Shown piece after piece: positions 1-64,000 of a DNA stretch of 64,000 bases (the first letter of the stretch is position 1; each line of letters starts with the position of its first letter). A model generated the notes under the pieces. It was given only the letters and a program-made list of their open reading frames with translations. It was not told the origin of the DNA and ran no database searches. The stretch comes from Gilliamella apicola (GTDB taxonomy: Bacteria > Pseudomonadota > Gammaproteobacteria > Enterobacterales > Orbaceae). Made by a program: the position numbers and the translations under genes. The stretch is taken from contig NZ_CP007445.1 of NCBI RefSeq assembly GCF_000599985.1, positions 1,612,001-1,676,000 of the forward strand, in the 5' to 3' direction.

Positions 1-103
1 AATCAAGAAAAGAGGAAGGGATTTTTTCATTAAATAATCGGTTGAATTCAATAATATCTTCGTAGGCCAATTTTTGTTGACTATTCTCAAGTACCAATGT
101 CAT
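1..103 (-). CDS. SMI1/KNR4 (SUKH)-like protein, N-terminal part only
   Basis: This reading frame starts at ATG 103, with an AAGGAAA ribosome-binding site just upstream, and runs off the left edge of the window. The 34 visible residues start MTLVLENSQQKLAYEDI and continue to FNEKIPSSFLD. The pattern of an acidic helix followed by [hydrophobic]P-x-x-[FY] is the start of the SMI1/KNR4 (SUKH) fold, a family often used as immunity proteins against contact-dependent or T6SS toxins. Only the N-terminus is visible, so the family call is tentative. The neighbouring small minus-strand genes fit an immunity-gene cluster. Confidence 0.5.
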   Translation of the reverse strand, partial: MTLVLENSQQKLAYEDIIEFNRLFNEKIPSSFLD

Positions 104-883
104 TTTGTGTTTCCTTTTTAATATTCAATATTTGATTTTCCTATGGTAATCACCCCATGACATATTCAATTCTAATATCAATAATTCAATAAGGTATTGT
201 TTTAAACCCTATAAACATATTATAAATCATATAAATAACCAAATCCATTTTAGCATTAAAGATGATTAAAATAATGGTGTTGTTAACATCTATTACAACT
301 TGTTTAATAACAATTTTTTATTGAAAAAGTTTTTAAAGTTCAATGTGATTGACTGAACTGATTGTAACAGAAAATCTGAACGTATTTTTGCCAATTTTGT
401 CCGTTTTTAACTTTTTGAGAAGATTAATACAAAGAACTTCCATAAATTTGAGAATTTACTTCAAAATTCGAATTTTGTTCACAATATTGTCTTATATATT
501 GGATAAAATATTTAAAAATTTTGAAATTAAGAGATCGCTATATCAATTTGAGACTAAAGAATATCCATTGTTATAACAGATATTTATCTTTTCATGACTA
601 TATTTTATTTCTACTCTGGATTAAATTATGGCTGGCAAAATTTTATAATTTTATTAATTTACTACTCTGCCGAGTACTTGATCATCAAATCACGCGATAG
701 ATTTAACATAGCGTTAAATTAAATAGAGGCTTTATTTAAAATAGATAAACTTAGTCTGATATGTCCTGATTATTAATATTATTAAACGTAATGACAATAG
801 AATTATTAACTTTCAATGATCTATTGTCATTTGTAAACGATTAAAGTGGGATTAAGAATAATTTATTAAAAAGTTTAATAACT
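104..883. other. 780-bp gene-poor AT-rich spacer
   Basis: I see no convincing gene here. A 75-codon plus-strand frame at 349-576 begins with GTG and reads as biased Ile/Leu/Phe/Arg sequence without a clear ribosome-binding site, so I do not call it. No tRNA, strong hairpin or repeat was recognised. Confidence 0.5.
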
Positions 884-1204
884 TTAATCACTGTATTGTA
901 AAAAAGCGTCATTTTCAAAATAGAAAACAAAAGAGTCAAACAATTCATCTATTGTTGGGTTATCTGAATTATTATTAGCTACAATGACAATATCTTCAAT
1001 ATCAGCCTGTTCTAATGTAGCTATCCACCCTTCTTCAATAACTTGCTTAGGTAAATTAATTTCGTAATTATCGTCAATATCCTCAACTCCACAAAATCCT
1101 ATTGTATCAAGCGTCCATGATTTTGAATCTCGTGGTAGATAAAACCAAAATCTCGGCATGTCTTTAATGTTAATTAATAGATCATGTATAGATATAAATT
1201 CCAT
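884..1204 (-). CDS. Small acidic protein, possible immunity protein (DUF7716-like)
   Basis: This encodes a 106-residue acidic protein without signal peptide or membrane segments. I chose ATG 1204 over an in-frame GTG at 1210 because GGAG sits 5 nt before the ATG and overlaps the GTG. The sequence has an N-terminal helix (ISIHDLLINIKDMPRFW), a central W-T-L-D-T strand and a C-terminal FYFENDAFL motif. From memory this resembles the DUF7716 family of small proteins in toxin/immunity neighbourhoods. The family match and the immunity role are both inference; what is certain is a well-formed short gene with a good ribosome-binding site. Confidence 0.6.
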   Translation of the reverse strand: MEFISIHDLLINIKDMPRFWFYLPRDSKSWTLDTIGFCGVEDIDDNYEINLPKQVIEEGWIATLEQADIEDIVIVANNNSDNPTIDELFDSFVFYFENDAFLQYSD

Positions 1205-1255
1205 TTTCACTCCATAATATTTATGAAAATATCTTATTTTTCTTGTTGTCTATTT

Positions 1256-1753
1256 TTATTTTATTGGTATTTTGGGATAAACTTGAAAATAACGCTTTAA
1301 CGAGACTGGACATGTCACCAAAAGTGGATATTTTAAAGCCGATGGCAAACTTTTAACCGGCTTACTAAACAGTTTAACTACCCAACCATCACTACCGTTT
1401 GGCGACATAAATTTGAAACTTATGGTATCGTCACTCAGAATTTCAATTTCTCCAACTTTGAAAATACTCGGCGTTAAGCCATCATCTTTCCCACCAATAA
1501 TAACATAATCAACAATTTTTTTAGTCTGAGAATCAAGCAAATATACGTATAACTCTTCGTCATAAAGTCCCATATCAACATCAATAACAAACAATAATAG
1601 ATAACGATTATTGTAAAGATAGGCAGCTTTTAAATCACAAACATCCAGTTTGTCATGATAACAAACACCATCGACTTCAACCTGAGCACCAATAATTCCC
1701 TTTTTGTTGCTAGGTAATGCCTTTAAAATAATATTGGACAATGGTTTTATCAT
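1256..1753 (-). CDS. Hypothetical 165-residue cytoplasmic protein
   Basis: ATG 1753 is preceded by AAGGAAAT at good spacing. An upstream in-frame extension to 1801 would add a hydrophobic leader without a ribosome-binding site, so I reject it. The protein is a mixed alpha/beta sequence with a YLYNNRYLLLFVIDVDMG stretch, no signal peptide and no motif I recognise. It lies 51 bp upstream of the DUF7716-like gene, in the same orientation. The position among immunity-like genes suggests, but does not show, a related role. Confidence 0.6.
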   Translation of the reverse strand: MIKPLSNIILKALPSNKKGIIGAQVEVDGVCYHDKLDVCDLKAAYLYNNRYLLLFVIDVDMGLYDEELYVYLLDSQTKKIVDYVIIGGKDDGLTPSIFKVGEIEILSDDTISFKFMSPNGSDGWVVKLFSKPVKSLPSALKYPLLVTCPVSLKRYFQVYPKIPIK

Positions 1754-2360
1754 AATTATTTCCTTATAAAATATACAACTCCAATACAATAATATTAACA
1801 AAAAAGTTTATCAATATAAAAATTGAGTTATTCATTTTTAAAATAATTAGAATGATGAGTTGAATCCTCTTATAAACAGCATAGATTACAATAATTAATT
1901 TACCTAGTACTAAACAAGCCTTTTTATCCTAATGCTAATAAATCTTCCTTTTCTTAAATGCTGGAAATAGAAAAAACAAATTATCAACATTAAAGTTCTT
2001 AACAAAAAATTCTTATCTGTGATGTTATTGCTAATACAGTCGATGGTATTTTTTAAAATAGGTTAAAAAAATATTCAATGATAATAATACTCCTTATCAA
2101 CAATACAACCTCATTTAAACTAGTTTATTTTTTAAAGAAGTAATTGCCAAATCACTTCATAATTTAGACTAAATAAATTTATCAATATTTTAATTGGCAA
2201 TGCTGTAGCTGGTATATGAGAACTAAATGGTAGAATTTTTAAATATATGTTTTTTAAAGTAGTACTAATATGCCGACGTCTTTTGAACGGTTAGCCACTA
2301 AATTTACTAATTTTTTTAAAAAGAAAATGGTCAAAAATAAAATAAAGGAAATGCTTTCTT
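1754..2360. other. About 600-bp non-coding AT-rich spacer
   Basis: No reading frame of useful length, tRNA or strong hairpin was recognised. It separates the hypothetical gene from the tandem membrane-protein family. Confidence 0.45.
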
Positions 2361-2540
2361 TTATAAAGTAATACTATCTGATGTTAATGAACCAATAATA
2401 GAAACAATTAATTCAAAAGCTCCAATTATTAACAACCCAAATAAAGCTAGCAAACCAATATCATTTGAACGTATCTCTTTAGGGGCGTCAAATACATGTA
2501 GTTTACTAACCTTACCTTTTAATAAACTGTATTTAGCCAT
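2361..2540 (-). pseudogene. 5' fragment of the tandem T6SS-effector-like membrane protein family
   Basis: From ATG 2540 this frame encodes 59 residues ending at TAA 2361. It begins MAKYSLLKGKVSKLHVFD, identical over those 18 residues to the intact gene starting at 3383, and stays alignable until the stop just after the first membrane segment. The intact family member is 277 residues, so this is a truncated duplicate lying 9 bp downstream of the intact copy. It could still make a one-helix protein, but truncation by recombination is the simplest reading. Confidence 0.75.
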
Positions 2541-2549
2541 TATTTTCTC

Positions 2550-3383
2550 TTAACTTGATAATTCTTTTTTTTCTTTTAAATTGGTCGTATAGCCTCGCTC
2601 ATCAATTACTTCTACCCAATCAGGTAAGTTAGGGGTACGGCAATAATAGTAAGCATCAGGATCTAGCTTTTTTATTCTTTCAAATTCAGGAGTTTGCGGA
2701 TCATCATACAGTTCAGGATCGCCTGAGCGATTAAGTTTTTTAAAACGATCATGTTCTTCTACACTACTATGCAACCAAGGTTTCGGATAGCCTAAAGTAG
2801 CAAAAATTCTATTGCTAATAAAAGAATAGCGTCCCCCTGCTAAGAAAAAAAGTATAATGGAGATCAGCAAAAACATAATAATAGTTGCAATAGTTCTAAA
2901 AATGAAATCATCAGGATCTTTTTCTAAATCAAAAAATGCAAGAATTGTTAAAAATAGATAAGCGAATAAACACATCACACCTGAAACTATGGAACAAAAT
3001 TTTAATTTTAATAGCGTTGGTACACCGATTGAGCGAGGAAAATATAAAGCATGGTATTGAGGCATTCGCACTGCGTAGGATTGATATTGGTTAGTGTCAA
3101 TTTGCTTAACTACCATTTCAACATAATCCCCCTCTTTAAAACCAACATGCTCTAGATTCCCTAATACCTCTTTTTTACCTATATAACAATAAAAAGTCTT
3201 TCCTTTTAAAGTAATATTACCTATGGCTAATGAATCAATAATATCAATAAGTAATTCAAAAGCTCCAATTATCATTAATCCAAATAAAGCTAGCCAACCA
3301 ACGTCACCTGAACGTATCTCTTTGGAGTCGTCAAATACATGTAGTTTACTAACCTTACCTTTTAATAAACTGTATTTAGCCAT
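2550..3383 (-). CDS. Membrane protein resembling putative T6SS effectors
   Basis: The 277-residue protein has an N-terminal LLKGKV segment, a hydrophobic stretch at about residues 30-50, a small beta-rich soluble region (about 58-115), two strong membrane helices (about 127-150 and 160-185) and a charged C-terminal tail rich in Asp, Pro and Tyr. The layout matches a family that databases label 'putative type VI secretion system effector'; I recall it rather than verified it. GAGAAGAATA precedes the ATG. Directly tandem remnants lie on both sides (2361-2540 and 3394-3690) with the same 9-10 bp spacers. Toxin, immunity or accessory roles are all possible; no catalytic motif is evident. Confidence 0.65.
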   Translation of the reverse strand: MAKYSLLKGKVSKLHVFDDSKEIRSGDVGWLALFGLMIIGAFELLIDIIDSLAIGNITLKGKTFYCYIGKKEVLGNLEHVGFKEGDYVEMVVKQIDTNQYQSYAVRMPQYHALYFPRSIGVPTLLKLKFCSIVSGVMCLFAYLFLTILAFFDLEKDPDDFIFRTIATIIMFLLISIILFFLAGGRYSFISNRIFATLGYPKPWLHSSVEEHDRFKKLNRSGDPELYDDPQTPEFERIKKLDPDAYYYCRTPNLPDWVEVIDERGYTTNLKEKKELSS

Positions 3384-3393
3384 TATTCTTCTC

Positions 3394-3690
3394 TTAACTT
3401 GATAATTCTTTTTGTTCTTTTAAATTGGGCGTATAGCCTCGCTCATCAATTGCTTCTACCCAATCAGGTAAGTTAGGGGAACGGCAATAACAGCAGGCAT
3501 TAGAATCTAGTTTTTTATTCTTTCAAATTCAGAAGATTGCAGATAGTAACGTAGTTCAGGATCGCCTGAACGACTGAGTTTTTTGAAACGATTATGTTCT
3601 TTTGCTCTGTCACGTTAGTAAACGTTTTGGATAGCCTAAAGTCGCAAAAATTTATTACTAATAAAAACACATCGCTCCTGCTGCTACTGC
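3394..3690 (-). pseudogene. 3' remnant of the tandem membrane protein family, frameshifted
   Basis: Reading the minus strand toward the TAA at 3394-3396 gives the same ending as the intact downstream gene (PNLPDWVE, then DERGYT, then KELSS). Further upstream, pieces similar to RFKKL, SGDPEL and the ATLGYPK region occur in shifted frames, and no start codon or 5' half remains. The linker to the next copy is conserved, which shows the copies were once head-to-tail tandem genes. Confidence 0.75.
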
Positions 3691-3845
3691 AAATTCTGAT
3701 TTAAATACACTATTTAAATATTTTATAATAGGATATTTTCCTTACTTATTGATTTATCATAGCATTGAAAATATTACAAAGGAAATGTAAAGTTAAATAA
3801 CTTCAATAATTACTTATTATGTTTGAAGTATTGATAACGTTAAAA

Positions 3846-4166
3846 TTAATCTTTCCAAATTTCTTTAGCTAAACGAAACGCAGCCCAAGCTTTAGGCCAA
3901 CCAACATAAAATGCTATATGAGTCAAAATTTCTGCTATTTCTTCTTTTGTAATGCCATTAGTTTTAGCTGTCTGTAAATGAAACTGTAAAGAACTGTCTA
4001 AAATACCACTGGCAAGCAGTGCAGTAACTGTTACTAAGCTTCGATCTCTTGCTGATAGCTCTTTTTCTCTAGACCAAACTTCTCCAAACAATACATCATC
4101 GTTAAGTTCTGCAAACTTAGGTGCAAATTCTCCTAGAACATCCCTTCCTGCTGTTACTTTATTCAT
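3846..4166 (-). CDS. Carboxymuconolactone decarboxylase family protein
   Basis: The 106-residue protein covers one complete CMD/AhpD-like domain. It has the helix pair REKELSARDRSLVTVTALLA and the signature HLQTAKTNGITKEEIAEILTH, followed by AFYVGWPKAWAAF. No Cys-x-x-Cys redox pair is present, so an AhpD-type peroxidase activity is unlikely; it resembles the gamma-CMD type, whose substrate here is unknown. ATG 4166 is preceded by GGAG at 6 nt; an upstream TTG at 4178 is less likely. It is a single gene with no operon partner. Confidence 0.85.
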   Translation of the reverse strand: MNKVTAGRDVLGEFAPKFAELNDDVLFGEVWSREKELSARDRSLVTVTALLASGILDSSLQFHLQTAKTNGITKEEIAEILTHIAFYVGWPKAWAAFRLAKEIWKD

Positions 4167-4581
4167 AAGTTTCTCCAATAAGTTCTAAATTAGTTTCTAC
4201 AACCCAATATATGTCAATGCAACCGACGGTAAGCCTAATCTAATACGGTATAATTATTATAATTAAATATCGATACATTTCACTTTAAATATGCTTGTTA
4301 TAATAATATAACTATGTCTTTTAAAAAGGTTTATACGGTTTCTATTAATATTTAACTCCTTTTCATCTATTTTCCACAAAATAATATGATAATTTCATTT
4401 ATATTTTATAAGTAATCATTTATGTCACCTCATAAAAAGCATTTTAAACATAATTTTGGCATCGTTGTGATGACATTACTTCATAGAACTTCTTGGCATT
4501 AAATAATTGATATCAGATATATTTTTCATATAGATAAATCAATCACTTAAATAATCAATAATAAAATTTAAAAAATTTAGA

Positions 4582-4626
4582 CCTGATTCGGTTATTTTTG
4601 ACCGATTAGGGGAGCCCTTTTTTAGT
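4582..4626. other. Hairpin with following T-run in a promoter region
   Basis: An imperfect inverted repeat (CCTGATTCGGT, then ACCGATTAGG) is followed at once by GGGGAGCCC and a T6 tract. It looks like an intrinsic terminator, but no gene lies just upstream on the plus strand. It may end a small transcript or be part of the receptor's control region. Confidence 0.35.
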
Positions 4627-4640
4627 AAAACACTTAACTT

Positions 4641-4659
4641 ATAAATGATAATTATTCTT
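4641..4659 (+). promoter_or_regulatory. Predicted Fur box upstream of the TonB-dependent receptor
   Basis: ATAAATGATAATTATTCTT matches the 19-bp Fur consensus GATAATGATAATCATTATC at 13 of 19 positions, including the core ATGATAAT-ATT. It lies about 107-125 bp before the receptor start, consistent with iron repression. Confidence 0.65.
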
Positions 4660-4720
4660 ATTTAAATATATCTAATGATGCTAATTAAATGGAATGTTAG
4701 ATGGTGGTTCATAACTGTGT

Positions 4721-4740
4721 AAAGCATGCACTAATGCTTT
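4721..4740 (+). other. Hairpin in the receptor 5' leader
   Basis: A perfect 7-bp stem (AAAGCAT/ATGCTTT) with a 6-nt loop ends 25 nt before the receptor start codon. It may affect mRNA stability or translation; the function is unknown. Confidence 0.35.
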
Positions 4741-4765
4741 TATAAGTAATATTAGGAAATATTAT

Positions 4766-6982
4766 ATGAGATACAAATTAGCTTTTACGGATAGAATAAC
4801 TAATTCAACCTTAGTTTATTCTGATAAAAACAATATTGGTTCACCTTGGTTATTGGCAGGTATTTTCTGCTTATCTTTTAATGCGATGGCTGACACCGTT
4901 GAGGAAAAAGATAACGCTAATCAAATAGAACAATTAACAGTTACAGCAAGGCATGTAAAAGAGTCTGCTAAAGATATTCCGTTTACCATCAATATTATTG
5001 ATGATAAAAAACTTGTTGATCACCGCGAAAATACTTTAGAAAAGACTTTAAATGATACCGTTGGTTTGCAAGTTATTAGTAATATGGGTGCAGCTAAGTC
5101 TATAAGGATGCGCGGAGTTGGATCGATACTACCAATGAGTGGTGATGATAGTTCTGTTAGTATTAACGTGGATGGTATGCCACAGTCAAAAAGTAATACA
5201 ACTTTAAATTTACTTGATGTTCAACGTGTAGAAATATTAAAAGGTCCACAAGGGACGTTATTTGGTCGGAATAGTGAAGCTGGAGCTATTAATGTTATTT
5301 CTAAAAAACCAACTCAGTATTTTGAGTCAACTTTTAGAACAGAATTTGGTCAGCAAAATCAGATATTAACTGAAGGCGTAATCAGCGGCCCGTTAAATGA
5401 TAACTTAAGTGGACGTTTTGCTGTTCGTTATGATGAAGCAGATAGTATTTTAGATAATATTAATGATGATAAGCCGGTTAGCATTCTTAGAAATAAAATA
5501 GCAAGAGGTTCACTATTATGGGAGGTTTCAGATCTCACTTCTGTATTATTTATTTCTGAAATAGAAGAAGCCATGGGTATGGATGATATGTATATGATGC
5601 GACCTTATGGTCATCATCCTAAAATTGATATTCCTAATAGTAGTGATAAAAACGATAAAAAAATTTACCGTTTCAATTTAAAGGTTGAACATGAGCTAAA
5701 CAATAGCTTATTAACATCTATTACTAGCTATTCTTATAGCAAAAGTGATAGAAGATCGCCTATTTATGAAGGTAAGTTATATAATCATTTAATAGGTATG
5801 TCTCCACCTTCTAACTGGTCATTTTTAACTAAAGAGAACCTTTTTAATCAAGAATTTAGAATATCGTCAAAACCGGAAGCTTCTATATTTTGGGTGGCAG
5901 GTATTAACTACTATACCAATAATCGCCATAGAAACACCTATGATGTTATGGATGTGTTTTATCCTACTAATTCATTGAATGCTGATATTAGAAGGCAATT
6001 TGAAACCGATAATTTAGGTATTTTTGGTGAAATTACCTACCCTATTACAGATAAATTCAAATTAACCGCCGGCATTCGTCAATCATATGAAAAGAAAAAT
6101 TATCATGCAAAATGGTTGGCTAATTCAATTTATACCAATAACGCAATAGGTATGCCAACCTTAGCTTTTGATAAACAAAAAATAACTGATAACTTTACCA
6201 CTGGACGACTTGGTTTAAATTATGTCATTAACGATTATGCTACTGTATATGGATTGTATTCTAGGGGTTATAAAACAGGTGGTTTTAATGATGAAGGTAC
6301 TGACTTTGCCACTTTGGGCCGTTCTGATCAAGCCTATAAATCAGCATATGTAAACTCTTATGAATTAGGGGTTAAAGTTGAAAATAATACAGTAGGATTC
6401 AATAGTGCATTATTTTATAATAATACTAAGCGTGAACATTTAATGGCTTATAATCCTGCAACTTTTATATCTGTTGTTGAAAATTATGATATTCGAAGTT
6501 ATGGTGTCGAATTAGATGGTTTTTGGAAAGCACCTGGAAATCTAGATTTTACTGGTGGCATAGGCTACACCAATGCTAAAATCACTGGAATCCCCAATGT
6601 AAGCTTAGCTCAAGTAAAAAAACGTAACGAGGTACCTGACACTGCTCAATGGAATGCTAACTTAACAGTACTTCATTCTATACCACTTGATTTAGCTTCT
6701 GGATTATCATTGGAAACCAGAATTACTAATCGTTATATTGGTTCACGTAAAGCAGATATTCAAAATAATTTTGGGCTAAAACCTTATAACAAGCTTGATG
6801 CTCGAATTTCTATTAAAAGCGAAAATGCCGAATTTTATGTATGGGGAGATAACCTATTAAATAAATCTTATGATTTGTGGGGATATTATATTCCTGCTAT
6901 GTATCATGGTGGTCCAGATGCAACAATTGGTTCTCCAGGTAGAGGACGAACTTTAGGAGTTGGTTTCATTTATAATTATTAA
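4766..6982 (+). CDS. TonB-dependent siderophore receptor (FyuA/FptA-like)
   Basis: This is a 738-residue outer-membrane gated channel for ferric siderophore uptake, energised by TonB-ExbBD. A long N-terminal extension leads to a signal peptide ending in AMA before DTVEE. A TonB box (IEQLTVTA) follows at about residue 54. The plug domain (about 65-180) contains SIRMRGVG, VNVDGMPQ-like and VEILKGPQGTLFGRN motifs, and a 22-strand-type barrel ends with the aromatic residue of FIYNY. The start has AGGA at 6 nt. Neighbours are a PchR-like regulator and an RhtX/FptX-like permease, which supports uptake of a pyochelin/yersiniabactin-class siderophore. The exact ligand is not determinable, and no siderophore synthesis genes are in the window. 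Confidence 0.88.
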   Translation: MRYKLAFTDRITNSTLVYSDKNNIGSPWLLAGIFCLSFNAMADTVEEKDNANQIEQLTVTARHVKESAKDIPFTINIIDDKKLVDHRENTLEKTLNDTVGLQVISNMGAAKSIRMRGVGSILPMSGDDSSVSINVDGMPQSKSNTTLNLLDVQRVEILKGPQGTLFGRNSEAGAINVISKKPTQYFESTFRTEFGQQNQILTEGVISGPLNDNLSGRFAVRYDEADSILDNINDDKPVSILRNKIARGSLLWEVSDLTSVLFISEIEEAMGMDDMYMMRPYGHHPKIDIPNSSDKNDKKIYRFNLKVEHELNNSLLTSITSYSYSKSDRRSPIYEGKLYNHLIGMSPPSNWSFLTKENLFNQEFRISSKPEASIFWVAGINYYTNNRHRNTYDVMDVFYPTNSLNADIRRQFETDNLGIFGEITYPITDKFKLTAGIRQSYEKKNYHAKWLANSIYTNNAIGMPTLAFDKQKITDNFTTGRLGLNYVINDYATVYGLYSRGYKTGGFNDEGTDFATLGRSDQAYKSAYVNSYELGVKVENNTVGFNSALFYNNTKREHLMAYNPATFISVVENYDIRSYGVELDGFWKAPGNLDFTGGIGYTNAKITGIPNVSLAQVKKRNEVPDTAQWNANLTVLHSIPLDLASGLSLETRITNRYIGSRKADIQNNFGLKPYNKLDARISIKSENAEFYVWGDNLLNKSYDLWGYYIPAMYHGGPDATIGSPGRGRTLGVGFIYNY

Positions 6983-7046
6983 CAATAACTATAAAGGTAT
7001 GTATTTTGATAAGGTCAATTACAGTTTAATGATAATTTTGCTGCCA

Positions 7047-7958
7047 CTATTCATTTAAAAAATTCGAATTTTGGCGGCGTATCTCTTTGGGTAACACTCC
7101 AAACTGTTTTCTAAAGGCCGAACTAAAATGACTAATATTGCTATACCCCATCATAACTGCCGTTTCTGTAACACTATTTTCCATTAAAAGTTGTTTGGCT
7201 TTATTCATCCTTTCAGTCAAAAAATAAGCATATATACTTTTACCAAAAACCTGCTTAAATCCTTTTTTTAACTTACTCTGATTAATACCTACCTGTTTAG
7301 CTAACCATTCGATAGTAGGAGGATTAGTTAGATCACTTACTAAATAGTTGCGTACATAATTAAATTGTTCATATTCCCATTGAGTAAATTCTTCCTTTGT
7401 CAGAAGACTATCAAAAGACTTAAAATACCAATTTAAATATTTTAGTACATGAGCATATAATAAGAGACGATTTGTTACTTTACAGTCAGTGTTTTGCATT
7501 AAATAAAATAGCTGTCGAGCACAGGATAATACATTAATGCTTTGATGTATTTGAAGGTGTTGTAGAAAAAAGTCAACTTTTGCTGATAGACACGAAAAAT
7601 GAAAATCCATATCTTTGATTAAAATATCTAATAATTTTGGCATTATCATCACTTCAATGTTACAAAAATCTTTGGAATGTTGTAAATGAAAAGTCTCGCC
7701 ATTAGCAAATCCAAAAGTTAAATCCCCTTTATGAGTAATAAACTGTCTATCTTTAACTTTAACATTTAATTCACCCTGTAGCTGGCAATTAAAGCATAAA
7801 TAATTATTACTGCTAGGAAATTGTTTATAAACATCTATAGCATCTAAATGTTCAGCAGTTACCATACTCACAGATAAACCAGGCTGAAGCTCTATAGAGA
7901 TTGAACCATAAATATTATTATCCGACTTATAATTGTTTAACATTTCATATAAATGCAT
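7047..7958 (-). CDS. AraC-family regulator, PchR/YbtA-like
   Basis: This 303-residue protein has an N-terminal sensor domain and a C-terminal double helix-turn-helix (about residues 200-300: WLAKQVGINQSKLKKGFKQ and later MMGYSNISHFSSAFRKQFG). PchR and YbtA use a siderophore as co-inducer to activate receptor genes, and this gene sits between a siderophore receptor and a permease. I chose ATG 7958, which has GGAG at 5 nt, rather than the more distal TTG 7991. It is convergent with the receptor and divergent from the permease, so it probably controls both. Confidence 0.85.
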   Translation of the reverse strand: MHLYEMLNNYKSDNNIYGSISIELQPGLSVSMVTAEHLDAIDVYKQFPSSNNYLCFNCQLQGELNVKVKDRQFITHKGDLTFGFANGETFHLQHSKDFCNIEVMIMPKLLDILIKDMDFHFSCLSAKVDFFLQHLQIHQSINVLSCARQLFYLMQNTDCKVTNRLLLYAHVLKYLNWYFKSFDSLLTKEEFTQWEYEQFNYVRNYLVSDLTNPPTIEWLAKQVGINQSKLKKGFKQVFGKSIYAYFLTERMNKAKQLLMENSVTETAVMMGYSNISHFSSAFRKQFGVLPKEIRRQNSNFLNE

Positions 7959-7982
7959 ATCAGCTCCTTCATAACACTTAAA

Positions 7983-8001
7983 CGATAACAAATATCATTT
8001 G
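7983..8001. promoter_or_regulatory. Candidate Fur or regulator site between araC-like gene and permease
   Basis: GATAACAAATATCATTTGC matches the Fur consensus at 13 of 19 positions by eye. It contains an inverted repeat, CAAAT-atc-ATTTG (7989-8001). It lies in the divergent intergenic region, so either Fur or the AraC-type regulator could bind. Weak on its own. Confidence 0.35.
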
Positions 8002-8100
8002 CATTTACAATAAAATAAAGCTACTATTCTTTGTAATTTTTAGCAAAAAAATAAATTCTCCCATAGATTTATAAAAATAAATGATTTATGAAAATGCTTT

Positions 8101-9321
8101 ATGGATAACAAAAATACTAGCAGTAATCGCCGACCTTATTTTCTATTTTTAATTGCCCAACTCTATATTATTCAGGGTATTCCTGTTGGTTTAGCGTTTG
8201 ATGCTTATCCTATTTTATTGCGTGATGCAGGCGTATCACTGGCTATAATTGCAATAATTCCCCTAGCGGGAATACCTTGGGTAGTTAAATTTCTATGGGC
8301 GCCATTAGTAGAAAATTATTGGCTGGATAAAATAGGTTATCGTAAAAGTTGGCTACTCCCTATGCAGTTTTTATTAGCTATATTAATTGCAGTAATTGCT
8401 TTTACACCTTTTACCGAAGATACTACCAGCCAATTAATTGGTATTATTATTTTATCTTGTATAATTTCTGCCACTCAAGATATTGCTACTGATGGATTAG
8501 CCGCTGACTTAGCACAAACAAATACCATTACACAAATTAATAGCATTCAAGTTATGGGGAATATTGCTGGAATGTTAATTGGTGGCGCTGGAGTGAGTAT
8601 CTGCTATGACTATATTGGAAAAACTTATAGTATTTTATTGCTCGTTGTAATTATTATTTTTTCAATTGCACAACTTCTGTTGTGGAAAGAGCCTAAACTA
8701 TTTTATACTTCAGAACCTAAACCTCGAGCTAAACTTAGCCTTTTCTTTAAAAGACCAAAGGCTTATTCAATGTTATTACTTGCATTACTCATACCTTTTG
8801 CTGGTTCAGTGATTTTAACAATGTCTAAATTGATTCTTTTAGATCGTGGTTTATCGGTTAGTGATGTAGGACTATATACAGGTATTGGCGGTTATTTAAC
8901 AATGATATTAGGTTGTATACTTGCTGCTTATTTACTAAAAAAACATCCACCTAGCTATACTTTAAAATTAGGTTTTAGTCTACTTGCATCCTTAGCTTTT
9001 AGCTGGAGTATACTGAATTATTACCCTAGTTATATTAATCCAGTTACCGTCATGATATCAATGACATTATTGGGAATTGGTATAGGATTTATTAATGTTA
9101 GTATCTATACCTTTACCATGATTTATGCAAAACAAAGCAAACAAACGGCTACTGATTATGCCGTATTTCAAAGTACGTTGTTACTCTCAGAAATTATTGG
9201 TTCTTCCCTCTCAATGACACTAGTGGAATATTTTAACTATTTTGTCGCATTCTTAAGTGCTTTAATCGCTATTATTGCTATTTTTGTTTTAAATAAAAAA
9301 TATTTGAAACTATTTACATAA
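8101..9321 (+). CDS. MFS siderophore permease, RhtX/FptX-like
   Basis: This is a 406-residue inner-membrane transporter with about 12 hydrophobic helices. The N-terminal FLIAQLYIIQGIPVGLAFDA and PWVVKFLWAPLVENYW stretches are typical of the RhtX/FptX/AmpG branch of the major facilitator superfamily, which moves ferric siderophores (rhizobactin, pyochelin) from periplasm to cytoplasm with one polypeptide. The start has little ribosome-binding sequence, but ATG 8101 fits the family N-terminus. It stands divergent to the AraC-like gene and completes the receptor-regulator-permease trio. Confidence 0.82.
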   Translation: MDNKNTSSNRRPYFLFLIAQLYIIQGIPVGLAFDAYPILLRDAGVSLAIIAIIPLAGIPWVVKFLWAPLVENYWLDKIGYRKSWLLPMQFLLAILIAVIAFTPFTEDTTSQLIGIIILSCIISATQDIATDGLAADLAQTNTITQINSIQVMGNIAGMLIGGAGVSICYDYIGKTYSILLLVVIIIFSIAQLLLWKEPKLFYTSEPKPRAKLSLFFKRPKAYSMLLLALLIPFAGSVILTMSKLILLDRGLSVSDVGLYTGIGGYLTMILGCILAAYLLKKHPPSYTLKLGFSLLASLAFSWSILNYYPSYINPVTVMISMTLLGIGIGFINVSIYTFTMIYAKQSKQTATDYAVFQSTLLLSEIIGSSLSMTLVEYFNYFVAFLSALIAIIAIFVLNKKYLKLFT

Positions 9322-9487
9322 TATCATTGATAATTATTAATCTATGTATAAGGATTATTAAGTTATTTTTTAAATCCGTATAAAACATATTTAGTTTTTA
9401 TAAATTGAAATACTATTTACTAAGAATAGTTAATCTTTAAAAATCATCACTTATAAAGTCAAATTATCCCAAAGATTAATTAAATAA

Positions 9488-10585
9488 TCATTGCTCTGTT
9501 GCTCTTCGTTTAATTGAGGCTTCAATTTTTTTTGCTAGTTCATATATCTCATCTTTCGTCAGCGGAGTTTTGCCTTTGGATTCGCTCTGTTTGCCAATTA
9601 CTGACATAATTAACCATGGGTAATTTTTTGAACTTTGTTTAGCTACTGGATACTGTTCGACAATACTATAGTAACCGTAATCAGACGGAGCGTTATCTTT
9701 GTAACGTATTTCCACAAAGCTTGCTAATCCTTTTCGTCCATCCATCTTAATATCTCGATACTTAAACGGAAAGCCTAATAATTTGATATTTTTAATGTTA
9801 TCATTATTAATATCATAATTCGTATTCCAAAACAGATTGATTTCATCTTTGCTGCTAAAGCTCAATGAATTAGTAAATGACCAAGTACTCTCTGAAAATG
9901 AAATGACAATATCGGGATGTTCATTTAAGCGAAAAGAGACCGTCATATTAATTGGCATCGTTTTATCATTACCAGCAACAAAACCATAGGGTATACATTT
10001 TCCTGCTTCTTTAGGCACTTCAAACAGTTCTCGAACTCTAAAATTATTGATAATGAATTCAGCATTTTGTTTGTAAAATGCAAAATCTTTTTCCTCACCT
10101 TGGTAACGTTCATTTGAATAGAATGTATAAATTCGTTCATTGGCTATTAAAGCTAGATTACTAGCATAATCACTATAATAACCAATTAATTTATTGTTAT
10201 TATTTATATTTTTAATTTTATACTGGCGTTTAGATTTCAATCGTTCATCATAATCGCTATTTAATTGATTAACAATGTTTTTTAGAATTTTTTTGTTAAA
10301 TTTACCATCAGCAATGTCTATATTATTATTATTATAATTAAACGTAGAAAGAATAGCCCATTTACCGTCTAAAAAATAGTTTGGATAATTTGATCTAGGT
10401 TGTAAATAACGCTCAATCGGAAAAAGAGCGATTTCAATATTATCAGGAAGATCAATAGAATAAGATCCAATGCATTCGGTTTTAAATGTTAAATCAGCTG
10501 CCTGCGTAATACTGCTGATAGTCATACAGGTTGTGAATAGTATAAATCTTGTTATATCACTTCTAATCAATTTCAAAGAAGCCAA
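9488..10585 (-). CDS. T6SS immunity protein, Tli4 family (copy 1)
   Basis: The 365-residue precursor has a signal peptide ending at TQAA before DLTFKTECIG and is probably periplasmic. KTECIGSYSIDLP is the hallmark start of Tli4-type proteins, which neutralise Tle4 phospholipases delivered by T6SS; a second conserved block begins EAGKCIPYGFVAG at about residue 200. TTG 10585 is the best start: AGGA lies 8 nt upstream and all three copies share it. It is the last of three tandem copies with a period of about 1120 bp. The C-terminal half is nearly identical among copies, while residues about 60-160 differ more. No Tle4 gene lies in the window. Confidence 0.8.
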   Translation of the reverse strand: MASLKLIRSDITRFILFTTCMTISSITQAADLTFKTECIGSYSIDLPDNIEIALFPIERYLQPRSNYPNYFLDGKWAILSTFNYNNNNIDIADGKFNKKILKNIVNQLNSDYDERLKSKRQYKIKNINNNNKLIGYYSDYASNLALIANERIYTFYSNERYQGEEKDFAFYKQNAEFIINNFRVRELFEVPKEAGKCIPYGFVAGNDKTMPINMTVSFRLNEHPDIVISFSESTWSFTNSLSFSSKDEINLFWNTNYDINNDNIKNIKLLGFPFKYRDIKMDGRKGLASFVEIRYKDNAPSDYGYYSIVEQYPVAKQSSKNYPWLIMSVIGKQSESKGKTPLTKDEIYELAKKIEASIKRRATEQ

Positions 10586-10610
10586 ATTTCTAATCCTTTT
10601 AAATGATCAA

Positions 10611-11702
10611 TCATTGCTCTGTTGCTCTTCGTTTAATTGAGGCTTCAATTTTTTTTGCTAGTTCATATATCTCATCTTTCGTCAGCGGAGTTTTGCCTTT
10701 AGATTCGCTCTGTTTGCCAATTACTGACATAATTAACCATGGGTAATTTTTTGAACTTTTTTTAACTACTGGAATATGTTCGACAATACTATAGTAGCCG
10801 TAATCAGACGGAGCGTTATCTTTATAACGTATTTCCACGAAGCTTGCTAATCCTTTTCGTCCATCCATCTTAATATCTCGATACTTAAACGGAAAGCCTA
10901 ATAATTTGATATTTTTAATGTTATCATTATCGATATCATAATTCGTATTCCAAAACAGATTGATTTCATCTTTGTTGCTAAAGCTCAATGAATTAGTAAA
11001 TGACCAAGTACTCTCTGAAAATGAAATGACAATATCGGGATGTTCATTTAAGCGAAAAGAGACCGTCATATTAATTGGCATCGTTTTATCATTACCAGCA
11101 ACAAAACCATAGGGTATACATTTTCCTGCTTCTTTAGGCACTTCAAACAGTTCTCGAGTTCTAAAATTATTGATAATGGATTCGGCATTTTGTTTGTAAA
11201 ATGCAAAATCTTTTTCCTTACCTTGGTAACGTTTATTAGTATAAAATGAATAAATTCTATTATTTTCAACAAATAACACTCTAGATGCTTTATCTGCATA
11301 ATATCCAAAACCATTATTTTGCTCAAATAATTCTACTAAAATATTAGGATTATTAATTTTAACATTCTTGTTTGAGTTATATAGTTTTTGTTTAATATTG
11401 ATCCATTCTTCATTTTTCCATTTTGCTGTAATAGATAAGTCATTATCATTATAATTAAAAGTTGATAAAATTGCCCATTTACCATCAGAAAAATAGACTG
11501 GAAATCTTGTTTTAGGTTCAAAAAATTTATTGGTAGGATACAGTGCAACCTCAATATTATCAGGTAGATCAATAGAATAAGATCCAATGCATTCGGTTTT
11601 AAATATTAAATCAGCTGCCTGTGTAATACTGCTGATAGCCATACAGGTTGTGAATAGTATAAATCTTGTTATATTACTTCTAATTAATTTCAAAGAGGCC
11701 AA
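10611..11702 (-). CDS. T6SS immunity protein, Tli4 family (copy 2, divergent N-terminal half)
   Basis: This is the middle gene of the tandem array. It shares the signal peptide and the C-terminal half with its neighbours, but has its own sequence over roughly residues 60-150 (ALYPTNKFFEPKTRFP, then WKNEEWINIKQK). I place the start at TTG 11702 by homology. An in-frame ATG at 11732 exists only because of one extra G here and overlaps the stop of copy 3 (ATGA), so translational coupling is possible. The mosaic pattern suggests gene conversion of the conserved half and diversification of the other. Periplasmic Tle4 immunity is inferred from the family. Confidence 0.78.
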   Translation of the reverse strand: MASLKLIRSNITRFILFTTCMAISSITQAADLIFKTECIGSYSIDLPDNIEVALYPTNKFFEPKTRFPVYFSDGKWAILSTFNYNDNDLSITAKWKNEEWINIKQKLYNSNKNVKINNPNILVELFEQNNGFGYYADKASRVLFVENNRIYSFYTNKRYQGKEKDFAFYKQNAESIINNFRTRELFEVPKEAGKCIPYGFVAGNDKTMPINMTVSFRLNEHPDIVISFSESTWSFTNSLSFSNKDEINLFWNTNYDIDNDNIKNIKLLGFPFKYRDIKMDGRKGLASFVEIRYKDNAPSDYGYYSIVEHIPVVKKSSKNYPWLIMSVIGKQSESKGKTPLTKDEIYELAKKIEASIKRRATEQ

Positions 11703-11728
11703 ATTTCCTAATCCTTTTAAATGATCAA

Positions 11729-12826
11729 TCATTGCTCTGTTGCTCTTCGTTTAATTGAGGCTTCAATTTTTTTTGCTAGTTCATAAATCTCATCTTTCGT
11801 CAACGGAGTTTTGCCTTTGGATTCGCTCTGTTTGCCAATTACTGACATAATTAACCATGGGTAATTTTTTGAACTTTGTTTAACTACTGGAACATGTTCG
11901 ACAATACTATAGTAGCCGTAATCAGACGGAGCGTTATCTTTATAACGTATTTCCACGAAGCTTGCTAATCCTTTTCGTCCATCCATCTTAATATCTCGAT
12001 ACTTAAACGGAAAACCTAATAATTTGATATTTTTAATGTTATCATTATTAATATCATAATTTGTATTCCAAAACAGATTGATTTCATCTTTGTTGCTAAA
12101 GCTCAATGAATTAGTAAAATTGCGTGTATTTTCTGAAAATGAGATTACAATATCGGGATGTTCATTTAAGCGAAAAGAAACTGTCATATTAATTGGCATC
12201 GTTTTATCATTACCAGCAACAAAACCATAGAGTATACATTTTCCTGCTTCTTTAGGCACTTCAAACAGTTCTCGAGTTCTAAAATTATTTATAATGGATT
12301 CGGTATTTTGTTTGTAAAATGCAAAATCTTTTTCCTTACCTTGGTAATGTTCATCCGAATAGAATGTATAAATTCGAGCATTGGCTATTAAAGCTAAATC
12401 ACTAGCATAATCATTATAATAACCAATTAATTTATTGTTATTATTTATATTTTTAATTTTATACTGACGTTTAGATTTCAATCGTTCATCATAATCACTA
12501 TTTAATTGGTTAACAATGTTTTGTAGAATTTTTTTGTTAAATTTACCATCAGCAATGTCTATATTATTACGATTATAATTAAACGTAGAAAGAATAGCCC
12601 ATTTACCGTCTAAAAAATAGTTTGGATAATTTGATCTAGGTTGTAAATAACGCTCAATCGGAAAAAGAGCGATTTCAATATTATCTGGAAGATCAATAGA
12701 ATAAGATCCAATACATTCGGTTTTAAATGTTAAATCAGCAGCCTGCGCAATACTGCTGATAGCCATACAGGTTGTGAATAGTATAAATCTTGTTATATCA
12801 CTTCTAATCAATTTCAAAGAAGCCAA
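11729..12826 (-). CDS. T6SS immunity protein, Tli4 family (copy 3)
   Basis: The 365-residue secreted protein is very close to copy 1 throughout: same TTG start with AGGATTAGAAAT upstream, signal peptide ending AQAA, KTECIG start and C-terminal KKIEASIKRRATEQ. It is first in transcription order of the three intact copies. The fragment just upstream (12852-13063) shows that a fourth copy once existed. The second conserved block reads KCILYGF here instead of KCIPYGF. Confidence 0.8.
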   Translation of the reverse strand: MASLKLIRSDITRFILFTTCMAISSIAQAADLTFKTECIGSYSIDLPDNIEIALFPIERYLQPRSNYPNYFLDGKWAILSTFNYNRNNIDIADGKFNKKILQNIVNQLNSDYDERLKSKRQYKIKNINNNNKLIGYYNDYASDLALIANARIYTFYSDEHYQGKEKDFAFYKQNTESIINNFRTRELFEVPKEAGKCILYGFVAGNDKTMPINMTVSFRLNEHPDIVISFSENTRNFTNSLSFSNKDEINLFWNTNYDINNDNIKNIKLLGFPFKYRDIKMDGRKGLASFVEIRYKDNAPSDYGYYSIVEHVPVVKQSSKNYPWLIMSVIGKQSESKGKTPLTKDEIYELAKKIEASIKRRATEQ

Positions 12827-12851
12827 ATTTCTAATCCTTTTAAATGATCAA

Positions 12852-13063
12852 TCATTGCTCTGTTGCTCTTCGTTTAATTGAGGCTTCAATTTTTTTTGCT
12901 AGTTCATATATCTCATCTTTCGTCAGCGGAGTTTTGCCTTTGGATTCGCTCTGTTTGCCGATTACTAATAATATTAACCATGGGTGATTTTTTTACTACT
13001 TGTAAGAACAGTAGTCAAAAAAAATCCAATGATTAACATTAAATGATGTTGTAGTTTTTTCAT
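12852..13063 (-). pseudogene. Chimeric remnant: lipoprotein signal peptide joined to Tli4 3' end
   Basis: The part near 13063 reads MKKLQHHLMLIIGFFLTTVL, a copy of the signal peptide of the lipoprotein at 13478, and stops at 12974. From about 13000 down to the TGA at 12852, a different frame reads NHPWLILLVIGKQSES and onward to RRATEQ, the exact 3' end of Tli4. The two pieces therefore come from a duplicated lipoprotein-Tli4 unit collapsed by deletion. Neither piece makes a full protein. Confidence 0.8.
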
Positions 13064-13085
13064 AAAATCTAGACCAATCCTAATA

Positions 13086-13478
13086 CTATTCTTCAACTTT
13101 AATAGTATAAGTTTTCTTAAAGTCTCTTCCCGGACACGACATTGTACCGTAAGTACCTCCATAAAGTTTTATTGTGATTGTCCCTGTAACTTTAGGTGTT
13201 CCTTTTACTTCAAGATGATTATAGGTAACATATTTTGTTCCTAAACCTCTAGGAGATAATTCAAGTCCTGATTTTTCTGGTTGGATATCATAGTAAAAGT
13301 TATCCTGATCAGTGTAGCCACCGAAAACTTCAATTTTAGCATAATAGGGAGTACCTAATATGGCATTGGGTAACGACTTCGGTCGAACTTCCATTTTTTC
13401 CATACAAAAACAACCGTTAAGAACAGTAGTCAAAGAAAATCCAATGATTAACATTAAGTGATATCGTATTTTTTTCAT
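13086..13478 (-). CDS. Ig-like lipoprotein, candidate immunity for the adjacent effector
   Basis: This is a 130-residue lipoprotein: residues 1-22 form a signal peptide and the lipobox L-N-G-C places the lipidated Cys at 23. The mature part reads like one Ig-type beta-sandwich (SLPNAILGTPYYAKIEVFGG, then HLEVKGTPKVTGT, then YTIKVEE), similar to putative-Ig (He_PIG) domains. It lies 89 bp downstream of the cysteine-hydrolase effector candidate, in the same orientation, where T6SS immunity genes normally sit. A second copy of its 5' end survives next to the Tli4 array. No clear ribosome-binding site is visible. The immunity role is inference from position and export. Confidence 0.65.
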   Translation of the reverse strand: MKKIRYHLMLIIGFSLTTVLNGCFCMEKMEVRPKSLPNAILGTPYYAKIEVFGGYTDQDNFYYDIQPEKSGLELSPRGLGTKYVTYNHLEVKGTPKVTGTITIKLYGGTYGTMSCPGRDFKKTYTIKVEE

Positions 13479-13567
13479 ATAATTTATTTAGTTTAATTGA
13501 ATTGGTTGTTAATAAGTGTTTTTTTTAACACTTCCCTATTTGTTTCAATGCCATTTAATTTTCCGTT

Positions 13568-14794
13568 TTATGGTATTTTACTTATCACAAAAGCTGCATA
13601 AGAGTATCTCATAACATCAGCTAAAGTTGTATTATCTAGTAAATGATTCTTGACCTTACCCCATGAAAAACATGTAAGCTCTACTAGCTCAGTGAGTAGA
13701 GTTTGTTCAGTTACCTCATAACCATTTATTAACTTTAATTTATCTGCCAAAACAATCCAATGGTTTTTAGTTGGAATATTTATCAAGTCATTAAACATTC
13801 GTGATGTTATCAACATGACTACGTGCGTATCTTCACCAACATAAGAATTTAAGCGGCATAAATCTTTTAACGTTAATTTAGGACCTGTTATATGATTTAT
13901 TATCTTTGTATTGATTTCGTAAATAATTTCGGCGCCAGCTTTTTTAAACCACGTTTTAAGATCCCCTGCTGTCGTAATACCCGGAATGTTATCATTAGGA
14001 GAATCATAATCAAAAAAACTATTTTCTGTATCTCTTAAACTTGCTAGAGTTATCCAATCAATAGCTGGAACTTTTGGTAAATATCCTGGCGGTTCATTTT
14101 TAAAAAAGTTTGTCGGATGACGACAATCATAACTAGGTTCTAGTTTTAATGTGCCAATCTTCGTTCTACCCGATTCCCAAAGTTCTTTCACCATCTGTTT
14201 ATACAGATCTGGTCTATCGATCAATAAACAATAAAAAAACGCGGCCGGACCACATAGCATAGATCGATCTTGATTTGGATAATCCAATTTTGCTAATCGA
14301 AATGCCAAACCCTCTTCAATTTTTTCTTTCCTAAAAGGATCATGTTGATCACCGACAGGGTGTTCTTTAGCTTCAAAAGCTCTTGATTTAAAGGTCACCT
14401 TTACACTATATATGAATACATGACCGTTTTGGGTTTTTTCAGTTGTTTCATTGTATTCAAATTCCCTTGATAACCCCCATTTTTTATCAGCTGTTAAAAA
14501 TCCTTTTAGAGGTATAATTGCTGTCATAGGTTCTGGTAACACTTCATATTCATCGTTACCTATTTTATGAAAAAGATTGAGTTCTAAGATATAAGATGTA
14601 TTTTCAGTGGCAGAAATATCTAATGAGGAGTGAACCAATGTCCTCTTATCAGCTTGCAAATTTTGTTTTCCTGTTGATTTTAAAGCATAAATTTTATTAC
14701 CTTTATCATCGATTTTATATAATTCCATTTCATAAACAATATATTTAGGATCAGTTTTAGTCTTAATATATGTTGATATGTTGTATATTGTCAT
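13568..14794 (-). CDS. VgrG-linked cysteine-hydrolase effector candidate (papain/NlpC-like)
   Basis: The 408-residue protein has no signal peptide and follows vgrG by 79 bp (AAGGATG precedes its ATG), the classical place for a T6SS cargo effector. Residues 1-140 are beta-rich and may bind VgrG. From residue 178 comes SMLCGPAAFFYCLL, a Cys181-Gly-Pro at the head of a helix, then DWITLASLRDTEN (246-258), NHWIVLAD (344-351, His345) and CFSWG (375-379). This order of Cys, His and Trp-Gly resembles papain-like or NlpC-like cysteine proteases and amidases. The target could be peptidoglycan or protein; a lipoprotein as putative immunity argues for a periplasmic target. Catalytic assignment is by motif only. 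Confidence 0.65.
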   Translation of the reverse strand: MTIYNISTYIKTKTDPKYIVYEMELYKIDDKGNKIYALKSTGKQNLQADKRTLVHSSLDISATENTSYILELNLFHKIGNDEYEVLPEPMTAIIPLKGFLTADKKWGLSREFEYNETTEKTQNGHVFIYSVKVTFKSRAFEAKEHPVGDQHDPFRKEKIEEGLAFRLAKLDYPNQDRSMLCGPAAFFYCLLIDRPDLYKQMVKELWESGRTKIGTLKLEPSYDCRHPTNFFKNEPPGYLPKVPAIDWITLASLRDTENSFFDYDSPNDNIPGITTAGDLKTWFKKAGAEIIYEINTKIINHITGPKLTLKDLCRLNSYVGEDTHVVMLITSRMFNDLINIPTKNHWIVLADKLKLINGYEVTEQTLLTELVELTCFSWGKVKNHLLDNTTLADVMRYSYAAFVISKIP

Positions 14795-16520
14795 TTAATT
14801 TTCATCCTTAAGATTAAGCTTATATCATTATTCTAAAAGTTAGTGAGTTAATATTTTTTAGCTTAATTCTTTACTAATTGATAAACTCGCCATTGCTTGT
14901 TTTGCTTATCAATAAGCGAATCGCAATTTTTTCTTCTTTTTTTGTATAAAATCTTTCCGTATATCCTTTATCATCTGTTTGCCCTTGTTTAACTGAACCA
15001 TCTTCCATAAAGGCTAAATACTTTGTGTTTTTATATGGTTGATCTTCATCATTTACCATAAGGTATTTTAAGCTATATGTTTTACTTGATGAAAATTCGT
15101 TTGGCATAGCTTTAGGTAATAAAATTTCAAGTATATTTTTCGTTGCTGGTCCCATTTTCTGCATGGCATTACTTTTTATATAAACATTATCAGCCGTACC
15201 CAGTTCAATTCCTGCGCTACTGATTTTGATGTATGAACCACCACACATTAACGTTAGTTCTTCACTTGCGATAACCGTCAGTTCACCATCGACACTGTCT
15301 ATTTTAATATCTTGCTTGGCGGCCATATTTAGGTTGGCATTTTGTGCTTGCACCTCAACATCACCTTGGTTGGCAAAGACTTTCATTCCTGATTTATGGG
15401 CAAATAGACCGATGGATTCACCGGATGAGACGGTTATGTTTTTTAATGCATTGATGTCAGTTTGGTTTTCACTGGTTACTGAAACGCTATTTGACGTTGA
15501 CAGTTGGATGTTTTCAGGACTGGTTAAAGCGATACCTTCTTGTGCATAAGCAAGAATGCCACTTTGGGCTAACTGGGTTAATGTTGTTTTAAGTTGCTCC
15601 TGACTTTCAGTGTCCGCACCATGAGCTTCAGAAGCGGTTGCCGCATTTTGCAGTGCTTTGGCAATTGATAACGCATTTTCAAGCTGAGTAATGGCAGCTT
15701 GCATATCAAGTTGTTTACCCTGAGCTTTAGGCTCGGTCTGACTGGTCAGGTATAAGCCTTTATTGGCAGCAATTGCACCCCACTCATCGGTGCGCAGTTC
15801 AAACCCTTCACCTCGCTGGGTTTTGTTTTGGTCAACTAAATGCCCAATGTTAAGCTGGGTTTTACCATATTCGGTCGCTAACTTGATGTGCTCTTGTCCG
15901 CGTTTATCATCCATCCGTAACTTATTATTCGCCGGTGTGCGAATCACATTACGGTGTTTGTTTATGGTGGTCACATGGTCAGGGTGTTGACTGTCATGCA
16001 TCGCATGCGCGATATAAGGTCGGTCTGGATTACCGTTAGTAAACGCAACTGCAACTTCTGTGCCGTCAATCAGTGGAAAGTGAAAACCATAGGTACTGCC
16101 GGCATACGGTTTAGCCAGCCTTAGCCATAAACTCTCTTCACCGTTTCGCCACTTTTTTAAGTCAAAGTTAAATTTAACCCGATAGCGCCCTTGTGTATCA
16201 ATATAACCATAGGTGTCATTATTCGGACTGGTTATCCGTGCTGGTAAGGTGCCATCAATGGTTGGGAAAGGGATAGGCTCCGGGTGGTAAGGTTTTAATG
16301 GTTGGTAAGGTATCGCGGTAAAACTCAGTTCATAAGCCTCACTGCGGTTTCCCTGTCCTTGCACCGTTAATATCATTATCCCTTCATCTATTCCAGATAT
16401 CGCACTGCCTTTGATGCGGATATGTTGACCTGGTGCTAAATTGGCTTGATTACTTTTACCTCGGATAAGAATTTGACGACTAATCGCTCGCTCATGACGA
16501 ATGCGGGCATACCATTCACC

Positions 16521-16742
16521 ACTTTCAACACCATTATTCGTATTACCAGAGTTAGTGCTAATATCACTGCTGTTGTTATTGCTATTACTACCGTTAGTAT
16601 TATCGCTATTATTGTCGGTGTCATTACTATTGCCGTTACTGTCTTGACTGTCATCGGTATCGGTATCGATATCACCACTGTTTTCATCATCATTATTGTT
16701 GGTGTCACTATCAATTCCATTATTGCTTTTATCATTGGTATT
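16521..16742 (-). repeat. Asn/Asp/Ser-rich low-complexity segment inside vgrG
   Basis: About 74 codons encode almost only Asn, Asp, Ser, Gly and Thr, placed just before the GEWYARIRHE segment leading into the OB fold. Ordinary VgrG proteins lack this. The DNA is made of short imperfect repeats of Asn/Asp/Ser codons, so length variation by slippage is likely. Confidence 0.8.
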
Positions 16743-17351
16743 TAACCCTTTATAGTGCTCATCATAACGGTAATCAGTGCCATAAGTGGTGTTATCTTTC
16801 TGTTGGCTGTTAACTTCACCCAGTAAATTCGCCTGTGCATTTCGGTAGTTATAATCCTGTACTTTTACTGAAGCTTCCACCATTTGACTGTGCAAGGTCA
16901 TATCCCAGACACTTTCAACGCCGTTATCCAGTGTGCCACTTGGTTGTTTGTAGACAATATCAGCCACCTGCTGATAACCTTGTTCATAATCACTGATGAC
17001 CATCACATCACAATTGTGTTCACCATGGGTTTCAAATCGGAAATAGACGCCCACATCAGCAAGCAGTCTTTGAATAAACTCAAGGTCACTCTCTTGCCAC
17101 TGGGTGATAAATTCACGCTCTGGGTATTGCTCTTTAAGTGCTAAACGATAATCAATCCCTGTATAACCATGACCGCGCAATACCTCTTCAACCACACTGA
17201 TAACGCTCTGATTTTGAAAAATAGCACAGTTATGACTTAATGCCAGTTTGGCTAATTGCGAGGACAAAACCACCTGATAACGGGCTTCGTCATTACTCAC
17301 CGATAACTGACTGAACTGGGTTATCACACCATAAAAAGTGCGTGAGCCGCC

Positions 17352-17513
17352 TTGAGATAATAATGAGTTTAAGGAATTAAGTGGATTGAGTTGCGTTAAA
17401 GAGTTAAGTGAATCAAGTGGATTGGATTGTGTAAACTTATCTAACTGTTTTAATGGCTCGGACTGTTTTAATGCTTGTAAAGGATTGGCGGAGGTTAAAG
17501 AATTGAGCGCATC
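17352..17513 (-). repeat. NPL-x-SLNSL repeat insertion in the VgrG N-terminal domain
   Basis: About 54 codons read as a degenerate repeat: ALNSLTSANPLQAL, SNPLDSLNSLTQLNPLNS, LNSLLSQGG. It lies in a loop of the gp27-like domain between the ARLSF/LSDIA strand and RTFYGVI, where most VgrGs are contiguous. The IS sits at its upstream border. Confidence 0.75.
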
Positions 17514-17517
17514 AAGT
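17514..17517. repeat. Target-site duplication AAGT (vgrG 3' side)
   Basis: AAGT flanks the IS end at 17518 and is repeated at 18712-18715, on the other side. Confidence 0.9.
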
Positions 17518-17557
17518 TGTAAATACCCCATTGTTAGCACACAAATCAAGTAGAAAA

Positions 17558-18382
17558 TCATGCTATTTGCTTCATGTTTCTATATTCAATTGGTGTCATA
17601 TTATTTAATGCTTCATGCGGTCTTTCTGTGTTATACATTTCTAACCACTCTTCGGTTATTTTTCTTACTTGTTCCAGATTTTTAAATAAATACAGATCTA
17701 ATACCTCCGTTCGATATGTGCGGTTAAATCGTTCTATATAGCCGTTTTGATAAGGACTACCTGGTTTAATATAATCTAGGGTTATTCCATGTGATTTTGC
17801 CCAACTTGTAAATCTGTTTGAGGTAAATTCTGTGCCATTATCAACGCGTATTTTTAATGGATAACCGTGATATTGAGCCAGTCTGTCTAAATAACGGGTA
17901 ATTCTACCTGCCGATAAACTGACCGCAATATCAATGCCTAATGCCTCTCGATTAAAGTCATCAATAACATTAAAGGTTCTAAATCGGCGGTGATTTTGAG
18001 AACTATCACTCATAAAATCCATTGACCAACATTCTCCCAAACGACTTGGTACTGATAATGGCTCTGGATAACGTTGGGGCAATCGTTTATTGCGTTTAGA
18101 ACGAATATTGAGTTTTAACTGACAATAAACTCGATAAATCCGTTTATGATTCCACGTATATCCCAGTTTCCTGATTCGATGAAAACACTTAGGAAATCCC
18201 CAACGTAAATGCTTGTCTGTTATTGACTTAAGTAATGAAATAATCATAGTGTCATCTGCCGATTTAGGTTGATAGTAGTAAGCACAGCGACTTAAATTCA
18301 CAATAGTGCAACTCATTTTAATTGTTATACAGTATTGTGACTGTAGTGTTTGTGCCCAACTCTTACGAACTGCCGTCGGCAC
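17558..18382 (-). CDS. IS3-family transposase OrfB (DDE integrase catalytic part)
   Basis: The 274-residue frame carries an rve-type integrase core: Asp122 (SMDFMSD), Asp181 (RVDNGTEF) and Glu217 (NGYIERFN), with the D-x35-E spacing typical of IS3-family enzymes. It overlaps orfA and has its own GTG at 18382, but is most likely made as an OrfAB fusion by -1 frameshifting. The fusion enzyme cuts and joins the ends at 17518 and 18711. Confidence 0.93.
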   Translation of the reverse strand: MPTAVRKSWAQTLQSQYCITIKMSCTIVNLSRCAYYYQPKSADDTMIISLLKSITDKHLRWGFPKCFHRIRKLGYTWNHKRIYRVYCQLKLNIRSKRNKRLPQRYPEPLSVPSRLGECWSMDFMSDSSQNHRRFRTFNVIDDFNREALGIDIAVSLSAGRITRYLDRLAQYHGYPLKIRVDNGTEFTSNRFTSWAKSHGITLDYIKPGSPYQNGYIERFNRTYRTEVLDLYLFKNLEQVRKITEEWLEMYNTERPHEALNNMTPIEYRNMKQIA

Positions 18383-18394
18383 TATAGCTTTTTT
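18373..18394 (-). promoter_or_regulatory. Programmed -1 frameshift site of the IS
   Basis: Reading the minus strand, the slippery run A6G (18394-18388) lies just before the orfA stop, and a short TGCC-GAC-GGCA hairpin follows. Slipping by -1 here joins orfA to the orfB frame (K-K-A-I-V-P-T-A-V-R-K), as in other IS3-family elements. Confidence 0.75.
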
Positions 18395-18639
18395 ATTATT
18401 TCTTGCTGGAGCTGAGAAGTTAAACTTAATTCAGCATACATCTGTTTAAGTTTACGATTTTCAGCTTCCAGCTGTTTTAACCGCTTAATGTCCGATGATT
18501 GCATACCGCCATATTTATCTCGCCATTTATAAAAAGTAGAAACGGCCATACCATATTTACGGCAAAGCTCTTTAATAGGGATACCAACTTCAGCTTCTTT
18601 TAAAATGGAGACAATTTGGTGTTCCGATAATTTTTTCAT
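18382..18639 (-). CDS. IS3-family transposase OrfA (DNA-binding subunit)
   Basis: This 85-residue protein has a helix-turn-helix (about residues 6-44: HQIVSILKEAEVGIPIKELC, then YGMAVSTFYKWRDKYGG) followed by a leucine-zipper-like helix (LKQLEAENRKLKQMYAEL). AAGGAG lies about 7 nt before ATG. It binds the terminal repeats, and alone usually dampens transposition. Confidence 0.92.
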   Translation of the reverse strand: MKKLSEHQIVSILKEAEVGIPIKELCRKYGMAVSTFYKWRDKYGGMQSSDIKRLKQLEAENRKLKQMYAELSLTSQLQQEIIKKL

Positions 18640-18711
18640 ATTGAAATTCTCCTTAAAAATATTATAGAGAATTTTCTACTTTTTTATGTACTATTTTAGG
18701 GGATAGTTACA

Positions 18712-18715
18712 AAGT
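18712..18715. repeat. Target-site duplication AAGT (vgrG 5' side)
   Basis: AAGT abuts the IS end at 18711 and matches 17514-17517. Confidence 0.9.
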
Positions 18716-19017
18716 CCTTTCGTTGCAATATCACTTAAATGGTTAGAATTCGCCGAGTTAAAACTCAAACGGGCATTTTGATTAAGAAATGACTCGACAA
18801 GAAGATGTTTATTTGAGCTGGTAAAAGTAATAGTGTAATACCAAGGCTGGTTAAGTTGTTCATTACCTTCAACCTGTAAGATTGAAACCTCAGCAGGTAA
18901 ATCTTCGATATTTAATGTATAACGATTGTGACCCGCGCCATTAACCAAACCATTCTTTAAACCACGACTTAAACCATTCCCCAACTGACTAATCAGATTG
19001 GTTAATCCTTTATCCAT
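18712..19017 (-). pseudogene. vgrG: vgrG (tssI), 5' part, cut off by the IS
   Basis: From ATG 19017, with GAGG at 5 nt, this encodes the first 102 residues of VgrG (MDKGLTNLISQL, then HNRYTLNIEDLPAEVSIL and WYYTITFTSS), the opening strands of the gp27-like domain. It continues a few codons into the IS and stops. An upstream in-frame start at 19044 is less likely because it has no ribosome-binding site. The remainder of the gene is at 14874-17517. Confidence 0.92.
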
Positions 19018-20012
19018 GTTATCCTCGATATATTTCATATACATAGCAAATACGACTATGCTTTATTGAACTGTGTTTATTGTTATTAATAATTATTTAG
19101 TGTTATTTTTTACTAATGGTTTGATTATTTTAAAATTTATTATTATAAGAAAAACGCTTTAATGAATTCACGTTAAAAAACAACCTAAAAAAGAGTATAA
19201 AAATACCCTGTTTTGGGTATTTTGCAACCTTTTTTTGAAATTTTCTTTAACTTAAATTAGATAGATAACTTACTGATATCATTAATTAATTATCAAAATA
19301 TAATTAAAATATATTACTTAAGAATTATCAAAAAAGGATTAACAAAATTTTGCTTTATTAGGTTTTATATTGAATGTTTTGCTCAGAATTTTTATTAAAA
19401 GTTATATATAAAAAATTCTTTTGACTGAAACATACCCATAACCTCAAACTTTTTGACAAAATGACTGACAATACAACAATAAAAATTATTTTTTTAAAAT
19501 CTATAGGATCAAAGATAGTGAATAAGCTTTTAGTGTGATTAAATGATTGAATTAACTTTTATATAAAAAGTTAATTATATTAGTTATTTATAATTTATTT
19601 TGTAAAAAATATTCAGGAGTGTATATCATTTCATTTTTTTAATTCAGTTAAGATTTCTGAAATAAATAAAAAATCATGAATTATTGAAAAAATTGTGATT
19701 TTTAATAATTTAAGGTTTTATTTTGTTCAACAATCTATATCTAAAATTTAAGTCTAAAACGATTTTTTAATAAGCACTATTGTTGACCTAAAACTTTTCA
19801 TAAAATAAAGTTTCAGCTTGAAACAAGTATTTTTACATAAAATAGATTTAAACCAGAATGTATACCCGATCTAAAACTATTTAACAATAGTCTAAAAAAC
19901 TAATGTTGATAGTAAAAGATCAGGTATTTTATAAGTTAGTTAAAAAGTCTAACTAGAGGAATAAAAATACTTTAATAAATACATTTCAAGTTTCATTTAG
20001 CCCAACATTTTG
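19018..20012. other. 995-bp spacer upstream of vgrG
   Basis: No coding sequence was recognised. The part nearest vgrG holds the conserved upstream element listed separately. A short inverted repeat AGTTAG/CTAACT (19934-19954) lies near the end of the DUF3396 gene but has no T-run. Confidence 0.5.
19190..19235 (-). promoter_or_regulatory. Conserved vgrG upstream element with inverted repeat
   Basis: On the minus strand it reads GGTTGCAAAATACCC, AAAACA, GGGTATTTT. The two 9-nt arms (19200-19208 and 19215-19223) pair perfectly. A TTGCAA box followed 16 nt later by TATTTT could be a sigma-70 promoter. The TTTGCAACC core starts 204 nt before the vgrG start, and the same core starts 204 nt before the ghost vgrG at 21311. 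Confidence 0.55.
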
Positions 20013-21032
20013 CTAATCTTCAGAATCTTTTGATGGAAGATCAGTTGGAATTACATCATCGAAACGAGATTGCCATCCTTTAGAAGTTTGGCTATCTTGA
20101 ATTTTACCGTTATTTGAAGTAAACCCAAATGAAGCTATCATTGGAGCTCGTGCATTTTTTAATAATGCATTAGCATTAACATAATGTTCAGGATAAGGAT
20201 TACGACTAATATCACAAAATTCTGGCACTTCACCAGCCTGAACCATTACTCCGCCAGTGTAGGGATGAAAAATAACGCCCTCATCACTATTTTGTTGTTT
20301 AACTTCATCAAGGCTACCTAGTTTTTCAGTGAATAGTTCTTCACTAAGTATTGTTAGCCAGTTAATGCTTTTAAATCCGTCTCTGAAATGTTTATCTTCT
20401 TCATCAGTAGAAATATCTAGTCCTAAATATTTGCGTGCTAATTCACCTTCTAAATATTGAAAATCATAATATTTATAACGCTGCCTTATGCCTAAACCAA
20501 AAAAACCATGTAAAGGTTTTAAAATTTGACTTACTTGTCGGATGAATTCTACTAATTTATCAACACCAAAATATTTCAATTCATAAATTGGCAAATAAAT
20601 TTGTAAATAACTAACTGTGTTGAATTTTTTTTCAAGAGATTCAGATCTTGATAAGACTTTAATTAAATAATCAGGGATTAAATATAATTTCTCTACATTG
20701 CTCCAATAAAAACTTAATGTATCTAAACAAAAGCCATTATTAAGTATTATTTTTTGAGCTAAACTAATATTTTGATACTGATATAACGTATTCGGATCCC
20801 CATCACCAAAACCATAATTAAGATATTTTCCCCAATATTTATCGTATAATGATAAAACTTGATTAATTGCTTGACGTTTTTCGGGTTTATAAGATTTGTC
20901 TAAATAAAAGCATCCAATTAACCCTATTTTTAAAGCATTTTCAGTATGATCCAAGTCTAAATAACGACCAAAACTAAACTTATCATAGTTTGATTTATAT
21001 TCTTCTAAGAGTTGCTGCAATTTATCGTTCAT
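20013..21032 (-). CDS. Type VI immunity family protein (DUF3396)
   Basis: The 339-residue cytoplasmic protein has the C-terminal pattern of DUF3396, annotated as 'type VI immunity family': LARKYLGLDIS, SINWLTILSEEL, EGVIFHPYTGGVMVQAGEVPEFCD and LPxY-like YPEHYVNANALLKNARAP. It follows the ghost vgrG start (21084-21311) and precedes the IS-cut vgrG. Its cognate toxin is missing, so it is probably an orphan immunity gene left when the toxin and most of the older vgrG were deleted. Confidence 0.8.
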   Translation of the reverse strand: MNDKLQQLLEEYKSNYDKFSFGRYLDLDHTENALKIGLIGCFYLDKSYKPEKRQAINQVLSLYDKYWGKYLNYGFGDGDPNTLYQYQNISLAQKIILNNGFCLDTLSFYWSNVEKLYLIPDYLIKVLSRSESLEKKFNTVSYLQIYLPIYELKYFGVDKLVEFIRQVSQILKPLHGFFGLGIRQRYKYYDFQYLEGELARKYLGLDISTDEEDKHFRDGFKSINWLTILSEELFTEKLGSLDEVKQQNSDEGVIFHPYTGGVMVQAGEVPEFCDISRNPYPEHYVNANALLKNARAPMIASFGFTSNNGKIQDSQTSKGWQSRFDDVIPTDLPSKDSED

Positions 21033-21083
21033 TAGCTTATCCTATTTTTTATATGACATTACATTAGTGAATACTTAACTGTA

Positions 21084-21311
21084 TTACATATGAAACGTTT
21101 GATTTGTTTTAAGGCATTGAGAATTAATTGATAAAATATTAGCTAAACTGATATAAATGATAGTATGATACCAGTATTGATCTAATTGATTTTTATGTAC
21201 AACATTTAATAATGATATGATTAAATTCTTTTCATGGAATTCTAAAGCATAATGATTATGACCAAAATTTATGCATAATCGACCCATGAATTCTAGTGAT
21301 TCATTTTTCAT
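21084..21311 (-). pseudogene. Ghost of a second vgrG (N-terminal fragment)
   Basis: ATG 21311 follows CAGGAG. The 75 residues align with the VgrG N-terminus at 19017: GHNHYALEFHEKNLIISLLN against GHNRYTLNIEDLPAEVSILQ, then QLDQYWYHTIIYISLANILS against QLNQPWYYTITFTSSNKHLL. After about 70 residues it stops and nothing like the rest of VgrG follows. The upstream element is at the same distance as in the other vgrG, confirming common origin. Confidence 0.8.
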
Positions 21312-21882
21312 ACTTTTCTCCTGTTTTAACCCCTACATACTGTAATGATTAATATTGATATATTTTTTATTAGTAATTTTTTAAATTTTTTTATTTAACA
21401 TCTTGATTATCATTATGATGAATGTAAATTTATTGATATTAAATTAACTATAAATTTACAAAAGTTAACAAAAAATAATCAAATGTAATATATAAACTAC
21501 CTGTTTTATAATAATTTGCAACCATTTTGTGTCTTTATTCTAATTTTTTAGATTACTTTCAATATTTTGAACGAAATTTATACAAAGATAGGTTTGTTAA
21601 GAATCAGTAAATTTTATTATTTATTTGTGTGTTGCCTATAAGTTTTTATTTACTTTTTTAATTAATAGATAATTGAGCCGATATTCAAATAAAAAATATA
21701 GAATTATATAAGGGATCTATATAAAAATGGCATATCAATAACTTTCCTAAAAAACATCAATAAAAAATATATTTAATGCTATATTGATTAATAATTTATT
21801 TGGTAATATTTTATTAACCTATTAATTAAAAATAATTTTTATTATATTCTTCAATTTCTATACTGAATGATAAAAAGTCATT
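21312..21882. other. 570-bp spacer upstream of the ghost vgrG
   Basis: Strongly AT-rich with no gene. It holds the second copy of the vgrG upstream element (21485-21527). Confidence 0.5.
21485..21527 (-). promoter_or_regulatory. Second copy of the vgrG upstream element
   Basis: On the minus strand it reads GGTTGCAAATTATTATA, AAACAGGTAG, TTTATATATT. It is aligned with 19190-19235: shared GGTTGCAAA, AAAACAGG and TA-TTTATA. The arms of the inverted repeat have decayed, which fits loss of function after the gene was truncated. Confidence 0.5.
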
Positions 21883-22683
21883 TCACTTAATTTTTTTGTT
21901 AACTAAATTAAGCTGATTTTGAACTTCTTCGGTTGCTTTTTGAAGATCTTCTTGAAACTTGGGAATAGTGAGTAAACGAGAATATTCAACAGCGCCTACA
22001 AGTCGTCCTGCATCCACATCACTTTGCCAATGAGCACCACAGATCATTCGACTCTGACCAAATTCATATCCACGTTTTATAATTGCTTCAGCGTGTAATG
22101 GAGCTATTTGAGCAAGTACTAATGCTAAAGTCCACCCATAAGAAGTATGTCCAGAGGGAAACGATCCGTTTTGACGTAAACGATCTTCTTCATCTTCAGG
22201 TTGACATGTGTGATTACCAAAGTAGACAAATGGGCGCTCTCTTTTATATGCTTCTTTCGCTGTTTTAGTCGCATTATCAGCTGAATCTACCAAGAGATCG
22301 CCTAGCATTTTATATAAAATTGGAGTTGTTTCAGGTGAAATTGTAACTCCTAAAGGGACAGAAAAAATTTTAGCAACATTTGAAGTATGTAAGTCAGCAT
22401 CGATCGTTGCTTGTTTCCAGCGTTCTGTTCCTTTAAGGTTATATCCATGAAGATAAGAAATTTTATCTGCTTCAAATTCAGGAGAGCCTTCTTTTGGGTA
22501 GATCGGCAAATATTCTTTACTACTCACAGCTTGCTCAGCGGTATGATAAGTAACTCCTATTTCATGACCTAAAAAATCCTCTGTCGAGCCTTTTTGGAAA
22601 GCGAATGATGTTGAGAAAGATAGAGAGCAATATAGTGTAGAAATAAATATTGTCAGTTTTTTAACGCTTACATTTTTTTTCAT
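21883..22683 (-). CDS. phoN: Class A nonspecific acid phosphatase (PAP2 superfamily), periplasmic
   Basis: This 266-residue secreted enzyme hydrolyses organic phosphomonoesters in the periplasm. A signal peptide ends near SFAFQ. All three parts of the class A signature are present: K-E-A-Y-K-R-E-R-P, G-S-F-P-S-G-H-T and S-R-x-x-C-G-A-H-W-Q-S-D-V-D-A. The first and third hold phosphate-binding Lys/Arg, and the last two hold the catalytic His residues. The length matches PhoN/PhoC (about 250 residues). It is a stand-alone gene; whether it would be called PhoN or PhoC cannot be settled by eye. Confidence 0.9.
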   Translation of the reverse strand: MKKNVSVKKLTIFISTLYCSLSFSTSFAFQKGSTEDFLGHEIGVTYHTAEQAVSSKEYLPIYPKEGSPEFEADKISYLHGYNLKGTERWKQATIDADLHTSNVAKIFSVPLGVTISPETTPILYKMLGDLLVDSADNATKTAKEAYKRERPFVYFGNHTCQPEDEEDRLRQNGSFPSGHTSYGWTLALVLAQIAPLHAEAIIKRGYEFGQSRMICGAHWQSDVDAGRLVGAVEYSRLLTIPKFQEDLQKATEEVQNQLNLVNKKIK

Positions 22684-22907
22684 TATTTACTCCTATTATC
22701 TAATTTATATTCAACAACAACGAGTCAACTACGAAGAACTTGAAATTATAAAAACGCGATAAGTTAGTGGAGTACCTAAGCTCTAATTTTTTTTATATTA
22801 TAAAACCTACGTGTTATAGATTATACGATATTTTAACTTTCTACAATAATATAATGATTTATAGAAATCATTTTTTTAAGTTATCTCTAATATTACCCAA
22901 TTGGTTA

Positions 22908-23624
22908 TTAACCTAATCCTCTGCGGGCAATATATTCAAATCTATACTGAAATCCTCTTAAATATTGAATACTGTATTCAAACCTTTCGCCTGTCTTCAA
23001 CTCACTAACTGAGCGAAGTCGTAATACTGGATGGTTTGTATCAATGTTTAAATGTTTTGCAACAATATTGGTTGCCAACACTGGTTTTACGTCTTGCTTA
23101 CTATGAGATATTTGATAACCCTTCTGATTTTCAACATAATAATACTTTGATGATTGCATAACTTTTACGCTTAAATCAGGAAATAGTGAAAGAGGCATAT
23201 AGCTTTGCTCTAAAATTTCAGGTTCATCATCAATTGTTCTTATTCGTATTATTGAAAATATTGGCGCTCCAATTTCTATTTTTAATTGATTCGCAATAGC
23301 CGGTAAAGCTTGTTCCAATTGAAAATGTATTACTTTTGTACCTGCTATTCGACCTAATGAAGTAATATTTTCATCAAATCCTTTTAATTGAATAGCATCA
23401 TGTTTGGCTGAATTATATTTTACATAAGTACCACTTCCTTTAATTCTCTCTACAAGCCCAAGATTTTCTAATTGCTCAAGTGCTTTACGAATAGTTACAC
23501 GACTGACTTTATAGAGATCTTGTAAGGCCTGTTCAGTAGGTAATACATCTTCTAAATCTAATTCGCCAGAATAAATTTTTTGTTCAAAAGTTTCAGCTAT
23601 TTGTCGGTAAAGTGGTTTTGCCAT
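22908..23624 (-). CDS. GntR-family (HutC/UTRA) regulator of the alpha-glucoside operon
   Basis: The 238-residue regulator has an N-terminal winged helix (about residues 3-68: YRQIAETFEQKIYSGEL, VSRVTIRKALEQLENLGLVERIKGSGTYV) and a C-terminal UTRA ligand domain of the chorismate-lyase fold. It is divergently transcribed from the GH4 and PTS genes, with a 29-bp palindrome and a CRP site between, so it almost certainly represses that operon until a phosphorylated alpha-glucoside binds the UTRA domain. Confidence 0.88.
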   Translation of the reverse strand: MAKPLYRQIAETFEQKIYSGELDLEDVLPTEQALQDLYKVSRVTIRKALEQLENLGLVERIKGSGTYVKYNSAKHDAIQLKGFDENITSLGRIAGTKVIHFQLEQALPAIANQLKIEIGAPIFSIIRIRTIDDEPEILEQSYMPLSLFPDLSVKVMQSSKYYYVENQKGYQISHSKQDVKPVLATNIVAKHLNIDTNHPVLRLRSVSELKTGERFEYSIQYLRGFQYRFEYIARRGLG

Positions 23625-23693
23625 TTAAAGTCTCAACAGGTTAAGTTTAGGTCATTTTATCATTTAATTAGCAAATAGAGATTAAAAATATTT

Positions 23694-23709
23694 TGTGATC
23701 ATTTTCACA
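23694..23709. promoter_or_regulatory. CRP binding site (perfect consensus half-sites)
   Basis: TGTGA-TCATTT-TCACA has both consensus half-sites with the correct 6-bp spacer, about 94 bp before the GH4 start. It implies cAMP-CRP activation, that is, catabolite control. Confidence 0.85.
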
Positions 23710-23718
23710 TTTGTATTA

Positions 23719-23747
23719 AATAAGTATTATTTTAAATAATACTTATT
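23719..23747. promoter_or_regulatory. 29-bp perfect palindrome, probable GntR operator
   Basis: Two 14-nt arms, AATAAGTATTATTT and AAATAATACTTATT, are exact reverse complements around one T. It lies between the CRP site and the GH4 start, where a repressor would block transcription. Confidence 0.75.
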
Positions 23748-23802
23748 GGTAACATATTTGTACTTTATTTGTTTTTATTCAACAATACAATTAGGAAATA
23801 AT

Positions 23803-25131
23803 ATGAAAAAGATCAATTTAACTGTCGTTGGGGCGGGAAGTACTTATACGTTAGGTATTATGAGAAGTCTGATTACTGAAAAAGATAATTTTCCTTTAAA
23901 AAGAGTTGTTTTCTATGATATTGATGCACCTCGTCAAGAATTAAACGCTAAAGCAACAAAAATAATGTTTCAGGAGCTTTATCCAGAAATTGAAGAATTC
24001 ATCTATACCACAGATAGAAAAGTTGCTTTTGAAAACTCCGATTTCTTTTTTATGCAAATCCGAACAGGTGGATTAAAAATGCGGGAGCGTGATGAGCAAA
24101 TACCTCTTTCGCATCAGTGTGTGGGTCAAGAAACCTGTGGTGCAGGAGGTATGGCTTATGGTTTACGATCTATTGGTGACATGATAGATCTTATTCGTGA
24201 TATCCGAAGCTATCAAAAAGAGGCTTGGATCTTAAATTATACTAATCCTGCAGCTATTGTTGCCGAAGCTTTAAATAGAGAATTTCCTGATGACAAGCGA
24301 ATTTTAAATATTTGTGATATGCCTGCAGCGATAATGGTAAGTTATGCCAAATTACTTGGCTGTCAAATTTGGGATTTTATACCGGAATATTTTGGTCTAA
24401 ATCATTATGGTTGGTTCACCAAAATAAAAAATAAACAAGGAGAAGATCTTACACAAAAGATAAAAGATATCATTTTAAAAGATGGTATTAGCGCAGTTGA
24501 TTCAGTTATTGCCAATGATCCATCTTGGCAAGCAACTTTTAAAAATATGGAAATTATGTTAAGGGATAATCCTGAATTTCTACCAAACACTTATTTACAA
24601 TATTATTTGTATCCGGAAAAAATGGTTAATAAAGAGGATATCAATAATACCAGAGCTCGTCAGGTTATTAATGGACGGGAAAAACATGTATTTGAAATGT
24701 GCCGTCGAATCATCGAAAAAAATTCAATCCAAGGGGAAGATGTTCATGATGATATACATGGTCGTTATATGATCCGCGTAGCGTCATCCTTAGCTTACAA
24801 CAAAGGCGATATTTATCTTGTCATTGTTCCTAACAATGGAGCTATTAATAACATTCAAGATGATGCAATGGTTGAAATCCCATGTATGCTCACATCAGAT
24901 GGCCCTAAAGCGTTTGCTATCGGTAATATTCCAACATTCCAAAAAGCAATGATTGAAATCCAATTAGGCTATGAAAAACTTGTTGTTGATGCTTGGTATG
25001 AAGGTTCAAAACAAAAGCTTATTAATGCATTAACACTCAATCGAACAGTAGTTAATGTACCTAAAGCGAAAATAATCGTCGAAGAAATATTAAACGAAAA
25101 CAAAAAATATCTACCGCAATTTTTTAAATAA
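23803..25131 (+). CDS. glvA: 6-phospho-alpha-glucosidase, GH4 family
   Basis: This 442-residue cytoplasmic enzyme hydrolyses the phosphorylated disaccharides delivered by the neighbouring PTS, using NAD+ and a divalent metal in an oxidation-elimination-reduction mechanism. The N-terminal Rossmann motif VVGAGSTYT (residues 8-16), Cys171-Asp172-Met-Pro and Asn200-His201-Tyr-Gly-Trp match the metal site of GlvA/MalH. The CDMP form, rather than CNVP, marks alpha- over beta-specificity. ATG 23803 has AGGA at 7 nt; an in-frame extension to 23746 would cross the palindrome and is rejected. It is followed by the PTS gene after 112 bp. Confidence 0.92.
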   Translation: MKKINLTVVGAGSTYTLGIMRSLITEKDNFPLKRVVFYDIDAPRQELNAKATKIMFQELYPEIEEFIYTTDRKVAFENSDFFFMQIRTGGLKMRERDEQIPLSHQCVGQETCGAGGMAYGLRSIGDMIDLIRDIRSYQKEAWILNYTNPAAIVAEALNREFPDDKRILNICDMPAAIMVSYAKLLGCQIWDFIPEYFGLNHYGWFTKIKNKQGEDLTQKIKDIILKDGISAVDSVIANDPSWQATFKNMEIMLRDNPEFLPNTYLQYYLYPEKMVNKEDINNTRARQVINGREKHVFEMCRRIIEKNSIQGEDVHDDIHGRYMIRVASSLAYNKGDIYLVIVPNNGAINNIQDDAMVEIPCMLTSDGPKAFAIGNIPTFQKAMIEIQLGYEKLVVDAWYEGSKQKLINALTLNRTVVNVPKAKIIVEEILNENKKYLPQFFK

Positions 25132-25153
25132 TTAATTTAGTTGAAACAAATAA

Positions 25154-25179
25154 CACTAGGGTTGATCTCAACCTTAGTG
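25154..25179 (+). other. Intercistronic hairpin between GH4 and PTS genes
   Basis: CACTAGGGTTGA and TCAACCTTAGTG pair over 12 bp with one G-T wobble and almost no spacer. There is no T-run, so it is more likely an mRNA processing or stabilising stem than a terminator; it could set different levels of the two proteins. Confidence 0.5.
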
Positions 25180-25243
25180 CTAACTTGAGTCATCAACAAA
25201 TTAAAATGAATATTAATCAATATATTAAAGGATTAATGTCTAT

Positions 25244-26824
25244 ATGAGAAATACAATTCAACGCTTTGGTGCAGCAATGTTTGTTCCGGTTTTATTATTC
25301 CCAGCTGCCGGTATTTTACTAGGTTTAACAGTAGTTTTACTTAATCCACATTTATTTCCATTCGCTACAGAGGGGTCTACGTATGTAAAAATTCTTGGCA
25401 TATTGCAAAAGGCATCGATGGTTTTATTTCAAAATATGCCGATGCTTTTCGCTCTTGGTTTACCTATTGCTTTAGCCCAAAAAGCATCTGGGCGTGCAGT
25501 GCTTGCAGCTTTTATTTCATATCTTACTTTCAACTATTTTATTGGTGGGATTATTGATGTATGGAGTGAGGAGTTAGGAATAAATTATCAAACAGGACAA
25601 GCAGGATTAATTGAAATTTGTGGTGTACTAACTTTAGATACCTCAATTGTTGGCTCAATTCTAACTGCAAGTTTCACCGTTTGGCTCCATAACCGTTTTT
25701 ATGATTTACGCCTACCAGAGTGGGCAAATATATTTACGGGAACTCCAATTATTGTCGTTCTTAGTTTTCCTTTAATGCTAATTCTAGCTATCTTAACCGT
25801 TATTGTTTGGCCACCAATCCAAAGTGGAATACAAAGCCTTCAAGTTATTATCTTAAATTCTGGCGCTATTGGGGTTTGGTTATTTACTTTTTTAGAACGC
25901 ATTTTAATACCAACTGGTTTGCACCATTTTGTCTATGGACCAATTTATTTCGGTCCGATTGTTACTGATGGGGGAACAGTTAATTATTGGATTTCACACA
26001 TTTCAGAATTTGCAGATAGCACTAAATCATTAACAGAACTTTTTCCTCAAGGAGGATTTATGCTCATTGGTATGGGAAAAGTATTTGGTTGTACAGGTAT
26101 CTCAATGGCAATTTATTCAACTGCCAAGCCTGAAAATAAAAAAATGGTCTTTGGGTTATTAATTGGTGCAACAATCACTGCAGTTTTAACAGGTATTACT
26201 GAACCTATTGAATTTACGTTTTTATTTATTGCTCCAATGCTATTTTTTGTTCATGCTCTTTTAGCTGCCACAATGGCAACTATTATGTTTATGTTTGGTG
26301 TGTCAGGAAATTTCTATTTGGGTGTCATCGATTTTATTTTCCAAAATTGGTTACCATTAGGTGCAAATCATTGGGTTACTTATGTTATTCAAATTGTGAT
26401 TGGATTGTCTTTCACAGCAATTTACTATTTTGTATTTAAATTTCTTGTCATTAAGTTTAATTTGATGACTCCAGGACGAACAGATAGCAATATAAAATTA
26501 TTTACTAAAGCAGATTATAAAAATAGTAAACATAACACAACAACTAATATTCAAACGGATGAAGTCGAAAAAGAAGATGATGAAATTAAACAAAAGGCGA
26601 TAGCTTTTCTTGAAGGTTTAGGCGGAAAAGATAATATTTCACATCTAACTAATTGTGCAACTCGGCTACGAGTCCAAATTATCAATCCTGAATTAGTATA
26701 TGATGTCGAATATTTTCAAAGTAATGGCGCAATAAATATCGTAAATAAAGGCAAATCTATACAAATTATCGTAGGATTAACTGTACCTCTTGTTAGAGAA
26801 GAGATAAATGCCTTAATGAAGTAA
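25244..26824 (+). CDS. glvC: PTS EIICB component, alpha-glucoside (maltose) type
   Basis: This 526-residue membrane permease imports and phosphorylates alpha-glucosides. The EIIC part (about residues 1-410) has around ten hydrophobic segments and the GITEPIEFTFLFIAP motif; the EIIB part (about 445-526) carries the phospho-Cys471 in HLTNCATRLR. No EIIA domain is attached, so it must use a separate EIIA, probably Crr, with EI and HPr from elsewhere. It pairs with the GH4 enzyme, as GlvC/GlvA and MalB/MalH do. The substrate within the maltose, sucrose-isomer and trehalose range is uncertain. Confidence 0.9.
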   Translation: MRNTIQRFGAAMFVPVLLFPAAGILLGLTVVLLNPHLFPFATEGSTYVKILGILQKASMVLFQNMPMLFALGLPIALAQKASGRAVLAAFISYLTFNYFIGGIIDVWSEELGINYQTGQAGLIEICGVLTLDTSIVGSILTASFTVWLHNRFYDLRLPEWANIFTGTPIIVVLSFPLMLILAILTVIVWPPIQSGIQSLQVIILNSGAIGVWLFTFLERILIPTGLHHFVYGPIYFGPIVTDGGTVNYWISHISEFADSTKSLTELFPQGGFMLIGMGKVFGCTGISMAIYSTAKPENKKMVFGLLIGATITAVLTGITEPIEFTFLFIAPMLFFVHALLAATMATIMFMFGVSGNFYLGVIDFIFQNWLPLGANHWVTYVIQIVIGLSFTAIYYFVFKFLVIKFNLMTPGRTDSNIKLFTKADYKNSKHNTTTNIQTDEVEKEDDEIKQKAIAFLEGLGGKDNISHLTNCATRLRVQIINPELVYDVEYFQSNGAINIVNKGKSIQIIVGLTVPLVREEINALMK

Positions 26825-26837
26825 AACCATTCTATTG

Positions 26838-26879
26838 AAAAGGCAATACAAGTATCTTTCTATTTTATATTGCCTTTTT
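26838..26879 (+). terminator. Intrinsic terminator after the alpha-glucoside operon
   Basis: AAAAGGCAATA and TATTGCCTTTTT form an 11-bp stem ending in a T-run, 14 bp past the PTS stop codon. Confidence 0.85.
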
Positions 26880-26997
26880 ATATTCGGTTATTTAACAAAA
26901 AAGTTATTTAATTAGTAAATTGAATAATAAGCCTTATTGCTAACCCAATAAATGATTAATTTGAATTCAATTATTTTTTCTATAACCGAAAAATATT

Positions 26998-27825
26998 TTA
27001 ATTGATATCAGTCATCACACATAAATACTCTAACCATTTTTTTATATCAATTTTTTCGCCATTTTCAAATTCTATTTTAGCCTTAATATTCTCAATCGGA
27101 ACCAAAGCACTTTTCTGTTTTGAAACGCTTTTCATCTGGATGGCTTTGTCATTATTATGAAAAATATAATATTTTTCGATTTCAAATAGTTCTTTATTGT
27201 TATTTATAGTTATAAACACTTTTGTTGGGGGATCAAAGGTAAAAATATACTTTTCATTAAGAGTTAATTGCTTTCGGACATGATCAGCAAATTTAAATAT
27301 CTTATTTAATTCCAGCTTTAACACATCCTTACATAAAGACTTAAAGCTATAACATGTTGCATTAATAGTAATTTTAATCGACGATGTAAGTTCATTGAAT
27401 GCAATTCGTTCAATTTGATGACCATTTGCAACAGATAGATAAAAATTTCCATCCTCTTTTAAGCACAATTGTTTTATATAACCACTAAAATTTTTGTTAT
27501 TATCGGGTAACCTAAAATTTGCAAATATTGCATCACCTTCCCAAATAAGAGCAACACCTTGATTCATCCTATAATCCAAATATTCATAACTTTTCTCATT
27601 ATTTCTAACCGTTTTTGTCACATTAGGTTTAACCAATTTTTTAAGTAACCATTTATCATGATAAATCAGTTTGATAATGAAAATAGATAAACACCCAAAA
27701 ATGATTATCAAAGAGATGAGTTTCAAATAAGAAACAAATTCATACATAAAAGCATTGTTCAAATATGGTATCAAAACCAATACGGAGACCACCAAAAATA
27801 GCTTTATCGTTATTACTTTTTTCAT
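26998..27825 (-). CDS. Hypothetical membrane-anchored protein
   Basis: This 275-residue protein has two N-terminal membrane helices (about residues 6-26 and 33-54) and a soluble beta-rich domain of about 210 residues with YEYLDYRMNQGVALIWEGD and NNKELFEIEKYYIFHNND stretches. The arrangement recalls small membrane proteins with a PH-like domain, but I recognise no family. It stands alone, facing the PTS operon, and has no signal of transfer. Confidence 0.6.
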   Translation of the reverse strand: MKKVITIKLFLVVSVLVLIPYLNNAFMYEFVSYLKLISLIIIFGCLSIFIIKLIYHDKWLLKKLVKPNVTKTVRNNEKSYEYLDYRMNQGVALIWEGDAIFANFRLPDNNKNFSGYIKQLCLKEDGNFYLSVANGHQIERIAFNELTSSIKITINATCYSFKSLCKDVLKLELNKIFKFADHVRKQLTLNEKYIFTFDPPTKVFITINNNKELFEIEKYYIFHNNDKAIQMKSVSKQKSALVPIENIKAKIEFENGEKIDIKKWLEYLCVMTDIN

Positions 27826-28177
27826 TAATTCCTTTCCAAAAAATCCAATTTAAACCAATCACATATTAAATAAATACCATATTACTACTTACTAAGCATT
27901 AGTTTATTCTCAACTGTAATAATAGTTATTTTAAATTAATAAGTTAAATGCATTTTATTACAAACATGCGTCAGTTTGCTAGAATGAAAAGATAAATCTT
28001 CCATAATATTTTTGGTAACAGAGTTTTTTACATTGTTGTAAAACCTTCATTGACAAATAAGTTACAGAATAAAAGTAATGTACAAATTATTGCATATTTT
28101 CTTTAATCTATTATGACAACTCATTAATTGTTAATGTATAAACATTCTTATTATTATCTTTACAACAATGAAATAAC
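27826..28177. other. 350-bp intergenic region
   Basis: AT-rich, without a gene or strong hairpin that I can support. It contains the promoter of the hypothetical gene on its left side. Confidence 0.4.
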
Positions 28178-29416
28178 TTACCTCGTTAAATCTAATAACG
28201 TATCAAGTAAAACATCTGCTCCAGCTTTACACCAAGACGTAGTTATCGATTCGGCTTCATTATGACTTATTCCTTTAATGCAAGGAATAAATATCATTGA
28301 AGTGGGGGCAATTGTACTTAAATGACATGCATCATGCCCTGCGCCCGAAATCATCTCAATTGCAGAATAATTATTTTTAGCTGTCGCATGCTTAACAGAA
28401 TCAATACAGCCTTGATCGAAATGTATAGCTGACATATTCAGTACTTTTTTGATATCAAGTTTTAAATTTAATTTTTTTGCTATATTAGATAATAGAGCGT
28501 ACATTTTTGTTTCAAAACTTTCTAACAAATCTGAATCATAATGCCGTAAATCAATAGTAAAAAAGCAATCTCCAGCAACAACATTACGAGAATTAGGACT
28601 AACCGTTATCATACCAACCGTTAAGCGAATATCTTTACTGTTAGGATTTAAAGCTAATTGATTCAAAGCGGTCACACATTCAGACAATCCTACAACTGCA
28701 TCTTGGCGCATATTGACTGGTGTAGTTCCTGCATGAGCAGCCAAACCAGTCAAATTTACTTCATACCAACGTTGGGCAAATGCACCTTTAACAATACCAA
28801 TAGTTTTGTTTTCGAGTTCCAATATAGGCCCCTGTTCAATATGAGCCTCGATAATAGCTTTAATAGAATAATTTTCTGTATTATCACTCCCCAAATAGCC
28901 TATTTTTTCTAAAGCTTGTTTTACTGTGATTCCATCTTGATCTTTGATTGCATAAGCTTCTTCAAGTTTCAACTTACCCGTAAAAACAGCAGAGCCCATC
29001 ATAGCAGGTGCAAAACGTGAACCTTCTTCATTCGTCCACATGACTAATTCAATTGGATGATTGGTCTCAATATTAAAATCATTCAAAGTTAATAGCACTT
29101 CCAAACCAGCTAATACGCCATAAATGCCATCATAGCGCCCTCCTTTAGGTTGGCTATCACCATGAGAGCCTGTCATAACAACGGGTAAGTCCTTAAGGCC
29201 TTCTCTGCGTATGAAGATGTTTCCGATTGCGTCTATGCGTACTTTGAAGCCAGCAGATTGGCTAATTTGAATTAATAAATCACGTGCTTGTTTATCTACC
29301 ATTGTTAATGTTAAACGAGTCACACCACCATTATCCGTCCTACCTATTTGTGCGAAATCATCTAATAATTTTTCAAGGCGTTTTATATTAATTTGAGGCT
29401 GTATATTATTCATCAT
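28178..29416 (-). CDS. atcC: M20 family amidohydrolase, probable N-carbamoyl-L-cysteine hydrolase
   Basis: This 412-residue zinc enzyme belongs to the hydantoinase/carbamoylase branch of M20. The order is conserved: MTGSHGDSQPKGGRYDG (metal His and Asp), MWTNEEGSRFAP (catalytic Glu pair), EAHIEQGP, LTGLAAHAGTTPVNMRQDA in the lid domain, and SGAGHDACHLS with the last metal His. Such enzymes hydrolyse N-carbamoyl amino acids or allantoate. Its ATG overlaps the end of the ATC hydrolase gene, whose product is N-carbamoyl-cysteine, so it most likely releases L-cysteine. Allantoate amidohydrolase is the alternative. The longer frame to 29455 lies inside the neighbour and is not used. Confidence 0.8.
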   Translation of the reverse strand: MMNNIQPQINIKRLEKLLDDFAQIGRTDNGGVTRLTLTMVDKQARDLLIQISQSAGFKVRIDAIGNIFIRREGLKDLPVVMTGSHGDSQPKGGRYDGIYGVLAGLEVLLTLNDFNIETNHPIELVMWTNEEGSRFAPAMMGSAVFTGKLKLEEAYAIKDQDGITVKQALEKIGYLGSDNTENYSIKAIIEAHIEQGPILELENKTIGIVKGAFAQRWYEVNLTGLAAHAGTTPVNMRQDAVVGLSECVTALNQLALNPNSKDIRLTVGMITVSPNSRNVVAGDCFFTIDLRHYDSDLLESFETKMYALLSNIAKKLNLKLDIKKVLNMSAIHFDQGCIDSVKHATAKNNYSAIEMISGAGHDACHLSTIAPTSMIFIPCIKGISHNEAESITTSWCKAGADVLLDTLLDLTR

Positions 29417-29891
29417 TTTTAACTCGCAGACAGTAACGAAAATCACAAATACCATCGCCCATCATAATTGTATGAGGACGGTCTAAATTAACTTGTGGTG
29501 CATAACCTTCTATGAATTTACTATCCCGATTACACGATAATAGAAAACCGATTTCAGCTAATCCCATTTCTTTATACATTTCAGCATATTTACAGCGATG
29601 AACATTATAGTCATACTTTTCATGGCTATTCTCAACAACAGTGATTGTTAATGCATCATCTTGTTCCCAAAGATGTTGTAATGCTACAAAACTCTCAACA
29701 CTGGTACCATTTGGTTCTTTAGCAGCAAACTCTTTTCCTGCCTCAATAGCTGCTTTTGCAACAGCCTCTTCAATAACAGCTTTGGCTGCCTCTTTTCCGT
29801 AATTTCTTATTAATATTTCATAGATCGGCTTGATTATTTCAGCTTCGATTTTACGACGATGTAAAATACCTATTTCGGGAAATTCTTGCAT
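29406..29891 (-). CDS. atcB: L-2-amino-thiazoline-4-carboxylate (ATC) hydrolase
   Basis: The 161-residue protein matches the ATC hydrolase family (PF14196): an N-terminal helical region rich in Ala and Glu (GKEAAKAVIEEAVAKAAIEA), HRCKYAEMYKEMG, SCNRDSKFIEGY and the terminal GDGICDFRYCLRVK. The enzyme opens the thiazoline ring of L-ATC to give N-carbamoyl-L-cysteine. GAGG lies 8 nt before ATG 29891; a GTG at 29894 is also possible. It lies between the transporter gene and the M20 enzyme, overlapping the latter by about 11 nt, which implies co-translation. Confidence 0.8.
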   Translation of the reverse strand: MQEFPEIGILHRRKIEAEIIKPIYEILIRNYGKEAAKAVIEEAVAKAAIEAGKEFAAKEPNGTSVESFVALQHLWEQDDALTITVVENSHEKYDYNVHRCKYAEMYKEMGLAEIGFLLSCNRDSKFIEGYAPQVNLDRPHTIMMGDGICDFRYCLRVKNDE

Positions 29892-29946
29892 CACTTATAC
29901 CTCATTTACTCATATTTAACTATTGATCCTATTAATGTGTATTAAA

Positions 29947-32328
29947 TTAATGTTCACTTTGGTTTAAAAATTGTTGTAGACGTTTATCATCACAATTTTT
30001 TAAAATATCAGGACTATCATCATGGATGATCTGACCTTTTTCCATAAAGATGATACGATTTGAAACTTTAAATGCAAAAGACATTTCATGAGTGACAATT
30101 AACATAGTCATACCTTCAGTTGCTAACTGTGCAATTACAAGCAAGACTTCATTAACTAGTTCAGGATCCAGAGCTGAAGTAGGCTCATCGAATAGCATAA
30201 TGCTTGGTTCCATAACAAGTGCTCGAGCTATCGCAACTCTTTGCTGTTGCCCTCCAGATAATTGATGCGGGTATTTATTGGCATGTTCTAGCATTCCAAC
30301 TTTATCTAATAAAGCTAATGCCAATTGTTTACTGTTTTCTAGATCTTTATCATGATATTGCGGTGCTAAAAGTAAATTTTCTAAGACAGTTTTGTGAGGA
30401 AATAAATTATAGTTTTGAAAGACCATTCCAAGGTGAACAATACGGTTGTAAAATTGTTTATCATGTAATTTTCGTCCTTCAATAAAAGGAATTCCTTCGA
30501 ATTTAATTGTTCCTTCATCCAAATTTGATAATCCGTTTATGGTTCGTATAAGAGTTGTTTTGCCGGAGCCTGATGGTCCTATTATTGAAATAACATCACC
30601 CCAATTAACATTTAAATTTATATTGTTTAATACTTTTGTATGTCCATAATTTTTATTCAAATGTTGCAACTCTAACACATACTTGCTTGTTTTATTAGTT
30701 GATAAAGAATCGCTCTCTTTTTTGGAAACGGAATCAAGGGTAATAAATTGAATTTTTTCGTTGTTAGCCCTTTTTGTGACGTCTAAATAAACCTCAAAGC
30801 GTTTAATTAACCAAGTCACTATTGTCACGATTGCAACGTAATAAATAGCAACAACCGTTAATGTTTCAATTACCAAAAAATTACGCGTATAAAGCTGTTG
30901 GCCAACTAATAGAATTTCTGTTAAAGAAATAACTGACACTAATGATGTTAATTTTATGATTGTGACTAATTGATTAGTCAATGGCGGAAGTGCTATTCTC
31001 AGTGCTTGAGGAAAAACAATTTTAGTTTGAATCGCCCAATATCTTAATCCTAAAGCTCTGCCTGCATCTATTTGGTCATTTGAGACAGCTTGTAATGCAC
31101 CTCGATGAATTTCAGCCATATAAGCACTTTCACTAAGAATTAAAGCAATAAGCCCTGCCCAAAATGGATTAGATAGAATGACACTACTTGCCTCCCAAAA
31201 TCTTGGTAAGCTATAAATATAAATTAATAAAACGAGTAATGGCAAACTTCTAAATAACCAGATATACAATGATGTAACCTTGATTAAAATAAACTGTTTT
31301 GAACGATTACCTAATGCCAATAGCAAACCAAAAAGTAGCGCACTTATCCAAGCCAAACAACTTAAAGAGATAACTGTAAAACTGGCTTTTACAAAATTTG
31401 GATTGATTAATTCGTTAAAGAAATAATTCCAATTAAAGCCTTTTTGTTCAATCTTATTGTTGTTTTTTAGATTGCCATCTAGATCTGTTGCGATATAGTC
31501 TAAATTGTCATTCAATAAAGTTTGACTAGGGTAAGCTAGATTATATTTTTTAAGCAAAGCATCATACTGTCCCGATTGTTTTGCCATTTTAATAAGATCA
31601 ACTAAATTTTGTTTAAACACCATATCATTTTTACGTACTGCTAAACCAATCAGAACTGGATTTAGCATGTTTTTACTGGTAATTTTCAATGTATTGTTTA
31701 GCTGATTTATAACCATATTAGCTACAGCTGCATCTTCATATTGAACATCAACACCATGTGAAAGCAGCGCTTGTGAGGCTTCGGGAGCACTTGGATACTC
31801 CTTCACAATAATTGGGTTCAAATTGTTTGATTTGCAATAAGTCTGACTAACCTGATTCATGGTTTCAATCCATGCAGCCCCTTTCATAGAAGAGACACTT
31901 TTACCACATAAATCTTTTAAAGTTTGCGGGTTAAAATTATCATTTTGTCGAACAAGCAAAACGCCACCAGTTTGTAAATAAGGAATAAAATCAACCTGTT
32001 TAGCACGCGTTGCATTTACATATAGTGCACTTGCAACAACATCATAATGCCCTGATTCAAGTCCAATAATGATATTTTCAATTCGGGTATCATTAAAATA
32101 AGCTGTTTTATTGGCTTTTTCGGCCAACAACCGCATAAAATCGGGATCAAAACCTTCAGCTTGATTGTTTTCTAAATAAGCAAAAGGTGCATAAGTCAAA
32201 TCAATGCCTACTTTTAATGTCTCAGATTTTTCATCGATGACAGCTATAGTTAAAGGACTTATAAAGATAAAAATAAAGCCAATGATAATTCTTAGAATTT
32301 TTTCATTAGATAATAGGAAAGAGGACAT
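29947..32328 (-). CDS. Amino-acid-type ABC importer with binding protein, permease and ATPase fused
   Basis: One 793-residue chain holds a complete polar amino-acid transporter. Residues about 1-30 are a signal or anchor, 35-265 a periplasmic binding domain (LKVGIDLTYAPFAYLENNQAEGFD), 300-520 a His/Glu/Gln-type permease domain with the EAA loop (AGRALGLRYWAIQTKIVFPQ), and 545-793 the ATPase: Walker A GPSGSGKTT at about 584, signature LSGGQQQRVAIARAL, Walker B IMLFDEPTSALD and H-loop VTHEMSF. Permease-binding-protein fusions are known, but having all three parts in one protein is unusual. The start is ATG 32328, with GGAAAAGTT before it; TTG 32355 is unlikely. With the ATC enzymes downstream, import of ATC, a related thiazoline or cystine is likely. 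Confidence 0.9.
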   Translation of the reverse strand: MSSFLLSNEKILRIIIGFIFIFISPLTIAVIDEKSETLKVGIDLTYAPFAYLENNQAEGFDPDFMRLLAEKANKTAYFNDTRIENIIIGLESGHYDVVASALYVNATRAKQVDFIPYLQTGGVLLVRQNDNFNPQTLKDLCGKSVSSMKGAAWIETMNQVSQTYCKSNNLNPIIVKEYPSAPEASQALLSHGVDVQYEDAAVANMVINQLNNTLKITSKNMLNPVLIGLAVRKNDMVFKQNLVDLIKMAKQSGQYDALLKKYNLAYPSQTLLNDNLDYIATDLDGNLKNNNKIEQKGFNWNYFFNELINPNFVKASFTVISLSCLAWISALLFGLLLALGNRSKQFILIKVTSLYIWLFRSLPLLVLLIYIYSLPRFWEASSVILSNPFWAGLIALILSESAYMAEIHRGALQAVSNDQIDAGRALGLRYWAIQTKIVFPQALRIALPPLTNQLVTIIKLTSLVSVISLTEILLVGQQLYTRNFLVIETLTVVAIYYVAIVTIVTWLIKRFEVYLDVTKRANNEKIQFITLDSVSKKESDSLSTNKTSKYVLELQHLNKNYGHTKVLNNINLNVNWGDVISIIGPSGSGKTTLIRTINGLSNLDEGTIKFEGIPFIEGRKLHDKQFYNRIVHLGMVFQNYNLFPHKTVLENLLLAPQYHDKDLENSKQLALALLDKVGMLEHANKYPHQLSGGQQQRVAIARALVMEPSIMLFDEPTSALDPELVNEVLLVIAQLATEGMTMLIVTHEMSFAFKVSNRIIFMEKGQIIHDDSPDILKNCDDKRLQQFLNQSEH

Positions 32329-32849
32329 AACTTTTCCATCCTTGTCTGGTTTCAATACAAAAATAGATTACATTGATATTGTTTGGATGAATTTGATTAT
32401 AATTAGATAGAAATATTTAAATAATAATAAATAGTTATATTGTTATATCATTTAAGTATATAGACCAAATAAGTGATTAGTTTGCGATAATTTGAGTGAT
32501 GCGATGTGGTCGGACTTGAAAATGGATTATTAAAACCTTTTTGAAAAAAGCATTTCTTTTTCTTAATTAAAGAAATAGTCCCTAATATAGTCCCAAAACA
32601 ATAAATGACCACTAAATTAGGTATTTTAATCTTGCCAAATTGAAAGGTTAAAAAATTGATTTTAGAATTTTGGACGGTGTTAAAATTTATCTAGATGAGT
32701 AGTTACCGTTAATTATGTTTTAGATTTTATCCACCACCCATAAAAATAAAATTTTATAAAAAATGTTCATGGTATTAACTTACTTCATTTATAATCATAT
32801 TAGAATTATTAATCATAAAAATGCCTAATAAATGAAAAATGAGGTTAAC
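32329..32849. other. 520-bp divergent promoter region
   Basis: It lies between the transporter and the DUF6710 gene, which diverge. AT-rich; no palindrome or known operator was recognised. Confidence 0.4.
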
Positions 32850-33545
32850 ATGAGTATCTATTTTTCTAAAAGAAAGAATATTACTTCTTTGAAAAATAAT
32901 CAATTTATTAATCTTATGGAGTGGGCGAATAAGATTGCGAATCAAAACTCATCTTGTTTTTCTAAGAATGAAGCCTTGTATGATTTGATAAAAATAGTGA
33001 TGAAACCAATACAAGCAGAACACATTAGAAATGCTTATTTAAAGCAAAAACATCATGCCATAAAAGGAATTGGTTTATACCAGGATTTCCTTTGTTCACA
33101 TAGTATAGTATACGAAATCTTGGCTAATTCTACACAACATTCGAATTCAACAAGTCACCACTCACTCAAACTAGCCTCTGATATTATTTTACCTACTGCT
33201 TGGCATCCTACTAGCTTAGTTTGTAATCTAGGTTCAATAGGAAAGAAAAATCGCAAATGTGGAGAATTTAAACAAGATATTAATCATGATGTAACGCTTG
33301 TATTGCCAATGAAAATTGGTTTTGTAAACGGAGGAAACCACTCTATTATTCAAGGAATACTTTCTGGTAATGGAGAAATATATCCACAGACAGTAATAGA
33401 CCTCTCAAACAAATTAAATGAGATCTATTTCAATGGAACACAATGGATTCACACAGCTTCCGAGCAAGTTATCGGAGAACCTCGATATTCTGAATTTGGT
33501 TGGATATGGGAAATATCAAAATTATTAACAAATAACATTGAGTAA
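32850..33545 (+). CDS. DUF6710 family protein
   Basis: The 231-residue protein, starting at ATG 32850 after GAGG, has the DUF6710-type core: KLASDIILPTAWHPTSL, NHDVTLVLPMKIGFVNGGNHSIIQGILSGNGE and a C-terminal GEPRYSEFGWIWEISKLL. The GGNHS motif is strictly conserved in members I remember; the biochemical function is unknown. No signal peptide or membrane helix. It may belong to the genomic-island contents next to the tRNA gene. Confidence 0.7.
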   Translation: MSIYFSKRKNITSLKNNQFINLMEWANKIANQNSSCFSKNEALYDLIKIVMKPIQAEHIRNAYLKQKHHAIKGIGLYQDFLCSHSIVYEILANSTQHSNSTSHHSLKLASDIILPTAWHPTSLVCNLGSIGKKNRKCGEFKQDINHDVTLVLPMKIGFVNGGNHSIIQGILSGNGEIYPQTVIDLSNKLNEIYFNGTQWIHTASEQVIGEPRYSEFGWIWEISKLLTNNIE

Positions 33546-33599
33546 ATCCCGAATTAAGGTAACCTCATAATAAAAAATGATATTTAACTTTGTTCTTCA

Positions 33600-34620
33600 G
33601 ATCTTGGTAGCCAAACTTTGCTTATATCTATTTCTGAATTTGTTCTCATCCCAGAATTAGTACATTTTTTAAAATAAGTCTTCTAGTTTTCATTTTTAGC
33701 TCAATTTAATGATGTGCCAAAGCTGTTTAATGAAAGTGGATTATTTAGGATCAGCTAACTCATTAACTAGTAGCATCACAATTGAGGATAACTCTTGCTT
33801 TATTTTGCTAACCGAATTTAAATCTTGTTCTTTTCAGGGATAACCTCGCCAAAGTGAAATATTACCCTCCGCCGTGATATACCGCCATTTCATTCGTTAA
33901 ATCTCATAGCTTCGTTCTTGATTACTAACACTACTGCTGGAATCTTACAGGAATAGGGCTGTTTGTGTTTGGGGTTAATTGTGACTTCATCAACTACAGT
34001 AATTGCTTTTAATCGTGCATCGCTGCCTATAATAACGCGGTTGGTCTGGTAATATAATAAGAGAATATAAAGCACACAAAGTAGCTATAGATAAAAAATA
34101 ATAAACATTATTAATCTGCTTCGCTATCAATTGTATATTGTTCATCATCAGGAGTCGTACAGAGGTAATACTCTCTATGTCCATCGTTGCCATTACGAAC
34201 GCTAACATAAACATAGCCGCACCAATTGAAATCATAGCAAAACCACCCCAAATAGATAGTTCTAAAATTATCCTTTTTCTTGATTGTTCCCTAAGACTTT
34301 TTTCTTCTTCCTTGACCTTTTCCGTACTCTATTCATTCGTCATAGTGCCAATGTCTACCTGTTCAACAATATTATTAGAAAATACTTAGACTTCTTGCTT
34401 GAACGCTTGCTTAATCGATGATGGTATCAATCCTTTTCGCATAATTCATCAGCCCAATGTAATAGCCAACGCGCATCAATTTTGATTAAGTTGTTTTCGT
34501 CATTATTCTCGGAATTCAATTGTTTTTGAGTCACAACAAGCGAATTAGATTGGATTGCGCCACCATTAACATCGACGAACATAGTACTTTTTAAAGCAAA
34601 ATTCTATGAACTCCAACTGG
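33600..34620 (-). pseudogene. Decayed coding remnants of unrecognised genes
   Basis: Several minus-strand pieces read as protein but are broken by stops and frameshifts: a membrane-anchor segment (REQSRKRIILELSIWGGF, then AMISIGAAMFMLAFV, 34340-34180), its shifted continuation (REYYLCTTPDDEQYTIDSEAD), a piece ending MRFNE near 33890, and one ending DARWLLHWADELCEKD near 34430. I cannot name the genes. Overlapping plus-strand frames are shadows. The stretch is a graveyard beside tRNA-Leu. Confidence 0.45.
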
Positions 34621-34837
34621 AGTGCATTTGCACATAACAATGTTAATGGTAGGTTTTTTCTTGCTATAATAATTTTAGGTATATGTTATTTGGATATATT
34701 GCATTCATATAGATAAAAATATACCTAAAAATTTGTGTTATTAATTTCTTTTACTGACGCGTAATGAATAATAAGATAGGTTTAATCCTTATTGGATTCA
34801 ATGTATTTTAAAGAATGTCACTGTTGATTGACTTTAT

Positions 34838-34924
34838 TGGTGCCAGTGGTCGGACTCGAACCGACACGCTTTTAAGGGCGGCGGATTTTGAATCCGCTGC
34901 GTCTACCAATTTCGCCACACTGGC
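34838..34924 (-). tRNA. tRNA-Leu (anticodon CAA)
   Basis: The minus strand folds into a cloverleaf with acceptor GCCAGTG/CACTGGC, a D-arm with GGTAGACGC, an anticodon stem GCGGA/TCCGC around loop TTCAAAA, a long variable arm (class II) and a T-arm GTCGGTTCGAGTCCGAC. The CCA tail is encoded. It resembles leuX of enteric bacteria, a known island attachment target. Confidence 0.97.
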
Positions 34925-34925
34925 A

Positions 34926-35290
34926 TTAGAAGTGTAAATAAGTAAACGTGGGCATTATACTAAGCTTTGTGATATCTGCAACAATTATTATCATAAAGCG
35001 CTTTGTTTGCCTAAAAATCCAGCTATTGTCAGCGTTTATATCCTTAAGGTTTAATATGATAGATTTGTCTCTATAACCGATATCTATTTAGCAATATTTT
35101 GAATAACAGATTTTGTATATTTAATTACGCCAAATAAATTATCTTCAGCAGGATTCTATAATTCAATCGAAAGTTGCTCTAGGTTAATAATAATGTGACG
35201 AAATTCAAAAAATTAAATCTTAATTCCCTAAAAAAGATTATCAGCGATATATGATTACTCAATCTGTTAATCAAAAAGGAGAATCATCCT
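34926..35290. other. 365-bp spacer between tRNA-Leu and the broken esterase
   Basis: No gene or direct repeat of the tRNA 3' end was recognised by eye. AT-rich. Confidence 0.4.
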
Positions 35291-36218
35291 ATGAAATACA
35301 ACCTTTTTTCGTTTTTTGAAAAATCCCTTTTTAGTAAGCATTTTATATGTTACTAATTGTTTTTCATCACAGGGTATTGTTGATTCTAGTAAAACGATAA
35401 AAAGTCAAATATTAGGTAATGATGTCCATTATACGGTATATTTGCCTCCAGATTATCATAGTTCTAATAGAACTTACCCTATTTTTTATTTTTTGCATGG
35501 TGGCGCGGATGGTATTCATACCGAACCTTATACTCAGGGTAATTTACAAGCTCATTTGGATAATTTAATCAATTCCGGAAAGATAACACCCATGATTGTT
35601 GTCACACCTGATACTACTAGAAATGGGTCTTTTGAAAATAATACCTATTATATGAATGATGCGGATGGCTAGTATCTTTATTAGGATATGTTTATCAAAG
35701 AATTCATGCCTCAAATTGAAAAAAGCTACAGAGTAAATAATTTACCCAAATTTAGAGCCATTGGTGGGCTTTCAATGGGCGAATTTGGCGCTCTTTATTA
35801 TAGTTTACAATATCCCGGCCTTTTTAAGGCTACGGTGGCCTTAAGCGGAGCGTTTAGAACCAAAGAAGATATAATTTCAATGAATATGAATAAATATAAT
35901 CGACGCTATGGCAAAGCATTCGGTTTAAACCTTGTAGGCGAAAGCAGAGTAAATAATAAATTTTATGATAAATATGATATTTTAAATACTACATCGAATA
36001 AATTGGAGTCTGAGAGCTATTTTTATCTTGATTGCGGTTCTAAAGATGATTTTCTTATTGGTAATACACTATTAAGTATGAATTTCAAGAAAAACAATAT
36101 TAACTATACCTTTATTGCTCGCAATGGTGGTCATGATTGGTCATATTGGACTTCTGGATTTGATGATATGCTGATCTTTGTTAGTCAAAGACTGCAAGAT
36201 TTTAGATTTATTGATTAA
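35291..36218 (+). pseudogene. Enterochelin-esterase-like alpha/beta hydrolase, broken
   Basis: This esterase D/IroE-type gene starts at ATG 35291 after AAAGGAG, but a T-tract near 35312 shifts the frame at the signal-peptide stage. The next frame (35316-35672) encodes YTVYLPPDYHSSNRTYPIFY and LHGG and ends at TAG. Twelve bases on there is a second TAG in the same frame, then MFIKEFMPQIEKSYRV, the nucleophile elbow IGGLSMGEFGAL and the catalytic His in GGHDWSYW. Both TAGs are one base from TGG. Without the three lesions the protein would be about 300 residues and secreted. Confidence 0.85.
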
Positions 36219-36264
36219 AATTTGTTTTAATTTCAATTAAATTTTTAGTTTATATGAGTTTATT

Positions 36265-36290
36265 AAATAAGCAGATAACTCTGCTTATTT
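36265..36290. terminator. Bidirectional-looking hairpin after the broken esterase gene
   Basis: AAATAAGCAGA and TCTGCTTATTT form an 11-bp stem with a 4-nt loop, placed between the plus-strand pseudogene and the convergent zinc-ribbon gene. Confidence 0.75.
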
Positions 36291-36350
36291 AGCTAATATT
36301 CTTATATTTAATCTAATAACAATTTTCTAAGTTAAAAAATAAATACTTTT

Positions 36351-36593
36351 TTACCACTTTCGTTTCCAAGCAGGTAATTTTTTTAGTATTACATATGCAG
36401 TGTGTTTAGCTATTGAATAATCGATATGATGATTATTAGCATAACGCAGAGCAACTTCTTGCCATTTCTCATCAAACGTTTTCATTGTGCCATCATTATG
36501 AGCGCAATGTTTACAGTAATTTTTAGACATGTCATGCAAAGGATAATCACCAAGTGAAGTCATTGGCATGCCACATGCAATACACATTTTCAT
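36351..36593 (-). CDS. Small zinc-ribbon protein
   Basis: The 80-residue protein has the pattern C-x2-C-G-M-P-M (residues 4-10) and Y-C-K-H-C (about 26-30), fitting the putative zinc-ribbon domain PF12674, followed by a helical tail with TFDEKWQEVALRY. The function is unknown, perhaps DNA or protein binding. It is 129 bp downstream of the DUF1289 gene in the same orientation. Confidence 0.8.
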   Translation of the reverse strand: MKMCIACGMPMTSLGDYPLHDMSKNYCKHCAHNDGTMKTFDEKWQEVALRYANNHHIDYSIAKHTAYVILKKLPAWKRKW

Positions 36594-36722
36594 AGCTGAG
36601 ATCTCGATTTAATTAACAATGATGACTCATTATTTGCAATAATTGCTGGTTTGAAAAATGCTACTCCGAGTTGTTATAGATTACAAGTTATCCCGTTGTA
36701 AAATAGATAACAAGGTCAGGAT

Positions 36723-36974
36723 TTAAAAATTGAGTTCATTTTGCAAGATTGTATCTTGGATCTTTTGTTGTTGCTGTTGCAATAATAGATAACGACGTCT
36801 TAACTCCCTTTGTTTACATAAGCGAAGCACTTCTTGCTTTTGACTATCGGAAAAACTTAACCAATTAAATCGTTCTGTCCTAGAACGAAAGCATTTAATA
36901 CAATAACCTTGTTTATCGGTTTCACAAACGCGTTTACAAGGAGAAGGTATTTCAAAAAATTCAAGTTGATACAA
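36723..36974 (-). CDS. DUF1289 family protein
   Basis: The 83-residue protein carries the four-cysteine pattern PCKRVCETDKQGYCIKCFRS, then ERFNWLSFSD, typical of DUF1289 (YdhL-like), probably metal or Fe-S binding. A Gln-rich tail (residues 64-71) is unusual. The start appears to be TTG 36974 because AGGAAATAG lies upstream and no ATG is available; it is only 35 bp from hemA, so it is probably the second gene of that operon. Confidence 0.78.
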   Translation of the reverse strand: MYQLEFFEIPSPCKRVCETDKQGYCIKCFRSRTERFNWLSFSDSQKQEVLRLCKQRELRRRYLLLQQQQQKIQDTILQNELNF

Positions 36975-37009
36975 ATATTTCTATTTCCTGTTTACATATC
37001 AAAAATTTA

Positions 37010-38281
37010 CTAATGTCTTTTCAAACCTAATCCTTTGCTTAACACTTTAAAACAGTCATCACAATCATGAGTTGCCGCATTAAGTAAAGTTTGGGTTGGC
37101 GCATGGATTAATTTATTGGTTAATCGATGAGAAAACTCAGCAAAGACTTCATCAACATTTGCGCCTTGCTTGATAGCATTTAACGCTTTGATCTCTAATT
37201 CGCGTTTAATACTTTGTGCATTACTGCGATACTGTTTAACATAGTCAACTGCGTAACGAGCTTTAAGCCAATCGATGAATTGTTCAGCTTGGTCTTGAAT
37301 AATATATTGCGCTTTTTGAGCAGCAATAGCACGTTGTTCTAAATTATTTTCAATAGTTTGTTGAAGATCATCAATCGTATATAAGTGTACATTATCAAGT
37401 TCGTTAATTTCTTGTTCTATATCACGAGGAACCGCTAGATCAATAAATAACATCTGCTGATGATTCCTTGCTTGCAAGGTGCGTTCAACCATTCCTTTTC
37501 CAATAATAGGTAATGGGCTTGCAGTAGAACTGATAACAATATCGACCTCTTTAAGGCGATGAGCAATATCAGGTAATGAAATAATTTCTGCATCAATAAG
37601 TGAAGCTAATTTTAATGCTTTATCACGTGTACGATTAGCAACAAGAACATGATTAAACCCATGAGGTTTTAAATAACGAGAAATTAGTTCTATCGTCTCT
37701 CCTGCTCCTACTAACATGACATTTAATTTAGCTGTGTCGTTAAACAACTTACGAGCAACAAGACATGCGGCATAAGCAACAGAAGCTGTATTAGAGCCAA
37801 TATCGGTTTGACTGCGCACAAGTTTTGCTACATGGAAAATATTTTGAAAGAGTTTTTCTAATGTCATCGACAAGCACTGATTTTTTTGTGCAATACCGTA
37901 GGCAACTTTAACTTGTCCCAAAATTTGTGGTTCACCTATAATCATTGAATCCAAACCACTTGCTACAGCCATTAGATGTTCAACAGCTTGTTGGCCTTCA
38001 TACCAATAAAGGGAATTTTTATATTGCTCAAGATCAACATTGTGAAATTGACCTAACCAATTTTCAACAAATCCTTTTAATCTAATATAATCTGTTTGGT
38101 GTTCATAATTTAGATATATTTCTGTTCGATTACAGGTTGATAATATTACACACCCCTCAATTAGAGGATGTTGGTAAAGGCTATACAGTGCTTTATCTAC
38201 TGTTTCGTTAGGGAAAGCAATTTTTTCTCTTAAAGCTAATGGTGCAGTTTTATGATTAACACCTAATATTGTAATTGACAT
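37010..38281 (-). CDS. hemA: Glutamyl-tRNA reductase
   Basis: This 423-residue enzyme reduces glutamyl-tRNA(Glu) with NADPH to glutamate-1-semialdehyde, the first step of C5-pathway heme synthesis. The catalytic Cys50 lies in ILSTCNRTEIY; other landmarks are GLDSMIIGEPQILGQVK, the NADPH-binding VMLVGAGETIEL and the C-terminal dimerisation helices. It is divergent from lolB, the usual gammaproteobacterial arrangement. It is not followed by prfA here but by a DUF1289 gene. Confidence 0.97.
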   Translation of the reverse strand: MSITILGVNHKTAPLALREKIAFPNETVDKALYSLYQHPLIEGCVILSTCNRTEIYLNYEHQTDYIRLKGFVENWLGQFHNVDLEQYKNSLYWYEGQQAVEHLMAVASGLDSMIIGEPQILGQVKVAYGIAQKNQCLSMTLEKLFQNIFHVAKLVRSQTDIGSNTASVAYAACLVARKLFNDTAKLNVMLVGAGETIELISRYLKPHGFNHVLVANRTRDKALKLASLIDAEIISLPDIAHRLKEVDIVISSTASPLPIIGKGMVERTLQARNHQQMLFIDLAVPRDIEQEINELDNVHLYTIDDLQQTIENNLEQRAIAAQKAQYIIQDQAEQFIDWLKARYAVDYVKQYRSNAQSIKRELEIKALNAIKQGANVDEVFAEFSHRLTNKLIHAPTQTLLNAATHDCDDCFKVLSKGLGLKRH

Positions 38282-38453
38282 TGCATTGTTTCTTCTTGAG
38301 TTTTATTTTAATCAATAGCTGTATTACGAAGCGTCCTTTACATAACATTATACATAAAAAAATATTAAAGGTTAATTTACAGTTACTTTTTCTTATTGTG
38401 GTATTATCAGTTATAATAAAATAATTCAAACGTTCAACTTCAAGAGATAATTC

Positions 38454-39071
38454 ATGTCTAAAATCAAATATGCATTTATCCTAGTTTTACCTTTTATAAT
38501 CACGGCTTGCCATATCAATAAACCTAAAGATACTGCATCAATTGAGCAACAATGGAAAACTCATCAACAAATTCTTGAACAAATAAATACTTTTCGTGTT
38601 AATGGCAGTATTGCTCAAATAAGTGAAAAAACTCGTAACTATGGGCGATTTTTAATTACCCAAAAATCGGTTAACCATTTCGAAGTAAAATTAACTACCC
38701 CTGTCGGAACAAATATTTTAACGGTAAAATCTGAGCCTGATTCTGCAGAACTTATTGATAAAAATGGTAACCATTATAGTGATACTAATATTGAAAACTT
38801 AATGAAGAAAGTATCGAATGTTAATATTCCTTTTAACTCTCTCCATAATTGGTTAAAAGGTTATTCTAATAGTAGCAGTGATAAGTTAGATAACTCTGGC
38901 AGATTAGCATCAACTGAATTTATGCAAAACAATAATAGATGGAAATTAAAAATTTCTAGTTATTCAACATATACTTATAAAAACGAGAAAATAGATTTAC
39001 CTGCAATCATAGAGTTAAATCATGATGAGGAAAATATTCGTTTAAAGATAAGTAACTGGATTTTGCAATAA
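38454..39071 (+). CDS. lolB: Outer-membrane lipoprotein receptor LolB
   Basis: The 205-residue lipoprotein (lipobox I-T-A-C, Cys at about 19) accepts lipoproteins from LolA and inserts them in the outer membrane. WKTHQQILEQINTFRVNGSIA and the tail KLKISNWIL fit the family. It is 9 bp upstream of ispE and divergent from hemA, the conserved hemA-lolB-ispE order. Confidence 0.92.
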   Translation: MSKIKYAFILVLPFIITACHINKPKDTASIEQQWKTHQQILEQINTFRVNGSIAQISEKTRNYGRFLITQKSVNHFEVKLTTPVGTNILTVKSEPDSAELIDKNGNHYSDTNIENLMKKVSNVNIPFNSLHNWLKGYSNSSSDKLDNSGRLASTEFMQNNNRWKLKISSYSTYTYKNEKIDLPAIIELNHDEENIRLKISNWILQ

Positions 39072-39080
39072 CAGGAAGTA

Positions 39081-39923
39081 ATGATGAAACAATGGTATTC
39101 ACCAGCAAAACTAAATTTATTTCTTTATATAACTGGACGCCGTGCTGACAATTATCACGATTTACAAACCTTATTTCAGTTTATCGATTATTGTGACGTT
39201 GTAACGTTTAACGTTCGACAGGATAACCAAATTCATTTACTGACCGAGTTTGTTAATGTCCCTGTAGATAATAACTTAATGGTTATTGCTGCCAATCGCT
39301 TAAAATCTTATGTAAATCGTCAGGATTTGGGTATAGATATCACTATTGATAAAAAAATCCCAATGGGTAGTGGATTAGGTGGTGCATCATCAAATGCAGC
39401 TACGGTGTTAGTTGCTCTTAATCAATTATGGCAACTTAATTTAACAACTGAAACATTAATTGAAATAGGAAGACAAATTGGCGCTGATGTGCCTATCTTT
39501 ATCTATGGCCATGCAGCTTTTGCCCAAGGTATAGGTGATCAGTTATTATCAGTTGATATTCCACAATATTGGTATTTAGTCACCTACCCTAATATTGAAA
39601 TCTCCACAGTTAAAGTGTTTAATGATCCTGAACTTACCCGTAATACACCAAGCCGAGATCTTGATGATTTATTAGCTTTACCATTTGATCGGTTTAAAAA
39701 TGATTGTGAAAACGTTGTTCGAAAACGATATCCAATTGTTGATAAAATTATTACTTATCTGTCTCAATTTGCCCCAACCAGATTAACAGGGACAGGTGCT
39801 TGTATCTTTACTCAATGTAAAACCGAACAAGAAGCAAAACAAATACAACAAAAACTCGATAATAGCTTTCAGGTATCGAGCTTTATTGTTAAATCATTAA
39901 ACAGATCGCCTTTGTATAACTAA
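39081..39923 (+). CDS. ispE: 4-diphosphocytidyl-2-C-methyl-D-erythritol kinase
   Basis: This 280-residue GHMP kinase phosphorylates CDP-ME in the MEP pathway to isoprenoids. It shows the start SPAKLNLFLYITGRRADNYH, the ATP loop PMGSGLGGASSNAA and the C-terminal LTGTGACIF. Two adjacent ATGs (39081, 39084) follow AGGAAGT, so the first residue is uncertain by one codon. Confidence 0.96.
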   Translation: MMKQWYSPAKLNLFLYITGRRADNYHDLQTLFQFIDYCDVVTFNVRQDNQIHLLTEFVNVPVDNNLMVIAANRLKSYVNRQDLGIDITIDKKIPMGSGLGGASSNAATVLVALNQLWQLNLTTETLIEIGRQIGADVPIFIYGHAAFAQGIGDQLLSVDIPQYWYLVTYPNIEISTVKVFNDPELTRNTPSRDLDDLLALPFDRFKNDCENVVRKRYPIVDKIITYLSQFAPTRLTGTGACIFTQCKTEQEAKQIQQKLDNSFQVSSFIVKSLNRSPLYN

Positions 39924-39945
39924 TAAAGTAAAATTTGTAGAAAGC

Positions 39946-39973
39946 CTTAGCCAAAACAATGGTTAAGGTTTAT
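39946..39973 (+). terminator. Terminator after lolB-ispE
   Basis: CCTTAGCCA and TGGTTAAGG pair (one G-T wobble) around a 6-nt loop, followed by TTTATT, 22 bp after the ispE stop. Confidence 0.7.
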
Positions 39974-39999
39974 TCAGAACACTTATCATAATAAAACAG

Positions 40000-40647
40000 T
40001 CAATTAACAAGTTCACTTGGTATCACAAAAAGACGCTTATCATAGTATTCAACACAATACAATCCCTCATAATTAGCATAACCTTGTTCAGCTAACTTCG
40101 ATTTTAGCCAATCCTCATCTTTGCCAATCGATTTTAACCCATCTTCATTTGGGTTTTCATTTTCTAATACAAGGACGGATATATCTTTATCACCTTTTTT
40201 AACCACGGTTAATTGTCCATTAGGTTCCAAGATAGCTTTATCAACAGCATGAATGGTAAAAATATTCTTCATTCTAAGTAATACTGCAAAACTGGAAAAA
40301 TCTAAGTTAACTGATGTAAAGGCATCTAGTTTAATTTTGCCACTTTCCATTAAAATAATTGGATTACCGACAATAAATGCTTTGGCATTTTGACTTCTTT
40401 TCTTTAAATAGTTGGAAGTATACATAATGGCTGTCCACATTATTAACACCACCAAAAAATCAAAAACGGTTAACTTTGGATTATAGATAATACCACCCGC
40501 AATTCCACCTAAAATCATATTACCAATAAAATCAATACTCGACATTTGGGATAGAGAGGTTTTACCGGTAATTTTTAAAAATAAAATAATACAGATGAAT
40601 ACAACCAACAATTTTAATGCAATGACTAAAAAATCATAGTAATTCAT
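40000..40647 (-). CDS. DUF421 (YetF-like) membrane protein
   Basis: The 215-residue protein has three N-terminal helices (about residues 5-25, 38-55, 62-80) and a YetF-type cytoplasmic domain with AFIVGNPIILMESGKIKLDA and LRMKNIFTIHAVDKAILEPNGQLTVVKK. YetF proteins are spore- or stress-linked in Bacillus; the role in gammaproteobacteria is unknown. ATG 40647 has GGAG 10 nt upstream; the frame to 40680 adds an unconserved extension. Confidence 0.85.
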   Translation of the reverse strand: MNYYDFLVIALKLLVVFICIILFLKITGKTSLSQMSSIDFIGNMILGGIAGGIIYNPKLTVFDFLVVLIMWTAIMYTSNYLKKRSQNAKAFIVGNPIILMESGKIKLDAFTSVNLDFSSFAVLLRMKNIFTIHAVDKAILEPNGQLTVVKKGDKDISVLVLENENPNEDGLKSIGKDEDWLKSKLAEQGYANYEGLYCVEYYDKRLFVIPSELVN

Positions 40648-40793
40648 TTTAGTATTACTCCAAAAAAGATTGATATACATTGTTTTGAAAATAGATAATG
40701 ACCTAAGGTAACAAACTAAATAGAACTAAAACAGACATTATTTAGGATAATAATGGCGATGTTAACCGCCATATTTATTAAGTTATTAGCGAA

Positions 40794-41561
40794 CTAATTT
40801 AACTGAGTTTTTACGCCCCATTTTATCGCTAATTGCTGTTTATTAGAATTAGGAAGCCAACTATTAATTGCATCCAAAAGTTTTTGGTTGCCCGATTGAA
40901 CCATATAAGCTTTATAGCTTTCTGTACCTTTAAATGGCGTGTCAGTTGCTAAACATAAAACATTAGGCTCTTTATATTGATAATATTGACCTTCAATAAG
41001 ATCCGTCACCATAAGATCCGCTGTTTTATCACGTAACGCTTGAATGTTATCAAAATTATTTTCTACATGAATCACTTGTGCCGTATGAATATTATCATTT
41101 ACAAAGCTCTCATTGGTGCCACCAGGATTAACTACCACCTTAACATCAGGTTTATCAATTTTGTCTAAACTTGATAAACTGGATGCGACATGACATGCAG
41201 CTAACGCTACTTTACCATTTGGCACAATTTCATCAGACAGTAAGAATTTTTCTGCACGACTCTTCGTATAAGTTACACCCCCCATAGCAATATCATAATT
41301 ATCATCTGTTAAATCTTGTGATAAGGTTGGCCAGCTAGTGATATAAAATACTGGCGTCACATTTAATTGTTTTGCTAAATCTTTTGCCATATCAATATCA
41401 AAACCGACCAATTTTTCTTGGGTATTATAAAAAGCCAATGGCGCATAATCAGCGGGAACACCAACTTTTAAAAAACCTGAATTGATAATTTCATCGTAGG
41501 TTCTTGCTTGTGCCAGCCCTGAACACAATAGTAATGCCATAATAGCAGATACTTTTTTCAT
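40794..41561 (-). CDS. Periplasmic solute-binding protein resembling cyclohexadienyl dehydratase (PheC)
   Basis: The 255-residue protein has a signal peptide ending AQA before RTYDEI and a class-3 binding-protein fold (LKVGVPADYAPLAFYNTQEK, FDIDMAKDLAKQL, SWPTLSQDL). VVNPGGTNESFV and ADLMVTDLIEGQYY closely resemble PheC, the periplasmic cyclohexadienyl dehydratase, including the Glu of the DxIE motif. It may convert prephenate or arogenate, or simply bind an amino acid; no ABC permease genes adjoin. The start ATG 41561 has AAGGAAT upstream. Confidence 0.8.
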   Translation of the reverse strand: MKKVSAIMALLLCSGLAQARTYDEIINSGFLKVGVPADYAPLAFYNTQEKLVGFDIDMAKDLAKQLNVTPVFYITSWPTLSQDLTDDNYDIAMGGVTYTKSRAEKFLLSDEIVPNGKVALAACHVASSLSSLDKIDKPDVKVVVNPGGTNESFVNDNIHTAQVIHVENNFDNIQALRDKTADLMVTDLIEGQYYQYKEPNVLCLATDTPFKGTESYKAYMVQSGNQKLLDAINSWLPNSNKQQLAIKWGVKTQLN

Positions 41562-41850
41562 TTTTTTATTCCTTTTCATTTTTGAAATTTTGCTATTATT
41601 GATAAATTAAAATAAAAAATTAGATAAATCATTTATCTGAAATGATCATTATTCATAAAATTCTACTTTTATTGAATGTGAGTATTAGATTGAATATTCA
41701 TTTGTTTGGCAATTATTTTGATCAAATATCTGAAATTTTTATCAAATAATTATTCTTAAAAATAGTTGTCAATTTTTCGGTTGCCAAGAAAATGGCTTTT
41801 CTAATAAGCTACAAAATAACGAAAATGAATTAATCTAAAAGATACATTCG

Positions 41851-42918
41851 ATGCTAATTACAGATACTAAACAAAAAGAAACTTATTACCTAGCCTTACT
41901 GGACCGAAATCAAAGTTACGTAGGAATTTTCTATGTAGGTGTTAAAACGACATCTATTTTTTGTATTGCTACATGCCGAGCAAGAAAACCAAAATATGAA
42001 AATGTCGAATTTTTCTCGTCTTTTAAATCAGCACTTGATGAAGGATACCGACCTTGCAAAATATGTAAACCCACTGAAAATTCAAATCAAGCACCGGAAG
42101 AGGTAATTAAAGCTATTGAATTAATGAATAAAGAACCTAAAACAAAAATAACGGATTATGAATTGAGACTGAATAACTTAAGCCCAGAAATTATTCGTCG
42201 ATGGTTCAAAAAACATTATGGAATTACGTTTCATGCTTATCAGCGAATGTTTCGAATTAACAATGCTTTTCAGGAAATTAAATCGGGAAAAAATATCATC
42301 AATACCGCATTTGATACAGGTTATAATTCATTAAGCGGTTTTGGTTATACGTATAAAAAAATCATGAAAAAATCACCCTCAACCAATCTACAGCATGACG
42401 TTATTTTAATTGATCGCTTAACCACTCCCTTAGGCCCAATGTTTATTTGTGCAACCAAGCAAGGTATTTGTTTATTAGAATTTGTCGATAGACGAATGCT
42501 TGAAACCGAATTCAAACAATTACAAACCCAACTTAACATGAAGATTATTTTTGGAGAAAACGAACACATAAAACAAGCCAAAATTGAGATTTCCGAATAT
42601 TTCCAAGGGATCAGAACTCATTTCACTGTAGCATTACACACGCCAGGAACAACCTTCCAACAAACTGTTTGGGAATGTTTAAAACAAATTCCCTATGGTG
42701 AACTGACAACTTACAAACAGCAAGCGCAAAAAATGAATAATCCATTGGCAATTAGAGCTGTAGCCAATGCTAATGGTAATAATCGTGTAGCAATTATCAT
42801 TCCATGCCATCGAGTAATTGGCTCTACGGGTGAACTGATTGGCTATGGAGGAGGGTTAGAAAGAAAAAAATGGTTAATAGAACATGAAAAATCACACTCA
42901 CACAATCAAACTGAGTAA
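41851..42918 (+). CDS. ada: Ada: bifunctional DNA methyl-damage sensor and O6-alkylguanine repair protein
   Basis: The 355-residue protein has an N-terminal zinc domain with Cys38, Cys42, Cys69 and Cys72 at exactly the Ada spacing (FCIATCRAR, RPCKICKP), an AraC-type helix-turn-helix (about 85-185) and a C-terminal methyltransferase with the acceptor Cys319 in IIPCHRVIG. Methylation of Cys38 turns Ada into an activator of the adaptive response. No alkB or alkA adjoins. Full length. Confidence 0.95.
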   Translation: MLITDTKQKETYYLALLDRNQSYVGIFYVGVKTTSIFCIATCRARKPKYENVEFFSSFKSALDEGYRPCKICKPTENSNQAPEEVIKAIELMNKEPKTKITDYELRLNNLSPEIIRRWFKKHYGITFHAYQRMFRINNAFQEIKSGKNIINTAFDTGYNSLSGFGYTYKKIMKKSPSTNLQHDVILIDRLTTPLGPMFICATKQGICLLEFVDRRMLETEFKQLQTQLNMKIIFGENEHIKQAKIEISEYFQGIRTHFTVALHTPGTTFQQTVWECLKQIPYGELTTYKQQAQKMNNPLAIRAVANANGNNRVAIIIPCHRVIGSTGELIGYGGGLERKKWLIEHEKSHSHNQTE

Positions 42919-42959
42919 AACAGAAAATTGAAAATATTTAACCCAATTACTAGAGCGAT

Positions 42960-43643
42960 CTAATGCCTATAACCAATGCCATGAACCGTTTTAATTAAAA
43001 TGGGTATTGTTGGGTTAATTTCTATTTGTTTTCTCAGTTTTGAAATATGTTGGTCAAGCGTCCGACTGCTAGGTAAAAAATCATATCCCCATGCATAATC
43101 GAAAAGCATATCACGAGTAACAACCTGATTTTTATGTTGATATAAACATTCCAATATTTTAATTTCTCTTAATGTTAACTCGATAATTTGGTCATTTCGT
43201 TTTGCATATAATTCAGTAGGATAAATTTTTAAATCACCAAATTCAAAATAATCACCTTGAGTGAGATTTGGATTTTTTGCTTTCAAATAACGTCTTGCAA
43301 TGGCTTTAATTCTTACTCTTAATTCATGAATTCCAAAAGGTTTATTCATATAATCATCTGCACCAAGCTCAAAACCCACTACACGATCAATTTCCTCATC
43401 TTTTGCAGATAGAAATAGAATAGGTACATCTTCATTCAATTTACGAACTTCACGACAAACAGAATAACCATCTAGCTCAGGCATCATAATATCCAAAATA
43501 ATAAAATCTGGTTGTTGTTGTTTAAATAGTTTAAGTGCCACTTTACCATTACAAGCTTTAATGATTGTATACCCTTCCTTTTCTAAAAGATCTGACATGC
43601 CATTCAAGATATGTTTATCATCCTCAGCAATTAATATTTTCAT
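42960..43643 (-). CDS. OmpR-family response regulator
   Basis: The 227-residue regulator has a receiver domain with the acidic pair EDD (7-9), phospho-acceptor Asp51 (IILDIMMPELDG) and Lys about 101 (FLSAKDEE), and a C-terminal winged-helix (LTLREIKILECLYQHKNQVVTRDML, RTLDQHISKLRKQI). It follows its histidine kinase by 4 bp. Its regulon is unknown; the leading VWA gene of the same operon hints at envelope sensing. Confidence 0.93.
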   Translation of the reverse strand: MKILIAEDDKHILNGMSDLLEKEGYTIIKACNGKVALKLFKQQQPDFIILDIMMPELDGYSVCREVRKLNEDVPILFLSAKDEEIDRVVGFELGADDYMNKPFGIHELRVRIKAIARRYLKAKNPNLTQGDYFEFGDLKIYPTELYAKRNDQIIELTLREIKILECLYQHKNQVVTRDMLFDYAWGYDFLPSSRTLDQHISKLRKQIEINPTIPILIKTVHGIGYRH

Positions 43644-43647
43644 TTTT

Positions 43648-45090
43648 CTACTCCATTAAAATAAGTGAAAACGCAATACCAGGTTTTTGATTTACAACTT
43701 TAATTTCGCCTTGCAATTGCTTGGCTAATTGGTTGGCAATAGTTAATCCTATCCCTGTGCCAGAAACACCTTCAGTAATAGATGAACTGACTCGATAGAA
43801 GGGTTTAAAAATCTGTTTTAACAAATGAGTGGCAACACCTTCACCATAATCACGAACGGTTATTACAACCTGTTTCCCCGATCTACACAATGACAAATCA
43901 ACTTGTTTACCCTTAGACGCATATTTTTCAGCATTACTCAAAAAATTATTAAGAATTTGCATAACACTATCGGCATCAGTATTTACAATACAATCATTTT
44001 CAAGATTTATTAAATTAAGTTGTAACGATTTAGCCGCTAGTATAGGTTTAAATGTAAGATAGACTTGCTTAAGAAGTGCCGTTAAATTAACAGGTTTTAT
44101 ATTTAAATTATTGGATTTATTAAAAGTCAAAACATTCTGAATAAGTCGAGTTAATCGTTTACTTTCTGCACTTATTACCTGCAAATAATCTGGAATGGGA
44201 ACAGCTTCATCTTCTAAATATTCGCTTAACATTTCAGAATACAAGGTGATGTTGGTTAAAGGTGTTTTAAATTCATGAGAAACTTGTCCAACAAAAGTAA
44301 CTTGCTGTTTTGCCAAACGCAAAGTACGTGTGTATTCTCGATAACCATAAAAGACAAATCCAAATAAAACGAGAATAAATAGTGCTATCCCCCCTATTCC
44401 TAATATATATAAATTTACTAAATTAGGTGAAGAATAATAATAAGTTAAATTCCAATTTTGTAATGGGTATTTTAGTGACTCAGTGATTTCATTCTCGAAT
44501 GTTTTACCGTTGCTATAAATCTGTTTATCACTATTAATAAGTTTAAAGTTATCATCCAATGACTGATTATCGAGTAAATTAATGATGTCAAATGTAAGTT
44601 TAATTGTTGAAAGTTCAAAACCAATAATATCATCTGACACTTTAAACCAGTATATAAGATGATCATAATTTTGATACCAACCAGAGTTAGGTTGAAATTG
44701 TTCATCATAATCTTTTAGATTCAATATAAGAGAATTGTCTAAAGCAATTGATTCAACCAACTTATGCCATTGAGAATCATTAAAATCACTTAAAAATAAA
44801 ATTTTATTTTTATTTATGATAAAAATATTCTTAATATCTGTTTCCACTTCTAATAAATGTTCAGCTTCATCATGGTTATTATCAATTTGTGATGACAAAC
44901 TACTAAGATAAGATAGGCGTTGATTTAACAACGATTCAATCAATAAATTGATATTATTAATACGGCTTTTAGCGAGTAAAGTTTCATTATTCTCGCGCAA
45001 TAAAACTTCATGCTCTACACTTCGCCAACCTAAATAACTTATAAATATCATTAATATCAATAAAGATAAAATCGTTGTTAATTTTTTCAT
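43648..45090 (-). CDS. Sensor histidine kinase
   Basis: This 480-residue membrane kinase has helices at about residues 5-22 and 227-248, a periplasmic sensor of about 200 residues, the phospho-acceptor His272 in QVSHEFKTPLTN, and an ATPase domain (NNFLSNAEKYAS, VRDYGEGV, GTGIGLTIANQLA). It lies 2 bp after the VWA gene and 4 bp before the response regulator, so the three are one transcription unit. The sensor domain is not one I recognise. Confidence 0.93.
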   Translation of the reverse strand: MKKLTTILSLLILMIFISYLGWRSVEHEVLLRENNETLLAKSRINNINLLIESLLNQRLSYLSSLSSQIDNNHDEAEHLLEVETDIKNIFIINKNKILFLSDFNDSQWHKLVESIALDNSLILNLKDYDEQFQPNSGWYQNYDHLIYWFKVSDDIIGFELSTIKLTFDIINLLDNQSLDDNFKLINSDKQIYSNGKTFENEITESLKYPLQNWNLTYYYSSPNLVNLYILGIGGIALFILVLFGFVFYGYREYTRTLRLAKQQVTFVGQVSHEFKTPLTNITLYSEMLSEYLEDEAVPIPDYLQVISAESKRLTRLIQNVLTFNKSNNLNIKPVNLTALLKQVYLTFKPILAAKSLQLNLINLENDCIVNTDADSVMQILNNFLSNAEKYASKGKQVDLSLCRSGKQVVITVRDYGEGVATHLLKQIFKPFYRVSSSITEGVSGTGIGLTIANQLAKQLQGEIKVVNQKPGIAFSLILME

Positions 45091-45092
45091 AA

Positions 45093-46430
45093 CTATTTTT
45101 TAATTACATTACTTTTTGACTTAAATTGTTTTTCAGTTATTATTTTACGAGAGACAGATTCGTCCTCATTTAGTACTGCTTCAGCCATAATATTATTATT
45201 TTCAATTTGACTATCTAATCTTGCTTTTAATGCAGCTGATTTCATTGAGCCTGAAAGTTCTTCAAGTCTACTCTTATTGTCCATAAGCATTTTTTCGGCG
45301 GCTTGTTGATTACCTTGATCATAAAGCTCTAATGCTTTATCATTCGCAATTGTCACCTTCTGAATCTCTGACTCAGCTAAAACATCTTGGATTATTGAAT
45401 CCTGAACTAACTTTTGATTATCAGTGTACGCGACGTTAACAGATTGAGTTTCGTGTTCAGGTTTATTTACCAATAAATTATCATATTGCAAATCAATTTG
45501 AGCTAAAGTTTTGCTTTGACCTACTTTACCTTTATCGGGTATAACTTCTAACAATACATATTTTTCTTGATTTGAAAACAATTGATTCATTCTAACAGTA
45601 ACTTGATTATCTTTAATCACACCATCTCGACCAAGCAAACGGACAGGTTTAACGCCATTTTTCAATTGAATAGTAATCACAACGTCTTGAGCAATAGCTG
45701 ACATAAGATCAGTAAACTCGTGCACAAACACATTTTCGAGATCTGCAGAATTATTTACAAAAACATGATTTCCATCACTATAACTTGCGATTGATGACAT
45801 TAATAATTCATTATAATCAGAGCCAATTCCCAATGTGGTAATAGCGATATTCTTTTTTGCCGCAATAATAGCCAACTGAGAAAGTTCATCTACTGAACTT
45901 GGACCAATATTTGCTTGACCGTCAGATAACAAAATAATACGATTAACTTTATCTTTGGTCAGTTGATTTTCAACTTGTTTAATTCCTTTACTCAAACCAG
46001 CAAATAGAGCTGTTCCTCCACCTGCATAAATATTTTCATTAATAAGTCCAATGATTCTCAGTTTATTATCTACTTTGGTTGCTGGAACAATCACTTTTGC
46101 TTCAGAATCATAGGCAACAATAGATAATGTATCATTTTTATTCAACATATTAACCGCCAAAATAGCAGCCTCTCTTGCTTTTTCGATTCGCTGTCCTGAC
46201 ATTGAACCAGATTTATCAATAACAATAGCTAAATTAATCGGAACACGTTTTTTGGAATCAATATTTTGACCAGATAATGAGACTTTTAAGTAATTTGTTT
46301 CTGGAGTGCCTTCCAAAATAATTGGTGATGACAATTCTGAACGAACTTGGATTTGTTTATTTATTTGGGCATGACCAAATAAGCTGCACACTGAAAGTCC
46401 TAGCAGAGCAAAGATTTTGATAATTTTCAT
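45093..46430 (-). CDS. Secreted VWA-domain protein linked to a two-component system
   Basis: The 445-residue protein has a signal peptide ending GHA and a von Willebrand A domain (about residues 64-235) with a complete MIDAS start, Asp72-x-Ser-x-Ser (IDKSGSMSG), plus GGTALFAGL and ILLSDGQAN. A beta domain and a charged helical C-terminus (AEKMLMDNKSRLEELSG) follow. It resembles YfbK-type proteins. The start has GAAGGAGAATTC. It leads the kinase-regulator operon and may be its periplasmic signal partner. Confidence 0.85.
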   Translation of the reverse strand: MKIIKIFALLGLSVCSLFGHAQINKQIQVRSELSSPIILEGTPETNYLKVSLSGQNIDSKKRVPINLAIVIDKSGSMSGQRIEKAREAAILAVNMLNKNDTLSIVAYDSEAKVIVPATKVDNKLRIIGLINENIYAGGGTALFAGLSKGIKQVENQLTKDKVNRIILLSDGQANIGPSSVDELSQLAIIAAKKNIAITTLGIGSDYNELLMSSIASYSDGNHVFVNNSADLENVFVHEFTDLMSAIAQDVVITIQLKNGVKPVRLLGRDGVIKDNQVTVRMNQLFSNQEKYVLLEVIPDKGKVGQSKTLAQIDLQYDNLLVNKPEHETQSVNVAYTDNQKLVQDSIIQDVLAESEIQKVTIANDKALELYDQGNQQAAEKMLMDNKSRLEELSGSMKSAALKARLDSQIENNNIMAEAVLNEDESVSRKIITEKQFKSKSNVIKK

Positions 46431-46687
46431 TGAATTCTCCTTCCATATAAAGTTTATTCAATTATTCATCATTTGCAAAATATATTGTCTAAATAATGTA
46501 TTTAATTGTAAAAAGTTGTAAAAAGCCAATTAAACAATGCATAAATGAAGATCAGTAATTGAATTCAAACTAGCCTATTTCGTTATTTTACGGTGTGTTA
46601 ACTGTTTGTTTATTGCCACTGTAAAGAGCATAGGTATATAATAAAAAATTAGACGCTCTTAAAGAAAATAGTTAGAGAATATTTGAT

Positions 46688-47239
46688 ATGACTCAATTGC
46701 AAGAAAAACTTGAACTTATTAAAAATAGCATTATTACTATCCCCAATTATCCTAAACAAGGGATCCTTTTTCGAGATATCACCAGTTTACTTGAAGACCC
46801 TATTGCATTTAAAACTTCTGTCGAGCTTTTAATTGATCATTATAAAGATAAAAAAATTGATAAAGTTGTCGGAACCGAGGCGCGTGGTTTCATCTTTGCA
46901 GCGCCTTTAGCATTAGCATTGGGTATCGGTTTTGTACCAGTAAGAAAACCTAATAAGTTGCCACGTCAGGTTTTTAAAGAAGAATATCAACTAGAATACG
47001 GCACTGATACATTAGAAATGCATTGCGATGCTATAAAACCTAATGAACGAGTATTGATCATTGATGATTTACTTGCGACAGGTGGAACTGTTGCTGCTAC
47101 TGCTAAATTAATTCAAAAAGCGGGAGCAATAGCCGAAGATGCAGCATTTGTAATCAATTTACCAGATTTACATGGTAAAACTAAATTAACCAATATGGGA
47201 ATTAATTGTTATACATTGGTCGATTTTAGCGGTGAATAA
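46688..47239 (+). CDS. apt: Adenine phosphoribosyltransferase
   Basis: This 183-residue purine-salvage enzyme makes AMP from adenine and PRPP. Landmarks are [42 protein letters not shown] and the PRPP loop [16 protein letters not shown]. Single-gene unit with a terminator. Confidence 0.97.
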
Positions 47240-47276
47240 CCTATAAAGCCTTTATAATAGCTAAAAATCAAATTTT

Positions 47277-47302
47277 AAGGGTAATGTTTATTACCCTTTT
47301 TT
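47277..47302 (+). terminator. Terminator after apt
   Basis: AAGGGTAAT and ATTACCCTT pair around TGTT and run into a T6 tract. Confidence 0.88.
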
Positions 47303-47486
47303 ATAAAAAATAATCAGCCTCTATTTTTCTTTCATTTAAGTTTCATCCATCAAACAGATTTTCCATTTGAATAAAAAAACACAAAAATTGCATAAAAAGT
47401 CAAATTAACTCTTGATAAAGTTATTGCTGTGAATTATTATTCAAAAACAAAGCATAATTATTTAATTAAAAAAGGATTTAAAACTG

Positions 47487-48257
47487 ATGAAAAAATTTAA
47501 TCATATTATTGCAAGAACACCAGCTAAATCACTTATCGATGGTTTAACATCGGCTAACTTGGGTAAACCCGATTATCAAAAAGCATTAGACCAACACAAT
47601 AACTATATTCGAGCTTTGCAACAATGTGATGTTGATATCACTATTTTACCAGCTGATGAACGTTTTCCTGATTCGGTATTTGTTGAAGATCCTGTTTTAT
47701 GTACCCCACATTGCGCCATCATCACTAGACCTGGCGCCGAAAGTCGTCGTGGTGAAACCGAAATTATTAGTGAAACTATTGAAAGATTTTATCCCAATAA
47801 AGTAGAAAAAATTTCCGCACCAGGGACTGTTGAAGCTGGCGATATAATGATGGTTAATAATCACTATTATATTGGTTTATCAGCACGAACTAATCAAGCG
47901 GGTGCAGATCAAATGATTGCTATATTAGAAAAATATGGTTTATCAGGATCTGTGGTTAGTTTAGAAAAAGTACTACATTTAAAAACTGGTCTTGCCTATT
48001 TAGAACATGACAATTTGTTAGCTGCAGGTGAATTTATTACTAAACCTGAATTTCAACATCTTAATATTATTGAAATTCCTGAACATGAAAGCTATGCCGC
48101 TAACTGTATTTGGGTGAATGAACGAGTTATTATGCCTGCTGGCTATCCAATTACCAAAGCTAAAATCGAAGCACTGGGTTATCAAATAATTGAAGTTGAT
48201 ACATCGGAATACCGTAAAATTGACGGTGGTGTAAGTTGTATGTCTTTGAGATTTTAA
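47487..48257 (+). CDS. ddaH: Dimethylarginine dimethylaminohydrolase (DDAH) family
   Basis: The 256-residue amidinotransferase-fold enzyme shows FPDSVFVEDPV, TVEAGDIM (Glu116), VLHLKTG (His164) and the catalytic Cys251 in the C-terminal GGVSCMSLRF. DDAH cleaves methylated arginines to citrulline and methylamines; without tests, an arginine-deiminase-like activity on another guanidine is possible. AAAGGATTTAAAACTG precedes the ATG. It is 44 bp upstream of an amino-acid antiporter gene, so the two probably work together. Confidence 0.9.
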   Translation: MKKFNHIIARTPAKSLIDGLTSANLGKPDYQKALDQHNNYIRALQQCDVDITILPADERFPDSVFVEDPVLCTPHCAIITRPGAESRRGETEIISETIERFYPNKVEKISAPGTVEAGDIMMVNNHYYIGLSARTNQAGADQMIAILEKYGLSGSVVSLEKVLHLKTGLAYLEHDNLLAAGEFITKPEFQHLNIIEIPEHESYAANCIWVNERVIMPAGYPITKAKIEALGYQIIEVDTSEYRKIDGGVSCMSLRF

Positions 48258-48301
48258 TCATAAAAAAGTTAATTATCTAAACAACTAAATAAGAAAACGA
48301 T

Positions 48302-49711
48302 ATGAATACACCAGTAAGAAAAAAGCTTGGCATACTTCCTCTCACGTTACTAGTAGTAGGAAGCATCGTAGGTAGTGGTATTTTTAGCTTACCACAAAAT
48401 ATGGCCGAAGGCGCCGGCGCAGGAGCGATATTAATTGCATGGGCCATAACCTTATTTGGCATGCTGATGCTAACTAGAATCTTTCAGTATTTATCAATCC
48501 GTTTTTATAAAATTAATGATGGATTATACGGATATGTACGAGAAGGATTTGGGGATTATATTGGCTTTAATGCAGCATGGGGATATTGGATCTCTGCATG
48601 GATGTCATGTGCTAGTTATTTGGTTATCTTATTTAGTGCACTAGGTTCGTTTGATTGTTTTAACTATTTTGGCAATGGCACCACATTCCCTGCAGTTATT
48701 GGTGCCCTTATTTTCTTATGGATTGTCAATTCATTTGTATTAAAAGGTATTTATCATGCATTCTTATTAAATTGCTTAGTTACTTTAGCTAAAATTGTAC
48801 CGATAGGATTATTTATTGTTTGCATCGTTTTAGCATTCAAAGTGGATACATTCAAAACTGATTTCTGGGGAACTCCTGAGTTAGGCTCTATTGTTACTCA
48901 AATCAAACACACTATGCTTTATACTGTCTGGGTCTATTTAGGGATCGAAAGTGCAACAGTTTACGCATCACGCGCCAAAAGTATTTTAAGTATAAGTCGA
49001 GCCACCTTTTTTGGTTTTGCTATCACCAGTCTATTACTCGTTTGTGTATCAGTATTATCTTTGGGCATTGTCCCTCAGCATGAATTAGCACAAATGAAAA
49101 ATCCTTCAATGGCATTAGTCATTGAACATGTTATCGGTAGCTGGGGAGCAACTTTAATTAATATCGGACTTATCGTATCAGTGAGTGGCGGATTATTATC
49201 ATGGTTACTTCTTGCTGCAGAAATGCTGTTTCTAAGTGGACAAGGTGACGAACACACCGTACCTAGCTGTTTTGGCAAACTTAACAAGAAAGGGACGCCC
49301 GCAAATGCATTGTATTTAACGTCAACTTTGATCAGTATACTTATTATTCTTGCCCACTTTTATCAATCTGGATATAACACGCTGATTCAACTATCTACTT
49401 CCATGGTGCTCATTCCCTATCTGCTATCAGCCCTTTTTGTATTTAAATTAGCAATAAATAGAGGTAAAACTTACTTAATCTTTTTGGGCTTAGCGGGTTC
49501 AATTTATGGGATATGGTTGATTTATGCAGGTGGGATACATTACCTATTATTATCCATGATTTTATATGGCGTTGGATTGGCATTTTACTTATACGCTAGA
49601 AAGCAAAGAGCATTACCTGCTTTCAGTTTTCTACATGATAAAATCTATGCCATTACCATAATTATTTTGGCAATTATCGCCATAGTCTATTTTTATGTGC
49701 TACCTAATTAA
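48302..49711 (+). CDS. APC-family basic amino-acid antiporter
   Basis: This 469-residue inner-membrane carrier has about 12 or 13 helices. The start LLVVGSIVGSGIFSLPQNMA, AWGYWISAWMSCASYLVILF and WVYLGIESATVYASRAK are typical of the ArcD/CadB/AdiC arginine-ornithine antiporter branch. Placed after DDAH, it may import a (methyl)arginine in exchange for citrulline or ornithine; the substrate is inference. Confidence 0.88.
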   Translation: MNTPVRKKLGILPLTLLVVGSIVGSGIFSLPQNMAEGAGAGAILIAWAITLFGMLMLTRIFQYLSIRFYKINDGLYGYVREGFGDYIGFNAAWGYWISAWMSCASYLVILFSALGSFDCFNYFGNGTTFPAVIGALIFLWIVNSFVLKGIYHAFLLNCLVTLAKIVPIGLFIVCIVLAFKVDTFKTDFWGTPELGSIVTQIKHTMLYTVWVYLGIESATVYASRAKSILSISRATFFGFAITSLLLVCVSVLSLGIVPQHELAQMKNPSMALVIEHVIGSWGATLINIGLIVSVSGGLLSWLLLAAEMLFLSGQGDEHTVPSCFGKLNKKGTPANALYLTSTLISILIILAHFYQSGYNTLIQLSTSMVLIPYLLSALFVFKLAINRGKTYLIFLGLAGSIYGIWLIYAGGIHYLLLSMILYGVGLAFYLYARKQRALPAFSFLHDKIYAITIIILAIIAIVYFYVLPN

Positions 49712-49725
49712 CTCATAATTGAGGG

Positions 49726-50475
49726 TTATTTTCGAAACAGATAAAAATCATTCAATAATTGTCTGAATTCTGATGAATAACGGCCATCATCATCACGCAT
49801 ACAAAGTTGCTCACTAAGTACTTGACCATTATTAGTTAAAGAAAAAGCCAATAAGGACAATGAAAAGTTTTTATTGGCATTATATCTGACATACAACTCT
49901 TGCTGTAAAAAAAGCTGATTTGACTTGCACAGACAAATAAACTGATCAGCCATATGAAAAGGGAGAACCAAACAAAACAGACCATCTTGTTTTAACAAAC
50001 GTTTGACTGAATTGATAAGCTGACCAAAGTTTAAACTTTCAGTATAACGAGCAAGTTGTCGTTGACTATTGCGACAATCAACGGCAGGTTCAAAATAAGG
50101 CGGATTTGTCACAATTAGATCATAACTCGCCTTCATAGTAGGATCGAATTTATTAATATCTGCTTGTTGTGCCTTAACAGATGTCAAACCTGCATGCATA
50201 CTATTTTCCTGACATTGCTTAACAGCATCGGCATTAATATCAATTGCATCAATTTGGCAAGAGTTATGAGCCAAACGCTGAGCCAACATTAACGCTATCA
50301 CTCCGCATCCTGTACCAATATCGAGTATTTTTTGTGGATGATGTTCAATCGGAGCCCAAGCACCAAGCAAACAACTATCCGTTGTTACTTGCATAGGACT
50401 TTTATCATGTGCAACAAAAAAACGTTTAAATGTAAAACCACCTTTTTTTAATGGTTCTTGATGATTATTTTTCAT
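49726..50475 (-). CDS. trmN6: tRNA1(Val) adenine-37 N6-methyltransferase
   Basis: This 249-residue SAM enzyme (YfiC/TrmN6) methylates A37 of tRNA1(Val). It has [21 protein letters not shown], the SAM loop [16 protein letters not shown] and the catalytic NPPYF motif (about residue 124). Its start overlaps the last 11 bp of nfi, implying translational coupling. Confidence 0.93.
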
Positions 50476-51136
50476 TTAATAATTTTTTAAATAAAGATTT
50501 ATTTGACGCAATCGCATCTGCCCAACGAGTCGGTTCAGGTAATCGATAGCCTCGTAAACACAAGTTAACCCATTTTAAAGCACTCGTCTGACTGACACGA
50601 TGCCCTGCCGAAATAAATAAAGGATTACAATTATTTTTACTTTGTAATACCCAACCGATTTGCTCTTTTTTATCTAATAAAGGAGTAACATTGCCCGCTT
50701 GTTTTGGTAATGTTTCATATTGCCCACATAATCGTTTTTTAGCCACGCCAATGGTTGGCATATCCAACAATAAACCGAGATGACTGGCAATTCCTAAACG
50801 TCTGGGATGGGCAATACCTTGACCATCGACCAATAGTAAATCTGGTTTTTGCTTTATTTGTTGCCATGCTGCCAATAAAGCAGGATATTCCCGAAAGGAT
50901 AAATAGCCAGGAATATAAGGAAACTCAGTTTTTAAACGAGCGACATGGTATTCAACAACAGAAAAATTAGGATAACTTAACACAACAATCGCTGCCCGAG
51001 TAATATTACCACTATCTTCAAACCCTACATCAGTTCCGCCAATAAAATTGATTGGTTCGTTAAAGTCATCGGACAATCTCACTTGCTTAGCCAACGATAA
51101 CTGGGTTTGTTTTAATTGCTGTAAATTAATAGACAT
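50465..51136 (-). CDS. nfi: Endonuclease V (deoxyinosine-specific)
   Basis: This 223-residue repair nuclease nicks next to deoxyinosine. Family features are GGTDVGF (metal Asp), [41 protein letters not shown] and VAKKRLCG. Start ATG 51136 matches the family N-terminus ([13 protein letters not shown]); ribosome-binding sequence is weak for every candidate. Divergent from yigZ. Confidence 0.94.
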
Positions 51137-51190
51137 TTTAATTATGATCAGTATCATTATCAGTTATGAAACAATTTTACCAGAATACGA

Positions 51191-51772
51191 ATGCCATATA
51201 CATTAGCAATTCCTACCGAACTCACAGAAGAAATCAAAAAAAGTCGTTTTATTGTCAATGCGGCGCCGGTAACATCAGCAGATCAAGCAGCCCAGTTCAT
51301 TGATACAATCAGCGATCCTAATGCCACTCATAATTGCTGGGCATGGAAGATTGGTCAACAATACCGTTTTAATGACGATGGAGAACCTACAAGTACAGCG
51401 GGACGCCCTATTTTATCTGCGATTGAAGGACAAGATTGCGATCAAATTGTAGTGGTCGTTACTCGTTACTTTGGTGGTATAAAACTGGGGACAGGAGGTT
51501 TAATTCGAGCATATGGCGGTTCGACAAGCCACTGTCTTCAACAAGCAACATTGATTGAGCTTATTGCAAGAATTACATTGCAATTTCATTGTTACTATAA
51601 CGAATGGCCCATTATAGAAAATCGCCTCAAAGAACTCGATGTAATTATTGAAAATCAAGAATTTGACGCCGAAGGAGTAAAAGTGAGCATAGCCATTACA
51701 AAAGATAACTCATTGATATTAAGTAAAAATATCAGTGATATCACTCGTGGCAGAGTCAAGATAACGTTATAA
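51191..51772 (+). CDS. yigZ: YigZ/IMPACT family protein
   Basis: This 193-residue protein has an N-terminal UPF0029 domain (KSRFIVNAAPV, HNCWAWKIG, NDDGEPTSTAGRPIL, VTRYFGGIKLGTGGLIRAYG) and a ferredoxin-like C-terminal domain. IMPACT proteins influence translation in eukaryotes; the bacterial role is unclear. Complete length. Confidence 0.94.
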   Translation: MPYTLAIPTELTEEIKKSRFIVNAAPVTSADQAAQFIDTISDPNATHNCWAWKIGQQYRFNDDGEPTSTAGRPILSAIEGQDCDQIVVVVTRYFGGIKLGTGGLIRAYGGSTSHCLQQATLIELIARITLQFHCYYNEWPIIENRLKELDVIIENQEFDAEGVKVSIAITKDNSLILSKNISDITRGRVKITL

Positions 51773-52562
51773 ATTCTAATCTGATAATACTGTAAAAAAG
51801 TTTCAGGTTAACTATACGTTTTAGTTAAAATGAGATATTGAACTAATGCATTTTTTGTTAATGCATAAAAGATATCTTTATGACCGTAATGCAATCAATT
51901 TTTATTCAGTGACTAATGCAAAAGTATCACAATTTTTATGATGTAAAGTAATCAAGTTAATGATTGCACTTGTCTGGATAAGGTTTTAGGATACGAAATT
52001 CGTTTGATAATATAGCTCTCGATACTTAAATCATGTAACAATAAATTTTAGTAATTGGAATAATATAACCTATTGAATATAAGGTTAAAATAATCTTATT
52101 AGCCAGATATGAAATGCTCAATGATACAAGATGCTCAATTGAGTTTATTCGTATCCGACTATCCTTGCCATTATCCTCCTTAACATTAGGAATTTTCCTA
52201 TACGTCAAGTTAGACTTTCTCAAAAAATGACGTAGTGAAACTACAATATTTCATCAAAGCAAGGTATATATTTTTCAAATTATTAAATTTTATGTTTGTA
52301 TTAACTAATTTAATTTGAATGCAATACAATAGGCCTAACCTATGTTTAAAAAAATACTAGTATTTAGTAAATCATATTAGTTCTTGAATAGAGTCTTAAT
52401 TGAGCTCACTATTTATATGATGTTTAAAATATACTTCAATCTATAGCATGATTTTCTTATATGCATTCAATTGTATTATAGTTGCTATAACGTTTCCTTT
52501 TTTTTAAGTATTATCTACCAAACTAAATTCAATGCCAGCCATATTATTAAAACAATAACTGC
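51773..52562. other. 790-bp gene-poor spacer
   Basis: AT-rich without a supported gene. Several AATGCA words recur at 51850-51920. At 51991-52003 the string ATACGAAATTCGT equals the first 13 bases of the LysR-type palindrome at 56452-56466, with no gene beside it. Confidence 0.45.
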
Positions 52563-53039
52563 TTAGTTTATTGATTTAATCAAGTGGCTATTGCCTGATA
52601 CAGGATTTACCTCAATCATCTGGTCTTCATTTAATTCAGATTCATCTTCATCTTCAATTTGATCGTCTGTATTTAACTCATCATTACTATTTCCATTTAA
52701 GGTTTTATCTGATAAAGCTAAACCTGATTGTGTCTTATCAGTTTCTTCAGTATTAATTAAATATGTCGGGTTAGCTTGGATTACATTTGCTGTCCTGACA
52801 TTTAATGCAGTTACATCATTAATACTTAACCCTACAAATATACTTGCACCTATCAACAGAATTTTGCAATAAAAAGATTTATCTAACATGATTTTAGTTA
52901 AGCTTAATGCAAAATTAGAGGTTGAATGCAAATACTTTTGAGAGTTTGAAGAAATTGAAGTCAAAAAATCAACTTTACTTTTTAATTTTAAAGATGAATT
53001 TAAATTATGACCCCCTACAAACCAATTGTATTTTAACAT
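52563..53039 (-). CDS. Hypothetical exported acidic protein, perhaps truncated adhesin leader
   Basis: ATG 53039 follows a very strong ribosome-binding sequence (AGGGAGGAAG), so this 158-residue frame is very probably translated. Residues 1-55 are polar/basic, a hydrophobic helix (CKILLIGASIFVGLS) is followed by ALNVRTANVIQANPTY, and the last 60 residues are Asp/Glu/Asn-rich. An extended leader followed by NVRTANVIQ recalls the beginning of large secreted adhesins, so this may be the stump of one. Family not established. Confidence 0.6.
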   Translation of the reverse strand: MLKYNWFVGGHNLNSSLKLKSKVDFLTSISSNSQKYLHSTSNFALSLTKIMLDKSFYCKILLIGASIFVGLSINDVTALNVRTANVIQANPTYLINTEETDKTQSGLALSDKTLNGNSNDELNTDDQIEDEDESELNEDQMIEVNPVSGNSHLIKSIN

Positions 53040-53408
53040 ATTATTACTTCCTCCCTACAAAAGATTGTTTTGTTTTATATATTCAATCTTATGTTGCGAA
53101 GTATAATATTTTAAAAAAAATTAGCAAACTTATCTTACAAAGATTTGTTAACTAATGTAAAATCAATTGATTATGTTGTTAGCTTTTATTTTTCAAACCC
53201 TATAATTTTTTGAATATTTTTTATATATCGCGACCATTAAAGATTAAATTTTATACTGGCATTTAATTTGTAATAATTACTTTATCTACTCCAATTAAGT
53301 GAAAAGCTAATAGGCTGTATTATCTCTTATATACAAAAGAATGTAATTAAACAATAAGTTTGAATAGTAAAATTAAATCTTATAATATCAAAATTTACCT
53401 TTTTTAGA
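53040..53408. other. 370-bp spacer
   Basis: AT-rich. The promoter of the acidic protein gene must be here; I see no other structure. Confidence 0.4.
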
Positions 53409-54047
53409 TCATGATTTAAAAGCAACCAGATCACCAACTTGGTCATCGACTAGTTTTATTAGTTCAAGAATTTTCTCATCACCATCAATAAAGATGTAGA
53501 CATTATCTAAACGAGGATAGTATTGTTTGAAGAATTTTCCACTTTGTGTACCTGCAGGACAAAAATGTAAAACTAAAGCCTCTTTACAACATCCTAATGC
53601 CATAAAATCATCCCAATAGAATACACCGTCCATATCGATCGATTTGATATAAATACCTTCTTCAAAAAAAGCACAATAACATTCAACAGGCCATTTAGCT
53701 TTTTTGTAAAGCTTTTTAATTGAGTGTATTTCGAAATAAATTTGTACATAGTGTCTAAGAAGATAGAGTATAGCAACGATTCCAACTATTGGGATTAAAC
53801 CAAGAATCTTTGTTAAATTATTAGTTAAAGTAAAAAAAGTTGAAAAGAGAAAACATACCAATATCAAAGCGACGACTGAACCAGCCAATATCATCAACGC
53901 ATATTTAGGGAAATACAGACGATGAATAATGCGTGGAATTTTTGCAAACAACGTCTGTTGAGAATCAAATATAAATGTGCGTTCAAACAAAAAATGAGCT
54001 TCATTAGGATCAAATGCATAATAAGGTTTTTTAATTCTTTCTTTCAT
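53409..54047 (-). CDS. Two-helix membrane protein, YcxB-like
   Basis: The 212-residue protein has two membrane helices (about 50-72 and 78-98) and a C-terminal soluble domain with EEGIYIKSIDMDGVFYWDDFMALGCCKEALVLHF, the pattern of YcxB-like proteins in which a small beta domain follows a helical hairpin. Function unknown. Single gene. Confidence 0.65.
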   Translation of the reverse strand: MKERIKKPYYAFDPNEAHFLFERTFIFDSQQTLFAKIPRIIHRLYFPKYALMILAGSVVALILVCFLFSTFFTLTNNLTKILGLIPIVGIVAILYLLRHYVQIYFEIHSIKKLYKKAKWPVECYCAFFEEGIYIKSIDMDGVFYWDDFMALGCCKEALVLHFCPAGTQSGKFFKQYYPRLDNVYIFIDGDEKILELIKLVDDQVGDLVAFKS

Positions 54048-54291
54048 TGATATTCCTATATATTGTATTGTATATGACGCGCAACAATATTATAAAACAC
54101 AATGATCAATTGTAAATTAAACTTATTATTTTATTCAAAATTCAATAGAAATAGAAATAGAAATAGTGCTAATTATCCTATCTACAATATTAAATTTGAT
54201 ATTCCTGCTACTCATAGGTTTAAATTTCATTTTTTTAATTAAACTCGTTTTACACGAATCTGTTGAAGTAATTATGATTGCTTATCAGATC

Positions 54292-55083
54292 TTAATTACT
54301 ATCCATTGTGTAAACTGAACCATCACCCCAAGTTCCAATATAGTAATGATTATTATAATTTGCTAATGCAACTGCTCCTGATAATGAAGAGGCCAAATTT
54401 GTCACTTTTTTCGTTTTTACATCAATTTGTCGCACCATTCCAGCACCATTATCAATAACAGCAACAGCATTTGATGAAATTGTTACAATACCAACTCCAG
54501 GACGATCGAATTGATCACCTAATTCAGTTTTATTACCATTAGGTTCGATCATAGTCAAACGACCGCTATATTGAGAAACAACTAAACTATTATCGGCTAG
54601 TTGAGTCACACCAACGGGTGTAGACAATCCGTTAGCTACGATAGTTTTTTGTTTGGTTTCTAAATCAAGAGATACAATTTCACCCGTTGAGCGGTTAGTG
54701 ATCAATAGTTGACCATTATTAGAAAAAGCAATACCTGTAGGTGTACGATAACCCTCTGATATTTTTTGAGATTTACCATTTGGGGTGATTTTTAAAATAT
54801 AATCATCACTGTAAGACGAAACATATACATTATCTTGTTTATCAATAACTATTCCTGAAGGAGAAGAGATACCTTTATAAAATGTCTCCTGTTCACCATT
54901 GCTTTTAACTTTTACGATCGAATCACCAGACCAATTCGTCACATACATCACACCAGAGCTATCAAAAGCGATTCCTGTCGGAGCACTAAAGCCCGAAGCT
55001 ACCTTTGTTAAATTTGCCATACTTAATCCTGAATAAAAGAATAAAAATATAAATAGAGAGAAATGTAAAAATCTTTTTTTCAT
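54292..55083 (-). CDS. Periplasmic beta-propeller (NHL/Vgb-like) protein
   Basis: The 263-residue exported protein (signal peptide ending SMA) is built of about six repeats with the pattern hydrophobic-P-[TS]-G-[IV]-A/V-hydrophobic-D, such as FSAPTGIAFDSSGVMYVTN and ISSPSGIVIDKQDNVYVSS. This is a six-bladed NHL or streptogramin-lyase-like propeller. No lyase residues can be assigned, so it is likely a binding protein. It is 33 bp downstream of the MFS gene. Confidence 0.8.
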   Translation of the reverse strand: MKKRFLHFSLFIFLFFYSGLSMANLTKVASGFSAPTGIAFDSSGVMYVTNWSGDSIVKVKSNGEQETFYKGISSPSGIVIDKQDNVYVSSYSDDYILKITPNGKSQKISEGYRTPTGIAFSNNGQLLITNRSTGEIVSLDLETKQKTIVANGLSTPVGVTQLADNSLVVSQYSGRLTMIEPNGNKTELGDQFDRPGVGIVTISSNAVAVIDNGAGMVRQIDVKTKKVTNLASSLSGAVALANYNNHYYIGTWGDGSVYTMDSN

Positions 55084-55116
55084 AACTAGTTTCCTTAATA
55101 ATTAACTGCTACCTTT

Positions 55117-56310
55117 TTAATGTTTACGACTATTTTTAATGTATTGAATACCAACAATAGCTAGAATTAGATTAACTATCGTCAATATGACACAAATAGT
55201 AACTACTCCACTCCAATCCATGTTTTGATAAACAATACCTAATAGATAAGTTCCGATACTTCCGCCAGCCAAACAAGAAAGTAAATATAAAGATGAAATC
55301 GCTCCTCTAGAATTAATTGACACAATTTTATTCAGCATGGTAATAACTAATGGCTGAATACCAAACACAAATAAAAACAAACTAAAAATACCTAATCCAA
55401 TAACATATAAAGTTGAGCTATAACCAATAGTCACAACCGATGCACATACAGCTATCAAATAAATGACTAGAAGATAGCGTTCATTTATAACTTGCGATAA
55501 TTTGCCGGTAATTATGGTACCGATAATCGCACTGAGGCCGGCAAAATTGAGCCATCCCAAAATGGTAGAAGATAAATAAAAAGGTGCACTTTTCAAATAA
55601 AATGTGAGTAGCGAAGATAATCCTAAGTAAACAAAAAATAGTAGAAATCCGACTAATAAAAAAATAATCACCGCTTTATCGAATAATAATTTGAGTGCAC
55701 CTAAATAAGTATCGAGTACACTGGTAGCTGAAGATTGAGCATTAGTTTTTTTTATACAGAAAGGAACAAAAAGGCAAATTAAAATTATCAAATCAGCATA
55801 AATTATAAAGCCAATTTGCCAAGACCATAAATCTGTCAACATAGCAATCATACTACGGCTAAAAATAATGCCCACAATTGAAGCTGAAATCATAACTCCC
55901 ATTGCTTGAGGCAATTTATGATTAGGTGTGTTTTTAGCAGTGTAAGCAAATAATGCTGCAGGAACAGCCGCGGCAAAAAAACCGATTAGCGACATGATGG
56001 TCAAATATAAGTCAAAACAATCAACAATCACCGATAAAACTAAACAACAAACTGTTCCAATACTACCAACTAATACTAAAAACCTTGTCGATACCTTGTC
56101 TGATAGAGGACCATAAATAAAAAACGAAATAGCATAAAAAAAACAAGATAAGCTAAATACATTTCTCGCTGCTAAAATATCAATATGATAACTCTGCGAT
56201 ATTTCCTGAAATATAAGTTGACTTATATAAACCGAACCAACTAACAACACAATTAATAATGCCGACAAGATTACGCTCAGTTTTGTATGTACAAAATCTT
56301 GTTTAGACAT
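55117..56310 (-). CDS. MFS transporter under LysR control
   Basis: This 397-residue carrier has 12 hydrophobic helices and the motif FFIYGPLSDKVSTRFLVLVG between helices 2 and 3, of the drug/sugar efflux type (YnfM-like). ATG 56310 has GGAG upstream; the frame extending to 56382 adds an unconserved stretch. It is divergent from a LysR gene and upstream of the propeller gene, so the three form a likely functional set. Confidence 0.85.
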   Translation of the reverse strand: MSKQDFVHTKLSVILSALLIVLLVGSVYISQLIFQEISQSYHIDILAARNVFSLSCFFYAISFFIYGPLSDKVSTRFLVLVGSIGTVCCLVLSVIVDCFDLYLTIMSLIGFFAAAVPAALFAYTAKNTPNHKLPQAMGVMISASIVGIIFSRSMIAMLTDLWSWQIGFIIYADLIILICLFVPFCIKKTNAQSSATSVLDTYLGALKLLFDKAVIIFLLVGFLLFFVYLGLSSLLTFYLKSAPFYLSSTILGWLNFAGLSAIIGTIITGKLSQVINERYLLVIYLIAVCASVVTIGYSSTLYVIGLGIFSLFLFVFGIQPLVITMLNKIVSINSRGAISSLYLLSCLAGGSIGTYLLGIVYQNMDWSGVVTICVILTIVNLILAIVGIQYIKNSRKH

Positions 56311-56451
56311 GTTGTTTAACTCCATAAACAAAAAAATTAGCGATGCAAAAAATTGTTTGTCTGTTATCAAATTGATTAACAAAAAATAGTAATTAATTAA
56401 TGATTAAAAGACTAACTTTGAAACTGATAATTGGAAAATACTTATTTTGTT

Positions 56452-56466
56452 ATACGAAATTCGTAT
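56452..56466. promoter_or_regulatory. LysR-type palindrome (T-N11-A)
   Basis: ATACGAA-A-TTCGTAT is a perfect 15-bp palindrome containing T-N11-A, in the 277-bp gap between the divergent MFS and LysR genes; it is the probable regulator binding site. Confidence 0.75.
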
Positions 56467-56587
56467 TGCAAAGAAACATATAAATAAATGCAAAATATAA
56501 ATATCTCATTCATAATAACAAGATAATAGTTAAGTTATATAAACTTCAAAGCATCTAAAAAATAGCTTATTAGGATAGTAAAACATT

Positions 56588-57511
56588 ATGGACATCTATA
56601 GCAAAAGATTACCAACAATCAAGCAATTACAATATTTTATCGCCGTATGTGAGGAACTTAGCTTTACAGGTGCCGCTGAAAAATTAGGCATAAGCCAACC
56701 TCCACTTTCTACTCAAATAAAAAATTTGGAAGAGACCCTACAAATTACACTCTTTTTAAGAAATTCACACAAAATCGTATTAACTAAAGAAGGCGAAATA
56801 TTAAAATCAAAAGTTACTAAATTATTAAATGGTCTATGCACTATAGTAAAATCAACAAGAACAAATTGTTTTGAAAAAGTTATTATAGGAACAACTAAAA
56901 CCTTAAGTTTTGACTATATTCCTTTTTTTAGATTGTTTTTTTCAGAATTTAGAGATGAAACTGAAATATATAAACACAACTATACATCGAAAGAACTACT
57001 GTTTGAATTACAGAAAGGAAATATCGATTTTGCAATTGTTTCTGACTATTCAAATAGAGATTTTAGCGAAAACTCATTGCTCATTTACCAAGAACCAATG
57101 ATGTTAGTGTTACCAACAAATCATCCATGTAGCCAACTAAACAAAGTAAACCTTAGTGATGTAACTGATTTACCACTTTTTTGGTTTAAACAACATTTAA
57201 ATCCTTTTTTTTACGAACAGTGTGATAAAGTTTTCAATCGTTTAGATAAACCAATAATCAGACGGGCAGAACTTGCAGATAATCTTTCAATGTTGCTAGA
57301 GGTTGCTTTAGGTAATGGAATGATGCTTTTACCACAATCAAAGGCACAAGCTAAAGTTGATGGTGTCTCCTACAAAAAATTAATTACCAACCAAAATGAC
57401 AAATTAAAAATTAATATTTACCTTGTTTGGCGGAAAAACCTGAAAATCACGCCGGTAAATAAAACCATTATTGATTTTTTTCACTCAAGTTTAAACCATA
57501 GTACAGACTAA
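56588..57511 (+). CDS. LysR-family transcriptional regulator
   Basis: This 307-residue regulator has the N-terminal helix-turn-helix (PTIKQLQYFIAVCEELSFTG, AAEKLGISQPPLSTQIKNLE) and a substrate-binding domain of two lobes. It most likely controls the divergent MFS gene and itself through the palindrome at 56452-56466. The inducer is unknown. Confidence 0.92.
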   Translation: MDIYSKRLPTIKQLQYFIAVCEELSFTGAAEKLGISQPPLSTQIKNLEETLQITLFLRNSHKIVLTKEGEILKSKVTKLLNGLCTIVKSTRTNCFEKVIIGTTKTLSFDYIPFFRLFFSEFRDETEIYKHNYTSKELLFELQKGNIDFAIVSDYSNRDFSENSLLIYQEPMMLVLPTNHPCSQLNKVNLSDVTDLPLFWFKQHLNPFFYEQCDKVFNRLDKPIIRRAELADNLSMLLEVALGNGMMLLPQSKAQAKVDGVSYKKLITNQNDKLKINIYLVWRKNLKITPVNKTIIDFFHSSLNHSTD

Positions 57512-57605
57512 TTTAAACGAATTACTTCCCACTTTATTCTTAATAATCTTTAGAGTTAGTTAGATAATACAACTAATATTAAATCATACAGTCAAAAACA
57601 TATAA

Positions 57606-57636
57606 AAGCAGGATTATTAAAAAAGTTCTCCTGCTT
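57606..57636. terminator. Hairpin between LysR gene and GPH pseudogene
   Basis: AAGCAGGA and TCCTGCTT pair (8 bp) around a 15-nt loop; the minus-strand side runs into CTTTTAT. It may end transcripts from both sides. Confidence 0.55.
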
Positions 57637-57675
57637 CAATTTGTTAGTATAAATAATCAAAAAAGTTTTTTATAT

Positions 57676-58340
57676 TCAGGCATTGCTTTTAGATAATTCA
57701 TTAATAATCTGTTCGTACTCATCATTCTAAAGAGGATAGAAGAAATACATAAAGACAATTGCCAATATTGCTAATACTTAAGAGTAAATATAGATAAGAT
57801 TGCGAATTCCAAATAATGCATTTTCGCTTAGTTCTGCATTTGGCACATACTCTACTAAAGCTAAAACAATTATTGATATAAAACCAGCTACAGCTTGTAA
57901 CATTTCACCCCAAAAAGGATAAGATGAACAAATAAGACCTTCAGCACGAATTCCTGTTTTCCATTCACCATATTCAACAGTATCAGATATTAAAGCCGAA
58001 TTGAGAGTATAAATAAAAGAACTACCTAAGTAAGCTAAAGTGCAAAAGCAACAAATGTAGAAAGAGAATTGACAACAAAGAAAGCCGTTAAATCAGCAGC
58101 AGCCCAAATTACGCATCCAATAATATATAACCAAACTCTATCAATATATTTAACAAGGTTTGGGACAATAACAGTGCCAATAAAAACCGCACCAATTGAA
58201 ACGAAGCGGATTTAAGGAATAATACAAATAAATCATTTGAGCGGTAACTCGAAGTCAAGTACTCATCTCTTCTCGATCATTACCATTATTAACTATCCAT
58301 CCAAAACCTTTTGGTGTAACAGCTTTTCTGGCATATTAAA
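57676..58340 (-). pseudogene. GPH-family sugar:cation symporter, decayed 3' part
   Basis: The minus strand, in at least two frames, reads SLSTFVAF, a break, then GSSFIYTLNSALISDTVEYG, EWKTGIRAEGLICSS and IINELSKSNA with stop at 57676. The SD-x-V-E-Y-G-E-W-x-T-G-x-R-x-E-G block is diagnostic of the GPH (MelB/YicJ) family. Several stops and frameshifts, and a missing 5' half, make it non-functional. Confidence 0.8.
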
Positions 58341-58436
58341 ATATTAGTTAAGTTTCTAAACAACGATTATGTACCTTGGTATTAATCTAACTCATTATTC
58401 TGATTTACCTTTAATTACATTCATTACCAAATCATT

Positions 58437-58832
58437 TTAAAATTCTTTATTTATTAATTTTAATTCTTCAAAAATTGATTCAAGACTATCAATATTTTCA
58501 ATTTGAACAGCAGCCATGAAGGCCCCCTCAACCAATGGGCAATTGACAATATGAATTTTTTGTTTAATCGCATCATTATCAAGCATATCGACGGCTGCTT
58601 CTGAACTCATTACGGCACTGCCTATATCTGTGAATACGAGAATGGCATCATCGGATTTGCGCTCTTGAAAAGTTTCATATATTGCTATTGGATCTGTTCC
58701 TAGATTTCCATCTGATGTTCCACCAAGAGAAAAAACAGTCACGTTTTCTTGATTCAACGCCATTTGATCAATCATCTCTTTCAAACCATCCGTTATCTTC
58801 TTACTGTGAGATACAAGAATGAAACTTATCAT
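58437..58832 (-). CDS. dhaM: PTS-dependent dihydroxyacetone kinase phosphotransferase subunit DhaM
   Basis: The 131-residue protein is a single EIIA(Man)-type domain with phospho-His9 in LVSHSKKI and FTDIGSAVMSSEAAVDML. It transfers phosphate from HPr to DhaL-bound ADP. It is the short form: the HPr and EI-like extensions of E. coli DhaM are absent. Last of four operon genes, 15 bp after dhaL. Confidence 0.93.
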   Translation of the reverse strand: MISFILVSHSKKITDGLKEMIDQMALNQENVTVFSLGGTSDGNLGTDPIAIYETFQERKSDDAILVFTDIGSAVMSSEAAVDMLDNDAIKQKIHIVNCPLVEGAFMAAVQIENIDSLESIFEELKLINKEF

Positions 58833-58847
58833 TATTAATTTCCTTGT

Positions 58848-59426
58848 TTATTGAATATTTCTTAGCATCGATGAGAACAAATACCCACTTGAAACTGAAC
58901 CAGGATCTAGATGACCAATTGAACGCTCTCCTAAGTAAGAGGCTCGTCCCTTTGTTGCTATCATTGATTTTGTTGATTCAACGGCAATATCAATAATTTG
59001 TTGCGTTAATTGTTTAGATAAAAGACTTTCGCAAACAGGCGTCCACACATCAACCATCGTTTTTTCACCGCATGCGGCTTTACCTCGTTTGAGAATGCCA
59101 TTAAGTCCTGCTTGAATAATGAGAGGTAATTCATCGGTTTCTTTAGCAGCTTTAGCCATTTCCATAAATGCAGAGCCATAGAGCGGACCTGAAGCACCAC
59201 CAATATTTCCCATGAGTGCCATCGCTGTTATTCTAAAAATCTCAGAAACTGAATTAGGCAATGCTTTTGCGAGTTCAGCTTGCATTGCGATTACGCCACG
59301 ATTCATATTATTACCATGATCACCATCGCCAATTGGTGTATCTAGATCAGTTAAATAAGTTTTATTTTTTTGAATTTCATTAGCAAAATCATTTAGCCAA
59401 TTTAAAACATTTTTTGTATCAAGCAT
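58848..59426 (-). CDS. dhaL: Dihydroxyacetone kinase, ADP-binding subunit DhaL
   Basis: This 192-residue helical-barrel protein holds ADP and two Mg ions through the Asp cluster in TPIGDGDHGNNMNRG (about residues 26-40); GNIGGASGPLYGSAF and KAACGEKTMVDVW are also conserved. It passes phosphate from DhaM to dihydroxyacetone on DhaK. Confidence 0.95.
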   Translation of the reverse strand: MLDTKNVLNWLNDFANEIQKNKTYLTDLDTPIGDGDHGNNMNRGVIAMQAELAKALPNSVSEIFRITAMALMGNIGGASGPLYGSAFMEMAKAAKETDELPLIIQAGLNGILKRGKAACGEKTMVDVWTPVCESLLSKQLTQQIIDIAVESTKSMIATKGRASYLGERSIGHLDPGSVSSGYLFSSMLRNIQ

Positions 59427-59439
59427 GATTTATTCCTTT

Positions 59440-60429
59440 TTACCAAGCTAATGTCGTTACAGGGTAATTAAGATTTTTGAGCCATTCGTCATCTACGATC
59501 TTCATTAAAGTTAAAGAAACGCCAGCCATATCAATTGCTGTCATATAATTACCGACTTTCGTAAATACTACATTCAATTTTTCTGTTTTTAATTGACGTA
59601 ACACATCATTGGTAAAAACATATTGTTCCATTAATGGAGTAGCACCTAGCCCATTAATCAAAACTGCATATTGGTCATTTTCTTGAAATGAAAATGCTGC
59701 TTTTAATTTACTAATGAGTTCCTGAGCTAAAAATTTTGAAGATTGTAGTTTTTCTCGTCTGTATCCCGGTTCACCATGAATTCCAACACCATATTCAATT
59801 TCATCATCAGCAAGAACAAAGCCAGGTTTACCAACTTCGGGAACGGTTGCGCCAGAAAATGCCACTCCAATTGTTTTAATATTTGGAATAATTTTTTCTG
59901 AAAGTTGTTTGATTTCAGTTAAACTGGCACCTTGTTCACTGGCCGCACCCAAAATCTTATGAACTAAAATTGTACCAGCGACCCCGCGCTTACCTTGGGT
60001 ATAAGTACTATTTTCAACAGCAATATCATCATCAACGATACAGCTATCGACTTTGATACCCTCCATTTCAGCCATATCTTTTGCCATTTCAAAATTCATA
60101 ATGTCACCAGAGTAATTCTTTATTACAAGAAATACTCCTTGTCCTGAATCAGCGGTTTTTATAGCGTTAAAAATTTGATCGGGTGTGGGTGAGGTAAATA
60201 CTTGACCACAGACAGCAGCAGTTAACATTCCTTGACCAACAAAACCAGCATGAGCAGGTTCATGACCACTGCCTCCTCCACTTATAATTGCTACTTTATC
60301 AATTCCTAAATTTTTTCTAATTACTATTTGAGAATCAGCAACTCTTTCTAATAATGTAGGACTACTAGCAATTAAACCATCAATCATTTCATTAACGATA
60401 TCTGAGGGATTGTTGATCAATTTTTTCAT
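59440..60429 (-). CDS. dhaK: Dihydroxyacetone kinase, substrate subunit DhaK
   Basis: This 329-residue subunit binds dihydroxyacetone covalently through His218 in GVGIHGEPGY; the phosphate-loop-like GGGSGHEPAHAGFVG (about 51-65) is intact. Together with DhaL and DhaM it makes dihydroxyacetone phosphate for glycolysis. It lies 11 bp downstream of gldA. Confidence 0.96.
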   Translation of the reverse strand: MKKLINNPSDIVNEMIDGLIASSPTLLERVADSQIVIRKNLGIDKVAIISGGGSGHEPAHAGFVGQGMLTAAVCGQVFTSPTPDQIFNAIKTADSGQGVFLVIKNYSGDIMNFEMAKDMAEMEGIKVDSCIVDDDIAVENSTYTQGKRGVAGTILVHKILGAASEQGASLTEIKQLSEKIIPNIKTIGVAFSGATVPEVGKPGFVLADDEIEYGVGIHGEPGYRREKLQSSKFLAQELISKLKAAFSFQENDQYAVLINGLGATPLMEQYVFTNDVLRQLKTEKLNVVFTKVGNYMTAIDMAGVSLTLMKIVDDEWLKNLNYPVTTLAW

Positions 60430-60440
60430 TGTATTAGCTC

Positions 60441-61583
60441 CTATTTCACAAATTTGCCAGTTGTTTTATAATTTTTACCAATAGTATCGGCAAGTAAAAT
60501 TGCCGCTTTAATTCCTTCAACTGTAACAGGGAATGGCATAGAATGAATTGATTCTTCAGGGATAATGGTTTTTTCTGCCACTTCAGTGAGCTGTTGGTCT
60601 GAAATGGTTTTTACGCCAATATCTTCAAGACAAACCGGAAGATTAACTGATAAACAAAAATCTAAAACTTCTTTAAGCTCTTCTTCTGGTGAATTTTCTA
60701 ATATAAGTTGAACTAAAGTACCGAATGCAACTTTTTCACCATGATAATAATGATGTGTTTCTTCAAGGATGGTTAATCCATCATGGACAGCATGAGCACC
60801 AGCTAAACCACCGCTTTCGAAACCAAGTCCTGAAAGCAAAATATTAGCCTCTATGACATTTTCCAATGCAGGAGTGACTACTTTATCAATGCAAGAAGCT
60901 TTAGCTTTTTTACCGTCTTTTAATAAAGTCTGATAGCATAGTGTAGCAAGAGCAAAAGCAGCTAAAGTTGGTTTTGCTCCTTCGCATAATTGTTCTCTTA
61001 CTCCACATGGTAATCCCGCATTAATATTGGCATAAGATTTTTGATTTGCTCTCGCTTCAAAATATGTTGAAAGCGCATCCCCCATCCCTGATACTAAAAA
61101 CCGAACAGGTGCTTGAGCAATAATTTGAGTGTCAATAAGTACAACGCTTGGACTTTGTTTGAAATAAGCATAATCATCAAACGCCCCATCAGGAGTATAT
61201 AAAACGGCTGAATGACTTGTTGGAGCATCAGTGGCGGCTATCGTTGGCACAATAATAACAGCATTACCTTCTGCCACACATTTAGCTGTATCAATAGCTT
61301 TACCGCCTCCTAAACCTATTGTGCAATCACATTGTTCTGTGATAGCTAATTTTTTTAGACGTTCTACTTCTATACGTGAACATTCACCATTAAATCCAGC
61401 TGTAACAAACAAGCAATTGTATTTTTCTGCCGTATAATCAAGTTGTTTACGAACTCGATCAATATCTGATTGATTAGCAATTAATAAAGCTTTCTTGCCA
61501 AAACTTGTTACAAAATAACCTAAATTTAATAATTCATTTTCACCTTGAACATATTTAGACGGTGATATAAATGCTTTTCTCAT
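60441..61583 (-). CDS. gldA: Glycerol dehydrogenase
   Basis: This 380-residue metal-dependent NAD enzyme oxidises glycerol to dihydroxyacetone, feeding DhaKLM. It shows the start RKAFISPSKYVQGENEL, the NAD loop GLGGGKAIDTAK, the metal-site Asp in SGMGDALSTYFEAR and the metal-binding His in GLAGAHAVHDGLT and HHYYHGEKVAFG. ATG 61583 has a perfect GGAGG at 7 nt, so the frame to 61616 is not used. First gene of the operon. Confidence 0.95.
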   Translation of the reverse strand: MRKAFISPSKYVQGENELLNLGYFVTSFGKKALLIANQSDIDRVRKQLDYTAEKYNCLFVTAGFNGECSRIEVERLKKLAITEQCDCTIGLGGGKAIDTAKCVAEGNAVIIVPTIAATDAPTSHSAVLYTPDGAFDDYAYFKQSPSVVLIDTQIIAQAPVRFLVSGMGDALSTYFEARANQKSYANINAGLPCGVREQLCEGAKPTLAAFALATLCYQTLLKDGKKAKASCIDKVVTPALENVIEANILLSGLGFESGGLAGAHAVHDGLTILEETHHYYHGEKVAFGTLVQLILENSPEEELKEVLDFCLSVNLPVCLEDIGVKTISDQQLTEVAEKTIIPEESIHSMPFPVTVEGIKAAILLADTIGKNYKTTGKFVK

Positions 61584-61961
61584 AATTGCCTCCAAACAAG
61601 GAACCATACCAAACAAATAAGATCACAAACTTATTATATTAATGATAAAAACCAAAATAAACGCAACATAATTGTGCCGGTTCTGTGATTTAGCGCAAAC
61701 TTTTAATCAAAAAAGAATAATATTGATCTCTAAAAATTGTTTTTGTATGAAAAGAATTACAGTAAGAAAAGGAAAATTAAAAAATAAAAATCTGAAAGAA
61801 AAATGATTTAGACTTTATGAATATGAATGGAAGCGTCTAATATTCTTTTCATTAACTCATAATAAAAGGTGAAATTATAGTAGGAGAACGATATTGGTGT
61901 TTATAAAAAAAATTGCTACTTTTTAGCGATTCTTAATTCTACTTTATTTTCTTTTAATATT
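61584..61961. promoter_or_regulatory. Control region of the gldA-dhaKLM operon
   Basis: This 378-bp gap follows the DeoR-type gene and carries the operon promoter. A half-good CRP-like site, TGTGATTTAGCGCAAA (61685-61700), matches only one half well. No clear DeoR operator was identified. Confidence 0.35.
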
Positions 61962-62699
61962 TTATATTATATTAGCGGGTGGTTTACTGTCAGTGATAAA
62001 CGTTGAAACTTGTTTTAAATTGCCAATTTCTACAGCGGCTGATGAATGAAATTTTGTATGATCACCGATTAAAATAAAATTACGTGAATGTTCAATTATT
62101 GCCTTGACGACAGCAACTTCATTTATGTCAACATCCAATAAAACACCATCATAGTCAACAGCGCCAAGACTTGTGATAAGGTAATCAGCTCGAAAACTAC
62201 TCACTAATAAAAGTGCACTTGGACCTACAATACCTCCATTATGCGAATGCAAAATACCCCCTAATGTTATGACCTCGAATTCTTTATTTTGATATAAAAT
62301 ATTAGCAACTCTTATACTATTAGTGATTACTCTCAAATTATTTTTATTTTTTAGGGCTTTCGCAACAAACTCAACACTTGTCCCCATAGTGATAAATAAA
62401 GTAGCACCATCGGGAATAAAATTAGCGACTTCATTGGCAATTATCGTTTTTTCTTCTGTATATGCTGTTTCTCGTTTAGAAAATTCAGTATTCATAAGAC
62501 TTGAAATTCTTCCTGCTCCACCATGATGTCGAGAAACTATACCTGCATCACTCAATTGACGAATATCTCGTCGTATAGTTTGTGGTGTTACATTTAGAAT
62601 TTTGGCTAGTTCTTCATTACTAATGTATCCTTTTGACATAACAAGAGAAATCAATTTATCATGCCTTGGATTTCCAGTTAATTCTATATATTCCACCAC
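61962..62699 (-). CDS. DeoR/GlpR-family regulator
   Basis: This 245-residue repressor type has an N-terminal helix-turn-helix (RHDKLISLVMSKGYISNEELAKILNV, TPQTIRRDIRQLSDAGI) and a sugar-phosphate-sensing DeoRC domain (FITMGTSVEFVAKAL, NGGIVGPSALLLVSSFRADY, ILIGDHTKFHSSA). It starts at GTG 62699 after AAGGAG. It lies just downstream of a dead PfkB kinase gene and upstream of gldA, so it may have controlled the lost sugar pathway and may now control the dha operon. Confidence 0.9.
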   Translation of the reverse strand: MVEYIELTGNPRHDKLISLVMSKGYISNEELAKILNVTPQTIRRDIRQLSDAGIVSRHHGGAGRISSLMNTEFSKRETAYTEEKTIIANEVANFIPDGATLFITMGTSVEFVAKALKNKNNLRVITNSIRVANILYQNKEFEVITLGGILHSHNGGIVGPSALLLVSSFRADYLITSLGAVDYDGVLLDVDINEVAVVKAIIEHSRNFILIGDHTKFHSSAAVEIGNLKQVSTFITDSKPPANII

Positions 62700-62719
62700 A
62701 GACTACTCCTTAATTATAT

Positions 62720-63134
62720 TTATCTTTGATGTTTAGTTAAAAATTCATTTATTTGTTTAATTGACAGTATTTCTGCACAACCACCAGCTTTAGTACATAT
62801 TAGTGCTACAACAGCATATGAGAATTTTGCTACTTTAAAGGTTGAATATCCAATTAACAAAAGCAAAAGCAAATGTGGATTGGAAAACATCTCAAGCTCT
62901 AGTTGTATCTACCACATCAACTTTAAATGCTTTATTCCAAGGTAAATTTTACTTTTCTAACCCTATACAACCTTTATCACTAAGTTTATTAATGACAACA
63001 ACTATAATTGCTATAGATCCTCCATCTATTTCTTTGTAATTACTCGCAATAAATTTGCCATTAACTTTCGGAATATCATTAATATAATAAATACCATTTT
63101 GTACTGCTCTATCTAGGCAAACAATTCTAATCAT
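62720..63134 (-). pseudogene. PfkB-family sugar kinase with internal deletion
   Basis: From ATG 63134 the N-terminus reads MIRIVCLDRAVQNGIYYIND, then FIASNYKEIDGGS, as in PfkB kinases. Below 62945 comes the C-terminal end: FKVDVVDTTRA, a TGA where the GAGD motif has Gly, DVF, a frameshift, then FKVAKFSYAVVALICTKAGG and the stop at 62720. About two thirds of the gene between is gone. It sits 20 bp upstream of the DeoR-type gene, the usual operon position. Confidence 0.85.
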
Positions 63135-63283
63135 AAAACATCCTTAACATTAGTTTACATTTTTAAATATTCGTTTAATTTTAATTTAAAGAAATTTTAG
63201 AGAAAGTAATCAAGATCACTCCATTCAATAAAAATTACAAATATAATACCAAGAGAACTAAAACGAACTTTAAGAAGTAAAAA

Positions 63284-63450
63284 ATGGTAAATATTGACTT
63301 TATTGGTCTTGGTCAAGCAGGAAGGCCTATGGGTAGCTATGGATAGATAGCATTAATAGCAAAACACCACTCCAGCAAGGTATTTATATACTTCCAAGTA
63401 ATAAAACATTATCAGGTGAAATGCGGATGCAATTGTGTGAGACAAAGTGA
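63284..63450 (+). pseudogene. Remnant of a 3-hydroxyisobutyrate-dehydrogenase-like gene
   Basis: ATG 63284 opens MVNIDFIGLGQAGRPMGSYG and stops at 63346: the NAD-binding GLGxMGxPM start of the HIBADH / tartronate-semialdehyde-reductase family. The following bases to 63450 (SINSKTPLQQGIYILPSNKT, then GEMRMQLCETK and stop) look like the tail of another or the same gene after a large deletion. Confidence 0.65.
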
Positions 63451-63657
63451 TTATTTAAAAAAATATAAATAAAATTATGGAATCTATCAGTAATAGAGTT
63501 TTAAAATTTGATTTTTGAAAAATTTAGACACCATTTTGTTGTATCATTCTTAATGACTTTATGATTTTTCTTACTAATAAATCGTTTTTAACAAATATTG
63601 CTTGCCTGCATTAAAGCCATTACAATGAGGTATATTTAATCACTACTCTTTATTTTT

Positions 63658-64000
63658 ATGATTACCTATACTGATGCTACTTTAGACGATTTGCCCTTTA
63701 TTGTTGATGTTTATAACTCCACCATTGCTTGCCGTCAAATTACGGCCGATTTACAGCCGGTGTCAGTTGAAAGTCGTTTAGTTTGGTTTAATCAGCATAA
63801 TCCTAAAAGTCGTCCGCTTTGGTTAATTAAATCTTCGAATCAACCATGTGGTTGGGTAAGCTTATCCTCTTTTTATGGGCGTGCAGCTTTTGACAAAACA
63901 GTTGAGATCAGTTTGTACCTACATCAGGATTTTAGAGGGAAAAAAATCGGTCAAACGACCATCGCATATATTGAATTATTCGCCAAACAAGCTGGCATTG
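63658..64000 (+). CDS. GNAT acetyltransferase, phosphinothricin-acetyltransferase-like (partial)
   Basis: From ATG 63658 the frame is open to the window end (114 residues). MITYTDATLDDLPFIVDVYN and STIACRQITADLQPVSVESR, then WFNQHNP, VEISLYLHQDFRGKKIGQTT, match the PAT/YncA branch of GNAT enzymes, including the acetyl-CoA loop RGKKIG. These acetylate amino-acid analogues or amines; the substrate is unknown. The 3' end is outside the window. Confidence 0.88.
   Translation, partial: MITYTDATLDDLPFIVDVYNSTIACRQITADLQPVSVESRLVWFNQHNPKSRPLWLIKSSNQPCGWVSLSSFYGRAAFDKTVEISLYLHQDFRGKKIGQTTIAYIELFAKQAGI

What the first reader, a model, noticed from the sequence alone, without database searches (positions are those of the whole stretch)
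14874..19017. vgrG knocked out by a fresh-looking IS3-family element with a perfect 4-bp target duplication
The IS occupies 17518-18711 with AAGT on both sides. Removing it and one AAGT restores an uninterrupted 981-codon vgrG: codon 102 (CTT) joins GAT GCG in frame. The rest of the gene shows no decay, and both transposase frames are intact, so the insertion is recent. The strain probably lost this spike, yet keeps the downstream effector and immunity genes.
Basis: seen in the sequence. Interest (0 to 1): 0.75.

Follow-up and report, generated by a model that had tools for sequence, protein, structure and literature searches.

The report
Jumping gene splits bacterial spike gene
In a bee-gut bacterium a small jumping gene has recently landed in one of about ten copies of a gene for the tip of a molecular harpoon, probably disabling that copy and stranding its payload; this kind of event is ordinary and already reported for this genus.

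Summary
A 1194-bp IS3-family element (17518-18711) lies in a type VI secretion vgrG, flanked by AAGT. In all 7 close paralogs in the same genome, and in 3 of 4 relatives' loci that align along the junction, the two gene pieces are contiguous, sharing those 4 bases once. The genome is a Gilliamella (bee gut). It holds 8 full copies of the element; the window copy and five others differ by at most 2 bases, so the element was recently active. The downstream 895-codon frame is undecayed. Most likely this is recent insertional inactivation of one of ten VgrGs; the other nine have open frames and the seven T6SS core frames scanned are open, so the machine should still work. What is probably lost is delivery of one payload: a 408-aa putative papain-like protease that sits beside this VgrG tail in 6 of 6 genomes carrying it. 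Mobile-element disruption of Gilliamella vgrG is published (PMC8125069). Low interest.

The parts
18712..19017 (-). 5' piece of vgrG (about the first 102 codons); as an open frame it runs on into the IS (ORF 18691-19044 from an upstream ATG, 117 aa)
   Evidence: matches profile positions 3-59 of TIGR03361 (E 6e-4, far below that model's curated cut-off); no Pfam match; 100% identical over 389 bp to the 673-kb paralog
14874..17517 (-). 3' piece of vgrG (rest of gp27-like hub, OB domain, Vgr, DUF2345, effector-specific tail); its open frame, 14874-17561 of 895 codons, begins inside the IS
   Evidence: Phage_GPD from profile position 37, T6SS_Vgr, DUF2345, Phage_base_V above cut-off
17518..18711 (-). 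IS3-family insertion sequence, same orientation as vgrG; imperfect terminal inverted repeats
   Evidence: transpos_IS3 NF033516
18382..18639 (-). IS orfA (85 aa, helix-turn-helix)
17558..18382 (-). IS orfB (274 aa, rve integrase core); its stop overlaps the start of the 895-codon vgrG frame (ATGA, 17561-17558)
17514..17517 (.). target-site duplication AAGT, left copy
18712..18715 (.). target-site duplication AAGT, right copy
13568..14794 (-). 408-aa VgrG-linked effector candidate; probable papain-like cysteine protease fold in residues about 169-408, invariant C181 and H345
   Evidence: beside the same VgrG tail in 6 of 6 genomes carrying it
13086..13478 (-). 130-aa lipoprotein-like protein, probable cognate immunity protein (1-3 copies follow the effector in 5 of 5 relatives carrying it)
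   Evidence: no Pfam or NCBIfam match; the lipoprotein reading is by eye from the N-terminus
9488..12826 (-). three similar proteins in tandem; the one scanned (11729-12826) has a Tli4_C domain; possible orphan immunity array
   Evidence: similar translations, by eye; one search scanned one of the three
20013..21032 (-). TsiV-type putative T6SS immunity gene upstream; partner not sought
19018..19639 (-). leader of about 600 bp shared by most own-genome vgrG paralogs (promoter/5' region); present here

Best explanation
A recently active IS3-family element of this Gilliamella genome transposed, with a 4-bp target duplication, into one of ten vgrG genes, in the DNA for a low-complexity loop of the N-terminal gp27-like hub. 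Shown: the insertion, the duplication, undecayed flanks, recent multiplication of the element, nine other open vgrG frames, open T6SS core frames, and a VgrG tail that the other nine lack or barely resemble. Inferred: no complete VgrG trimer of this type forms, because the first ~100 residues are cut from the rest; the T6SS still fires with the other spikes; the linked 408-aa cysteine-protease-like effector is not delivered; effector and putative immunity genes persist because the event is young and immunity may still be useful.
For: Coordinates and repeat; contiguous pieces sharing 4 bases in 7 of 7 close paralogs and 3 of 4 relatives' loci; 8 full IS copies, the window copy and five others within 2 bases, 6 of 8 with identical 4-bp flanks; intact transposase frames; 9 of 9 tail-matching VgrGs elsewhere unsplit; nine other vgrG loci with open frames of 805-1019 aa; one VipB locus, where seven frames scanned (ClpV-like ATPase, Hcp, OmpA-domain, DotU, VasE, VipB, VipA) are open; tail-effector linkage 6 of 6; tail (residues 806-895) unmatched in 7 of the other 9 vgrG loci and only weakly matched in 2 (36% over 61 and 38% over 52 residues).
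Against: The downstream frame is open from an ATG that overlaps the transposase stop, so a truncated protein could be made; the break lies in a loop that the solved VgrG 2P5Z lacks in the alignment of an intact homolog. Two of 8 IS copies lack matching flanks, so not every copy is a simple recent insertion. Two other vgrGs have weakly similar tails, so delivery by another spike is not excluded. No sister isolate, and no expression or secretion data.
Confidence: 0.92

Rival explanations
1. Split spike: the IS breaks VgrG in a disordered loop and both halves are still made, the 3' half by re-initiation at the ATGA overlap with transposase orfB, and they assemble without a covalent link.
For: IS and vgrG are co-oriented; the orfB stop and the start of the 895-codon frame overlap as ATGA; the break is in a low-complexity insert that falls between residues 70 and 74 of 2P5Z in the alignment of an intact homolog.
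Against: The overlap is a property of the IS end and by frame alone would link to the target gene in about one in three co-oriented insertions (inference); the new N-terminus is a hydrophobic stretch of about 15 codons from the IS; IS transcription is usually low (general knowledge); no split form was seen in relatives.
Confidence: 0.03
2. Reversible reserve: recombination with one of seven close paralogs can replace the interrupted 5' part, so the cassette is a stored, not lost, weapon.
For: The gene is already mosaic: about 503 bases around the insertion point are identical to the 673-kb paralog, against a longest exact shared run of 218 in the 21 pairs among the seven intact paralogs; paralogs are 91-94% identical in DNA over the 3' piece.
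Against: Identity shows past exchange, not future repair; vgrG turnover in this genus is reported to leave many fragments, as does the own remnant at 2063 kb.
Confidence: 0.05
3. The insertion is an older, fixed polymorphism of the lineage rather than recent.
For: Only one genome per species is held for the genome searches; same-species isolates were not examined.
Against: Window copy identical to two other copies and within 2 bases of three more; no decay in the 895-codon frame; split form absent from 9 of 9 tail-matching proteins.
Confidence: 0.06
4. Assembly artefact: a repeated IS misplaced by the assembler.
For: The element is present in 8 nearly identical full copies, which can mislead assembly.
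Against: Single 3.14-Mb contig; a perfect 4-bp duplication at this site, different from those at the other copies.
Confidence: 0.02

Closest known systems
Mobile-element and nonsense disruption of vgrG in bee-gut Orbaceae including Gilliamella (PMC8125069, mSystems 2021; section 10 read whole, other passages)
   Same: Same genus; multiple satellite vgrG genes, many fragments, mobile genetic elements inserted in vgrG (text and Fig. 7 legend)
   Different: That section does not give this site, the element's family, the target duplication or the ATGA overlap; figures and supplements were not seen
Decayed aux clusters in Ralstonia (PMC11481896; passages only)
   Same: IS or mutation in vgrG with effector or immunity genes left; 251 of 1,066 clusters decayed, 70.5% of those with vgrG mutations
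   Different: Other organism and T6SS subtype
IS-disrupted VgrG VSAL_I1744 of Aliivibrio salmonicida (PMC2627896; passages only)
   Same: One vgrG copy disrupted by an IS while other copies persist
   Different: One sentence in the passages seen, no anatomy
VgrG homolog fused to a transposon subunit in Aeromonas salmonicida A449 (PMC2556355; one passage)
   Same: Partial VgrG joined to a transposable-element frame while a complete vgrG exists elsewhere
   Different: Anatomy not given in the passage; other T6SS genes are broken there too
Effector displacement and orphan immunity arrays in Vibrio cholerae (PMC5361080; abstract, start of the introduction and outline)
   Same: Effector modules replaced, old immunity genes kept, recombination
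   Different: There the effector is displaced; here the spike is broken by an IS and the effector stays

Membership tests
IS3 family | transposase of the IS3 family in two overlapping frames | tested here: met
   orfB 9-268 to NF033516 transpos_IS3 at 221.5 bits (cut-off 160); orfA matches its N-terminal part at 47 bits, alone below the cut-off; frames meet at 18382
IS3 family | imperfect terminal inverted repeats | tested here: met
   TGTAAATACCCC and TGTAACTATCCCC, with a further identical AAGTAGAAAA at positions 31-40 of both ends; that IS3 elements have such ends is recalled
IS3 family | short target duplication (3-5 bp, recalled) | tested here: met
   4 bp here; identical 4-bp flanks in 6 of 8 full copies
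IS3 family | programmed -1 frameshift making OrfAB (recalled) | not testable with these tools
   an A6G run lies before the orfA stop and the frame of orfB is open for 290 codons, which reaches past it; frameshifting itself not shown
VgrG/TssI | gp27-like hub, OB domain and needle domains | tested here: met
   3' piece: Phage_GPD, Phage_base_V, T6SS_Vgr, DUF2345 above cut-offs; 5' piece only weakly, profile positions 3-59 of TIGR03361
functional VgrG | uninterrupted reading frame | tested here: not met
   interrupted by the IS
papain-like cysteine protease (the 408-aa effector candidate) | papain-like fold with Cys and His | tested here: inconclusive
T6SS effector-immunity pair | effector linked to VgrG and to a neutralising immunity gene | tested here: inconclusive
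   linkage seen; neutralisation not testable here

The most novel reading that the evidence does not exclude
The IS has turned one VgrG into a two-piece spike: its 3' part is translationally coupled to the transposase through the ATGA overlap, and the pieces assemble at a disordered loop, so that T6SS spike output would depend on IS expression.
Probability: 0.03. Interest if true: 0.65.

Novelty: new member of a known kind. Interest (0 to 1): 0.2.

Why it matters
It is a clean, young snapshot of how an interbacterial weapon repertoire erodes: the delivery part for one payload breaks while payload and immunity genes remain, in a genome whose other copy of the same cassette is broken too. It fits the published picture of vgrG turnover in Gilliamella and gives a natural test of how strictly an effector depends on its own VgrG when seven near-identical spikes with other tails are present.

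Tried and rejected
Rfam scan of 17000-20100 found nothing. In 17400-19700, promoter-like matches are at the shuffled level (13 against 12.4); terminator-like ones are somewhat above it (3 against 1.0), one of them a hairpin at 19223-19200 in the leader, but that hairpin is not kept in most paralogs, so an attenuator was not pursued. Special targeting of vgrG by the IS is not needed: ten vgrG genes are about 0.9% of the genome, giving about 7% chance that at least one of 8 copies lands in one (lengths typed in from the open frames, so approximate). The search for related loci with the effector in genome contigs confirmed none. A profile search of PDB sequences with the effector family gave two weak hits to single-stranded DNA-binding proteins. 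A PADLOC scan of four neighbours gave only PDC-M20B matches to the TsiV-type gene. A paper search for Gilliamella with insertion sequence, transposase and type VI secretion found none, although PMC8125069 covers the subject in other words. Papers were seen as search listings only, apart from PMC5361080 and PMC8125069; passages of PMC7827689 showed no IS in vgrG. Many rows of the VIA table match only the N-terminal beta domain and were not interpreted.

Full report
What is there. The window is part of a single-contig genome of 3,139,412 bases. Eight proteins match the VgrG tail at 95-98%, and those of them that a source names come from Gilliamella, so the host is a Gilliamella, a bee-gut symbiont; the species was not determined. 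On the minus strand a vgrG runs from 19017 to 14874 and is interrupted by an element at 17518-18711 with AAGT on both sides.

More than chance. The two pieces were compared apart with 32 loci (L009-L040; L009 and L021 are the window itself; L017-L020 cover two genes twice). In 7 of 7 close paralogs in the same genome (L010-L016) and in L022, L023 and L024 of relatives they are contiguous and share exactly four bases; in a fourth relative's locus, L025, the alignments leave 58 bases between them, far less than an IS. The remaining loci do not align up to the junction on both sides and say nothing.

The element. orfB matches the NCBIfam IS3 transposase model at 221.5 bits; orfA matches its N-terminal part. 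The genome has 8 full copies: three identical (the window copy included), two with 1 difference, one with 2, and two with 6 differences plus a 12-base insertion, one of which has a shortened orfB frame. Six of 8 have identical 4-bp flanks, 2 do not. Among 35 genus genomes 21 have some match; full-length copies listed outside this genome are at 95% in G018 and at 73-78% elsewhere, in a list that was cut.

State of the gene. The downstream frame is open for 895 codons from an ATG inside the element. That ATG overlaps the orfB stop as ATGA (17561-17558). Pfam's Phage_GPD match in this frame starts at profile position 37, and the 5' piece matches positions 3-59 of TIGR03361 weakly, so the break removes the first part of the hub. 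In an intact homolog (P0004) the region of the break falls between the stretches aligned to residues 70 and 74 of 2P5Z: an extra low-complexity loop.

Redundancy. Ten vgrG loci were found: this one, seven at 89-97% protein identity with open frames of 919-1019 aa, and two distant ones with 805 and 843 aa, plus a fragment at 2063 kb. One VipB locus exists; the seven frames scanned there (ClpV-like ATPase, Hcp, OmpA-domain, DotU, VasE, VipB, VipA) are all open. Not every T6SS gene was checked.

Which spike could carry it. Residues 806-895 of the 895-codon frame find no match (E<=0.01) in 7 of the other 9 vgrG loci and only weak ones in two (994 kb, 36% over 61 residues; 1101 kb, 38% over 52), while the preceding 106 residues match all nine. 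So the tail is nearly private to this gene in this genome, and the payload is probably stranded; a weak substitute is not excluded.

A second broken copy. At 2063 kb lies another copy of the cassette: a VgrG fragment, the C-terminal half of the effector in two frames, two complete and one partial lipoprotein-like genes. The relative G002 has a complete cassette at the corresponding place: its flanks match this genome's 2044-2048-kb and 2064-2070-kb stretches at 98.2% over 3981 bp and 91.3% over 5832 bp. This genome therefore seems to have lost delivery of this payload twice, once by displacement at the corresponding site and once by the IS at the window's copy; which copy is older was not tested.

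History of the gene. The 405 bases upstream of the break and the 102 downstream are identical to the 673-kb vgrG (about 503 counting the duplication once), whereas the longest exact run in the 21 pairs among the seven intact paralogs is 218. Exchange between vgrG copies probably came before the insertion.

Novelty. [quoted passage not shown] Disrupted vgrG is also in print for Ralstonia, Aliivibrio and Aeromonas (passages). This is one more case; whether this exact site is in that paper's supplements was not looked up.

The tail claim now rests, where before it was drawn from match ends; the correspondence with G002 now rests on DNA alignment, where before it rested on ORF sizes.

Noticed in passing
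window 16500-16800: A D/N/S/G-rich low-complexity segment of VgrG between hub and OB domain is where most differences and gaps between paralogs pile up; its length varies between homologs.
   Followed up: partly
window 19018-19639: A leader of about 600 bp is shared by six of seven close own-genome vgrG paralogs (81-94% over vgrG start plus leader) and alignable in G002, G005 and G014; no Rfam match. The 994-kb copy lacks most of it.
   Followed up: partly
window 13568-14794: The 408-aa effector candidate belongs to an unnamed family of at least 342 proteins with a probable papain-like fold and a separate N-terminal beta domain; no Pfam, NCBIfam or PADLOC match.
   Followed up: partly
L058 4536-6642: Broken second copy of the cassette (VgrG fragment, C-terminal part of the effector, lipoprotein-like genes) at the place where relative G002 has a complete one.
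   Followed up: partly
L004 right flank: Beyond this IS copy the flank repeats about 30 bases of the inside of the IS right end, suggesting a second partial end next to it.
   Followed up: no
window 19597-19640: A stretch of about 44 bp recurs at other vgrG loci away from the leader, three times in L049, once each in L047 and L057.
   Followed up: no
P0133, P0145: Two short VgrG N-terminal proteins (one named Gilliamella apicola, one unnamed) end in the same odd tail, SFSPRILTI, hinting at a shared break upstream of the IS site.
   Followed up: no
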